Source: an uncultured Bacilli bacterium (GTDB taxonomy: Bacteria; Bacillota_I; Bacilli_A; RF39; UBA660). Taken from it: a stretch of 43,386 nt of DNA. The position numbers were made by a program, and so were the translations under genes. The notes under the pieces are model-generated. The model had not been told where the DNA came from, ran no database searches, and saw only the letters and a list, made by a program, of their open reading frames with translations. The stretch's first letter is position 1; every line of letters starts with the position of its first letter. The stretch covers positions 1 through 43,386 of the forward strand of contig CANRFG010000008.1 of assembly GCA_947629815.1 (NCBI GenBank), written 5' to 3'. This document shows positions 1 through 43,386 of the stretch, piece after piece.

Positions 1-2
1 AA

Positions 3-1010
3 CAAAAAAATCCATATAACTTTAATTTTGAAAAGGTAAGTGAAGAAGAAATTATTAAAGGCGCAATTGAAAGTGGAATAGCAGTTTTTTTACATGGAGC
101 CTCTTCTGAGGGAAAAAGTTCAAGAGTAAAACAAATTGACCCTGATTGCATAATTATATATTTAAGAAATGCAACACCAGAAAGTTTAAATGGAAAAAGT
201 GTATATAATTCGGTAACTGAGGAAGTAATAGATATTAAACCAACTTGGTTAAAGAAATTAGAGGAAAAATGTGAGAAAGAACCAGAAAAGAATCATATAG
301 TATTCTTTGATGAAATAACAAATGCACTACCAAGTATACAAGGTATGGCATTTAATATAATTTTAGATAAAGAAGTAAATGGTATTTGGAAATTACCCGA
401 AAATGCAAGAATAGTAGCAGCAGGAAATGAGATGAAAGATTCATTATCAGCAAATCAACTAGCAGAACCATTATTTAATAGATTTGCGCATGTATATATT
501 AAAACAACAACAAAAGGATGGTTAAAATGGGCAAGTGAGAATAAAATACATCCAGCAATATATGCATATATTGCATGTAAAAAAGGTGAAACACTTAGAA
601 GTAAATATAATGGAGAGAAACCAAATGCAGATCCAAGGAAATGGGAAATGGCATCTAAGATGTTATACAAAACAGGTAATCCAGAGATGTTAAGAGCATT
701 AGTTGGAGAAGAAATAACAAAAGAATTTATTGCATTTTGCAATAAACCTGTAATAACATTAGAAGAAGTAATTAATGATAGTTATAATGAAGCAGAAGTA
801 CAATCATTAAACACTGATTCAAGATATGTAACAGTTGCAAGTTTATCACAAGTAGATGAAGAGAATATGGAAAAAGTTAGAGAATTTGTAACGAAACTAG
901 GAGAAGAATTTGTAGCTATATTTGATTCAATGTGGGCAGGAGGAAATGAATCAAAATTAGAACGAATAGCTGAAATAAGATTATCTAATTCTGGAGGTAA
1001 GAAAAAATGA
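3..1010 (+). CDS. MoxR-like AAA+ ATPase, 5' partial
   Basis: The reading frame is open to the left edge of the window, so the gene is cut at its 5' end; the ATG at 345 is only an internal Met. The visible 335 codons start just before the ATPase core: Walker A GASSEGKS lies at nt 96-119, Walker B IVFFDE near nt 298-315, followed by the sensor-1/arginine-finger area (AAGNEMKDS; EPLFNRF). This is the MoxR/AAA_5 (dynein-related) arrangement. Such ATPases usually work as hexameric chaperone-like remodellers beside a VWA-domain partner; the helical C-terminal part resembles the type found next to VWA-like metallopeptidase-fold proteins. No VWA gene follows here, since a terminator sits six bases after the stop, so any partner must be upstream outside the window. 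The ATPase call is firm; the substrate is unknown. Confidence 0.85.
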   Translation, partial: QKNPYNFNFEKVSEEEIIKGAIESGIAVFLHGASSEGKSSRVKQIDPDCIIIYLRNATPESLNGKSVYNSVTEEVIDIKPTWLKKLEEKCEKEPEKNHIVFFDEITNALPSIQGMAFNIILDKEVNGIWKLPENARIVAAGNEMKDSLSANQLAEPLFNRFAHVYIKTTTKGWLKWASENKIHPAIYAYIACKKGETLRSKYNGEKPNADPRKWEMASKMLYKTGNPEMLRALVGEEITKEFIAFCNKPVITLEEVINDSYNEAEVQSLNTDSRYVTVASLSQVDEENMEKVREFVTKLGEEFVAIFDSMWAGGNESKLERIAEIRLSNSGGKKK

Positions 1011-1015
1011 GTTTA

Positions 1016-1042
1016 GTTAGAAATCAAATTCTAACTTTTTTT
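1016..1042 (+). terminator. rho-independent terminator of the AAA+ gene
   Basis: A 7-bp stem GTTAGAA/TTCTAAC with a 6-nt loop is followed by seven T. It starts 6 nt after the stop codon. Confidence 0.8.
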
Positions 1043-1144
1043 ATAGAAAAAATATTAAAATGAGATAGAATAACCTTCCTTTTTGAATTAATATCAAAAA
1101 TTAAACTTATGAATAAATTAATTAGTGAAATGAGGAAATTTAAA

Positions 1145-1744
1145 ATGGATAAAAAAGAATATAAGGACACTTTTATTGCATACAAAGGAAAAGAAATAGG
1201 ATTTAAAAAAATGTATGAATTTTTATTAGATAAATGTCCTAATAATTATATGGTTAGTATGCAAATATTTGGAGATGCTATTTTCGCGAAAATTATATAT
1301 AATGATTGTTACATGTATGATAAAGAACCATATTATAAAGATGGCGCTTTGATAGTAGGAGAATATTGTAAAAATGAACTTGATATATTAAATAAACAAT
1401 ATTCAAAATTTGAAAAAGATGAGTCCCATAAAATTATTAATTATATTTATAAAAATAATGGAATTTCAATGTTTGAAAAATTGAAAGACAAACTTAATTT
1501 TTCTAGTGTAATATTAGATATAAATAAACACTTACTTATTGCAGGAACTACTAAAGATGTAAATTTATATTATAGTTTTATAAAAGAAACAGGAGAAATA
1601 ATTTTTTCAAATAATAGTGAATTAATAAATGAATTATTTAATACAAAAGAAATAAAAAAAATAGAAGAAAATTCATATATAATAGATTGTGATAGATATT
1701 ATTTAAACAATAATAAAAAATATACATTAAAAAAAATATTTTAA
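1145..1744 (+). CDS. unknown protein with faint class II glutamine amidotransferase look
   Basis: I do not recognise this protein (199 aa from ATG 1145). That start has GAGG at 1132-1135 nine bases upstream; an in-frame ATG at 1109 would add 12 residues but has no ribosome site. There is no signal peptide or membrane segment. From about residue 75 to the end the pattern (GEY.KNEL, DESHKIINYIYKNNG, FEKLKDKLNFSSVILD, LLIAGTTKDVNLYY, IIFSNNSELINELF, then an IEENSY turn) follows the order of blocks in the Ntn/PurF-AsnB glutaminase fold (NGEIYN, D.E.i, l.G.fafaiwD, RD..G.kPLYy, faSE). The catalytic N-terminal Cys is not evident, so it would be non-catalytic. This likeness is my inference. It stands alone between two terminators, just upstream of murL. 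Confidence 0.7.
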   Translation: MDKKEYKDTFIAYKGKEIGFKKMYEFLLDKCPNNYMVSMQIFGDAIFAKIIYNDCYMYDKEPYYKDGALIVGEYCKNELDILNKQYSKFEKDESHKIINYIYKNNGISMFEKLKDKLNFSSVILDINKHLLIAGTTKDVNLYYSFIKETGEIIFSNNSELINELFNTKEIKKIEENSYIIDCDRYYLNNNKKYTLKKIF

Positions 1745-1767
1745 TTTTTAATTAAAGTATTTTTTTT
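1735..1767 (+). terminator. rho-independent terminator
   Basis: A 12-bp stem (AATATTTTAATT/AATTAAAGTATT, one G-U pair) has a 3-nt loop and a run of T. It overlaps the last codons of the upstream gene. Confidence 0.65.
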
Positions 1768-1768
1768 G

Positions 1769-1796
1769 TTACAAAAATGTTATATTATTGTATAAT
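1769..1796 (+). promoter_or_regulatory. promoter of the murL operon
   Basis: TTACAA (1769-1774), 16-bp spacer, TATAAT (1791-1796), then ribosome site AGGTGG at 1804-1809 before ATG 1814. The leader would be very short (about 10 nt). Confidence 0.6.
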
Positions 1797-1813
1797 ATTA
1801 AGTAGGTGGTATA

Positions 1814-3148
1814 ATGGTTAAATATAACGAATTAAGAAATAAATATGATACATTTATATATGAAGGATTTGATATACAAGAATTAGAAAATACATTAAAA
1901 ATAACATTTAATTTTAATGTTCCAAACTTAACTAATTTTAATCCAACTTTAGAAATAAAAAAATGTGAAATTGATGATTTTTCTAAAAACTTAATTTTTC
2001 ATGTTGGACTTGTAGAACTTATAAGTTATTGGAAAGCAACATGTAGTAAAAATGTAATAATAAAAGCAGGATACTTAAATAAAGAACAAATAGAATTTTT
2101 TAAAAAACTTTATTTTTATGGATTAGGTGAACTTTTTTATACAAATAAAATAGACGCTAAATACGATGACTTTATGAATATAACTTGTGTACATGAAGAA
2201 GAAAATGTGAAAGCACCATCAAACTTTGAAACTAAAGGTAATTTAATACCAATTGGTGGTGGGAAAGATTCTAATGTAACATTAGAACTTATGAAAGATG
2301 AATTCGATAATAATACTTGCTTTATAATTAATCCAAAACAAGTAACACTCTCATGTGCAGATGTAGCAGGTTATAAAGAAGAAAAAATATTTACAGTTAA
2401 AAGAACAATAGATAAAAATTTATTAGAACTTAATAAACAAGGATTTATTAATGGTCATACACCTTTTTCCGCACTTGTTGCATTTATTTCATATTTATGT
2501 GCTTACTTAAATAGAAAAAAATATATACTACTTTCAAATGAATCAAGTGCGAATGAATCAAATGTAGATGGAACTAAAATAAACCATCAATATTCAAAAA
2601 CATATGAATTTGAAAATGACTTTAATAATTACACTAAAAAATACTTTAATGTAGATATAAAATATTTTAGTTTACTTAGACCTTTGAGTGAATATCAAAT
2701 AGGGATGCTTTTTTCACAATATAAAAAATACCATCAAATATTTAAAAGTTGTAATGTTGGAAGTAAAACAGAACCTTGGCATTGGTGTTGTAATTGCCCA
2801 AAATGTTTATTCGTATATATAATATTAAGTCCATTTTTATATAAAGATGAATTAGTAAATATATTCGGTGAAGATTTATTTGAAAAAGAAGAATTAAAAG
2901 AAACATTTATAGAACTTATAGGATATGGAAAAACAAAACCATTTGAATGTGTTGGAACATATGAAGAAGTTAGATATGCACTAACAAAAACTATAAATAA
3001 ATTAGAAAATTTACCATATCTACTTAAATACTATAAAGATAATTTTAAATTAGAAGATATGAGTTTAAACTTAGAAAAAAGATATAATGAACAAAATAAT
3101 TTAGAACCTAAATTTGAAAAAATAGTAAAAAAATCTTTAGATTGTTAG
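1814..3148 (+). CDS. murL: UDP-MurNAc-L-Ala-L-Glu epimerase MurL
   Basis: A 444-aa cytoplasmic protein resembling MurL, which epimerises the terminal L-Glu of UDP-MurNAc-L-Ala-L-Glu to D-Glu in an ATP-dependent reaction. What is seen: a PP-loop-like IPIGGGKDS near residues 145-153, then the block NGHTPFSALVAF and LSNESSANESNV near residues 212-250, and a Cys cluster WHWCCNCPKC near residue 325. These blocks are what I associate with the MurL family, and the length fits. The next gene, 15 bp downstream, encodes a MurD-like ligase, the known partner of MurL. Together they supply D-Glu in peptidoglycan without needing a free glutamate racemase. AGGTGG at 1804 sets the start. I am fairly sure of the family and rely on the neighbour for the role. 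Confidence 0.82.
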   Translation: MVKYNELRNKYDTFIYEGFDIQELENTLKITFNFNVPNLTNFNPTLEIKKCEIDDFSKNLIFHVGLVELISYWKATCSKNVIIKAGYLNKEQIEFFKKLYFYGLGELFYTNKIDAKYDDFMNITCVHEEENVKAPSNFETKGNLIPIGGGKDSNVTLELMKDEFDNNTCFIINPKQVTLSCADVAGYKEEKIFTVKRTIDKNLLELNKQGFINGHTPFSALVAFISYLCAYLNRKKYILLSNESSANESNVDGTKINHQYSKTYEFENDFNNYTKKYFNVDIKYFSLLRPLSEYQIGMLFSQYKKYHQIFKSCNVGSKTEPWHWCCNCPKCLFVYIILSPFLYKDELVNIFGEDLFEKEELKETFIELIGYGKTKPFECVGTYEEVRYALTKTINKLENLPYLLKYYKDNFKLEDMSLNLEKRYNEQNNLEPKFEKIVKKSLDC

Positions 3149-3163
3149 AAAGAAGGAAGTAAA

Positions 3164-4510
3164 ATGTATAAAAAAATAATTGAATATTTAAAAGATAAAA
3201 ATATAGCTATAATAGGATTTGGTAGAGAAGGTAAATCATCATATAATTTTATTAGAAAATATCTTCCAAACCAACATTTAACTATATTAGATGGAAATGT
3301 TAATTTAATAGAAAATAATAGTGAATTAAAACAAGATGTAAATACTCAAGTAATAGTAGGTGAAAATTATTTAGAAGGGCTTGAAAATTATGACTTATTA
3401 ATTAAATCACCTGGAGTAAAATTTAAAGATTTAGATACATCTAAATATGAAGATAAAATAATTTCACAATTAAGTTTAGTATTAGACTTTTTGAAAAATA
3501 ATATAATAGGTATAACTGCAACAAAAGGTAAAAGTACAACAACAACACTTATAACACAAGTTTTAAAAGACCAAGGATATGATGCATATTTACTTGGAAA
3601 TATAGGTATACCTATATTTGATTATGTAGATAAATTTACAGATAAAAGCATACTTGTAATAGAAATGTCTGCACCTCAACTAGAGTATGTAAAATCATCA
3701 CCACATATTTCATTAATACTTAATTTATTTGAAGAACATTTAGATTTCTTTAAATCAAAAGATTGTTATTTCAAAGCAAAAATGAATGCTTTTAAATATC
3801 AAGATAATAATGATTTTGGTATTTATACATCTGTTAATGATACTTTAAATAAATATGTTGAAGAAGGAAATTATAAATCAAATTTAATAGATATAAATAA
3901 AGAAATGTGTATAAAAGATGGTTTTGTTTATTTAAATGAAAAAAAACTATACAATGTAAATGATGAAAGATTTTTATTAGGAGACCATAATTTAAGTAAT
4001 ATAATGTTTGTTCTTAGATTAAGTGAATTACTATCTTTAGATTTAAATAAAACAATAAATACTATAAATTCATTTAAAGGATTAGAACATAGAATGGAAT
4101 TTGTTGGTTTATTTGATAATGTAAAATACTATAATGATTCTATAGCAACAATACCAGAGGCTACTATAAATTGTGTAAAAGCACTTAAAGATGTTGATAC
4201 AATAATATTTGGTGGTATGGATAGAGGTATAGATTATAGTAGTCTTATAAACTATTTTAATAATAGTGATATAGATAATTTTATATGTATGAAAGATACA
4301 GGATATAAAATAGGAAATCAGATTACAAGAGGTAATGTTTATTTAGTAGAAAGCTTAGAAGAAGCAGTTAGTATAGCTAAAAAAGTTACAAAAAAAATAT
4401 GTGTAATGTCTCCTGCTGCACCTAGTTATAATGAGTTTAAAAACTTTGAAGAAAAGGGAAGAAAATATAAGGAGTTAGTATTAACTAATGTTAAAAATAA
4501 AAGTAAATAA
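3164..4510 (+). CDS. murD: UDP-MurNAc-L-Ala--L-Glu ligase (MurD2 type)
   Basis: A 448-aa Mur ligase. The N-terminal Rossmann-like domain has GFGREGKS (residues 18-25); the ATP-binding loop is GITATKGKST near residues 115-124; the central domain has NLFEEHLDFF with the catalytic/metal His; the C-terminal domain has GGMDRG and the MSPAAPSYNEF/FEEKGRKY end block typical of MurD. In the MurD2/MurL pathway this enzyme adds L-Glu, not D-Glu, to UDP-MurNAc-L-Ala, and MurL then inverts it. The assignment to the L-Glu-specific subtype rests on its pairing with murL 15 bp upstream; substrate specificity itself cannot be read here. Ribosome site AAGAAGGA precedes the ATG. The 3' end overlaps the next gene by 23 bp, so the three genes are one operon. 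Confidence 0.85.
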   Translation: MYKKIIEYLKDKNIAIIGFGREGKSSYNFIRKYLPNQHLTILDGNVNLIENNSELKQDVNTQVIVGENYLEGLENYDLLIKSPGVKFKDLDTSKYEDKIISQLSLVLDFLKNNIIGITATKGKSTTTTLITQVLKDQGYDAYLLGNIGIPIFDYVDKFTDKSILVIEMSAPQLEYVKSSPHISLILNLFEEHLDFFKSKDCYFKAKMNAFKYQDNNDFGIYTSVNDTLNKYVEEGNYKSNLIDINKEMCIKDGFVYLNEKKLYNVNDERFLLGDHNLSNIMFVLRLSELLSLDLNKTINTINSFKGLEHRMEFVGLFDNVKYYNDSIATIPEATINCVKALKDVDTIIFGGMDRGIDYSSLINYFNNSDIDNFICMKDTGYKIGNQITRGNVYLVESLEEAVSIAKKVTKKICVMSPAAPSYNEFKNFEEKGRKYKELVLTNVKNKSK

Positions 4511-5315
4511 TCTTAATTTAAAAGATACTATAACTTGTGGACAAATATTTAGATTTATTGTAGATGGTGATTCTTATATAGTAGTATTAAAAGATAGAAT
4601 AGTAAGATTAAAACAAGATAAAGATACTTTATATGTTTCATCTAATAATGAAGAAAATTTAGAAGATACAATAACTAAATATTTGGATTTAAATAGAGAT
4701 TATAAAAAAATAAACGATGAATTACTTTTAAAAAATCCAGATTTGTTAGATTCCATAAATAAATCAAATGGTCTTAAAATGATTCAACAAGATAAATTTG
4801 AAACACTTATATCATATATAATATCTGCAAATAATAGAGTTCCTATGATTTCTAAAGTTGTTGATAACATATCAAAAAAATATGGCAAAAAAGTCATATT
4901 TGAAGGTAAAGAATATTATTTATTTCCAGATGCAATCGATATGAAAGATTGTACAAAAGAAGATTTGAGAAGTTTAAAAACAGGCTTTAGAGATGAATAT
5001 ATATATGAAATTGTAAATAAGATAAATTCAAATGAATTTGATTTAGAAAATATAGATAAATTAACAACAGAAGAAGCCTTAAATTATTTAATGAAAAATA
5101 AAGGAATAGGGCAGAAAGTAGCGTCATGTATTTTATTATTTGCTTACTCTAGATTTGATGTTTTTCCAATAGACACATGGGTTAAAAAATATATGCTTGA
5201 AAATTATAATATTAAAAGTGTAAAAGAAATAAAAAATTATTCAGAAGAACATTATGGACAAAATAGTGGTATAGCAATACAATACATGTTTCACACTATG
5301 AGAAATAAGCAATAA
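4488..5315 (+). CDS. ogg: 8-oxoguanine DNA glycosylase (OGG1-like, HhH-GPD)
   Basis: A 275-aa base-excision repair enzyme that removes oxidised guanine and nicks the strand by beta-elimination. The N-terminal part (residues 1-100) has the OGG_N layout with CGQIFRF near residues 18-24. The helix-hairpin-helix is GIGQKVASCILLFAY near residues 206-220, with the catalytic Lys in GQK; the activating Asp is in FPIDTWVKKYM near residue 231. Both key residues of a bifunctional glycosylase are therefore present. The start lies within the 3' end of the ligase gene (23-bp overlap), with AAGGAG at 4468-4473, a rather long 13-base spacing. The link to wall genes is probably operon convenience. The stop codon abuts that of the convergent tmcAL. 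Confidence 0.88.
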   Translation: MLKIKVNNLNLKDTITCGQIFRFIVDGDSYIVVLKDRIVRLKQDKDTLYVSSNNEENLEDTITKYLDLNRDYKKINDELLLKNPDLLDSINKSNGLKMIQQDKFETLISYIISANNRVPMISKVVDNISKKYGKKVIFEGKEYYLFPDAIDMKDCTKEDLRSLKTGFRDEYIYEIVNKINSNEFDLENIDKLTTEEALNYLMKNKGIGQKVASCILLFAYSRFDVFPIDTWVKKYMLENYNIKSVKEIKNYSEEHYGQNSGIAIQYMFHTMRNKQ

Positions 5316-5340
5316 TTATTTAATTATTGGCTTATTTTTA
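5304..5340. terminator. bidirectional terminator between ogg and tmcAL
   Basis: A near-perfect palindrome: AATAAGC + AATAATTA pairs with TAATTATT + GCTTATT (one bulged G at 5329), followed by T-rich sequence on the plus strand. It contains both abutting stop codons (5313-5315 and 5316-5318), so it is also coding on both sides. Confidence 0.75.
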
Positions 5341-6464
5341 TATTCAGATTCGATTAATTTATTTTGATTATCTTTTAAAATACATGAATAAACACAAGTA
5401 GTTCTAAATTCTAAATTTAACATATCATTTTTAATAGAGTGGAAATTAGTTACAATAGGTAAACTTATTTCCTTTTTTATTTTGTTTAAATATTTTTTTC
5501 CATTTTCATTAAATCCTAGTACTCTTATATATTCAATATTTTTAAATTTTTTTGCTTCCTCTTTAGTAAAACCACATAATATATGAGTAAACATTCTATT
5601 TAATTTATTATATGTATATCTTTTTGTTTTAACTTTTTCTATAAGTTCATCAAGTGTATTTGAACTTGTAATATATTTGTTTATTCTTGATTCTATCCCT
5701 TCATCTACTGTTTGATAAATACTTAAATCTTTAGTACACAATATTTTATATTTCAATAAATTAAAATATTTATCTATAAAAAATAAATCTTTTTTTAAAT
5801 ATTCATATGTAATACTTGGAACATATTTTTTAATATCTATATTGTTTTTTATTGCATTTCTTATTCCAGATGCACTTACTATATCATTAGTTAAATCCAT
5901 AGAATGAAAATTGTTTTCTCTTTTAATACAAATAGGTTCAATACAACTTTTTTCTTTTATTATTTCTTTAATATAAGAAAGACCTAATAAATCATTTGGA
6001 CTATCTATTTTATAATTTGAAAAATGTTGTAATGCTTTAGACATCGCACTAGGATAATTAATACCTTCATCCATATATTTTTTAACTAAATTATCATATT
6101 CTTTATTATTAATTTGAATATCAGCTAAATTTTTAAGTAAATCTATATCTCCACATTCACTACCAAATACTATTTTTTCTACTTTTAAATTATTTAATAT
6201 TTGTATCGCACCTTTACTAAATATATCAGCAGATTGTGTTGCGAAAACAAAAGGTAGTTCAATTACTAAATCTACTCCATATTCTAATGCTATATTTGTT
6301 TTATCCCATTTATTTATAATACTAGAAAATCCTCTTTGAGTGAAATTACCACTCATAACTAGTATTATAGTATAATTAGGAAACATTTCTTTTATTTTTT
6401 TAAGATGGTATAAATGTCCATTATGGAAAGGATTATATTCACATATTATTCCAATACTTTTCAT
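5316..6464 (-). CDS. tmcAL: tRNA(Met) cytidine acetate ligase TmcAL
   Basis: A 382-aa nucleotidyltransferase-fold enzyme (formerly YlbM) that acetylates C34 of the elongator tRNA-Met anticodon using acetate and ATP. The N-terminus shows GIICEYNPFHNGHLYHL with the HxGH nucleotidyltransferase signature, then LVMSGNFTQRG and the VDLVIELPFVFATQSADIF block, all characteristic of the family; S.ASGIRNAI near residue 195 is the second conserved nucleotide-binding block. Full length for the family. Ribosome site AGGTGA lies 7 bases before the ATG. It is monocistronic and convergent with ogg; upstream it is divergent from the DUF177 gene. Confidence 0.93.
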   Translation of the reverse strand: MKSIGIICEYNPFHNGHLYHLKKIKEMFPNYTIILVMSGNFTQRGFSSIINKWDKTNIALEYGVDLVIELPFVFATQSADIFSKGAIQILNNLKVEKIVFGSECGDIDLLKNLADIQINNKEYDNLVKKYMDEGINYPSAMSKALQHFSNYKIDSPNDLLGLSYIKEIIKEKSCIEPICIKRENNFHSMDLTNDIVSASGIRNAIKNNIDIKKYVPSITYEYLKKDLFFIDKYFNLLKYKILCTKDLSIYQTVDEGIESRINKYITSSNTLDELIEKVKTKRYTYNKLNRMFTHILCGFTKEEAKKFKNIEYIRVLGFNENGKKYLNKIKKEISLPIVTNFHSIKNDMLNLEFRTTCVYSCILKDNQNKLIESEYKNKPIIK

Positions 6465-6500
6465 AGTTATTCACCTTTTTATATAATATCACAAAAATAC

Positions 6501-6529
6501 TTGAAAAAAAACAAAATATTATGTATAAT
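6501..6529 (+). promoter_or_regulatory. promoter of the yceD-rpmF operon
   Basis: TTGAAA (6501-6506), 17-bp spacer, TATAAT (6524-6529). Confidence 0.75.
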
Positions 6530-6558
6530 GTTATGGCTAGTGAAAGTTAGGTGATTAT

Positions 6559-7035
6559 GTGGTAATAGACCTTATAAGGCTTAAAAATGATATTGTTAAA
6601 AACATTGATATTGATTTTAAATATTCATTTAATGAAGAATATTTAAAACAAACTGATTTAATTAAATTAGATGATGTTTTAGTAAAAGGTGTGATAAATA
6701 AGAATAGTTTAGGGGATATACAAATAAACTTAAATATAGAAGGTGTAATGGTATTACCATGCGCAATTACATTAGAGCCTGTTAATTATCCATTTTCTAT
6801 AAATGTTTCAGAAAGTTTAGATGATATTACTAAAACAGAAGATTTTTTAAAAAAAGATGAAAATACACTTGATATTTTACCAATTATATGGGAAAATATA
6901 TTAATGGAAATCCCAATGAAAGTAGTTTCTGAAAATGCCGATACATCAAATCTTAAAGGTGACGGCTGGGAATTTGTAACAGGAGAAAGAAAAAAAACAA
7001 ATCCTGAATTAGAAAAATTAAAAGATTTGTTATAA
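6559..7035 (+). CDS. yceD: YceD family protein (DUF177)
   Basis: A 158-aa small protein of the DUF177/YceD family, which is almost always found directly upstream of rpmF, as here (15-bp gap). The family is linked to 23S rRNA/large-subunit synthesis in plants and bacteria, but the mechanism is not settled. Recognisable parts are the IEGVMVLPCAITLEPVNYP block near residues 67-85 (one Cys of the usual C...C region) and the acidic middle followed by ILPIIWENILMEIPMK. GTG at 6559 is the likely start, with AGGTGA at 6549-6554 close upstream; an ATG at 6557 is out of frame. Confidence 0.85.
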   Translation: MVIDLIRLKNDIVKNIDIDFKYSFNEEYLKQTDLIKLDDVLVKGVINKNSLGDIQINLNIEGVMVLPCAITLEPVNYPFSINVSESLDDITKTEDFLKKDENTLDILPIIWENILMEIPMKVVSENADTSNLKGDGWEFVTGERKKTNPELEKLKDLL

Positions 7036-7050
7036 GAAAGAGGTGTTAAA

Positions 7051-7239
7051 ATGGCTGTACCATTTAGAAGAGTTAGTAAAACTAGAGGTAGAATGAGAAG
7101 AACTCATTATAAAATAACTGAAAATTCAACTGTAAAATGTCCAAAATGTGGCGAAGAAATAAGACCACATAGAGTATGCCCTAATTGTGGAACATACAAA
7201 GGAAAAGAAGTTATAAAACAAGCTGAAGAAGCTAAATAA
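7051..7239 (+). CDS. rpmF: 50S ribosomal protein L32
   Basis: A 62-aa ribosomal protein L32. It has the basic N-terminus [20 protein letters not shown] and four Cys in CPKC (residues 30-33) and CPNC (residues 43-46), so it is the zinc-binding (C+) paralogue rather than the zinc-independent form. Ribosome site AAAGAGGTG precedes the ATG by 7 bases. It is the second gene of an operon with yceD and is followed at once by a terminator. Confidence 0.97.
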
Positions 7240-7242
7240 AAA

Positions 7243-7271
7243 CAAGTGATTTAAACTCACTTGCTTTTTTA
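7243..7271 (+). terminator. rho-independent terminator of yceD-rpmF
   Basis: A 7-bp stem CAAGTGA/TCACTTG with 7-nt loop, then CTTTTTT. It lies 3 nt after the rpmF stop and touches the 3' end of the convergent gene. Confidence 0.85.
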
Positions 7272-7649
7272 TTATAAATAATAATTAACTGTATTTACTA
7301 AGTTAATAATTGACCATATTCCATATATGATACTGAATGCACCAACTATTATACCTGTAAGAGCTAATCCAAAACCTTTTTCATTGTTCTTTTTAAGTTT
7401 AGCTAACCCAATACTAGATAAAATTGTACCAACTGCACCAACTATTCCACCAAAGTTAATAATTAATGAGCATAGTGATACAATAAATCCAGCTACAGCT
7501 AATGAATTGGTTTTTGTAGCTACTGCATTATCAGATGTAATAGTTGTACTAGCAGGTGCACTTTCACCATTTACAAGTTTACCACATTTTAAGCAAATGT
7601 CTCCACCATCTTTTAATTCAGCTCCACAATTAACACAAAACTTACTCAT
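7272..7649 (-). CDS. zinc-ribbon DUF4190-like membrane protein
   Basis: A 125-aa protein. Residues 1-24 form a zinc ribbon (CVNC...CLKC). A Ser/Thr/Ala-rich linker follows. Two to three hydrophobic helices span about residues 48-73, 75-85 and 92-120, with the KLKKNNEKGFGLALTGIIVG turn typical of DUF4190 proteins. Function of the family is unknown; the ribbon is expected to face the cytoplasm. GGAGG lies 7 bases before the ATG, and an extended -10 (TGTTATAAT) at 7668-7676 lies about 20 bp upstream. It is one of four zinc-ribbon membrane proteins in this window. Confidence 0.8.
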   Translation of the reverse strand: MSKFCVNCGAELKDGGDICLKCGKLVNGESAPASTTITSDNAVATKTNSLAVAGFIVSLCSLIINFGGIVGAVGTILSSIGLAKLKKNNEKGFGLALTGIIVGAFSIIYGIWSIINLVNTVNYYL

Positions 7650-7667
7650 AAAAATACCTCCAAAAAA

Positions 7668-7676
7668 ATTATAACA
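7668..7676 (-). promoter_or_regulatory. extended -10 promoter of the DUF4190-like gene
   Basis: Minus-strand TGTTATAAT (TGnTATAAT), a full extended -10 match; no good -35 is seen. Confidence 0.55.
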
Positions 7677-7710
7677 TATATTTAAATATATAACAAGTAC
7701 TAAAATAGTT

Positions 7711-7738
7711 GCTTTTTTTAAAAAAATTAATGTATAAT
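7711..7738 (+). promoter_or_regulatory. promoter of ffh
   Basis: TTGCTT (7709-7714), 18-bp spacer, TATAAT (7733-7738). The start of transcription would fall almost at the ribosome site (AGGTGAT, 7744-7750), so the leader is only about ten bases. Confidence 0.6.
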
Positions 7739-7753
7739 GAATTAGGTGATAAC

Positions 7754-9058
7754 ATGTTTGAAAGTTTAGGAGATAGATTACAAAGCGCTGTTAATAAAAT
7801 AAGAGGTTATGGAAAAATAACAGAAGATAATATTAGTGATGTTATTCGTGAAATAAGACTTGCTTTACTTGAAGCTGATGTTAATTATAAAGTAGTAAAA
7901 GAGTTTATAGCGAATGTGAAAGAAAAAGCTTTAGGTGAGGAAGTCGCTAAAAGTTTAAAACCTGGTGAAATGTTTGTAAAAATATTAAAAGATGAATTAG
8001 TAGATTTATTAGGTGGAGAAAAGAGAGATTTAAATTTAAATGGTAATCCTGCTATACTTATGCTTGTTGGATTACAAGGTACAGGTAAAACAACAATGAT
8101 TGGTAAATTAGGATTACATTTAAGGAAAAAACATAATAAAAAACCATTACTTGTTGCTTGTGATGTATATAGACCTGCTGCTATTGAACAATTAAAACAA
8201 ATAGGAAAACAACTTAATATAGAAGTTTATGATGAGGGTAATAAAAATCCTGTTGAAATTTCTAAAAATGCAATTAAATATGCTAAAGAAAATGGATTTA
8301 ATTATGTACTTATAGATACAGCTGGAAGACTTCATATAGATGAAGTTTTGATGAATGAATTAAATGATATTAATAATGAAGTAAAACCTGATGAAATATT
8401 ATTAGTTGTTGATAGTATGACAGGACAGGATGCAATAAATGTTATAGAAGGATTTAATTCTTCATTACCTTTAACGGGTGCGATTTTAACTAAATTAGAT
8501 GGTGATACTAGAGGTGGAGCAGCTTTATCAATAAGACACCTTACAAATGTACCAATTAAATTTGTAGGTGTTGGAGAAAAAATGGATGGACTTGAGGAAT
8601 TTTATCCAGATAGAATGGCAACTCGTATTTTAGGCATGGGAGATATAATGACCATGATAGAAAAGGCAGAAGAAGTAATAGACCAAGATGAAGCTATGAA
8701 AGCTGCTAAAAAAATGCAAAATGGTAAGTTTGATTTGGAAGATTTTTTAAGTCAATTAAAACAGATAAAAAAATTAGGACCTCTTGAAAATTTAATTAAA
8801 ATGTTACCTGGAGTTCCTAAAGAAATGAAAAATGTAAAAGTTGACCCAAAAGATATGGCACATATTGAGGCTATAATTTTATCGATGACACCTTATGAAA
8901 GAAGACATCCAGAGGTTTTAAAGGCTACTAGAAAACAAAGAATTGCTAAAGGTAGCGCAAGAAGTGTTGAAGAAGTTAATAGACTTTTAAAGCAATTTGA
9001 ACAAATGAAACAAATGATGAAACAATTAAAAAGTGGAAATTTTAAAATGCCATTTTAA
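7754..9058 (+). CDS. ffh: signal recognition particle protein Ffh (SRP54)
   Basis: A 434-aa GTPase that binds 4.5S/6S RNA and signal peptides and docks on FtsY. N-domain: MFESLGDRLQ and ALLEADVNYKVVKEF (residues 1-90). G-domain: GLQGTGKTT (P-loop, near residue 106), DVYRPAA, DTAGR, TKLDGD and a GVGEKMDGLEEF end block. M-domain from about residue 300 has the RNA/signal-sequence part (LPGVPKEMK, SMTPYERRHPEVL, RKQRIAKGSG-like RIAKGSARS) and a methionine-rich tail QMKQMMKQLKSGNFKMPF. ATG 7754 is chosen because AGGTGAT precedes it; 15 upstream codons starting at 7709 overlap the promoter. No ylxM-like gene is upstream. Confidence 0.97.
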   Translation: MFESLGDRLQSAVNKIRGYGKITEDNISDVIREIRLALLEADVNYKVVKEFIANVKEKALGEEVAKSLKPGEMFVKILKDELVDLLGGEKRDLNLNGNPAILMLVGLQGTGKTTMIGKLGLHLRKKHNKKPLLVACDVYRPAAIEQLKQIGKQLNIEVYDEGNKNPVEISKNAIKYAKENGFNYVLIDTAGRLHIDEVLMNELNDINNEVKPDEILLVVDSMTGQDAINVIEGFNSSLPLTGAILTKLDGDTRGGAALSIRHLTNVPIKFVGVGEKMDGLEEFYPDRMATRILGMGDIMTMIEKAEEVIDQDEAMKAAKKMQNGKFDLEDFLSQLKQIKKLGPLENLIKMLPGVPKEMKNVKVDPKDMAHIEAIILSMTPYERRHPEVLKATRKQRIAKGSARSVEEVNRLLKQFEQMKQMMKQLKSGNFKMPF

Positions 9059-9078
9059 GACCTTTAGGTCTTTTTATT
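9057..9078 (+). terminator. rho-independent terminator of ffh
   Basis: A 6-bp stem AAGACC/GGTCTT with tetraloop TTTA, then T-rich tail; starts inside the stop codon. Confidence 0.75.
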
Positions 9079-9116
9079 TTAAAATTTTATAAAATAATTT
9101 ATAAAAAAACAAGAAA

Positions 9117-10496
9117 TTAATCTTGTTTAAGTATATCTCTTGCAGCTACAAGACCTGTTGCAGCAGCAGTAACGATATTTCCTGCTTTACCAGCTCCATC
9201 TCCAATAAAATAAATATCTTCATTTTCTAATTTAAAATTATTATTTGTTTTTATTTCATTGCTGAAAAATTTAATTTCAGGACCATATAGTAATGTTTCA
9301 TCATTATTAACACCTGGTATTATTTTATCTAGTTTTTTAAGTCCTTCTAATATATTTGTAATAATTCTATGTGGTAAAACTAAAGCTAAATCTCCTGCAA
9401 CACAATCTTTTAAAGTAGGTTCTATATAATTTTTATCTAACTTTTTCCAAGTAGACCTTCTTCCTTCTCTTAAATCTTTTAGACTTTGTATAATTGGTTT
9501 AGAATCACCTAAAACATTCGCTATTCGTGCAATTGATTCACCATATTCTCTAGTGTTTGTAACAGGTTCAGTTAAATTAACTTTACTTATAAAAGCAAAA
9601 TTACTATTATTTGATTTTATATCTTTTAGTGAGTGTCCATTAACACATATATAACCATAATAATTTTCTTTTGTTACAAATCCTCCAGGATTAGTACAGA
9701 ATGTTCTAATTTCATCGTTGTATGTATCTGTCTTAATAAATATAGTAGGGTCATATATTATTTTACATAAATCTTCTAATATTTCTTTTCTTACTTCAAC
9801 TCTAACACCAATTTCAATACTTTGAGAAAGGTAAGGAATTTTGTATTTATCAGCAAGTTCTTGTACCCATTTTGCACCTGTTCTACCTGGCGCAACTATT
9901 ATTTTTTTTCCTTTAACTTCTTTGTCTTTATATATTACTTTGTAATAGTTATTTTCTTTTACAATATCAGATACATCAGTATTTTCAAGTAATGTTACAC
10001 CTTTATCTTCAATGTATTTAGAAAAATCCTCAATGTATTTTGGAAGTTTATCTGAACCTAAATGTTTTTGTTTTATAATTAAAAGTCTAGAACCATTTAT
10101 AGCAATTTCTTTTTTTATTTTTAAAGCTTCTTCCATGTTACTTGGAAATACATCACTATCCATTTTAAATTTAGTAAATATTTCTTCTGTATCATCTATA
10201 AGTTTATTTGCTTCATTTTCACTCATATATTTAAATAAATCGGATTTACCTATTTTAGGAATGAAATTTAATTTTCCATCTGAAAAAGTACCTGCACCAC
10301 CATAACCTGATAAAATATTACAAGGGTTACAATTTTTGCATTCTGTTTTGTTTTTATTCATTGGACAAAATCTTTTTTCTGCTTTTTTACCTCTATCCAT
10401 TAATAAAATTTTTAAGTTTTTGTTCTTTTCTATAAGTTCATATGCCGCAAATAATCCTGCTGGACCTGCTCCTATAATAATTACATCATACATCAT
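9117..10496 (-). CDS. FAD-dependent dehydrogenase (COG2509 type)
   Basis: A 459-aa flavoprotein. The N-terminal dinucleotide fold is VIIIGAGPAGLFAAYEL (residues 5-21); a Cys-rich insertion CPMNKNKTECKNCNPC follows near residues 45-60, then GYGGAGTFSDGKLN. The C-terminus closes the FAD site with IYFIGDGAGKAGNIVTAAATG. This layout is that of the uncharacterised FAD-dependent dehydrogenases grouped in COG2509; the physiological substrate is unknown. The four Cys could bind a metal or cluster, which I infer only from spacing. GAGGGA precedes two adjacent ATG codons; the first is used here. Monocistronic. Confidence 0.85.
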   Translation of the reverse strand: MMYDVIIIGAGPAGLFAAYELIEKNKNLKILLMDRGKKAEKRFCPMNKNKTECKNCNPCNILSGYGGAGTFSDGKLNFIPKIGKSDLFKYMSENEANKLIDDTEEIFTKFKMDSDVFPSNMEEALKIKKEIAINGSRLLIIKQKHLGSDKLPKYIEDFSKYIEDKGVTLLENTDVSDIVKENNYYKVIYKDKEVKGKKIIVAPGRTGAKWVQELADKYKIPYLSQSIEIGVRVEVRKEILEDLCKIIYDPTIFIKTDTYNDEIRTFCTNPGGFVTKENYYGYICVNGHSLKDIKSNNSNFAFISKVNLTEPVTNTREYGESIARIANVLGDSKPIIQSLKDLREGRRSTWKKLDKNYIEPTLKDCVAGDLALVLPHRIITNILEGLKKLDKIIPGVNNDETLLYGPEIKFFSNEIKTNNNFKLENEDIYFIGDGAGKAGNIVTAAATGLVAARDILKQD

Positions 10497-10512
10497 AACA
10501 TCATCCCTCTTA

Positions 10513-10541
10513 ATTGTAACATAAAAATAGTAATCTGTTAC
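10513..10541 (-). promoter_or_regulatory. promoter and inverted repeat before the flavoprotein gene
   Basis: On the minus strand TGTTACAAT forms an extended -10 (TACAAT at 10513-10518). It overlaps an inverted repeat GTAACA (10516-10521)-N14-TGTTAC (10536-10541), which could bind a repressor. Confidence 0.4.
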
Positions 10542-10594
10542 ATTTTATGTGAGATTTTAAATAATAAAATGATTTAATTTTATAAAATGTTAAG

Positions 10595-10618
10595 TAGAGT
10601 TTAAAAACTCTATTTTTT
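10595..10618 (+). terminator. orphan hairpin with T-run
   Basis: An 8-bp stem TAGAGTTT/AAACTCTA followed by six T. No gene lies on the plus strand upstream of it within 1.3 kb, so it would end an unannotated short transcript from the 10497-10594 gap, or it is incidental. I see no open reading frame there. Confidence 0.45.
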
Positions 10619-10640
10619 AATCTTTAATTTTATAAAAATC

Positions 10641-10669
10641 TTGTATTTTTTTTTTAAATATTGTATATT
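10641..10669 (+). promoter_or_regulatory. promoter of rubrerythrin gene
   Basis: TTGTAT (10641-10646), 17-bp spacer, TATATT (10664-10669). Confidence 0.65.
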
Positions 10670-10678
10670 AAATATGGT

Positions 10679-10694
10679 GTTATCAAAGGATAAC
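10679..10694 (+). promoter_or_regulatory. putative operator at the rubrerythrin start site
   Basis: Perfect inverted repeat GTTATC-AAAG-GATAAC, beginning about 10 bp after the -10 box, i.e. at the expected transcription start. Its place suits a repressor of an oxidative-stress gene. It is not a clear PerR box (TTATAAT-N-ATTATAA). Confidence 0.5.
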
Positions 10695-10726
10695 AATTAT
10701 TAATAAATAGAAGGGAAATATGATTT

Positions 10727-11266
10727 ATGGAATTAAAAGGAACAAAAACAGAACAAAATTTAATGAAAGCATTTGCAGGTGAAAGTCAAGCTAGAAATAA
10801 ATATACTTACTATGCAAGTAAAGCAAAAAAAGATGGATATGAACAAATTGCAGCTATATTTTTAGAAACAGCTGAAAATGAAAAAGAACACGCTAAAATA
10901 TGGTTTAAAGAATTAAATGGTGGAGAAATTCCAGAAACTGCTCAAAATTTATTAGATGCAGCACAAGGAGAAAATTACGAATGGACAGATATGTATGCTG
11001 AATTTGCAAAAACAGCTAAAGAAGAAGGATTTACTAGACTTGCTTATTTATTTGAAGCAGTAGGCGCTATCGAAAAAGAACATGAAGAAAGATATAGAAA
11101 ATTACTAGATAATGTTAAAGGTGATTTAGTATTTAGTAAAGATGGAGATTGTATTTGGAAATGTCGTAATTGTGGACATATAGTTGTTGGTAAAAAAGCA
11201 CCAGAAGTTTGCCCTGTATGTAATCATGCACAAAGCTATTTTGAAATCAAAGCAGAAAATTATTAA
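10727..11266 (+). CDS. rbr: rubrerythrin
   Basis: A 179-aa non-haem iron peroxidase that reduces H2O2 in the cytoplasm of anaerobes. The ferritin-like domain (residues 1-138) has the diiron ligands in [19 protein letters not shown] and [14 protein letters not shown]. The C-terminal rubredoxin domain has CRNCGHI (CxxCG) and CPVCNHA (CPxC) near residues 146-166, giving one Fe(Cys)4 site. Full length and standard domain order. AAGGGA lies ahead of the ATG by about 10 bases. Single gene with its own promoter, a possible operator and a terminator; electrons might come from the thioredoxin reductase-like flavoproteins nearby, which is only a guess. Confidence 0.96.
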
Positions 11267-11286
11267 TAATAATTAGATAAAATAAA

Positions 11287-11314
11287 AAGCTATCAAATTG
11301 ATAGCTTATTTTTT
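11287..11314. terminator. bidirectional terminator between rbr and aquaporin
   Basis: An 8-bp stem AAGCTATC/GATAGCTT (extendable to a 10-bp palindrome), with ATTTTTT on the plus side and A-rich sequence on the other; it overlaps the aquaporin stop codon. Confidence 0.8.
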
Positions 11315-11959
11315 GTCTGATAAAACAAGTTTGTAAAATAATGCAGCAAGAACTGCTCCAATTAGTGGTGCCACTATAAATACCCATACTTGAGATAATG
11401 CTTCTCCACCTTGAAGTAATGCAGGTCCTAAACTTCTTGCTGGGTTTACACTTGTACCTGTAAATGAAATACCAATTAAATGTACAAGAGTTAATGTTAG
11501 TCCAATTACTATTCCAGAAACATTACTATATTCTTTTTTAGAAGTAACACCTAATATAGCAGTTACAAATATAAATGTAAGAATTATTTCAACTAATAAT
11601 GCTATCCAAACAGTATCAGCAAGTTGCGTTGGGGCACCATATCCATTTGCTCCTAATGAATCAAATCCACCAAGAATTACACCTAATACAGCAGCACCTG
11701 CGATAGCGCCTAATACTTGAGCAATAACATATCCAATAAAATCTTTACCACTCATTTTTTTAGTAAGAAGCATTGATAATGAAACAGCTGGATTAACATG
11801 ACAACCAGAAATATTTCCAATTGAATATGCCATAGCGACGATAACTAAACCAAACGCTAATGATGTAGCAATTAAACTGCCTCCTGTTATTGCAGCAACT
11901 CCACAAGCTACTAGAACAAGTACAAAAGTTCCAACAAATTCAGAAATATATTTCTTCAA
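11306..11959 (-). CDS. aquaporin (AqpZ-like MIP channel)
   Basis: A 217-aa inner-membrane channel of six helices and two half-helices. Both NPA boxes are present: GCHVNPAVS (residues 52-60) and TSVNPARS (residues 169-176). The selectivity-filter His (LVHLIG), Thr (GTSVNPAR) and Arg after the second NPA match E. coli AqpZ, which points to water rather than glycerol. The start is TTG at 11959: no ATG or GTG is available, and AGGAG (minus strand, 11969-11973) sits nine bases upstream. An ATTATA/TATAAT -10 lies at 11984-11989. Divergent from trxB. Confidence 0.92.
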   Translation of the reverse strand: MKKYISEFVGTFVLVLVACGVAAITGGSLIATSLAFGLVIVAMAYSIGNISGCHVNPAVSLSMLLTKKMSGKDFIGYVIAQVLGAIAGAAVLGVILGGFDSLGANGYGAPTQLADTVWIALLVEIILTFIFVTAILGVTSKKEYSNVSGIVIGLTLTLVHLIGISFTGTSVNPARSLGPALLQGGEALSQVWVFIVAPLIGAVLAALFYKLVLSDKK

Positions 11960-12020
11960 ATTTCGATTCTCCTTTCTACAATAATTATATCAAATTTGTT
12001 AATAAATTAGAATACCTATA

Positions 12021-12049
12021 TTGACTTTTTAAATTTCGTTGTATACAAT
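12021..12049 (+). promoter_or_regulatory. promoter of trxB
   Basis: TTGACT (12021-12026), 17-bp spacer, TACAAT (12044-12049). The -10 overlaps a small palindrome TGTATACA (12040-12047). Confidence 0.75.
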
Positions 12050-12073
12050 TTAACTATAAGGTAGGTGGAATAT

Positions 12074-12976
12074 ATGTACGATATAGTTATTATAGGAGCA
12101 GGTCCAGCTGGTTTAACGGCAGCACTTTATGCACTAAGGGCAAGGAAAAAAGTTTTAGTGTTAGAAGCAAAAAATTATGGTGGACAAATCTTAAATGCAA
12201 GCAAGGTAGAAAATTATCCAGGAATAGAATCTATTTCAGGTTTTGATTATGCAACGAATTTATACAATCAAGTAAAAAAATTAGGGGCAGAAATAAAATA
12301 TGAAACTGTGGTTCGTGTTGAAGAAGATAAAACAGTTATAACAAATAAAGATAAATATCAAGGAAAAGCAGTTATTATAGCTAATGGCGCAGAAAATAAA
12401 CGATTAGATATAGATAGAGAAGAAGAATTTGCTGGTAAGGGTGTTTCTTACTGCGCAACTTGTGATGGAAATTTTTATAAAGGAAAAATAGTTGCTGTAG
12501 CTGGTGGTGGAAATACTGCTTTAGAAGATGCTATATATTTATCAGGAATAGCTGAAAAAGTTTATTTGATACATAGAAGAAGTGAATTTAGAGGCGAAGA
12601 TAAATATGTTGAAGAATTAAAAGAGAAAAAAAATGTCGAATTTGTTTTAAATTCTAATGTTGTATCTTTAAATGGTAATGAAAAATTAGAAAGTATTACT
12701 ATAAAAGATAATGAAGAAAATGAAAATGAAATAAAATTAGATTGTTTATTTATTGCTATAGGGCAAGTCCCACAAAATCAAATATTTTCAAATGTTGTAG
12801 ATATAAATGATTATGGTTATATTGAAGCAATAGATGATGTACATACAAAAACAAGTGGAATATATGTTGCAGGGGACACAAGAGTTAAGGTGTTAAGACA
12901 ACTTACAACAGCAGTAGGAGATGGTAGTATAGCTGCAACTATTGCAATAAAAGAAATGAAAACAAATAATGAATAA
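12074..12976 (+). CDS. trxB: thioredoxin reductase
   Basis: A 300-aa flavoprotein that passes NADPH electrons to thioredoxin. FAD fold MYDIVIIGAGPAGLTAALYA at the N-terminus; redox pair CATC near residues 133-136 (SYCATCDGNFY); NAD(P) fold VAVAGGGNTALEDA followed by HRRSEFR, whose Arg pair favours NADPH; C-terminal FAD loop GIYVAGDTR...RQLTTAVGDG. Length is normal for the low-molecular-weight type. ATG 12074 follows AGGTGG at 12063-12068; the in-frame GTG at 12065 lies in that ribosome site and is not the start. No thioredoxin gene is adjacent. Confidence 0.95.
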   Translation: MYDIVIIGAGPAGLTAALYALRARKKVLVLEAKNYGGQILNASKVENYPGIESISGFDYATNLYNQVKKLGAEIKYETVVRVEEDKTVITNKDKYQGKAVIIANGAENKRLDIDREEEFAGKGVSYCATCDGNFYKGKIVAVAGGGNTALEDAIYLSGIAEKVYLIHRRSEFRGEDKYVEELKEKKNVEFVLNSNVVSLNGNEKLESITIKDNEENENEIKLDCLFIAIGQVPQNQIFSNVVDINDYGYIEAIDDVHTKTSGIYVAGDTRVKVLRQLTTAVGDGSIAATIAIKEMKTNNE

Positions 12977-13008
12977 ATATAAAATTCAACTAAAGGTTTG
13001 TTTATAAA

Positions 13009-13033
13009 TTTATCATATTTTGATAAATTATCA
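13009..13033 (+). promoter_or_regulatory. putative operator of the XRE/zinc-ribbon gene
   Basis: Perfect inverted repeat TTTATCA (13009-13015)-TATTT-TGATAAA (13021-13027) followed by a third half-site TTATCA (13028-13033), right before the ribosome site. Probably bound by the encoded HTH protein. Confidence 0.55.
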
Positions 13034-13046
13034 TCAGGAGGTATTT

Positions 13047-13661
13047 ATGAATCAAGAGAAAATAGGAAAATTTATAGCAAGACTTAGAAAAGAAAAAAAT
13101 TTAACTCAAGAACAATTGGCTGAACAATTAAATATTTCAAATCGTGCAGTTAGTAAATGGGAAAGAGGAATAAATTTACCAGATGCGTCTTTAATGATGA
13201 AAATATCTGATATTTTTGGTATAACTATAAATGAACTTTTAAGTGGTGAATTAGTTAAAAAAAATGAATATGAGAATAAAGCAGAAGAAAATTTAATAGA
13301 ATTAAAAAAATGTATGGAAGAACAAAATAGGTTTACAATTAAAGTTAGTTATATATTTGATATAATCGATTTATTAATTTCTATTTTATTATTAATTATA
13401 GGTTTAGTATTTTCTTTAATTAATCCACTTGTATCAATAATTTTAATTTTGATGCTTTCATTTATTTGGTTTCTTTCAGTTTTTGCATCATTAAGTATAG
13501 AACAGAAAATAGGCTATTTTAAGTGTCTAAAGTGTGGGCATATATATACTCCAACTGAAAAAAATTTTTCTTTTACATTATCATTATTAGGTTCAACAAG
13601 ACTTTTAAAATGTCCAAAATGTAATAAAAAAAGATGGAGTGTAAAAGTATATACTAAATAA
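13047..13661 (+). CDS. XRE-type regulator fused to membrane and zinc-ribbon segments
   Basis: A 204-aa protein. Residues 1-60 form an XRE/Cro helix-turn-helix (IARLRKEKNLTQEQLAEQL, ISNRAVSKWERG, LPDASLMM). After a charged linker come two adjacent transmembrane helices (about residues 105-155), then a C-terminal four-Cys ribbon, CLKC and CPKC, near residues 160-190. This is the common Firmicute layout of a membrane-tethered DNA-binding protein; the signal is unknown. AGGAGG at 13036-13041 fixes the ATG at 13047. A perfect inverted repeat just upstream suggests self-control. The gene has a terminator behind it, and a relic of a close paralogue is found near 42300. Confidence 0.85.
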   Translation: MNQEKIGKFIARLRKEKNLTQEQLAEQLNISNRAVSKWERGINLPDASLMMKISDIFGITINELLSGELVKKNEYENKAEENLIELKKCMEEQNRFTIKVSYIFDIIDLLISILLLIIGLVFSLINPLVSIILILMLSFIWFLSVFASLSIEQKIGYFKCLKCGHIYTPTEKNFSFTLSLLGSTRLLKCPKCNKKRWSVKVYTK

Positions 13662-13685
13662 GATTGTGGAAACACAATCTTTAAT
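13661..13685 (+). terminator. rho-independent terminator
   Basis: An 8-bp stem AGATTGTG/CACAATCT with a GAAA tetraloop and a short T tail. Confidence 0.75.
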
Positions 13686-13761
13686 AATATAAAAATATTT
13701 CTTTATTTACTATTATTTATATTAATAGTATAATTTGTTTAGATAAGAAAGGAAAATGAGT

Positions 13762-14574
13762 ATGAAAAAAGGTATTATTATATCTATAGTATTAGTTGTA
13801 GTGGTTATAGTTGGTGTATTTTTAATTATGGCTAAACAAAATAATAATCAAGGTAATAAAGATAATATTACATATGAAATCTATCTTAAAGTTAATCCAC
13901 TTGTTTTATTTGATTTTAAAGTTGAAAACGAAGAAGCAATAGTAACTGATTTTAAACTTGATAATGATAAAGCTAGAGAATTATTTGTAAATATTGATTT
14001 TAAAGGAATGAATTTGATAACAGCAATTGAAATATATGGAGATAAATTAAAAGAATCAAAAATAGAATTTACAAATATATATATTTGGACAACTTGGGAT
14101 AATAAACAATATTTTGAAAATAGTAAATATAAATTAGATGTTACTATAGTTAAAAGCGAAGAAATACAAAATGTCCCACAAAATACAATATCAAAATTAC
14201 AATATGATACAAAATATTATAAAGTTTTAGATGAACATGGATTTAATATAGTTTTTAAAGAAAATGGAGTTTTAGAGTACCATGTTGATACTCCTTATTC
14301 ACAAAAAGTATGTGATGAATTTGTACCAAGTGCTTGCTTTGATTTTACATTTGATGATAACTATTATAAAGAAGAAGCATCTAGTAATATGTATGTAATA
14401 GAAGGAGATACTGTTACTTTGAAAGCTAAAGAAGGCGAAGATTATTGGGGTTGGACAAATTCATATGCAAAATGTGAGATTTTATTTAATCGTATAAAAT
14501 GTGATGTATATAATGGATTTCATGATTCAAATGCATCATATGTAAGAACAGAGTATTATGAAATAAAAAAATAA
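13762..14574 (+). CDS. unknown membrane-anchored extracytoplasmic protein
   Basis: I do not recognise this 270-aa protein. It begins with MKKG and one long hydrophobic helix (residues 5-26) without a lipobox or clear cleavage site, so it is probably anchored with its bulk outside. The exported part is acidic and aromatic-rich; it has a repeated YDTKYYKVLDE/YEIYLKVNP beta-like texture and two Cys pairs (VCDEFVPSAC near residues 186-195; KCEILFNRIKC near residues 238-248) that could form disulfides. AAAGGA at 13748-13753 fits ATG 13762 (8 bases) better than the ATG at 13756 (2 bases). It stands alone between a terminator and the csoR promoter. Confidence 0.75.
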   Translation: MKKGIIISIVLVVVVIVGVFLIMAKQNNNQGNKDNITYEIYLKVNPLVLFDFKVENEEAIVTDFKLDNDKARELFVNIDFKGMNLITAIEIYGDKLKESKIEFTNIYIWTTWDNKQYFENSKYKLDVTIVKSEEIQNVPQNTISKLQYDTKYYKVLDEHGFNIVFKENGVLEYHVDTPYSQKVCDEFVPSACFDFTFDDNYYKEEASSNMYVIEGDTVTLKAKEGEDYWGWTNSYAKCEILFNRIKCDVYNGFHDSNASYVRTEYYEIKK

Positions 14575-14583
14575 AAAATTTGA

Positions 14584-14612
14584 TTGACCTTATGCACCTA
14601 GGGTGGTATAAT
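14584..14612 (+). promoter_or_regulatory. csoR-copA promoter with CsoR-like operator in the spacer
   Basis: TTGACC (14584-14589), exactly 17 bp, TATAAT (14607-14612). The spacer holds a G/C-rich pseudo-palindrome centred on CACC-TA-GGGTG (about 14591-14610, flanked by TAT and ATA), the form of a CsoR site. Copper-free CsoR would block this promoter. Confidence 0.75.
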
Positions 14613-14628
14613 TAATTTGGGTGGTACT

Positions 14629-14952
14629 ATGAATAAAAAACAAACAGAAGAAGCAAAAGAGCAAGTTATAAGATATGAAAAAAGAGATGCAGCTGAAAAA
14701 AAGAAATTGTCAAACAGATTAAATGTAATTGAAGGACAAATAAGAGGAATTAATAAAATGTTAGAAGATGATAGATGCTCTGAAGACTTATTAATTCAAA
14801 TGACATCAATTTACAATGCTATAAAAAGTTTTTCAACTCAATTATTGAAAGTTCATTTATATGATTGTATAGATGAAAATAAAAAATATAATGAAGAAGA
14901 AAAACAACAAATGATTGAAGAAATTGCTTCTTTAGTTAAAATAATTGATTAA
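14629..14952 (+). CDS. csoR: copper-sensing repressor CsoR
   Basis: A 107-aa all-helical metal-sensing repressor (CsoR/RcnR, DUF156). The helix-1 block LSNRLNVIEGQIRGINKMLEDDRCSEDLL and the VHLYDCI segment carry the Cys-His-Cys set expected for Cu(I) binding (Cys in DRCSED, then HxxxC in HLYDC). The N-terminal 25 residues are a charged extension. The next gene encodes a Cu(I) P-type ATPase and the promoter has a CsoR-like site, so this is a copper-responsive autoregulated operon. GGGTGG at 14619-14624 sets ATG 14629. Confidence 0.93.
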   Translation: MNKKQTEEAKEQVIRYEKRDAAEKKKLSNRLNVIEGQIRGINKMLEDDRCSEDLLIQMTSIYNAIKSFSTQLLKVHLYDCIDENKKYNEEEKQQMIEEIASLVKIID

Positions 14953-14954
14953 AG

Positions 14955-14987
14955 AAAATCGATGTAATAATCAACATTGATTTTTTT
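14955..14987 (+). terminator. terminator or attenuator between csoR and copA
   Basis: Stem TCGATGT/ACATTGA (one G-U), extended by AAAA/TTTT, loop of 8, then T-run. It lies between csoR and copA, so it would let less copA than csoR be made, or mark a partial stop. Confidence 0.6.
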
Positions 14988-15020
14988 CTATGTTAGAAAT
15001 TTTAAAATAGGGAGGGCAAA

Positions 15021-17207
15021 ATGAAAAAAGTTGTTTTAAAAATAGGTGGTATGAGTTGTAGTGCTTGTTCAAATGGATTAGAGAAATACTTAAATAAACA
15101 AGAGGGAATAATAAACGCTAATGTAAACCTTGTTTTAAATCAGGCTTTTATTGAATATGAAGATTATTTAGAAATAGAAAATTTAGAAAAATTTGTAAGT
15201 GAAGCAGGATTTGAAAGTTTAGGAATATATGATGAAAAAAAAGAAGAAAAAAAGGATAATAGTAAAATTTATTTGATTTTGTTTGGTATTCTTGCTCTTA
15301 TAATTTTGTATATTTCAATGGCACATATGATAAAACTTCCTAATATACCTCATTTAGATATGAATGATTATCCTATTAATTATTCTATATGTTTATTTAT
15401 TTTAGTAATTCCTTTTTTAATATATGGTTATGATATATTTAAAAGTGGAATTAAAAATATTGTTCATAAAACACCTAACATGGATACATTAGTCTTAGTA
15501 GGTGTTGCATCTAGTTTTTTATATAGTTTATTTAGTATGATTATGGTTTTATTAGGAAATAAAATGTATGTAGAAAGTTTATATTTTGAATCAAGCGCAA
15601 TAATAATTTATTTTATTAAATTAGGTAGATTTATAGATTCAAAGAGTAAAGAAAAAACAAAAGAGTCATTAAAAGAATTAGTACAGATAACACCTGAAAG
15701 TGCAGTTTTAAAAGATGGAGAAAAAGAAGTTACAATAGATGAGGTAAAAAAAGGTGATATTCTTATATGTAAACCAGGAATGAAAATTGCTGTTGATGGA
15801 GTTATAACAAAAGGATATGCTCATTTAGATGAAGCCTTTATTACAGGAGAAGCAATTCCTGTTAAGAAAAATATTAATGATAAAGTAATTGCAGGTAGCA
15901 TAAATTATGATGGTTATATTGAATATAAAGCTTTAAAAATAGGTAAAGATTCAACTATATCTGAAATAGTAAGACTTGTAGTAGAGGCAGTAAATACTAA
16001 ATCTCCTATACAAAGATTAGCAGATAAAGTAAGCAGTTATTTTGTACCAACTATTATTTTAATCGCGCTATTTACTTTTATTGGATATTTAATATTAGGG
16101 TTTAATTTAAATGAAGCAATTTTGTCGTTTGCAACTGTATTAGTAGTTGCTTGTCCTTGTGCTTTAGGTCTTGCAACACCACTTGCTATAGTTGTAAGTA
16201 TTGGAGCATGCGCAAAAAAAGGAATACTTGTTAAAACAAGTGAAACTTTAGAAAATGCTCATAAAATAGATACAATTGTATTTGATAAAACGGGAACACT
16301 TACATATGGTAATTTGAAAATATCTAAAATATTTAATTATAGTTCATATAAAGATAATAAAATAGTAGAACTTGTTGCAAGTATAGAATCAAATTCAACA
16401 CATCCGATAGCATCATCATTTATTTCATATGCAAAAGAAAATAAAATAAAAATAAGAGAGGTAAAAGATTTTGATAATATATCAGGTATTGGTCTTAAAG
16501 GAGTAATAGATAAAAAAGAAATATATGTTGGTAATAATAAATTATTTGCAAAGTTAAAAGTAAAAAATGAACATATAGATGATGAAAAGTATTTAACAAA
16601 TTTAGGGAATAGTGTTGTTTATGTAATTGAAAATAAAGAGGTAATTGCTTTAATAGGTGTTAAAGATATTGTAAGAACTTCTTCTAAAAGAACAGTAGAA
16701 AAGTTAAATAATCTTGGAAAAGAAATTATAATGCTAACAGGTGATAATGAAATTACTGCTTCCTTAGTGGCAGAACAAGTAGGAATTAAAAATGTTATAT
16801 CAAATGTATTACCTAAAGAAAAAACAAATTTTATAAAAAAATTAATTAAAGAAGGTAAAAATGTAATGATGGTGGGTGATGGAATTAATGATGCACCAAG
16901 TCTTGCTAGCAGTAATATAGGGGTAAGTTTTAATAGCGCAACAGATATTGCAACATCTTCATCTGATATAATACTTATTAATGATGATTTAGAAAATATT
17001 ATAACTTTATTGTCGATAAGTAAGAAAACTTTAAGAAATATAAAACAAAATTTATTTTGGGCATTTTTTTATAATATTTGTATGATTCCTATTGCAATAG
17101 GAGTATTAAAACCATTTGGAATAAGTATGAATCCTATGTTTGCAGGATTTGCTATGACTATTAGTAGTTTAACAGTAGTATTTAATTCCTTAAGATTGAA
17201 AAAATAA
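15021..17207 (+). CDS. copA: Cu(I)-exporting P1B-type ATPase CopA
   Basis: A 728-aa inner-membrane pump that exports cytosolic Cu(I). N-terminal heavy-metal domain with GGMSCSACSNG (CxxC, residues 8-18). Membrane site CPC in VACPCALGLATP (TM6). Actuator TGEAIP, phosphorylation loop DKTGTLT, nucleotide-domain HP in THPIASS, hinge GDGINDAPSLA. The last helices have FYNICMIPIAIG and GFAMTISSLTVVFNSLRL, i.e. the YN and MxxSS pattern typical of Cu(I) rather than Zn or Cd pumps. One metal-binding domain only. GGGAGG precedes the ATG by about 8 bases. No copZ chaperone gene is adjacent. Confidence 0.96.
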   Translation: MKKVVLKIGGMSCSACSNGLEKYLNKQEGIINANVNLVLNQAFIEYEDYLEIENLEKFVSEAGFESLGIYDEKKEEKKDNSKIYLILFGILALIILYISMAHMIKLPNIPHLDMNDYPINYSICLFILVIPFLIYGYDIFKSGIKNIVHKTPNMDTLVLVGVASSFLYSLFSMIMVLLGNKMYVESLYFESSAIIIYFIKLGRFIDSKSKEKTKESLKELVQITPESAVLKDGEKEVTIDEVKKGDILICKPGMKIAVDGVITKGYAHLDEAFITGEAIPVKKNINDKVIAGSINYDGYIEYKALKIGKDSTISEIVRLVVEAVNTKSPIQRLADKVSSYFVPTIILIALFTFIGYLILGFNLNEAILSFATVLVVACPCALGLATPLAIVVSIGACAKKGILVKTSETLENAHKIDTIVFDKTGTLTYGNLKISKIFNYSSYKDNKIVELVASIESNSTHPIASSFISYAKENKIKIREVKDFDNISGIGLKGVIDKKEIYVGNNKLFAKLKVKNEHIDDEKYLTNLGNSVVYVIENKEVIALIGVKDIVRTSSKRTVEKLNNLGKEIIMLTGDNEITASLVAEQVGIKNVISNVLPKEKTNFIKKLIKEGKNVMMVGDGINDAPSLASSNIGVSFNSATDIATSSSDIILINDDLENIITLLSISKKTLRNIKQNLFWAFFYNICMIPIAIGVLKPFGISMNPMFAGFAMTISSLTVVFNSLRLKK

Positions 17208-17235
17208 AGTTTTTATAAAAAACGAACAAATGTCC

Positions 17236-17264
17236 TTGAATTTTTTAACCTTTAAGTGTAAAAT
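17236..17264 (+). promoter_or_regulatory. promoter of the Panacea locus
   Basis: TTGAAT (17236-17241), 17-bp spacer, TAAAAT (17259-17264). Confidence 0.65.
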
Positions 17265-17288
17265 AGTTGATACAAGGAGGTTAGTGTT

Positions 17289-17771
17289 ATGATAAGTGCT
17301 GATATTGCTGCGAAATATTTTTTATCTAAAGACCCAAATAGAATATTATTTAATAATAATATAGTTGTTAAAAATAAAACAAAATTTTATGAAGGAAATG
17401 CCAGATTAAATAAATATTTATTTTTAGCGCAAGTTGTATATTTGGCAAGATATGGTAAAAAGTTAATTGATGATGATTTTGTTGCATATATTAATGGACC
17501 TGTAATAAAAAAAATTATTAATGAATATCCTATAATTTCATCTAGAAATGAGAAAGTAAAAATTAAAGAAGATATAAGTTTATTTTTGGATAAAATTTAT
17601 TATTCTTTAGAAAATGCATCTTATGATGAGTTAATAGAAATAACACATGAAGACCCTGAATGGATAAGATTAAGTCATGATACATATAATGCCCCAATTA
17701 TGAATTTAGAAAATAATATAGAAGAATATAAAAAAAGATATAAAGGATTAATTTCTGCTTTGAAATTATGA
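17289..17771 (+). CDS. Panacea-domain (DUF4065) antitoxin-like protein
   Basis: A 160-aa protein of the Panacea/DUF4065 (SocA-like) type. The N-terminal helix DIAAKYFLS, the RLNKYLFLAQVVYLARYGKKLIDDDFVAYINGPV block (residues 38-74) and the late ITHEDPEWIRLSHD segment are the hallmarks of that domain: surface-sensing K/L...Y fold with the GPV turn and the W. Panacea proteins are antitoxins paired with very varied toxins, or regulators in phage and mobile elements. Here a 152-aa gene overlaps the stop by 4 bp (ATGA), and the pair has its own promoter and terminator, which supports a two-gene toxin-antitoxin unit. AAGGAGG lies 7 bases before the ATG. Confidence 0.85.
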   Translation: MISADIAAKYFLSKDPNRILFNNNIVVKNKTKFYEGNARLNKYLFLAQVVYLARYGKKLIDDDFVAYINGPVIKKIINEYPIISSRNEKVKIKEDISLFLDKIYYSLENASYDELIEITHEDPEWIRLSHDTYNAPIMNLENNIEEYKKRYKGLISALKL

Positions 17772-18226
17772 TAAAAAATATAAATTTGGAAGTTGGACAA
17801 GTACTATGGCTTAAAGTTAGATATCAAATAGATGTGGTTTCGAATATAAATCATCCAATGTTGATTGCAAAAATAGAAAAAGATTATATAGAAGTTATTG
17901 CTTTAGATAAGACAGCTGGAAAAATGCATCAATTATTTCATAATTATAATTATTATATTGATTCTTTAAATCCAAAAGAAACAGTTATATATGAAGATAG
18001 TTATGCACAGTTGAATACAAAATTAACTATTGATAAAATCGATGAGCTTATAAATGCAAGAAAAACAGATGATAAACTTTCAAAGGATAAATTGTTTTCT
18101 ATTTTAAAAGAATATGACAATTATCAGGAAAAATATGGTATTGATGAACAACGAATTGTTCATATGAATAGAGATGAGATATTATGTTTAAATCCTGATT
18201 TACAAAATGAATTGATAACTGAATGA
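17768..18226 (+). CDS. candidate toxin partner of the Panacea protein
   Basis: I cannot place this 152-aa protein with certainty. Residues 5-50 (EVGQVLWLKVRYQ... NHPMLIAKIEKDYIEVIALDK) have the spacing of a small beta-barrel like PemK/MazF (G-D/Q-[IV]-x-W ... HPxLI), while the C-terminal half is charged and helical (KTDDKLSKDKLFSILKEYDNYQEKYG). No MazF catalytic Arg/Thr pair stands out. Its start overlaps the antitoxin stop (translational coupling), and it uses the same promoter. Role as the toxin is inferred from position; an accessory DNA- or RNA-binding protein is the alternative. Confidence 0.7.
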   Translation: MIKNINLEVGQVLWLKVRYQIDVVSNINHPMLIAKIEKDYIEVIALDKTAGKMHQLFHNYNYYIDSLNPKETVIYEDSYAQLNTKLTIDKIDELINARKTDDKLSKDKLFSILKEYDNYQEKYGIDEQRIVHMNRDEILCLNPDLQNELITE

Positions 18227-18254
18227 TTTCAAAATATAATTGAAATCATTTTTA
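18224..18254 (+). terminator. rho-independent terminator of the Panacea locus
   Basis: A 9-bp perfect stem TGATTTCAA/TTGAAATCA with 7-nt loop, then five T; starts in the stop codon. Confidence 0.85.
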
Positions 18255-18268
18255 ATTTAAATAAAATT

Positions 18269-18277
18269 TGTTATAAT
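18269..18277 (+). promoter_or_regulatory. extended -10 promoter of the ttcA-like gene
   Basis: TGTTATAAT; a perfect TGnTATAAT with no good -35. Confidence 0.55.
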
Positions 18278-18317
18278 ATTGTTAATTCATAAAAATTATT
18301 GTTAGGAGTTTATTTAA

Positions 18318-19154
18318 ATGGAAAAATATAAGGAAATAGAAAGAAGTATTATAAAAAAATATAGAAGAGAAATATGGAGTAAGTTTATAAAAGCTATCTC
18401 ACAATATGAACTTATTAATGAAAATGATAAAATAATGGTTTGTATTAGTGGAGGTAAGGATTCTTTTTTACTTGCTAAATGTATTCAAGAGTTAAAACGA
18501 CATGGAAAAGTAAACTTTGATGTGCATTATGTAGTAATGAATCCTGGATATAGTGAATATAATCGTAATTTTATAATAGAAACTGCTAAAATATTAAATG
18601 TTCCAATCGAAATGTTTGAAAGTGATATTTTTGATGTTACAATGTCATTGAATTCTAAAAGTCCATGTTATTTATGTGCAAAGATGAGAAGAGGTTATTT
18701 ATATAGTAAAGCTCAAGAATTAGGATGCAATAAAATAGCTTTAGGTCATCATTTTAATGATGTAATTGAAACCACTTTACTTTCTATGTTTTATGGTGCT
18801 GAAATCAAAACTATGATGCCTAAGTTACATAGTGAAAATTTTAAGGGTTTAGAATTAATTAGACCTTTATATTTAGTTAAGGAAGATTCTATTATTTCTT
18901 GGAAAAATACAAATGGTTTAGAATTTATAAATTGTGCATGTAAATTTACACAAGAAAATTATTTAACAGATGAAGGCACAAGTAAAAGAAAAGAAATGAA
19001 AGAACTTGTAAAAAATCTAAAAAAAATAAACAAAGATATTGATTATAATATTTATAAAGCCATAGATAATGTTAATTTGAATTGTGTTTTAGGAACTAAA
19101 AAAGATGGAGTTTATAAAAGTTTTTTAGAGGAGTATGACGATACTATAAAATAA
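18318..19154 (+). CDS. TtcA-like tRNA 2-thiocytidine synthase (PP-loop ATPase)
   Basis: A 278-aa protein of the TtcA/TilS PP-loop superfamily; TtcA adds sulfur to C32 of certain tRNAs. The PP-loop SGGKDS is at residues 44-49; a CYLCAKMRRG block (CxxC, near residues 115-124) corresponds to the Cys pair that holds the TtcA iron-sulfur cluster; GHHFNDVIETTL near residue 140 is the second superfamily motif; NCACKFT near residue 212 may supply further Cys ligands. Length fits TtcA-family members of Firmicutes, some of which are paralogues of unknown target. It has its own promoter; ribosome site TAGGAG precedes the ATG. Family call firm, exact tRNA position inferred. Confidence 0.82.
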   Translation: MEKYKEIERSIIKKYRREIWSKFIKAISQYELINENDKIMVCISGGKDSFLLAKCIQELKRHGKVNFDVHYVVMNPGYSEYNRNFIIETAKILNVPIEMFESDIFDVTMSLNSKSPCYLCAKMRRGYLYSKAQELGCNKIALGHHFNDVIETTLLSMFYGAEIKTMMPKLHSENFKGLELIRPLYLVKEDSIISWKNTNGLEFINCACKFTQENYLTDEGTSKRKEMKELVKNLKKINKDIDYNIYKAIDNVNLNCVLGTKKDGVYKSFLEEYDDTIK

Positions 19155-19219
19155 TAAACTTGATTTTTAAAATATATAATGATACTATGTACTTAGATAT
19201 TTATATGGGGGAGAATATA

Positions 19220-20428
19220 ATGAATAATTTAGATTTTAGAATTACAAAAATAGTAAAATACAATGTTATGACTAGTTTTCACGAAGGTTTGGCGCTAGTA
19301 CAAAATAGTGAAGGTTTAAGGGTATTTATAAATAAAGAAGGAAAAGAAGTAATTAGATGTCAATATATAGATGCATCAAACTTTCATGAAGGCTTAGCAC
19401 TAGTACAAAACAATGAATATTTATATGATAATATAAATAAAGTAAGAGTATATGGTTATATAGATAAAGAGGGAAAAGAAGTAATTAAATGCCAATATAT
19501 ATCTGCATCAGATTTTCATGAAGGATTAGCGTTAGTACGAAATAAACAAGGTTTATATGGATACATAAATAAAGAAGGAAAAGAAGTAATTCAATGCCAG
19601 TATAAAGAAGCATCAGATTTTCACGAAGGTTTAGCGCTAGTACGAAATATTGAAGGTTTATATGGATACATAAATAAAGAAGGAAAAGAAGTAATTCAAT
19701 GCCAATATAAAGAAGCATTAGATTTTCACGAAGGTTTAGCGCTAGTACTAAATGATGAATATTCATATGGTTATATAAATAAAGAAGGAAAAGAGGTAAT
19801 TTCATGTAAATATAGATTTGCATCAAATTTTCACGAAGGTTTAGCGATGGTAGAAAATATATATGGTTCATGGGGTTACATAAATAAGGAAGGAAAAGAA
19901 GTAATTCCATGTCAATATAAACGGGTTGAAGATTTTCATGAAGGATTAGCGAGAGTACAAAATAGTGAAGGTTTATGGGGATATATAAATAAAGAAGGAA
20001 AAGAAGTAATTCCATACCAATATACAGATGCATCAGACTTTCATGAAGGATTAGCTCGAGTACAAAATAGAGAAGGTTTATGGGGATATATAGATAAAGA
20101 AGGTAAAGAAGTAATTCCATGTCAATATAAATTTGCTATTGATTTTCATGAGGGTTTAGCTTTAGTAAGAAATGTGTTAGATGAATTATTTTTTATAGAC
20201 AAAAATAATAAGATATTATCTAATAAGCAATATAAATTGGAAATGTGTTATGATAATAACAAGTTTGGCCCAACTATTATAGCAGATACAGAAGAAGAAT
20301 TAGAAATAAAAAAAGTAGAATTTTTCAAATCCTTTAGAGATTTATTAATCGAATCGAATGAAGAAGTAATGGAACAAAAAAATAGTACAAAAACAAAAGT
20401 TAAAGTTTATAGGAAAAAAAGACAATAG
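19220..20428 (+). CDS. WG (beta-strand) repeat protein with nine repeats
   Basis: A 402-aa protein built almost wholly from nine tandem units of about 41 residues with the core FHEGLALVQN...GYINKEGKEVI.CQY (FHEGLA starts recur from near residue 19 to 320). This is the WG/KWG repeat family, expected to form a beta-rich rod or propeller-like scaffold; its function is unknown. Units 3-4 and 7-8 are nearly identical in DNA as well, so the array has been expanded by recent duplication. The end (about 75 residues) is non-repetitive, acidic, then basic (KVKVYRKKRQ). No signal peptide. GGGGGAG at 19207-19213 sets ATG 19220. Confidence 0.9.
   Translation: MNNLDFRITKIVKYNVMTSFHEGLALVQNSEGLRVFINKEGKEVIRCQYIDASNFHEGLALVQNNEYLYDNINKVRVYGYIDKEGKEVIKCQYISASDFHEGLALVRNKQGLYGYINKEGKEVIQCQYKEASDFHEGLALVRNIEGLYGYINKEGKEVIQCQYKEALDFHEGLALVLNDEYSYGYINKEGKEVISCKYRFASNFHEGLAMVENIYGSWGYINKEGKEVIPCQYKRVEDFHEGLARVQNSEGLWGYINKEGKEVIPYQYTDASDFHEGLARVQNREGLWGYIDKEGKEVIPCQYKFAIDFHEGLALVRNVLDELFFIDKNNKILSNKQYKLEMCYDNNKFGPTIIADTEEELEIKKVEFFKSFRDLLIESNEEVMEQKNSTKTKVKVYRKKRQ
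19265..20180 (+). repeat. tandem ~123-bp repeat array inside the WG gene
   Basis: Nine copies of a unit of about 123 bp carrying TTTCA(C/T)GAAGG and ATAAATAAAGAAGGAAAAG. The period is a multiple of three, so copy number can change without a frameshift. A long open frame on the other strand (19485-20120) is a by-product of this periodicity. Confidence 0.85.
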
Positions 20429-20440
20429 TTCTTTTTTTTT
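20413..20440 (+). terminator. weak terminator after the WG gene
   Basis: An A-rich arm with GA pairs to TTCTTTTTT across a 6-nt loop, then a T-run. Weak because the stem is nearly all A-T. Confidence 0.4.
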
Positions 20441-20518
20441 GTAATTGTATAAATTATGTAAACTAAATGCATACTAAAATAATAACTTAATATATATTAG
20501 AAAATACAAATTTCAATA

Positions 20519-20527
20519 TGCTATAAT
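20519..20527 (+). promoter_or_regulatory. extended -10 promoter of the ABC transporter
   Basis: TGCTATAAT, full extended -10 match. It leaves a leader of about 75 nt. Confidence 0.55.
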
Positions 20528-20608
20528 TAATATATTAGAAAGTATTCTACCTTTAGTTCATGTTAAAAATAATAATCTTATTTTAGGATTAATATGATAG
20601 GAGGAATT

Positions 20609-23080
20609 ATGATAGAAATTAAGAATCTAACAAAAATTTATAAGTCGAAAAAAGGTTTAAAAACTACTGCTATTAACAACATTAATTTAAAAATTGCTAA
20701 TAAAGGTATGTTGTTTATTACAGGTAAAAGTGGAAGTGGAAAATCGACATTACTTAATTTATTAGGAGGACTTGATGATATAACAGAAGGTCAAATTTTA
20801 ATAAATGGTCATGATATAAGTAAATTTACAAAAGATGAATATGATTCATATAGAAATACATATATAGGATTTATTTTTCAAGAATTTAATATATTAGAAC
20901 AATACAATGTTTATGAAAATATAGAATTATCTAAAAAACTTCAGAATCAAAATATAAAAAAAGAAGATATAGACAAATTATTAGATAGACTTGGATTAAA
21001 TAATTTAGGCAGTAGAAAGATAAGTGAACTATCAGGTGGTCAAAAACAGAGAATTGCTATCGCAAGAGCTTTAATTAAAGACCCATTTATAATACTTGCA
21101 GATGAACCAACGGGCAATTTAGATAGAAAATCAAGTGAACAAATATTTAATATATTAAAAGAGATAAGTAAAGAAAAATTAGTAATAGTTGTTTCCCATG
21201 ATTTACAATCTGCTTTAAAATATGGAGATAGAATTATTGAAATAGAAGATGGAAATATAATAAATGATTCTTTACCGACTGATAAAATAGAAACAAATCC
21301 ATTTGTTTTAAAAAAATCAAAATTACCTTTACAATATGCTTTAAAAATGGCATTTTCAAGTTTTAAAAATAAACCATTTAAATTATGTATGACTATACTT
21401 TTAACAACGATTTCACTCATATTTATGGGATTTACATTCAATTGTATGATTTTTGATAAAACTATGTTAATTGTAAATACAATGAAAGAAAATAATGATT
21501 ATGTTTACAATGTTGAAAAAGCTATTTCTTCATATAGTGGAATGTATGAACCTTTAAATTTAGAAGAAGATGATATAGATTACATTAAAAATAAAATAAA
21601 TGATAAATTTAGTTTATCATATAATTTGTATGATAATTCACAATTATTAAATTTTGAATTTGGAGAAAATAATTTAGATATTCCTTTTTATACAAATTAT
21701 TTTTCTCCTAAATTTGTGGAGTTAAATGATTCAAGAATACTAAATAAAATAATTGGAAGTGAACCTAAAGAAAATAATGAAATTGTTGTTCATAAATATT
21801 TTGCGGATTATATAATTAAATTCGGTATAAAAACATCAAATGATGAACTATACTTTCCAAAAGATTATGACGATATAATAAATTCAAAAAAACAAATTAA
21901 ATTAGGTCAGAATAAAGTTATAATTACAGGTATAATAGATGACAATAATACTATGTTTGAAGATATTAAAAATGAAACCATAGTAGATGATGAAGAATTA
22001 ATGTTATATCTTCAAAAATATAAAAATAAAGCAAATGATTTTTATGTTAAAGGATTTACAAATTCAGCTATTTTAGGTGCATCAAAGGAAAAATGTTTGG
22101 ATTTTATGTATATTAAAAAGAAAAATTTAATTGAAGATGGAATCGAAAGTGGTAATATTAAAACATTAAATAATGAAATTGATGCAATAACTAAAGATGG
22201 AATTAAAAGTATTAATTCATTAGAAAAAAATGAAATAATTATTTCAATTGATAAGTTACAATCATTTAATAAAACAATGGAAAACGAAATTAATGAATAT
22301 TTTAAAGAAAACAGAAATTTAACTTATAATGATGCATTAGCAAAATATATTGAGCAATATTTAAAAAATAATGATATTACTTTATATTTAAACTATTATG
22401 GTATGTATAATATGGAAGAAGATATACAAGTTAAAGTAATTGGAGTAAGTTTAGATGATATTAGCTATGTTAGTGAAAAATATTTAGAAGAAATAGAGCC
22501 AATTACAAAATTAATATCCTCAGTTAAAATTTTTGATAATAATACAAATAATTTGACTAATTCATTTAAAAATTTAGTATTTAAGCCAATAAATAATTTA
22601 GATGGAACTTACTATAATTATAGTATAAATGCAGGAGTAGATAGTGATATTTCAAATGTAATATCTACCTATAAAGCATTAAATATTTATATTTTAATAA
22701 TTAGTTTAGTATTTATATTATTTACTTTCTTATTATTTTCTAATTTTATATATTTATCAATATCATATTGCAAAAAAGAAATAGGTATACTTAGAGCATT
22801 GGGTGCGAGAAATAAAGATGTAATAAAAATATTTGGTTATGAATCTTTAACTATTGGAATTTTATCTTGGATAATATCAATAATAGGTTGGGTTATTGTA
22901 TGTTCAGTTTTAAATAAATCATTATTTGGAAAACTATATTACACATTAAATGGTATAGTAACTCATCCTTTAGTTCCTATTTTGATGTTTATTTATGTAA
23001 TCGTTATTGTTATAATAATAACAGCTGTATCTATTAGTAGAATTAATAAAATTAAACCAATTGATGCAATAAAAAATTAA
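20609..23080 (+). CDS. ABC transporter, fused ATPase and FtsX/MacB-type permease
   Basis: A single 823-aa polypeptide with both halves. ATPase part (residues 1-230): Walker A GKSGSGKST, Q-loop FQEFN, signature LSGGQKQR, Walker B ILADEPTGNLD, H-loop VSHD. A transmembrane helix follows at about residues 257-280, then a large outside domain of about 370 residues, and three C-terminal helices with the FtsX-type KKEIGILRALGARNKDVIKIFGYES segment and the RINKIKPIDAIKN ending. This type-VII (mechanotransmission) architecture is used by MacB/BceB-like exporters of peptides or lipoproteins; the large domain differs from BceB in size and is not identified. AGGAGG precedes ATG 20609 by 5 bases. No two-component system adjoins. 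Confidence 0.9.
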   Translation: MIEIKNLTKIYKSKKGLKTTAINNINLKIANKGMLFITGKSGSGKSTLLNLLGGLDDITEGQILINGHDISKFTKDEYDSYRNTYIGFIFQEFNILEQYNVYENIELSKKLQNQNIKKEDIDKLLDRLGLNNLGSRKISELSGGQKQRIAIARALIKDPFIILADEPTGNLDRKSSEQIFNILKEISKEKLVIVVSHDLQSALKYGDRIIEIEDGNIINDSLPTDKIETNPFVLKKSKLPLQYALKMAFSSFKNKPFKLCMTILLTTISLIFMGFTFNCMIFDKTMLIVNTMKENNDYVYNVEKAISSYSGMYEPLNLEEDDIDYIKNKINDKFSLSYNLYDNSQLLNFEFGENNLDIPFYTNYFSPKFVELNDSRILNKIIGSEPKENNEIVVHKYFADYIIKFGIKTSNDELYFPKDYDDIINSKKQIKLGQNKVIITGIIDDNNTMFEDIKNETIVDDEELMLYLQKYKNKANDFYVKGFTNSAILGASKEKCLDFMYIKKKNLIEDGIESGNIKTLNNEIDAITKDGIKSINSLEKNEIIISIDKLQSFNKTMENEINEYFKENRNLTYNDALAKYIEQYLKNNDITLYLNYYGMYNMEEDIQVKVIGVSLDDISYVSEKYLEEIEPITKLISSVKIFDNNTNNLTNSFKNLVFKPINNLDGTYYNYSINAGVDSDISNVISTYKALNIYILIISLVFILFTFLLFSNFIYLSISYCKKEIGILRALGARNKDVIKIFGYESLTIGILSWIISIIGWVIVCSVLNKSLFGKLYYTLNGIVTHPLVPILMFIYVIVIVIIITAVSISRINKIKPIDAIKN

Positions 23081-23100
23081 GTAGGATAGAGGTGTGTTTT

Positions 23101-23361
23101 ATGAGAAGTGCAAAAGATAATGATTTTCCTTATCGAATGAGTACAGTTTGTTATTTTGAAGTTTATAATGATGGTAAAGTAAATCAAGTGAGACATAAAA
23201 ATAAATGTGACCTTGATGGTGTATTAGAAGCTTTAAAAAGAGCTGAATCAGGTATTACAACTTTATATGCAGTATGGCCAGGTAATTGGAGTAGCGATTT
23301 ATTCATAATAGATGACTTAGATGAATTTGCAAATAGCTTTGGATTACTTACAACAGTTTAA
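23101..23361 (+). CDS. unknown small protein
   Basis: An 86-aa soluble protein that I do not recognise. The composition is ordinary: a beta-like start (YRMSTVCYFEVYNDGKVNQVRHKNKCD), a helix GVLEALKRAESG, then TTLYAVWPGNWSSDLFIIDD and an acidic helix. The gene starts 20 bp after the ABC transporter stop, with AGAGGTG at 23087-23093, so it is probably the second gene of that operon. There is no signal peptide. Confidence 0.75.
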   Translation: MRSAKDNDFPYRMSTVCYFEVYNDGKVNQVRHKNKCDLDGVLEALKRAESGITTLYAVWPGNWSSDLFIIDDLDEFANSFGLLTTV

Positions 23362-23369
23362 TTATATTT

Positions 23370-23400
23370 AAAAGAAATACTAACTTAAGTATTTCTTTTA
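23370..23400. terminator. bidirectional terminator
   Basis: A perfect 12-bp stem AAAAGAAATACT/AGTATTTCTTTT with a 6-nt loop. The A and T ends inside the stem give each strand its T-run; it serves both converging genes. Confidence 0.85.
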
Positions 23401-24609
23401 TTAATAAACACTTTCTGTTAAATCTTTAACAGCAGTTAAAATGTAAGAGATTTTATACCAAGTTTTAAAATCTACTTCACCTGTTTGTTGTAATGAAAAT
23501 ACATTTTGAAAAGTTTTTACAGCATTAGCAGTTTCTGAACCAAAATATCCTGTTGGATTTTTAATCATAGGTATTCCTGGATAACTTCCACGAATATAGT
23601 TTAATGAATTTTGTAAAACATATACATCAATACTACAATCTCCTTGTTTTAATGTAGATGTAAAAGAATATGGATAACTTTGAGTTGTTTGTGCACTATA
23701 TATATTTACATTATTTCCATAATAATATCTTAATATTTGTAATGCACTATAACCTTTATCACCTAATTCTTTAGAACCCCATTGACTCATATATCCATCT
23801 TGTGTAGTATTACTTTTATAATGGGCAAGTAAAGGTTCCATTCTAATTCCATTTTTAATATAATTTGTAAATATATCATCTACAATATCTGAAATAGGTT
23901 CAAAAATTGTTCCATTCTTTGTATATTTTTGGTCATAAGTTGTAGTAGATGTAATTGTAAAATCATATCCTCTGCTACGATACCATTCTGTATAAATTCT
24001 ATTTAAAGTAAAAGAAATAATAGCAAGAACATTTGCTTTTATAGTTTCTTTAGGCCATGTACTATAAATTTCACTACTAGCGACATTTTTTATATAATCT
24101 GTAAATGGAACAGTATAATTTGGAGCACTTGAATCATTTGGATTTCCATCATGGACAATAACATAAGGAGGTATTAAAACTTGTTTTAAAACATATGGTG
24201 CTATATTAGATTCTTCTTCATCTGATATATTTGGTGGATAATCACCCCATAATGTATTTGGTGTAATTTCGCTTATATCTTCGTCTTGATTTTCATCGAT
24301 AGAAGTTAAATAAATATCTTGTATTGAAGTAACACCATCAAAAATTTGTACACCTTCAATTTTTGTATCTGTAAGGCCTAAAGAAGAAACTGTTACATCA
24401 TAAGTTTCATATGGTCTTATTTCATTTTGCTCTTCTTCAGAATAACTTTTATTTACTGTATTTAAAGGAATAATTTCTGTTTGTCCATTTTCATTCGTAG
24501 TAGTTGTAAATATTATATTTCCATTTTTTGAAATTGTTATATTAGCATTTTTTACCGGATTTGCTACGCTATCACCATATACATTTATTTTTAAATATCC
24601 TTTATTCAT
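23401..24609 (-). CDS. SpoIID-like peptidoglycan lytic protein with PG-binding domain
   Basis: A 402-aa protein with three visible parts. Residues 1-105: a prealbumin-like beta domain (LKINVYGDSVANPVKNANITIS...). Residues about 145-330: a SpoIID/LytB domain, with the ASSEIYSTWPKETIKANVLAIISFTLNRIY block holding the likely catalytic Glu and YMSQWGSKELGDKGYSALQILRYYYG at its end. Residues 335-390: a peptidoglycan-binding domain (VYVLQNSLNYI...GYFGSETANAVKTFQNVFSLQQTGEVD). SpoIID enzymes cut glycan strands freed of stem peptides. No signal peptide or membrane helix is present, odd for a wall enzyme; it may act on the spore from the mother cell. Divergent from another PG-binding gene. Confidence 0.85.
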   Translation of the reverse strand: MNKGYLKINVYGDSVANPVKNANITISKNGNIIFTTTTNENGQTEIIPLNTVNKSYSEEEQNEIRPYETYDVTVSSLGLTDTKIEGVQIFDGVTSIQDIYLTSIDENQDEDISEITPNTLWGDYPPNISDEEESNIAPYVLKQVLIPPYVIVHDGNPNDSSAPNYTVPFTDYIKNVASSEIYSTWPKETIKANVLAIISFTLNRIYTEWYRSRGYDFTITSTTTYDQKYTKNGTIFEPISDIVDDIFTNYIKNGIRMEPLLAHYKSNTTQDGYMSQWGSKELGDKGYSALQILRYYYGNNVNIYSAQTTQSYPYSFTSTLKQGDCSIDVYVLQNSLNYIRGSYPGIPMIKNPTGYFGSETANAVKTFQNVFSLQQTGEVDFKTWYKISYILTAVKDLTESVY

Positions 24610-24618
24610 AACTCACCT

Positions 24619-24651
24619 CATTTAATTATATTAATATTTAACAATTAAATG
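24619..24651 (+). promoter_or_regulatory. inverted repeat in the divergent wall-gene promoter region
   Basis: CATTTAATT (24619-24627) and AATTAAATG (24643-24651), a perfect 9-bp inverted repeat with 15-bp spacer, centred in the 65-bp gap between divergent starts. One regulator could control both genes. Confidence 0.5.
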
Positions 24652-24674
24652 AATATGATTGATTGGGTGGTATA

Positions 24675-25619
24675 ATGTATGGAAATTTAAAGTTAGGTTC
24701 TTTTGGAGATAGTGTTAAAATATTGCAAGAAAAATTAAAAATATTGGGATTTTATAATGCACTTATTACAGGAAGTTTTGGACTTTCAACAGAAATTGGT
24801 GTTAAAGCATTTCAAAAAAAAGTTGGTATAGAAGAAAGTGGAATTGTAGATAATGCCACTTGGGAAAAAATTAATGAGTATACTTCTTCTGTAGCGCCTA
24901 TTAGTAATTATCCAACTTTAAGTATTGGTTCAACAGGTAATTATGTAACTGATTTACAATTAAAATTAAAATCACTTTTATATTACACAGAAGATGTAAA
25001 TGGTAACTTTGATTTAGAAACACAAAATGCAGTAAAAAGATTTCAACTTAATAATAGTTTAACATCAGATGGTATAGTAGGAAGTAAAACTTGGAATTTA
25101 ATTAATTCTTTATATGGAAATTTAAGTGATTGTGTTGTTAATAATGAAGAAGAAAATGATAATTTAACTTATACTGTGGTAGCAGGAGATACACTATATG
25201 GGATTGCAAAAAGATATAACACAACAGTAGATGCAATAAAAAAATTAAATAATTTAACAAGTAATATTTTACAAATAGGTCAAGTTTTAAAAATACCAGA
25301 TACAGAAGGGGAAACTTATATTAAGTATACTGTGGTAGCAGGGGATACATTATATGGAATTTCAAGAAAATATAATACCACAGTAAGCGAAATAAAAAGT
25401 TTAAATAATTTAACAAGCGATATATTAAGAATAGGGCAGATATTAAATATTCCAATTAAAAGTAGTAATAACTATATAAATTACATAGTACAAAGTGGAG
25501 ACACACTATATGGAATTTCAAGAAAATATAATACGACAGTAAATGAAATAAAAAGTTTAAATAATTTAACAAGCGACATTTTACAAATAGGTCAAGTTTT
25601 AAAAATACCAATAAATTAA
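24675..25619 (+). CDS. double PG-binding, triple LysM protein
   Basis: A 314-aa wall-binding protein. Two PG_binding_1 domains (residues 2-70 and 75-150; SFGDSVKILQEKLKILGFY and STGNYVTDLQLKLKSLLYY) are followed by three LysM domains of about 48 residues (YTVVAGDTLYGIAKRYNTTVDAIKKLNNL ... QIGQVLKIP). LysM 2 and 3 are nearly identical to each other in DNA. There is no catalytic domain and no signal peptide, like many spore-coat/cortex LysM proteins such as SafA. GGGTGG at 24665-24670 precedes ATG 24675. It may form a set with the divergent SpoIID-like gene. Confidence 0.9.
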   Translation: MYGNLKLGSFGDSVKILQEKLKILGFYNALITGSFGLSTEIGVKAFQKKVGIEESGIVDNATWEKINEYTSSVAPISNYPTLSIGSTGNYVTDLQLKLKSLLYYTEDVNGNFDLETQNAVKRFQLNNSLTSDGIVGSKTWNLINSLYGNLSDCVVNNEEENDNLTYTVVAGDTLYGIAKRYNTTVDAIKKLNNLTSNILQIGQVLKIPDTEGETYIKYTVVAGDTLYGISRKYNTTVSEIKSLNNLTSDILRIGQILNIPIKSSNNYINYIVQSGDTLYGISRKYNTTVNEIKSLNNLTSDILQIGQVLKIPIN

Positions 25620-25635
25620 TGGCTTTATATGAAAG

Positions 25636-25668
25636 TAAAAGTAAAAAACACTTTACTTTTATTTTTTT
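25636..25668 (+). terminator. rho-independent terminator of the LysM gene
   Basis: A perfect 10-bp stem TAAAAGTAAA/TTTACTTTTA with 6-nt loop and seven T. Confidence 0.85.
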
Positions 25669-25681
25669 AAGTTAAAATGTA

Positions 25682-25710
25682 TTTACAATTATATATTATT
25701 CAAGTATACT
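25682..25710 (+). promoter_or_regulatory. promoter of the three-gene unknown operon
   Basis: TTTACA (25682-25687), 17-bp spacer, TATACT (25705-25710). Confidence 0.6.
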
Positions 25711-25733
25711 ATAAATTGAAAGGAGAAATTTAA

Positions 25734-26183
25734 ATGAAAAATATTTACTCCAATAGCAATTTAAAATCTTTAGTATTTGATTTAATTAAATATTTATATA
25801 AGACTAAAGATTATTGTGATGAACGATTATCTAGTGGTGTTGTTATATATAGTATGGATAAAACTTATGAAGTGTCTTTAGAAAGGTGTAATTACAAGTT
25901 AGGAAATATTCCTATTCTTATAGAAGAAAATATGAAAATAGAAGATTATTTCGAACATTATTATCCTAATACTTTAGTATTATCTATGGATAGTAGGCTA
26001 TGTGAATATTTATATTATTATGATGTTCCAGATTGTGAAAAGGTGACAGATAAAATAAGTAAAATATTTAATAAACATGGTTTTTATTATGATTTTGGTT
26101 CTAATTGGTACTTATATGCAGTTCCTTTATCTAAAAAGAATTTACTTAAAACATTGAATGAGGAGGTAAAATACAATGAATAA
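25734..26183 (+). CDS. unknown protein, first gene of a three-gene operon
   Basis: I do not recognise this 149-aa soluble protein. It is Tyr-rich with several Cys; the parts DERLSSGVVIYSMDKTYEVSLE, LSMDSRLCEYLYYYDVPDCEKV and HGFYYDFGSNWYLYAVPLS suggest alternating strands and helices. The next gene, an XRE-like protein, starts 8 bp before its stop, so the two are tightly coupled. AAAGGAG lies 9 bases before the ATG. Confidence 0.75.
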   Translation: MKNIYSNSNLKSLVFDLIKYLYKTKDYCDERLSSGVVIYSMDKTYEVSLERCNYKLGNIPILIEENMKIEDYFEHYYPNTLVLSMDSRLCEYLYYYDVPDCEKVTDKISKIFNKHGFYYDFGSNWYLYAVPLSKKNLLKTLNEEVKYNE

Positions 26184-26868
26184 TAGTGAGTTATCTTATA
26201 AATTAAAATATATATTAAAAGAACTTGGTATGAATAAAACCGAATTCTTAAATGCTTGTCGTGTTTTCAATCCATCTATTTCTAAACCAACTATTCTTAA
26301 TGCTATAAATGGTAAAAACACAGTTGCTCCTACTATTGAAACTTTAAGTACAATTATTAAAGTTTGTCAAACATCAAAAAGTAAGAAATTAAAATATATT
26401 TCATATGATTTTTTATTAAATGATAACATTAAAGAAATAGAAGCAAATAATGTCCAAGTATACCAAGAAATAGGGTTATCCGATAATGTTATAGAAAAAT
26501 TAAAACAATATAATCATCCTTTTTATTATAATTATCACAATATTATTAATTATTATTTAGATAATTTACCTACTAATTATTTTAAATATTTAGAATATTT
26601 AAAAATATCTTCTGATATTTTTAAAGAATTAAATAAGGAAAAATATGATTTAAAAAAAATTAAAAAATATTTTAATAATGATTCTTATTTAGAATATATA
26701 GAAAGAAATTTTAGAAATATTTACAATGTTTATTTAAGTATTAAAAATAAAAATGAAATAAATGATAAAGATAATTTAATAAGTTTAATTAATATTTTAA
26801 GTAATCATTTTAAATATTTATTATTGGAAATTAATAAAAAATTATATGATACAATGGAGATGATTTAA
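26176..26868 (+). CDS. XRE-like HTH protein with long helical C-terminus
   Basis: A 230-aa protein. Residues 1-75 read as a divergent XRE helix-turn-helix (LKYILKELGMNKTEFLNACR, SISKPTILNAINGKNT, APTIETLSTIIKVC). The remaining 155 residues are Lys/Asn/Tyr-rich and helical with no recognised motif (LEYLKISSDIFKELNKEKYDLKKIKKYF). AGGAGG lies 9 bases before the ATG. It overlaps the gene before by 8 bp, and its stop shares one base with the next ATG (TAATG). It could be the operon's regulator or a DNA-binding antitoxin. Confidence 0.78.
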   Translation: MNNSELSYKLKYILKELGMNKTEFLNACRVFNPSISKPTILNAINGKNTVAPTIETLSTIIKVCQTSKSKKLKYISYDFLLNDNIKEIEANNVQVYQEIGLSDNVIEKLKQYNHPFYYNYHNIINYYLDNLPTNYFKYLEYLKISSDIFKELNKEKYDLKKIKKYFNNDSYLEYIERNFRNIYNVYLSIKNKNEINDKDNLISLINILSNHFKYLLLEINKKLYDTMEMI

Positions 26869-27818
26869 TGGAAGTAGAAAAATTTTTTTCAGAAAAAGAT
26901 ATAGTTAATTTTGATTTTGTTAAAGAAGTTTTAGAAAGAAAAATAGTAAGAGGAAATAATGAAACTTTTAAACAAAAATATTTAACAATTGAAAATCTTA
27001 TGGAAAAATATATTATATATAAAACAATTTTTTATAAAAGCGACCCTGATATTAATGGAGGTTTATTAAAAGATATATATGAAAAAATATGGGATGATGA
27101 AATATTAAATTGTTGTGTTACTAATAATAAAATAAAATATTATTCAGATACTATGACAAGTGTTCAAGGTCTTATTAATAGATTTTATGAACTTGTATAT
27201 ATTGAAGATAATAAAACTAAAGAAATTAAAATTTCACTTAAAAAGTTTGAAGAAATGAATAGTAATCCTAGTAAATATCCAATATTTAAACAATATTTTG
27301 TAGATGATAACGAAGATAGCAAAATTGTTTTGGGTTTTATAAAACACTATCATACTTTAGGTAATTATATACCTGTTCCACGAGGTTTTAATCACGCAAG
27401 AAGTGGAAATTATGCAAGTCATGATATGTGGGATATAACACTTATGAAAATAAAAGAATATTATGATGCAAAAGAAAAATGTGATTTTTCTAAGATGAAA
27501 AAAGTTGTTTTAGAATTATTACATAATAGTGATGATATAGAGTATACAATTGCTTGGTTAAATAAGTTTGAATCTTGGAAAAATTTTGTAGATAAAAATT
27601 ATCTAAGAAAAAAAGTAATAAATGGTGAAGTATATGATAATTATGTCAATGAAAATTATGAAATAGATTCTTTCTTTAAGAATAAACATAGTTTTGAAAA
27701 TCCAACTTTAAAAACTAAAGGTGACTATTTAGATTATTTTAAGAGAATAACTCAAATAATTAAAAATAGGACATTAATTATAAAAGATGTATATTATGAA
27801 AAAAATAAATTGAATTAG
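26868..27818 (+). CDS. unknown protein, third gene of the operon
   Basis: A 316-aa soluble protein I cannot name. It contains a strikingly conserved-looking stretch, FIKHYHTLGNYIPVPRG followed by FNHARSGNYASHDMWDITLMKIKEYY (about residues 162-205), with several His, Arg and Asp that look like an active or binding site. N-terminal residues 1-120 are helical; the C-terminal part has WLNKFESWKNFVDKNYL and ends in a basic helix. I have an impression of similar sequences being annotated only as hypothetical proteins in gut Firmicutes. The start codon shares one base with the stop of the XRE-like gene, so it is made with it. Confidence 0.78.
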   Translation: MEVEKFFSEKDIVNFDFVKEVLERKIVRGNNETFKQKYLTIENLMEKYIIYKTIFYKSDPDINGGLLKDIYEKIWDDEILNCCVTNNKIKYYSDTMTSVQGLINRFYELVYIEDNKTKEIKISLKKFEEMNSNPSKYPIFKQYFVDDNEDSKIVLGFIKHYHTLGNYIPVPRGFNHARSGNYASHDMWDITLMKIKEYYDAKEKCDFSKMKKVVLELLHNSDDIEYTIAWLNKFESWKNFVDKNYLRKKVINGEVYDNYVNENYEIDSFFKNKHSFENPTLKTKGDYLDYFKRITQIIKNRTLIIKDVYYEKNKLN

Positions 27819-27877
27819 TAAAATAAATTATTAACTTTTTAAGAGTAAAATGTAACTTTATCTAAGGAATATAGGTG

Positions 27878-28894
27878 ATGAATTTGAGAAAATTAATAGT
27901 TAGAAATAAAAGAGTACTTAGTGAGTACTTTAATGTTCAATTAGAAACAAAAGAAGATTTATTTAATAGAACAGAGGATAATATAAAAAATTTTATTAAA
28001 ACTTATGAAAATGTTTTATTTAATGAAGATTATTATAAATTAAAGGAGTTTACGAAAAAAACAGGTTTGAGTGTACTTAGAGTATATCATGTTCAAAATA
28101 GTTATAATGAATTTTATTTAGATGAACGAGGAATTACTGCCAAATGGGAAAATGATTATGATATTTTAACTGATAATTGTTATATTTTTAAACATCACCT
28201 TACTATTCATATTTATATAGATAAAATAGTTAATGAAAATAATTGTATTTATGATTTTATAAAAAATCAAAAAAAATTAATTTATAAAGAAAATGAAGAA
28301 TATAGTAAGGTTAAGTATGATGGAAGAACTATTCGAGGACTTATTCATCAAGAAGATTTATCGAAAGAAGACATGATTAAAAAAATTTGTATGTTGTTAC
28401 CAAAACAAGTTTTTACTAAATTAAAAATTGAACAAATAAAACAGATTGAATGTATTTATCCTTTTGAGGATATTTTAATTCTTAAAAATAATGGGGACCT
28501 TTTTGTTAATGGAAAATTGTATGCAAAAAATGTAAGGGAATTATGTTGCCTAACTTCATATCGAACTTATATAATATTTGAAAATCAAAATGTTGAGCTT
28601 TATACTTGTACTTTTATACAATCTTCATCTATCATGGTTAATGCTACAAAAACATTAACTGTTAATGAATCTTTTATCGCAACTCTTACTGATGAGAGAG
28701 ACTTATTTATAAGTACGATAGGTAGTGATAATTGTGGAAGTGATTTTGATTATGATAATTCTATTGATTTTTATTTATCAGATGTAGATGATTTTACATA
28801 TACTTATGATTTTGATAATAAAGTGGCTACTTTAAATTTAATAGTTGGAGGTAATAAAATACTATTTCCATTAAATATTATTGTAAGAAAATGA
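27878..28894 (+). CDS. unknown protein
   Basis: I do not recognise this 339-aa protein. It has no signal peptide; the first 60 residues are basic and helical, the middle is mixed (SVLRVYHVQNSYNEFYLDERG, HHLTIHIYIDKIV), and residues 185-330 look beta-rich with repeated ILKNNGDLFVNGKLYAKNVRELCC / IIFENQNVELYTC phrasing, as in propeller-like or RCC1-like strands. The ATG at 27878 is preceded by AAGGA at 27864-27868; GTG 27875 and TTG 27884 are in-frame alternatives. It follows the three-gene operon by 59 bp with no terminator between, so it may be read with it. Confidence 0.7.
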   Translation: MNLRKLIVRNKRVLSEYFNVQLETKEDLFNRTEDNIKNFIKTYENVLFNEDYYKLKEFTKKTGLSVLRVYHVQNSYNEFYLDERGITAKWENDYDILTDNCYIFKHHLTIHIYIDKIVNENNCIYDFIKNQKKLIYKENEEYSKVKYDGRTIRGLIHQEDLSKEDMIKKICMLLPKQVFTKLKIEQIKQIECIYPFEDILILKNNGDLFVNGKLYAKNVRELCCLTSYRTYIIFENQNVELYTCTFIQSSSIMVNATKTLTVNESFIATLTDERDLFISTIGSDNCGSDFDYDNSIDFYLSDVDDFTYTYDFDNKVATLNLIVGGNKILFPLNIIVRK

Positions 28895-28935
28895 TATTAG
28901 ATTTTTAATAAATTAGTTAAATGTTTAATTTATAC

Positions 28936-28965
28936 AAAAAGACTTCGAGATTGAAGCCTTTTTAT
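28936..28965. terminator. bidirectional terminator
   Basis: Stem AAAAAG-A-CTTC/GAAG-C-CTTTTT with one A-C mismatch and 6-nt loop; serves the unknown gene and the convergent collagen-like gene. Confidence 0.75.
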
Positions 28966-29981
28966 TCATCTATTTTTTTAACTATTAAGTTAGCATTCAT
29001 TCCATTTCCAAGTGAGATTGTCGTATCATCTTCTGTTGAAGAAATCTGAAGGTCTAAAGCATCATTTGCATCTAAGTTTACAATAGTACTAGCGCTAAAA
29101 ATATTTTCTTCATTTGGATTTACTTGTTTATAAATAACAGTAGATGGTATGTTAACATTGTTATTTGCGACAATTAAAATAAGTGTTGTTTGTTTATCAC
29201 ATGAGGCTTTAACAAAATAGTTAATTTCATAAATTCCACCTTCAACAACCACGATGTTATTATTTTCTTCACCTTCTATTACATTTAAGTTTGGTAGGTC
29301 AGTAGTAAGTGGAATTCGTGCCCAATATCCAATAGCTAAGTTGTTAAAAGTTACAGTTGTGTTATTGTATTTTCCACCATATGCAATTAAATATGGATAT
29401 GCTGGCCCTTGAGGTCCTGTATCTCCAATAGGTCCTTGTATTCCTTGAGGACCAATTGGACCTTCTAAGCCTCGAGGTCCTGTTGGACCTGTTGGACCAA
29501 TTTCACCCTGAGGTCCTTCTTTACCTTGAGGCCCTTGAGGACCAGTTTGACCTTCTATACCTTGAGGACCTGGAATACCTTGTATGCCTTGAATACCCAT
29601 TGGACCTGGTATTCCTTGTGGCCCTCTTATAGTTCCTAAATTTATCCATTTATTTTCATTATCTGACCATATATACAAATCATCACCAACTAGATATGAA
29701 TCTGTAGGTGTTCCGATTGGATGTGCATTTATTAAATCATCTATAGTGGCAAATGAACCTTTTATTGATACACTACTTCCTGGAATTCCTTGCATTCCCT
29801 GAATACCTTGAAGCCCTTGTATACCTTGAGGACCTGTTGGACCAATTTCACCTTGAGGTCCTGTTGGACCTGTAGGTCCTATATTTCCTTGACTAGGAAT
29901 TTGACTTATATAACTAAAACAATCAGGTATGCATTTTCTATCGTGTTCTATTTTTTTTAAAGCTTTTTCATATGTATCCAT
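28962..29981 (-). CDS. collagen-like BclA-type surface protein 1
   Basis: A 339-aa protein. Residues 1-22 carry a leader [12 protein letters not shown] plus DRKCIPDC shared with the second collagen-like gene at 37802. Then Gly-X-Y tract 1 (about 16 triplets), a 50-residue globular insert ([14 protein letters not shown]...[22 protein letters not shown]), tract 2 (about 26 triplets, rich in GPQ, GPT, GIQ), and a C-terminal beta jelly-roll-like domain of about 135 residues, as in the Bacillus exosporium protein BclA. It should form a trimeric triple helix on a surface. No signal peptide, which fits mother-cell assembly on spores. AAGGAGG is before ATG 29981; CATAAAATA lies 26 nt upstream. Confidence 0.9.
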
Positions 29982-29998
29982 TGTTAACCTCCTTATCA

Positions 29999-30007
29999 TA
30001 TTTTATG
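29999..30007 (-). promoter_or_regulatory. possible sporulation-type -10 of collagen gene 1
   Basis: Minus-strand CATAAAATA fits CATAnnnTA (sigma-E/K type), 26 nt before the ATG. The other collagen gene has CATAATATA at nearly the same distance. In A+T-rich DNA this is weak alone. Confidence 0.35.
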
Positions 30008-30081
30008 AATAGTATATTATTTTATAAACGATAGTAGTTTATGGTATAAATAAAATCCCTTATATTTGATACAAGGAATTT

Positions 30082-31263
30082 TTATTTTTTTATTAAAGTT
30101 ATTTTTTTTGCTTCTTCATATTCATATTCATATGTTTTTGGTATTAAATCTAATATTTTTTTAATTTCATCATCAAAAATCATTTTTATAATTTCATAAT
30201 CTTCATCTTCACAAATAAATATTTGTTTAAAATATTTTTCAAGTTCATTTAATGATTCTTTAATTTGTTGATTATTTTTGTAATAAACAAATTTATCATA
30301 TAATTTACAATATATAGCTATGCTGTTTTTTGGGTTTAATTTATTTATTTTATTTAATATTTTATTAATATTTTCTTCATTTATTTTCATTTGTTTAAGT
30401 ATATGGATACATAAAGCTTGTTCTTCTAAAGATAATGGTCTAATAACTTTATCATTATCTAAATCATAATAAGGTTTTAAAATTCTATTTAAATAATTAA
30501 ATTCTTTTTCAGATATTTGAGGAACATTTATAGAATTTTCTTTTCTCAATTTAATAGTAAATTTCTTTTCTCTTTTTTTTATTTTAAATATTAGGTTATA
30601 AAAATATCCTTCTATTTCTTTTAATAAATCTTCATCAATATTAAATTGTTTAAAAACTTCAATAATATTTTTTATGTCATCTTCATTTAAATTAGGTAAT
30701 TTATCAAAGTAATGTTCTTTTATTGTTTTAAGTTTTTCAACTGTTTTTGAAATATCTAGTTCATTTTCTTGCATAGCTTTTTCGATTTCTTCAAGTTTTA
30801 ATTCATCTAATTTTGTTAATTTTTCTTTTAAAAATAGTTTACGATAACCACCAGAATATATTAAGTTTATTACTTCTTCATAGTTTGTATATTTAAATGG
30901 ATATTCTTTTAATTTTTCAGCATCAAATCCTCTTTGTTTACAATCGATATCTAATATTTTTGTAGCTAAATTTTTTTCAAACATATACATAATAACTTCG
31001 AGTTTTTCTTTTGTTTTAAGTTTAGATTCTTGTAATGCAATAGAAAGCTGTTCAAAACTAGTAAATAAATCAACAAGAGTAGGCCAATCCTCTTTTGGAA
31101 TGCTTAATATTCTTTTTATATTTTCTCTTTCTATTATTTTTTTATAGGTTTCATTATCTGCTTTTATTAGTATACTTTCTTTATTTTCAAAAAGTTTAGG
31201 GTAACATATATTTTCAATATTTTCATCTAAGAAAATTAAAAATTTTTTAATAGTATTACTCAT
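30082..31263 (-). CDS. unknown helical protein
   Basis: A 393-aa soluble protein rich in Lys, Glu, Ile and Leu, with predicted long helices throughout and no signal peptide. I recognise no family. Recurring helical phrases are LDELKLEEIEKAMQENELDISKTVEKLKTI, NLNEDDIKNIIEVFKQFNIDEDLLKEI and MKINEENINKILNKINKLNPKN, which look like a degenerate repeat scaffold. Oddly, it has the only fully consensus promoter in the window (TTGACA-N17-TATAAT) but no clear ribosome site in a leader of roughly 18 nt. It lies head-on to nothing: the next gene in its direction is collagen gene 1. Confidence 0.75.
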   Translation of the reverse strand: MSNTIKKFLIFLDENIENICYPKLFENKESILIKADNETYKKIIERENIKRILSIPKEDWPTLVDLFTSFEQLSIALQESKLKTKEKLEVIMYMFEKNLATKILDIDCKQRGFDAEKLKEYPFKYTNYEEVINLIYSGGYRKLFLKEKLTKLDELKLEEIEKAMQENELDISKTVEKLKTIKEHYFDKLPNLNEDDIKNIIEVFKQFNIDEDLLKEIEGYFYNLIFKIKKREKKFTIKLRKENSINVPQISEKEFNYLNRILKPYYDLDNDKVIRPLSLEEQALCIHILKQMKINEENINKILNKINKLNPKNSIAIYCKLYDKFVYYKNNQQIKESLNELEKYFKQIFICEDEDYEIIKMIFDDEIKKILDLIPKTYEYEYEEAKKITLIKK

Positions 31264-31286
31264 AGTATCATTGCTTTATGCTCGAT

Positions 31287-31315
31287 ATTATAGTTTACAA
31301 TCTATGTTTTGTCAA
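31287..31315 (-). promoter_or_regulatory. consensus promoter of the unknown helical protein
   Basis: Minus strand TTGACA (31310-31315), exactly 17 bp, TATAAT (31287-31292): a perfect sigma-A consensus. Confidence 0.85.
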
Positions 31316-31331
31316 TAAAAAGATATTGTAA

Positions 31332-31384
31332 AAATTGAATAAGATTTACATTTGAAATAGTCTAATAAATGTAAATGTTTATTA
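31332..31384 (+). repeat. 53-bp direct repeat, copy 1
   Basis: Identical over 53 bp to 37699-37751, same orientation. It contains a perfect 10-bp inverted repeat ATTTACATTT (31344-31353)-N13-AAATGTAAAT (31367-31376). The flanks on both sides differ between the copies. Confidence 0.95.
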
Positions 31385-31417
31385 GTATAGAAGAAAAAAT
31401 AAAATATATGAAGTAAC

Positions 31418-31452
31418 TAAAAAAAGTATGAAATTAGTACCATACTATTTTT
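31418..31452 (-). terminator. terminator of the double-HTH gene
   Basis: Stem AGTATG/CATACT with 10-nt loop, extended by A and T runs, giving the minus strand a tail of seven T. Confidence 0.65.
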
Positions 31453-31879
31453 TCCTTCCACATAGCCAATCCATTGATAAATTGAATTTTTTACATAAAT
31501 CATAGGCAAATGCAGTTAATATCAATGTTCTTCCAACTTCATAAGCCCATATTACTGATTGAGTGGTATTTAAAATTTTTGCAAGTTCACGTTGAGTTAA
31601 GTGATTCTTCTCTCTGATATATTTAATATTTTGACCTATTAATTTTTTATCTAATTCATGAAAGCTAGTCTCAGAATACCTATTATCATCGATTTTTAAT
31701 ATATAATCCATAGAAACTTTAAAATAATTTGCATAAGAATTTAATTTTGCTAAAGGTATTATTTCTTTACCTTTTTCCCAATTATATATAGAGTACTTCT
31801 TTGTACCTACAATTTTTCCAATTTCCTCTTGTGTTAAATCAAATTCTTCGCGTAAAAAATATAACCTTTCTAAGTTCAT
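31445..31879 (-). CDS. tandem XRE-type regulator (two HTH domains)
   Basis: A 144-aa protein made of two XRE/Cro helix-turn-helix domains: residues 1-62 (LREEFDLTQEEIGKIVGTKKYSIYNWEKG...MDYILKI) and residues 80-142 (IREKNHLTQRELAKILNTTQSVIWAYEVG...MDWLCGR). The double arrangement suggests that one chain spans two half-sites. It is divergent from the metallopeptidase operon, with overlapping palindromes at 31890-31909 in between, so it is probably the repressor of that unit and of itself. Ribosome site GGTGAT is before the ATG. Located at one end of the segment bounded by the 53-bp repeats. Confidence 0.88.
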   Translation of the reverse strand: MNLERLYFLREEFDLTQEEIGKIVGTKKYSIYNWEKGKEIIPLAKLNSYANYFKVSMDYILKIDDNRYSETSFHELDKKLIGQNIKYIREKNHLTQRELAKILNTTQSVIWAYEVGRTLILTAFAYDLCKKFNLSMDWLCGRKK

Positions 31880-31889
31880 ACTTTATCAC

Positions 31890-31909
31890 CAAAACTAATT
31901 TTGACAAAA
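31890..31909 (+). promoter_or_regulatory. putative operator of the tandem XRE regulator
   Basis: Two overlapping palindromes, CAAAA-CTAA-TTTTG (31890-31903) and TTTTG-A-CAAAA (31899-31909), share an arm. This gives three equally spaced half-sites in the divergent region. Confidence 0.5.
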
Positions 31910-31953
31910 TTTATTAAAATATTATAAAAAGTAGAGAAATAACGGTCAAGATA

Positions 31954-31962
31954 TGTTATAAT
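31954..31962 (+). promoter_or_regulatory. extended -10 promoter of the metallopeptidase operon
   Basis: TGTTATAAT, a perfect extended -10; the ribosome site GGTGAT and ATG 31991 follow. Confidence 0.6.
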
Positions 31963-31990
31963 AAGTATGAGAATAATATATGGTGATTTT

Positions 31991-33157
31991 ATGAAATGCT
32001 TAAATAAAGATTGTAACGCAGGCGAAATAGAGGAAGATGACAATTTTTGTTATAAATGTGGGCATTGGACAGCAAGAGGGTATTCATTTTTAAAACAGCC
32101 TGAAAATATACAAGGCATACTAAATGGTAATGGCGCGAAAAGGGATGATAGATTTTTAACGATGATATCATTAACTTTGTTTGCATTTATAGCTTTTACT
32201 TTTATTGGATTATATAGAGGTGAAGATTTATTTAAACCTTTATATTTTGTTAAAAGAAAAATTGATAACTATGTCTATGGATATAATACTGCAATTATTA
32301 AAACTGATAATATTTATAATAAAAAAAATATAAATAGTTTAGAAGAAGCAAACCAAATTATAGATTATGATTTAGATAGTCAAAATTTTAAATGTTCTTA
32401 TGCACTTGATACTTTTAAACTTGAGACAGACATAGAAAAAGCTTATTCTATACCAAGTGTTAGTTTTTGTGATATGAGTTATAATGAAGCTGAAAAAATA
32501 AAAAATGTAATTGATAAAATGTATTCTTTATTTCCAAATATGAAAGGTGCTTTAACAAATATATCAATTACAAATGCAAAAACAAAGTCAGAATATATAG
32601 CTTATTTTCAACCAATGTTTCAATTTGTAAATCCAAATGAAGATATTAATTTTTACAATAAGGTAAATAAAACACAAATATTATTAAATAGTTATTACTT
32701 TTTAAATGAAAATGTTATGAGTAACCCAATAGAAAGTGTTGTTGGTGAAAATTGGTATGTAAAAGACGCAACTTGGGAATCAACTATTTCACATGAATTA
32801 GGGCATTATATAACATTTGTAATATTTTTAAGGGAAAATGGACTTGAAAATATTACATTTGTGACAAAAGATAATGAAAATAAAATATATGAATTATTAA
32901 AAATATATGAGTCTGGGGAATTTTCTACAAATATAGTTAATCAAGCATTAAATAATTATAACAATAAATATAAAACAAATTTAGATCTTGATTCTTTTGC
33001 ATTGACAATATCTAAATATGCAGGTGTTAAAAATAATGATAATGTTTTAATTGCTGATGAAACTATTGCAGAAGCTATACATGATTTTTATTTACATGGC
33101 GAAAATCTATCTAAAAGTAGTTATGAAATAATTAGTATAATTAAATCAAAATTGTAG
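31991..33157 (+). CDS. zinc-ribbon, membrane-anchored HELGH metallopeptidase-like protein
   Basis: A 388-aa protein. Residues 3-25 hold a zinc ribbon (CLNKDC...CYKC). One transmembrane helix lies at about residues 58-76. The C-terminal 310 residues contain the zinc-protease motif ISHELGHYITFV (HExxH, near residues 268-279) and, about 95 residues later, ADETIAEAIHDFY, where Glu would be the third ligand of a gluzincin. If the ribbon is inside, the protease part is outside; charges on both flanks are positive, so topology is not certain. An XRE regulator next to an HExxH protease recalls ImmR/ImmA, but ImmA is soluble. The stop is 8 bp from the next ATG. Substrate unknown. Confidence 0.82.
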   Translation: MKCLNKDCNAGEIEEDDNFCYKCGHWTARGYSFLKQPENIQGILNGNGAKRDDRFLTMISLTLFAFIAFTFIGLYRGEDLFKPLYFVKRKIDNYVYGYNTAIIKTDNIYNKKNINSLEEANQIIDYDLDSQNFKCSYALDTFKLETDIEKAYSIPSVSFCDMSYNEAEKIKNVIDKMYSLFPNMKGALTNISITNAKTKSEYIAYFQPMFQFVNPNEDINFYNKVNKTQILLNSYYFLNENVMSNPIESVVGENWYVKDATWESTISHELGHYITFVIFLRENGLENITFVTKDNENKIYELLKIYESGEFSTNIVNQALNNYNNKYKTNLDLDSFALTISKYAGVKNNDNVLIADETIAEAIHDFYLHGENLSKSSYEIISIIKSKL

Positions 33158-33165
33158 GTGATTAA

Positions 33166-33345
33166 ATGAGAACTTGTTATAATTGCAAAGGTATAAATAG
33201 GGAAAATGACACATTTTGTAGAAATTGTGGGTTATTAATGAGAAGCAATACTTATTATATTCTTATAAATGTTGGTACAGTTATTATATTGCTTGCTTTA
33301 GTATTTGTAATTATTTTATTTGTTGCGTCTTATTATGTTTATTAA
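33166..33345 (+). CDS. 59-residue zinc-ribbon membrane peptide
   Basis: A small gene that is easy to miss: MRTCYNCKGINRENDTFCRN then CGLL, a four-Cys ribbon (CYNC and CRNC), then one hydrophobic helix (residues 31-57: YILINVGTVIILLALVFVII and on) to the end. AGGTGAT at 33156-33162 overlaps the stop of the metallopeptidase gene, so it is coupled to it. Its ribbon-plus-helix layout copies the N-terminus of that protein, which suggests that the two may interact or that it regulates the larger one. Confidence 0.78.
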   Translation: MRTCYNCKGINRENDTFCRNCGLLMRSNTYYILINVGTVIILLALVFVIILFVASYYVY

Positions 33346-33365
33346 CAATATAGGAAGGTAAAATT

Positions 33366-35990
33366 ATGAGAGATGAAAAGAAATTAAATGTTTATAATGA
33401 AACAGTGGAAGAACTTTATAATAGATTGGAGACAAACGAAAAAGGATTAACTGATGAAGAAGCAGAAAAAAGATTATTAAGAGATGGAGAAAATAAATTA
33501 ACAGAAAAAAAGAAAAAATCTAATTTTGCATTATTTTTTGGACAATTTAATGACTTTATGATTATTTTATTAATATTTGCATCAATATTTTCAGCAGTTA
33601 TTTCTTATGTTCGTAATGAATCTTATATTGATTCAATTATAATAATAGTAATTGTTGTTATAAATGCAATATTAAGTTTTATCCAAGAAAAAAAGGCAGA
33701 TGTTGCTATACAAGAATTAAATAAAATGTTTGTTACTAATAACTATGTTATAAGAAATGGTATTAAAAAATCTATTGATGTTCGTAATATTGTTGTTGGT
33801 GATATTTTAGAGTTAGAAGCAGGTGATTATGTTTCAGCAGATGCAAGAATAATCATGTCAGAAAGTTTAGAAGTGAATGAATCTACATTAACTGGTGAAT
33901 CAAAATCCATAAAAAAAGATAATTCAAATATTAATGAAGAAAAAGAATTATATGAAAGAAAGAATATGGTATTTGCTGGTTGTAATGTTACTAATGGACA
34001 TGCTTTTGTGGTTGTATCATCTACTGGAATGAAAACAGAATTGGGTAAAATAGCTACAAGTTTAATTGATAAAAAAAGTGATATAACTCCACTTCAAAAG
34101 AAAGTAAATCAAATTAGCAAAGTATTAACTTATATAATATTGGGAATTATAGTTGTCATGTTAATAATAGGTTTACTTATGAAAAATGATTTTTTTGATA
34201 TTCTTATGTTATCTATATCACTTGCAGTTGCGGCAATTCCAGAAGGAATGTCATCTATAATTACAATTATTTTGTCGTTAGGTATGACTGCTATGGCAAA
34301 AAAGAATGTCATTATTAGAAAAATGTCATCAGTTGAAACATTAGGCTCAACAGATATTATTTGTTCTGATAAAACTGGTACTATAACACAGAATAAAATG
34401 CTAGTAAAATCAATATATGTGAATGAACAATTATACACTGATAATGATAATATTACTAATCTAGGATTGCTTGTATGTTGTGCTAGCAATTGCCAAAATG
34501 TTACTAAAAATAATGATATTTATATAGGTGATGAAACAGAAGTATCAATATACAAATATTTGGAAAAGATTAATAAGAATGTAGTTAATACTAATCAAAG
34601 AATTAAAGAATATCCATTTGATTCAGATCGTAAAATGATGAGTACTATAAATCAAATTCAAGATAAGATTTATTCATTTACAAAAGGAAGTTTAGATTCC
34701 ATTATTAATAATTGTTCTTCATATATAGTAAATGGGAAAATATTTATGATGACCCCAGAGTATAGACAGAAAATATTTGAAATTGAAAAAGAACAATCAG
34801 CTAAATCTTTAAGGCTTTTAGCATTCGCTTATAAATATGAAAATATTGATGATCCAGAACATAATATGATTTTCATAGGATTAATTGGAATGATGGACCC
34901 ACCTAGAGAAAGTGTACCAAATGCTATTGAAATTTGTCATAAAGCAGGATTAAAACCTATTATGATAACAGGTGATAGTATTAATACAGCCACTGCAATT
35001 GCTAAATCGGTAAATATTATTGATAGCGATGATAAAGCGATAGAAGGAAAAATTGTTGATAAAATGACAGATGATGAACTTGTGGAGGCAGTAAAATATT
35101 ACCAAGTTTATGCAAGAATTAGTCCAAATACAAAGCTTCGTATTGTTGAAGCATTACAACAACAAGGATATGTAGTTGCAATGACTGGAGATGGAGTAAA
35201 TGATGCACCAGCAATAAAAAAAGCAGATATAGGTATTGGTATGGGAATAACTGGTACAGAAGTTGTTAAAAAAGTTGCGGATTGTATTTTAGTAGATGAT
35301 AGTTTCTCAACAATAGTTGATGGTGTTGAAGAGGGAAGAAGAATAACTGCTAATATAAAGAAAATTATTCTTTACTTACTTGCTGGAAATATAGTCGAAG
35401 TAATTTTGGTATTTGTATCAATGTTATTAAATATGGAAATGTTTACTACATTACAACTTTTATGGCTAAATTTGGTTACTGATTCTATTCCAGCAATAAT
35501 GTTAGCATTTGAAAAATCAGATGATGACATAATGGAAGATATACCTTGTAATAGATCAAATTCAAGTTTCTTTACTCCATTTTTAAACGCGAAAATTATT
35601 ATCAGCGCTATATTTAAATCGATAATAATGATAATGTTATTCTTATATTATGCTAATAATTATGATGCTAGTTTTGCTGGGTCATTAATGTTTATTTATT
35701 TGATAGCGAATGAATTGCTATATTCACTATCTTGTAGGAATTTGAAAAAGTCTGTATTTAATAAAAGATTTTTTGAAAATAAGAGATTGATAATAAGTTT
35801 AGTAGTACTTGCAATAATACAGATATTAGTGTTAACAACAGGATTATCCAAGTTCTTTATTGTAGGGGGATTAAGAATAGAAGATGTATTAATTACATTG
35901 GGTATATGTTTTGTAACTTTTGTTTTAGGTGAATTAATTAAGCCATTATATGTAAGATTATTTAAAGATTATATGGAGGTGAAAAGATGA
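33366..35990 (+). CDS. Ca2+-type P-type ATPase (P2A)
   Basis: An 874-aa cation pump. N-terminal cation-ATPase domain (VEELYNRLETNEKGLTDEEAEKRL); actuator LTGES; TM4 AAIPEGMSSIITI, the PEG turn of Ca2+ pumps; phosphorylation CSDKTGTIT; nucleotide domain FTKGSLD; hinge MTGDGVNDAPAI; TM6 LLWLNLVTDSIPA with the Asn and Asp Ca2+ ligands; C-terminal cation domain. It lacks heavy-metal CPx motifs. Ca2+ is the best call, Mn2+ possible. It sits inside a unit with a metallopeptidase and unknown proteins, an uncommon setting, and its 3' end overlaps the next gene by 4 bp. AGGAAGG is ahead of the ATG. Confidence 0.92.
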   Translation: MRDEKKLNVYNETVEELYNRLETNEKGLTDEEAEKRLLRDGENKLTEKKKKSNFALFFGQFNDFMIILLIFASIFSAVISYVRNESYIDSIIIIVIVVINAILSFIQEKKADVAIQELNKMFVTNNYVIRNGIKKSIDVRNIVVGDILELEAGDYVSADARIIMSESLEVNESTLTGESKSIKKDNSNINEEKELYERKNMVFAGCNVTNGHAFVVVSSTGMKTELGKIATSLIDKKSDITPLQKKVNQISKVLTYIILGIIVVMLIIGLLMKNDFFDILMLSISLAVAAIPEGMSSIITIILSLGMTAMAKKNVIIRKMSSVETLGSTDIICSDKTGTITQNKMLVKSIYVNEQLYTDNDNITNLGLLVCCASNCQNVTKNNDIYIGDETEVSIYKYLEKINKNVVNTNQRIKEYPFDSDRKMMSTINQIQDKIYSFTKGSLDSIINNCSSYIVNGKIFMMTPEYRQKIFEIEKEQSAKSLRLLAFAYKYENIDDPEHNMIFIGLIGMMDPPRESVPNAIEICHKAGLKPIMITGDSINTATAIAKSVNIIDSDDKAIEGKIVDKMTDDELVEAVKYYQVYARISPNTKLRIVEALQQQGYVVAMTGDGVNDAPAIKKADIGIGMGITGTEVVKKVADCILVDDSFSTIVDGVEEGRRITANIKKIILYLLAGNIVEVILVFVSMLLNMEMFTTLQLLWLNLVTDSIPAIMLAFEKSDDDIMEDIPCNRSNSSFFTPFLNAKIIISAIFKSIIMIMLFLYYANNYDASFAGSLMFIYLIANELLYSLSCRNLKKSVFNKRFFENKRLIISLVVLAIIQILVLTTGLSKFFIVGGLRIEDVLITLGICFVTFVLGELIKPLYVRLFKDYMEVKR

Positions 35991-36388
35991 AAAAAAATAA
36001 TCAAAATAATAATCAAACTTCATTTATAGTATTTTCAGGGATAGTTGTATTATGTATATTTACAGCAGTAACAATTATTAATATTCTTCCTAGAAATAAT
36101 GAGAGTGATTCATACTATGTAAAAGTAGAAGAAGATATGAGCGCTAAAATTGAATCATTAGATATAGAAAACAATAAATTAAAAATCACTATGTCTGGTG
36201 ATACTATTGAGTATTGTGTTAAATCAACAAAAAGTACACCAAATGATAATGCTTTGTGTTGGAAGAAAGTTGATAATAATACAGCAATTATCTCTATTTA
36301 TCAAAACAAAAAATATTATGTATGGATTAAAGATGTAAATGGAAATATTAGTATTCCTATGAGCATTAATACAAAAGATAATGGCTAG
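35987..36388 (+). CDS. small anchored extracytoplasmic protein
   Basis: A 133-aa protein: short polar N-terminus (KKNNQNNNQ), one hydrophobic helix (residues 12-34), then a domain of about 95 residues of beta-like texture ending KKYYVWIKDVNGNISIP, similar in feel to Ig-like/YYVWVKD modules of Firmicute surface proteins. Two Cys (EYCVKS, ALCWKK) could pair. Start overlaps the P-ATPase stop (ATGA), so it may be an accessory of the pump. AGGTGAAAAG before the ATG. Confidence 0.78.
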   Translation: MKKNNQNNNQTSFIVFSGIVVLCIFTAVTIINILPRNNESDSYYVKVEEDMSAKIESLDIENNKLKITMSGDTIEYCVKSTKSTPNDNALCWKKVDNNTAIISIYQNKKYYVWIKDVNGNISIPMSINTKDNG

Positions 36389-36405
36389 TAAGGAGAAATC
36401 TATTT

Positions 36406-37473
36406 ATGAATAGTGAGCGTATTAATGATTCAAGAAATAGAGTTTTCATAAATAATTTAGCAATAGGTAAAGATATACCTATTGCTATGTCAACTTCTTC
36501 TACTTCCAATTATAGAGTGACTGGATTAAATCAAATTGAAGATATAATAAACTGTGGATATGTTCGACCAAAAGCTGGTAAACTAATGGGTGGACACACA
36601 AACGAAATATTTTGGACTAGAGGTGGTGAAAATACTTTCTATTATGATAAAAGACCTGTATTAGAAGTATCAGAAGATAAATTAAAAGATGGACAAATGG
36701 GTGCGATTTCAATAAAAGATTTATTAGGAATATGGGTCTTTGATGAAAGTCAAAATAAATATATAAATCAAATAAATTATTTTAAAAATTTATACGAACA
36801 ACGACATTCAAATAATACTGATGCTATTCCACTTGAAAATATTTATTCTGTTCTTAATGAAAATGGGTATATTTGTTTAGGACATGGAATAGGAAGAACA
36901 GGAAATATGAATGATACCATACAATCAATATTTCAGAATGGATTAAGAACAAAAGATAATTCTTTATACTATACAACTATTGGATTAGATACTACTAATA
37001 TAGAAGCATTACGTCAAAAATTAAATGAATGGCAACACCAAGATTCAAAAAAAATAATTTTGATACGACTACCATTAGAATATATTAATAGGTTAGGTGA
37101 TAGTGCTGATTTAGATGGTGAAAAATTTGGCGCTTTCTATAATGAAGTAATTTCATCAAATGGTAAAATAACATATTATTTAGACCCTAAATTCATTGTA
37201 GGTTGTTATGATGTTGAAAAACAAGTAGTTCTCTTAAATAATAATTTTGAAAGAATATTAAGTGAAAAAACATTACGCACTTTAAGAGAAAAATATAAAA
37301 CGACATTGGCAAAAACACAAGCTAGATTTGAAAGGTTAGAAGAAACATTAAATAGTCTAAATGCTAATCATAATCAAAATACACAAGATGAAATCCAAAA
37401 TTTAGGAGCAAATTTAGAATGGAATTTAAGTGATTTTGATGATGATATAGATTGGGGGGCAAGAAAAAGATGA
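36406..37473 (+). CDS. unknown protein with possible ADP-ribosyltransferase-like folds
   Basis: A 355-aa soluble protein I cannot name. It has two related-looking halves: (i) LNQIEDIINCGYVRPKAG...GGHTNEIFWTRGGENTFYYDKRPVL, residues 41-88; (ii) ICLGHGIGRTG, IQSIFQNGLRTKDNSLYYTTIGLD, residues 155-196, followed by IILIRLPLEYI and a YYLDPKFIVGCYD end. The second order (HG, then I..I...GLR, then YTT, then hydrophobic strand) resembles ART/RNA 2'-phosphotransferase-type folds. That is a pattern reading, not proof. The last 60 residues are a charged coiled coil and acidic tail. AAGGAG is before the ATG; the end overlaps the next gene by 4 bp. Confidence 0.75.
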   Translation: MNSERINDSRNRVFINNLAIGKDIPIAMSTSSTSNYRVTGLNQIEDIINCGYVRPKAGKLMGGHTNEIFWTRGGENTFYYDKRPVLEVSEDKLKDGQMGAISIKDLLGIWVFDESQNKYINQINYFKNLYEQRHSNNTDAIPLENIYSVLNENGYICLGHGIGRTGNMNDTIQSIFQNGLRTKDNSLYYTTIGLDTTNIEALRQKLNEWQHQDSKKIILIRLPLEYINRLGDSADLDGEKFGAFYNEVISSNGKITYYLDPKFIVGCYDVEKQVVLLNNNFERILSEKTLRTLREKYKTTLAKTQARFERLEETLNSLNANHNQNTQDEIQNLGANLEWNLSDFDDDIDWGARKR

Positions 37474-37649
37474 AAAGCCAAAAAAAAGATAATTACATAA
37501 AAGATTATATTGATAGAAAAAAACTTATAAAGAAAGCAAATAAAATTCAAAAACAAATGAAGAAACAAGAAAAAGTAATAAATGTAATATTACAGAAACT
37601 TGATGAAATGGAAGCACCAAAAGGAAAAGAAATAATAATTAAAAAATAA
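37470..37649 (+). CDS. 59-residue basic coiled-coil peptide
   Basis: A short Lys-rich peptide (MKSQKKDNYIKDYIDRKKLI then KKANKIQKQMKKQEKVI, VILQKLDEMEAPKGKEII) predicted to be one long amphipathic helix or coiled coil. ATG 37470 overlaps the preceding stop (ATGA) and has a GGGGGG tract at 37456-37461 as a possible ribosome site. The upstream gene ends in its own coiled coil, so the two may pair. Last gene of the unit. Confidence 0.7.
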   Translation: MKSQKKDNYIKDYIDRKKLIKKANKIQKQMKKQEKVINVILQKLDEMEAPKGKEIIIKK

Positions 37650-37678
37650 CCTAATCTTCGCAAAAGGTTATTTTTTTA
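37645..37678 (+). terminator. terminator of the metallopeptidase-pump operon
   Basis: A 7-bp stem AATAACC/GGTTATT with 14-nt loop and T-run. It closes the unit 20 bp before the second 53-bp repeat. Confidence 0.75.
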
Positions 37679-37698
37679 TATATAAAATTATGTTTTAG

Positions 37699-37751
37699 AA
37701 ATTGAATAAGATTTACATTTGAAATAGTCTAATAAATGTAAATGTTTATTA
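37699..37751 (+). repeat. 53-bp direct repeat, copy 2
   Basis: Identical to 31332-31384. It ends 50 bp before the ATG of collagen-like gene 2 and contains the same 10-bp inverted repeat (37711-37720 and 37734-37743). Confidence 0.95.
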
Positions 37752-37776
37752 AAATGTGTTCACAATATATAAGTAT

Positions 37777-37785
37777 CATAATATA
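37777..37785 (+). promoter_or_regulatory. possible sporulation-type -10 of collagen gene 2
   Basis: CATAATATA fits CATAnnnTA and lies 25 nt before the ATG, matching collagen gene 1. No good -35 for a sporulation sigma is seen. Confidence 0.35.
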
Positions 37786-37801
37786 TTATAGGGGGAAAAT
37801 T

Positions 37802-39142
37802 ATGGATACTTATGAGAAAGCGTTAAAAAAGATAGAAGAAGATAAGAAATGTAAACCAGATTGTATTGGCGTTATGGGACCTCAAGGGCCAACAGGTCCA
37901 ACAGGACCAACAGGAGAATCAGGAGCTCCTGCTCCTGCAATAAATATTTTGGGAACTTTTTCAAGTGAGGAAGAATTAGAAAATACTCATCCAACAGGTA
38001 ATTTAGGTGATTCATATATAGTAGGTGATGAAATATATATATGGTCTGATTCAATGGGTTGGGTAGATGTAGGAACATTTAGGGGTCCTAAAGGAGATAC
38101 AGGACCACAAGGTGTAGAAGGTCCACAGGGTGAAATGGGTATTCAAGGAGAACCTGGACCACAAGGAGAGCAAGGTGTTCGTGGACAAAGAGGATTACAG
38201 GGTGAAGTAGGCCCTCAAGGACCAACTGGACCAACAGGGGAAAGAGGCCCTATTGGAAATACAGGCGCGAAAGGAAATGATGGAACAAGTGTTACAATAT
38301 TAGGTTCTTATGATACATTTTCACAATTAGAAGTAGCACATCCAACAGGAACGCCAGGAGCTTCTTATTTAGTTGATTCTGATTTATATGTTTGGTCAGA
38401 GGAAAATGATAGTTGGAAAAATGTAGGAGTAATTAGAGGACCACAAGGAGAGCAAGGAACACCAGGTCCAGCAGGTCCTAGAGGAGCACAAGGTATTCAA
38501 GGGATACAAGGACCAACCGGACCACAAGGTGAAGAAGGTCCTCAAGGCGTAAGAGGTGCACAAGGACCTCAAGGTATTCCAGGTCCACAGGGAGAAAGGG
38601 GATTACAAGGTCCAGCAGGACCACAAGGAGCACAAGGTCCACAAGGAATTCCAGGACCACTTAAAATCCCTACTGCATTTTTTTTAGCGACTAGTGAAGG
38701 ATTTCCAGATGGTGTGAAAATTGAGCCTGGTATGCAACTTCCACTTGAAGTGGAAATGCTTGATACTGATGACGCATTTTACTTTAGTCCTGAAAATAGT
38801 TCATTTACTTTTTTAAAACCTGGATTGTATGTTGTAAGTTTTATAGTTCATGCACATACTATAAGAAATAATGATGAACCTAATCCTAATATTATATCTG
38901 TTGGACTAAAAAAAGTAGGGGAACCTACTGTTTATGCAGGTTGTTCTGTTTGGGGAAGTAGTACAACTACATCATTACTTACAGGATTTGGTACAGTAAA
39001 TGTTCCAAATGCAGAATGGTTTGAGCTTACGAATACCGGTACAGCATCTTTTGTAGTTGCAGGACCTAAAGTTGAACAATTATCTATCGAATCTTCTTTA
39101 GCAGTTCCAATAGTTAGTGTTTTAGTTCAAAAAATTCAATAA
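37802..39142 (+). CDS. collagen-like BclA-type surface protein 2
   Basis: A 446-aa paralogue of the gene at 28962. Leader [12 protein letters not shown] plus DKKCKPDC; short Gly-X-Y tract 1; globular insert A ([18 protein letters not shown]...[15 protein letters not shown]); tract 2 (about 28 triplets); globular insert B ([18 protein letters not shown]...[16 protein letters not shown]); tract 3 (about 28 triplets); C-terminal beta domain of about 140 residues ([20 protein letters not shown]...VSVLVQKIQ), different from that of paralogue 1. The inserts resemble the DSYIVG..LYVW modules found between collagen tracts in phage fibres and surface proteins. No signal peptide. GGGGG is before ATG 37802. 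Trimeric fibre on the cell or spore surface is the likely role. Confidence 0.9.
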
Positions 39143-39149
39143 TAATTTT

Positions 39150-39181
39150 AAATGATTTTAAATATTAAAATCATTTTTTTA
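39150..39181 (+). terminator. terminator of collagen gene 2
   Basis: A perfect 11-bp stem AAATGATTTTA/TAAAATCATTT, 5-nt loop, then T-run. Confidence 0.8.
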
Positions 39182-39306
39182 TAAGTTATGATATTTTCAA
39201 ATTATTTTTAAAGGTATATAATGTATTTATAAAGATTTACAATAGTAAAATTAAAGTGTAAATAAAAATTATATATTAAAAAAATTTGTTTTAAAGGAGT
39301 TATATT

Positions 39307-40812
39307 ATGTTAAATGCAGTAAAAAGAGTTTTAATAGTTTTAATAGGTGTTGTTTTACAATTTGGCTTTTCAATTATGATAAGGTTATTTTTTTATAAAT
39401 ACCTTGGAATAATAACAATATTTTATAGTATCATAAGTGTATTAATTGTGCTTGGTATTTTAAAAGAAAGTACAAGACTTTCTAATGATTTACCATGGGT
39501 AATATTAATTTTGATATTTCCAATATTTGGTACAATTTTATTAATCACTTTAGGTAAAAGTTATTCTAAAAATAAATTATTAAAAAGTATATTTGAACAT
39601 GAAAAAAAATATAGTGAATTATTAGTTCAAGATGATGAAATAAGAAAAGAAATAGAAGATAAGAATTTAGATAATATTAGATATTTAATAAATAGAACAA
39701 ATTATTTTGCAAGTACTAATAACGATGTTACTTATTATAACTTTGGAGAAATTTTTTATCCAGAGTTAATAAAAGAACTTAAAAAAGCTGAAAAATTTAT
39801 ATTTATTGAATATTTTATTATAAATGAAGGAACTATGTGGAATGGTATTTTAGACATATTAAAAGAAAAAGCATCACAAGGTGTAGATGTTAGAATAATG
39901 TATGATGATATGGGAAGTATTGCGATGCTTTCAACTAGTTATTCTAAACAACTTGCTAAATATGGTATAAAATGTATTTCATTTAATAAATTAAGTACTT
40001 TTGGTGGAATATTTATGAATAATCGTGACCATAGAAAAATGACTATTATAGATGGTAAGGTGGCATTTTCTGGTGGAGTTAATTTAAGTGATGAATATAT
40101 AAACATAAATAGTAAATTAGGTATTTGGAAAGATAATGGTATTAAAATTGTTGGTGATTCTATATGGAATTTAACAGTTATGTTTTTAACTTTATGGAAC
40201 GCTAATACAAAAGAAGATGATGATATTACTAAATTCAAGTATGATTTTAAAAATAGTAAAAATGGTAATGGTTATGTAATTCCTTATGGAGTAACTCCTT
40301 TACATAGAGATTTAATAGGGGAAGATGTATATATTAATATGATTAATAGTTCTAAAGATTATTTATATATAATGACACCTTATTTAATAATTGATACGGA
40401 TATGGTTAATTCTCTTTGTAGGGCATCTAAAAGGGGAGTAGATGTTAGAATAATTGTACCAGGAATTCCTGATAAAAAAATAGTTTATACTCAAACAGTA
40501 TCATTTTTTAAAGTTTTACATGATAATGGAGTAAAAATTTATAAATATACTGAAGGATTTGTTCATTCAAAGGTATTTTTATCAGATGATGTAAGAGCAG
40601 TAGTTGGAACAATAAATATGGATTATAGAAGCTTATATCTTCATTTTGAAAATGGTATTTATATGGAAAATGTTAAAGCAATTAAAGATATATATAAAGA
40701 TTTCAATGATACTTTTGCTGTTAGTAAACAGTTAAATGATAGTGATGTTAAAACAGGATTTATAAAATCTTTATGGCAAGCTATTTTAAGATTGTTTGCT
40801 CCATTGTTCTAA
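39307..40812 (+). CDS. cls: cardiolipin synthase
   Basis: A 501-aa membrane enzyme of the phospholipase D superfamily that joins two phosphatidylglycerols into cardiolipin. Two N-terminal transmembrane helices (about residues 8-55, plus a third hydrophobic stretch at 58-78), then two HKD sites: HRKMTIIDGKVAFSGGVN (near residue 245) and HSKVFLSDDVRAVVGTINMD (near residue 418). Both H-x-K-x4-D sets are intact. Length is right for Cls. AAAGGAG lies 7 bases before the ATG; TATAAT at 39217-39222 is a possible -10. A weak hairpin at 40833-40851 may end transcription. Confidence 0.93.
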   Translation: MLNAVKRVLIVLIGVVLQFGFSIMIRLFFYKYLGIITIFYSIISVLIVLGILKESTRLSNDLPWVILILIFPIFGTILLITLGKSYSKNKLLKSIFEHEKKYSELLVQDDEIRKEIEDKNLDNIRYLINRTNYFASTNNDVTYYNFGEIFYPELIKELKKAEKFIFIEYFIINEGTMWNGILDILKEKASQGVDVRIMYDDMGSIAMLSTSYSKQLAKYGIKCISFNKLSTFGGIFMNNRDHRKMTIIDGKVAFSGGVNLSDEYININSKLGIWKDNGIKIVGDSIWNLTVMFLTLWNANTKEDDDITKFKYDFKNSKNGNGYVIPYGVTPLHRDLIGEDVYINMINSSKDYLYIMTPYLIIDTDMVNSLCRASKRGVDVRIIVPGIPDKKIVYTQTVSFFKVLHDNGVKIYKYTEGFVHSKVFLSDDVRAVVGTINMDYRSLYLHFENGIYMENVKAIKDIYKDFNDTFAVSKQLNDSDVKTGFIKSLWQAILRLFAPLF

Positions 40813-40863
40813 TTAAATTATTATACATTCTCTTTTCATTAAAAATGAAAAATATTTCATTAA

Positions 40864-40890
40864 TTAGCACTCGACACTTGCAATTGCTAA
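40864..40890 (+). promoter_or_regulatory. CIRCE operator (HrcA site)
   Basis: TTAGCACTC (40864-40872), 9-bp spacer, AATTGCTAA (40882-40890). The left arm matches CIRCE fully; the right arm matches 7 of 9 of GAGTGCTAA. It overlaps the -35 of the hsp20 promoter, so HrcA would block it. Confidence 0.88.
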
Positions 40891-40905
40891 AAAAAGTGAT
40901 ATAAT
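40878..40905 (+). promoter_or_regulatory. promoter of hsp20
   Basis: TTGCAA (40878-40883) inside CIRCE, 16-bp spacer, TATAAT (40900-40905). Confidence 0.7.
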
Positions 40906-40975
40906 TATATATGTAAGTGATATAAAAAAGTCATTTATGGGTATTATAATTGTATAAAGAAAGGGAGAATGAGAT

Positions 40976-41398
40976 ATGATGATGATACCAAGAAGAAATA
41001 GTGATTTTGATTTGTGGAAAGATTTGTTTGATGATCCATTCTTTAATAATCATGAAACAAAAGTAATGCGCACTGATATCAAGGAGGGTAAAGATAATTA
41101 TAATATAATAATTGATTTACCAGGATATGAAAAGGAAAATATCAAAATTAACATTGAAAATGGTTATTTAAATGTAACTGCTACTATGGATAGCCATGAT
41201 GAAGAAAAAGAAGAAGGAAAATTTGTACGCCGTGAAAGATATTTTGGTGAATGTTCTCGTAGTTTTTATATTGGTGATGAAGTAACAGAAGATGACATTC
41301 ATGCATCATTTAAAAATGGTATATTAAGATTAGACATTCCTAAAAAGGAACAAAAAGAACAAAATAATTCAAAGAAATATATTGAGATATCTGATTAA
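40976..41398 (+). CDS. small heat-shock protein Hsp20
   Basis: A 140-aa alpha-crystallin-type holdase that binds unfolding proteins in the cytoplasm. Short N-terminal arm (NSDFDLWKDLFDDPFFNNH), then the alpha-crystallin domain: KVMRTDIKEGKDNYNIIIDLPGYEKENIKINIENGYLNVTA, VRRERYFGECSRSFYIG, and the FKNGILRLDIPK motif; C-terminal tail Lys/Gln-rich. AGGGAG is 8 bases before the ATG. The CIRCE element upstream puts it under HrcA, an arrangement more usual for groESL and dnaK than for hsp20. Confidence 0.95.
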   Translation: MMMIPRRNSDFDLWKDLFDDPFFNNHETKVMRTDIKEGKDNYNIIIDLPGYEKENIKINIENGYLNVTATMDSHDEEKEEGKFVRRERYFGECSRSFYIGDEVTEDDIHASFKNGILRLDIPKKEQKEQNNSKKYIEISD

Positions 41399-41421
41399 AG
41401 AAGAGTTTATCTTCTTTTTTT
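41398..41421 (+). terminator. terminator of hsp20
   Basis: A 7-bp stem AAGAAGA/TCTTCTT with 5-nt loop and five T, starting in the stop codon. Confidence 0.8.
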
Positions 41422-41544
41422 ATATAAAAATGTTTTACATCAATTTAAATATAGCATAAATTGATTCTAAAATATATTTAGTAAATTATATAGATAAAAA
41501 CATTTGAATATAGTATAATAATCGGTATAAAGGAGTTTTTGATT

Positions 41545-42195
41545 ATGAGTAATAAATTACAAAGACATAAATGCTATTTAGTTCAATCTGGTGTATTTAA
41601 AGGTGAAATTAAAGAGATTACAGGGAGAAATTCAATTGTTTATTTAAATTATATGGGAGGCTTTGAATTTGAAAGAGGAGCATTACCTGAATCAACGCAA
41701 AGAATGATAACTAATATTGATTTTTATGATGTGTTTACTTTTTCTCAATATGTAAATTCTAAAGGAGAACCATTAATGGTATATGCTCCAAAAATGTTTA
41801 TAGAACATATATCTAAAATTGTTGAAGAATTAGCAATGGGGAGAAATAATTATTTGAAAAAAAGGTGTACTCTTCCAGAATATTTAGCAGGAAAGAAAAC
41901 TTACCCTTATGCAGATTTTTGGTGGGATATTGAAAACGATTTCTATATTTTCTTTGGAGAACAGAAAAAAGATTTAGTTTTAGCAGCGCAAAAATCAATG
42001 AGAGAAAGAAGCATAGGTGAAGTAGAAATTGGAGATTGGGATAAATTATCAGAATATTATTTTCTTTTTAATCAGGATTTGAATGATGAAGCAAAGGAAT
42101 TTTTAAAACCTAAAAAATCTAAATTAGTAAAACGTTTAGTAAGAACATTAAATTATAAAATGGAAAAAGATACTAATAAAACTACTACTAATTAA
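41545..42195 (+). CDS. unknown soluble protein
   Basis: A 216-aa protein I do not recognise. N-terminal 40 residues (HKCYLVQSGVFKGEIKEITGRNSIVYLNYMG) read like a small SH3/KOW-like barrel; the middle is helical with an aromatic YPYADFWWDIENDFYIFFGEQKKDL stretch; the C-terminus is basic (KPKKSKLVKRLVRTLNYKMEKD). A nucleic-acid or ribosome link would be a guess from the basic tail and barrel-like start. AAGGAG at 41530-41535 sets ATG 41545. No signal peptide. Confidence 0.75.
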   Translation: MSNKLQRHKCYLVQSGVFKGEIKEITGRNSIVYLNYMGGFEFERGALPESTQRMITNIDFYDVFTFSQYVNSKGEPLMVYAPKMFIEHISKIVEELAMGRNNYLKKRCTLPEYLAGKKTYPYADFWWDIENDFYIFFGEQKKDLVLAAQKSMRERSIGEVEIGDWDKLSEYYFLFNQDLNDEAKEFLKPKKSKLVKRLVRTLNYKMEKDTNKTTTN

Positions 42196-42289
42196 TACTG
42201 ATATGACTATACATATATTGATTGTTAATATGCAAGTTTCTTTGGCAATTTATAATAAGTTATAGAATAATTTTGATAATGAAGTATTA

Positions 42290-42337
42290 CTATATCATTA
42301 GTTTGCTAATAAATTTACCAATTTTTTCTTGATTCAT
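42290..42337 (-). pseudogene. N-terminal relic of an XRE/zinc-ribbon regulator gene
   Basis: The minus-strand frame reads MNQEKIGKFISKLMI then stop. The first ten residues are identical to the start of the XRE regulator at 13047 (MNQEKIGKFI), after which homology stops. It looks like the 5' end of a deleted paralogue. No ribosome site of note is seen. Confidence 0.6.
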
Positions 42338-42383
42338 ATTTTTTATTTTTTCGTAAATAATTATGCATTATGTATTTATAAAA

Positions 42384-42494
42384 TTATCCAAACAAAATGT
42401 GGAGTTATACTAATTATTATTTATTTCACTAAATATTATATTATTTTGTGCTCTTTTTATATAGCAGTTTGGATAAACAAGCATTATCCTTTTT
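42384..42494 (+). promoter_or_regulatory. possible RNA switch: alternative stem and terminator
   Basis: TTATCCAAAC (42384-42393) can pair perfectly with GTTTGGATAA (42467-42476), but GGATAA (42471-42476) can also pair with TTATCC (42484-42489) to form a terminator followed by TTTTT. The two pairings exclude each other, as in an attenuator. CAAAAT (42393-42398) and ATTTTG (42443-42448) could nest inside. Confidence 0.35.
42471..42494 (+). terminator. terminator hairpin in the 42.2-42.6 kb gap
   Basis: A 6-bp stem GGATAA/TTATCC with 7-nt loop and five T. Confidence 0.55.
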
Positions 42495-42503
42495 ATTAGG
42501 CAA

Positions 42504-42532
42504 TTGAAAACATGTAAATAAATTAGTATAAT
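42504..42532 (+). promoter_or_regulatory. distal promoter of the last gene
   Basis: TTGAAA (42504-42509), 17-bp spacer, TATAAT (42527-42532). Confidence 0.7.
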
Positions 42533-42585
42533 AGTTCATATTAAATCTTTTTTTGATAATTATTAATGATGTTTAAATAAATTCC

Positions 42586-42614
42586 TTGATAAATAATACT
42601 AGAAATGTTAAAAT
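42586..42614 (+). promoter_or_regulatory. proximal promoter of the last gene
   Basis: TTGATA (42586-42591), 17-bp spacer, TAAAAT (42609-42614). Confidence 0.6.
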
Positions 42615-42633
42615 ATTAGCAAGGAGGGTTTAT

Positions 42634-43092
42634 ATGAAATATAATGATACGCTTTTTAATATCAGTGCTCAAAATTATTCAAATATTAAAAGCACTGAAA
42701 TTAGTAGCATTGATAAAAAATGTCAAAATAAATTGTTAAAAATTTTATTAAAAAGATTTTCGGAAGAATTACAAAAAAATCCAAATCAAAATAATGGAAT
42801 TGCCAAGGTTAAATTTAAAAGTCCATTTTGGCAAAATTCAGATGAAGGTTATAGCTTAATCAAAAAATTAGTTGAATCACAAAAATTTGATACATTTGCA
42901 AGTGAGTATTGTTTTTATTTAGGGGATGTCGAAACTAGATGTGACGATTACTATACTGCTTATTTTGAAATCATTTGGGATTACAAAAGTTATTTTGAGT
43001 TTTTAAATATGAGTGTAATCGAAAGTAAAAGTGTTTGGCAAGAATCTCAAGAGATAATTGATGAGAAAAAGCAAAAGAGAAAACAAGCTTAA
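42634..43092 (+). CDS. unknown protein, perhaps truncated by a late stop
   Basis: A 152-aa soluble protein I do not recognise; it has a helical N-terminal half (KKCQNKLLKILLKRFSEELQKN) and a mixed second half (YCFYLGDVETRCDDYYTAYFEIIWDYKSYFEFLN) ending in a basic helix EIIDEKKQKRKQA. AAGGAGG lies 8 bases before ATG 42634. After the TAA at 43090 the same frame stays open for 15 more codons (IKRLELRLQELKEDN), which continue the helix with a leucine pattern and end just before the terminator. The TAA may therefore be a recent nonsense change that removed the last turn of a coiled coil. Confidence 0.75.
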   Translation: MKYNDTLFNISAQNYSNIKSTEISSIDKKCQNKLLKILLKRFSEELQKNPNQNNGIAKVKFKSPFWQNSDEGYSLIKKLVESQKFDTFASEYCFYLGDVETRCDDYYTAYFEIIWDYKSYFEFLNMSVIESKSVWQESQEIIDEKKQKRKQA

Positions 43093-43148
43093 ATTAAAAG
43101 ACTAGAACTAAGATTACAAGAATTAAAAGAAGATAATTAATGTAAAAT

Positions 43149-43190
43149 ACACACGCATATTGGTTGCCAATATGCAGGTGTGTTTTTTAT
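43149..43190 (+). terminator. strong terminator of the last gene
   Basis: Stem ACACAC+GCATATTGG pairs with CCAATATGC+GTGTGT (bulged AG), loop TTG, then seven T. It is the most G+C-rich hairpin of the window. Confidence 0.9.
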
Positions 43191-43309
43191 ATATTAGGAA
43201 TTTCCTTTCAAAAAAATTTTGTTTGTTTTTGATAACTAATAGTTAACAAATAAAAAAATTCACGACAAAAATTTGGCAATTAAATCCGTTTGAAAAAAAA
43301 GGCTAAATA

Positions 43310-43386
43310 CTAGAAATCGGCTTCAATAGTTTTGGGTGTCATTCTAGTATTACAATTATCGCATATAAATAATTTATTATTTTTAA
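43310..43386 (-). CDS. possible C-terminal end of a zinc-finger protein, partial
   Basis: On the minus strand a frame is open from the window edge for 24 codons and ends ...KLFICDNCNTRMTPKTIEADF, stop at 43310-43312. The CxxC pair (CDNC) resembles half of a zinc ribbon. Too short to be sure it is coding; the rest would lie beyond the window. Confidence 0.3.
   Translation of the reverse strand, partial: KNNKLFICDNCNTRMTPKTIEADF

Follow-up and report, generated by a model that had tools for sequence, protein, structure and literature searches.

The window, i.e., the whole stretch of DNA analysed (43,386 nt), contains between positions 31332 and 37751 a regulator gene and a divergently oriented operon, enclosed by two copies of a 53-bp sequence in the same orientation, the left repeat at 31332-31384 and the right repeat at 37699-37751. 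The preliminary description of this DNA had called the copies identical, which we confirm: the match is exact and ends at 53 bp. The regulator gene (31445-31879, minus strand) specifies an XRE-type protein of 144 amino acids with two HTH domains (Pfam HTH_19, 7.8e-25; HTH_3, 1.6e-21), which has an 88% identical copy in genome G159 (locus L106) and a 50% identical relative at locus L132. The divergent promoter region between the regulator gene and gene A (31880-31990) includes TTGACC-17-TATAAT on the minus strand; it is conserved with locus L069, inside a block of 87.5% DNA identity (see below).

The operon is encoded on the plus strand. Gene A (31991-33157; 388 amino acids) specifies a zinc ribbon, one transmembrane helix and a zincin-type peptidase domain with HELGH and a downstream E; gene B (33166-33345; 59 amino acids) a small zinc-ribbon protein with one transmembrane helix; and gene C (33366-35990; 874 amino acids) a type II (Ca2+-type) P-ATPase with PEGMSS in TM4. 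The product of gene D (35987-36388; 133 amino acids) is membrane-anchored with a short outer part in which we infer an Ig-like fold, the protein having no family match in Pfam or NCBIfam. Gene E (36406-37473) encodes a two-part protein, with halves that we call EN (residues 1-137) and EC (140-355), and gene F (37470-37649) a small, highly charged helical peptide of 59 amino acids, for which a search for relatives returned none. The earlier gene identifications held for the double-HTH XRE protein and the Ca2+-type P-ATPase (Pfam, NCBIfam), for the zinc ribbons of A and B and for the HELGH motif, and did not hold for E, which is taken up below. As had also been claimed, probable terminators close the unit just inside the repeats, each made up of a hairpin and, after it, a T-run on the strand that carries the terminated gene: that of the XRE gene at 31419-31456 (minus strand; hairpin, then T7, read by eye, with a loop of about 10 nt that is longer than our terminator scan permits) and that of the operon at 37641-37676 (plus strand; a perfect 12-nt stem and a T-run). 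No integrase had been noticed within the unit, and indeed there is no recombinase among its genes. Its G+C content, 25.4%, equals that of the genome. PADLOC returned generic HTH matches only for the unit, and a known anti-phage defence system was ruled out on that basis.

When a 43-kb sequence was simulated 30 times with a second-order Markov model, the longest exact repeat measured only 16-20 bp, so that a length of 53 bp is far above chance. Each copy contains an inverted repeat with 13-nt arms (92% match) around a 13-nt spacer, giving the imperfect palindrome AAGATTTACATTT-13 nt-AAATGTAAATGTT, and folds as a single strand into a bulged hairpin, better than shuffled sequences do (z -3.2). 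A sequence search of the assembly (1.14 Mb in 46 contigs, 94% complete) returned these two copies alone; the many scattered copies that the preliminary description had named as a sign against an inserted unit are thus not there, and a multi-copy element was ruled out. Further palindromes of this kind were not found in the assembly, and the palindrome is absent from all other of the 386 family genomes. Rfam had no match to the repeat, by which an RNA family was ruled out. Directly outside both repeats lie putative sigma-70 promoters of perfect or near-perfect consensus, one for the gene of a helical protein (31315-31287, minus strand; 12/12 match) and one for collagen gene 2 (37759-37787, plus strand; 10/12 match), a consensus match not being proof of a promoter. 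This geometry fits the earlier remark that removal of the unit with one repeat would rejoin the promoter region of the helical-protein gene with collagen gene 2.

The corresponding locus was found in G001, a sister genome of the same genus (Ffh 98% identical), which shares 96% DNA identity with the window over most of the common flanks, including the right flank (96%), and 89% over the collagen-1 side. In G001, collagen gene 1 is followed directly by collagen gene 2 at a distance of 0.2 kb and the unit is absent, which bears out the earlier impression that the unit is inserted. Homology ends at window position 30056 (about 30042 by eye) and restarts at 37751; the sequence missing from G001 (30057-37750, about 8 kb) comprises the helical gene, both repeats and the operon, and about 137 bp of G001's own sequence stand in its place. 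An empty site with one 53-bp copy had been predicted and is not what we see: the uninterrupted G001 locus has no single copy of the repeat (attB), nor does it have the helical gene. From G002, also of the same genus, no locus syntenic with the window was recovered. The comparison with G001 proves the gain or loss of the region and, as far as the alignment can tell, sets its right limit at the repeat, the final base of which is the point where homology restarts. On the left, homology with the cassette in G159 reaches window position 31418, 34 bp inside the left repeat. Alignments on both sides therefore support, within their resolution, the coincidence of the unit's outer limits with the repeats.

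The neighbouring block at 30057-31331 (minus strand; 19% G+C), likewise absent from G001, carries the helical protein gene (30082-31263), which is a second accessory gene at the same spot as the unit. Members of the helical protein family occur sporadically (26 of 372 genomes), at times as tandem copies, and are very A+T rich, at 19% G+C.

The nearest relative of the cassette is found in another genus, in G159, where DNA identity is 87.5% from window position 31418 to the end of the G159 contig. The cassette proteins of the two genomes are 86-93% identical, the Ffh proteins only 75%. Across ten genomes, the distances of A correlate with those of C (rho 0.86), as against 0.15 for Ffh with A and 0.17 for Ffh with C. 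Of the 386 family genomes, 35 have gene A, and it is missing from both relatives of the same genus (G001 and G002). Since the distances of A and C agree with each other and disagree with those of Ffh, and the presence of A is patchy, these comparisons argue strongly for joint horizontal travel of A and C. A horizontally transferred islet should be patchily distributed and disagree in its distances with core genes, as is seen here with Ffh; on the sequence evidence, 31332-37751 is a recent horizontal acquisition, an accessory operon with repeat-marked edges. Gene A has no match in viral contigs or plasmids and gene E none in phages or viral contigs; a virus or plasmid as the vehicle was ruled out on these grounds.

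In all, a scan of GTDB genomes yielded 70 relatives of gene A. The same gene order, which the preliminary description had proposed to look for elsewhere, was found at 27 GTDB loci (L106-L132), mostly in assemblies of rabbit and ruminant gut Bacilli, where A-B-C-D holds as far as the contigs reach: some of these loci are truncated by contig ends and several are the same loci as in the whole-genome set. Departures are limited to L131, where B was not recognised, and L127, with a diverged pump. About 25 loci of gut Bacilli share the A-B-C-D order; their last gene is interchangeable and encodes EN alone, EC alone, an EN+EC fusion (in the window, L108, L109 and L110) or unrelated proteins. In the window, L106 and L132, A has an XRE gene beside it; L120 has one there too, but a dissimilar one. 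We found no description of this gene set in the literature. It had been called unfamiliar at first sight, rightly in that it matches no identifiable system, yet it recurs in other genomes as an accessory operon, which the libraries searched do not describe. The cassette-bearing contig of locus L108 (7.4 kb) is filed with an assembly of Methanosphaera, an archaeon, and is most probably bacterial DNA that was binned wrongly.

A second operon recurs at L078-L086, where more distant relatives of A are accompanied by a trypsin-like protease and by other proteins without a name; this suggests that A is the portable element, with the pump as one among its partners. EN or EC also occurs behind P-ATPases without A (L031, L033, L039/L040 and L046/L047). 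L031 and L125 have similar-looking right flanks, one locus carrying A-B-C-D-EC and the other C-D-EC only, a contrast that suggests the loss of A and B.

Comparable flanking repeats were found at none of the other cassettes. A unit always present without flanking repeats had been named beforehand as an observation that would count against the insertion reading, and the other cassettes come near to it. The sole long repeat pair found beside another cassette, of 35 bp in L120, was discarded as a second repeat-flanked example: its stem is followed by a T-run on the minus strand and the pair was judged a terminator. Searching the loci for the palindrome arms gave six matches in 1.83 Mb, roughly as many as simulated, with one G159 site counted twice. 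As marks of other cassette edges, these matches were rejected as chance-level; the site in G159 alone, a looser palindrome of the TTTACAT/ATGTAAA kind located 74 bp outside the left limit of the cassette, was kept as a weak lead.

In gene A, residues C3, C8, C20, C23, H268 and E361 are invariant in 20 sequences and E269 and H272 nearly so; four invariant cysteines at the N-terminus are followed by a long helix across the membrane. The AlphaFold model of the protein has a pLDDT of 89. An HExxH motif and a third ligand conserved in the relatives mark A, judging by its residues, as a putative zincin metallopeptidase, in which E361 is the probable third ligand. Its peptidase domain would lie outside the cell and its zinc ribbon in the cytosol. 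No family match was obtained with the Pfam peptidases or NCBIfam; the best matches in the fold library were lethal-factor chains, not significant (E 0.23, TM 0.30), and a comparison with the M34 lethal-factor/PPEP family gave no significant match in sequence or fold.

In the pump encoded by gene C, the type II domain set is complete (Pfam) and the catalytic motifs are present. By eye, DKTGT, TGES, the TM5 N/E and the TM6 N/T/D are present, and the other ligand positions look intact. Against the curated PMR1, SERCA and PMCA equivalog models, it stays below every cut-off (609.8 bits with the PMR1 model; cut-off 798.3). All 26 cassette-type pumps checked have [GS][ML]SS after PE in TM4, i.e., PEG[ML]SS, or PESMSS in two of them; five non-cassette type II pumps of the same organisms have PEGLP there. 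Compared with SERCA, the cassette motif presumably puts a serine for the proline three residues after the ion-binding glutamate. Gene C is the only PF00689 pump found in the window's assembly, and the sister genome has two elsewhere; at 94% completeness, the single pump of the window's assembly is suggestive only. Where the window carries a repeat-rich gene and an ABC/FtsX permease gene (19160-23361), the sister has a different Ca2+-type pump (L197:4757-7357), 49% identical to gene C and with PEGLP.

The two halves of gene E look unrelated, each with its own invariant residues, and are separate genes in relatives; roughly one in two EN/EC genes follows a P-ATPase gene. The AlphaFold model (pLDDT 81) has IcmQ as its best fold match, not significant (E 0.14), and neither half was convincingly matched in Pfam or among PDB sequences. 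That E might be ART-like, as had been suggested, is unproven: the likeness to an ADP-ribosyltransferase is a motif-level impression, and all sequence and fold searches were without a significant match. At L041:8721-17660 (minus strand), an EN-type domain (about residues 1330-1459) occurs in a protein of 2979 amino acids with a C-terminal bacterial EndoU nuclease domain; at L035:7488-9596, a 702-residue protein combines a second zincin-like motif (IIHEYAH, by eye) with an EC domain. EN and EC proteins alike (L029-L048, L073, L076) often have short basic tails such as GKSK, GRSR, KHR or ARKR, found in 14 of 22 E-type proteins as compared to 81 of all 506 proteins of more than 100 amino acids in the same loci; these tails could be a sorting signal or could reflect composition and shared ancestry.

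We consider it moderately probable that the unit is a transferred islet without a recombinase of its own, moved by site-specific recombination in trans at the 53-bp repeats and carrying an XRE-controlled A-B-C-D cargo. Its point of entry would have been the stretch that separates the promoter of the helical-protein gene from the divergent one of collagen gene 2, and the palindromic repeats would be the junctions left by the recombinase. A recombinase acting in trans is the simplest reading because the unit is delimited by exact palindromic repeats; an element of this type would have identical direct repeats at its ends, as is seen here. XerC and XerD are encoded in the genome along with several other tyrosine recombinases. 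Arms of Xer sites lie 6-8 nt apart; those of the repeat are separated by 13 nt, unlike the usual Xer layout, and are candidate recombinase-binding arms. Repeat-mediated mobility may thus be proposed, and counting against it are the lack of a recombinase in the unit and of a clean attB, the absence of the repeat from the other family genomes, the repeat-free cassettes elsewhere, the genome-like G+C content and the missing matches of A to viral contigs and plasmids and of E to phages and viral contigs.

As for the cargo, the XRE protein may repress the operon until a signal comes. The pump, of a distinct clade of Ca2+-type P-ATPases, would expel a divalent cation; A would act as an outward-facing, membrane-anchored metallopeptidase and D as its outward-facing partner, with the zinc-ribbon tails of both A and B, in the cytosol, as possible assembly or metal-sensing elements and the product of gene E as an exchangeable cytosolic accessory. 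The benefit would likely be surface proteolysis coupled to cation export.

Some of the same observations would suit a unit that came by ordinary homologous or illegitimate recombination, with repeats that move nothing and came about incidentally, for instance through duplication of a regulatory palindrome between genes. Cassettes elsewhere do without repeats, no empty site with one copy was found, the palindrome has no other copy in the 386 genomes and its place between two promoters is one where a shared operator might be expected. We give this account an appreciable but minor chance, as the repeats are exact and stand at the unit limits on both sides, and G159 has the looser palindrome 74 bp outside its left limit, though such sites occur at about chance frequency overall. 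That the helical gene is sporadic too, that both blocks are missing in G001 with homology restarting exactly at the end of the right repeat, and that the repeat folds as a bulged single-strand hairpin could further be explained by sequential addition at one point, first of the helical gene with a repeat and then of the operon with a repeat, hairpin-ended like integron cassettes. This is unlikely: of the two things expected of integron cassettes, an integron integrase was not found in the genome and attC-type sites in numbers were found neither in the assembly nor in the 386 genomes, XerC, XerD and the others score well below the integron cut-offs, the genome has no other such palindrome, and a divergent multi-gene cargo would be atypical.

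An ancestral operon, deleted between the collagen genes in the sister species, is very improbable. The absence of about 8 kb from one genome is formally symmetrical with loss, but gene A is also missing from the second same-genus genome (G002), identity to another genus is high when set against the housekeeping distance, and the A and C distances are incongruent with Ffh.

The favoured reading, an islet moved in trans, concerns a multi-gene module that an uncultured lineage of the gut has cleanly gained and for which there are the uninterrupted locus of the sister genome, a relative in another genus and two exact repeats. In the recurrent operon, a Ca2+-type pump of a new clade is coupled to a membrane peptidase whose family has no name in the libraries searched, and identification of the pump's ion or the peptidase's substrate would give a function to genes that many gut bacteria of rabbits and ruminants have passed among themselves. 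More speculatively, and rather doubtful at present, A-B-C-D could be an undescribed mobile membrane machine of gut Bacilli, in which a pump of a new clade, its ion-binding loop altered (PEG[ML]SS), would work with the outward-facing metallopeptidase on its zinc-ribbon anchor, and which would deliver or regulate exchangeable, enzyme-like last-gene products such as E.

Parts of the unit recall known systems. Standalone toxin cassettes have been described (PMC3482391); like the modules of polymorphic toxins and polyvalent proteins, the parts of E are shuffled between proteins, once beside EndoU, but E has no immunity gene and no demonstrated toxin activity or secretion signal. Gene A shares HExxH and a distant glutamate helix with the zincins of the lethal-factor/PPEP type (MEROPS M34 group) and differs from them in its N-terminal zinc ribbon and membrane anchor, with no sequence family match. 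The PMR1/SERCA-type Ca2+ P-ATPases (TIGR01522, TIGR01116) have the full domain set, DKTGT, TGES and TM5/TM6 ligands in common with gene C, which in contrast scores below the PMR1 cut-off, has PEG[ML]SS or PESMSS for PEGLP and is linked to A, B and D. The unit as a whole is set apart from the Xer-exploiting IMEX by a repeat unique to this genome and by the lack of an attB in the genomes compared; it resembles these IMEX-like elements in its terminal direct repeats with an inner palindrome, in being without an internal recombinase and in its patchy, cross-genus distribution.
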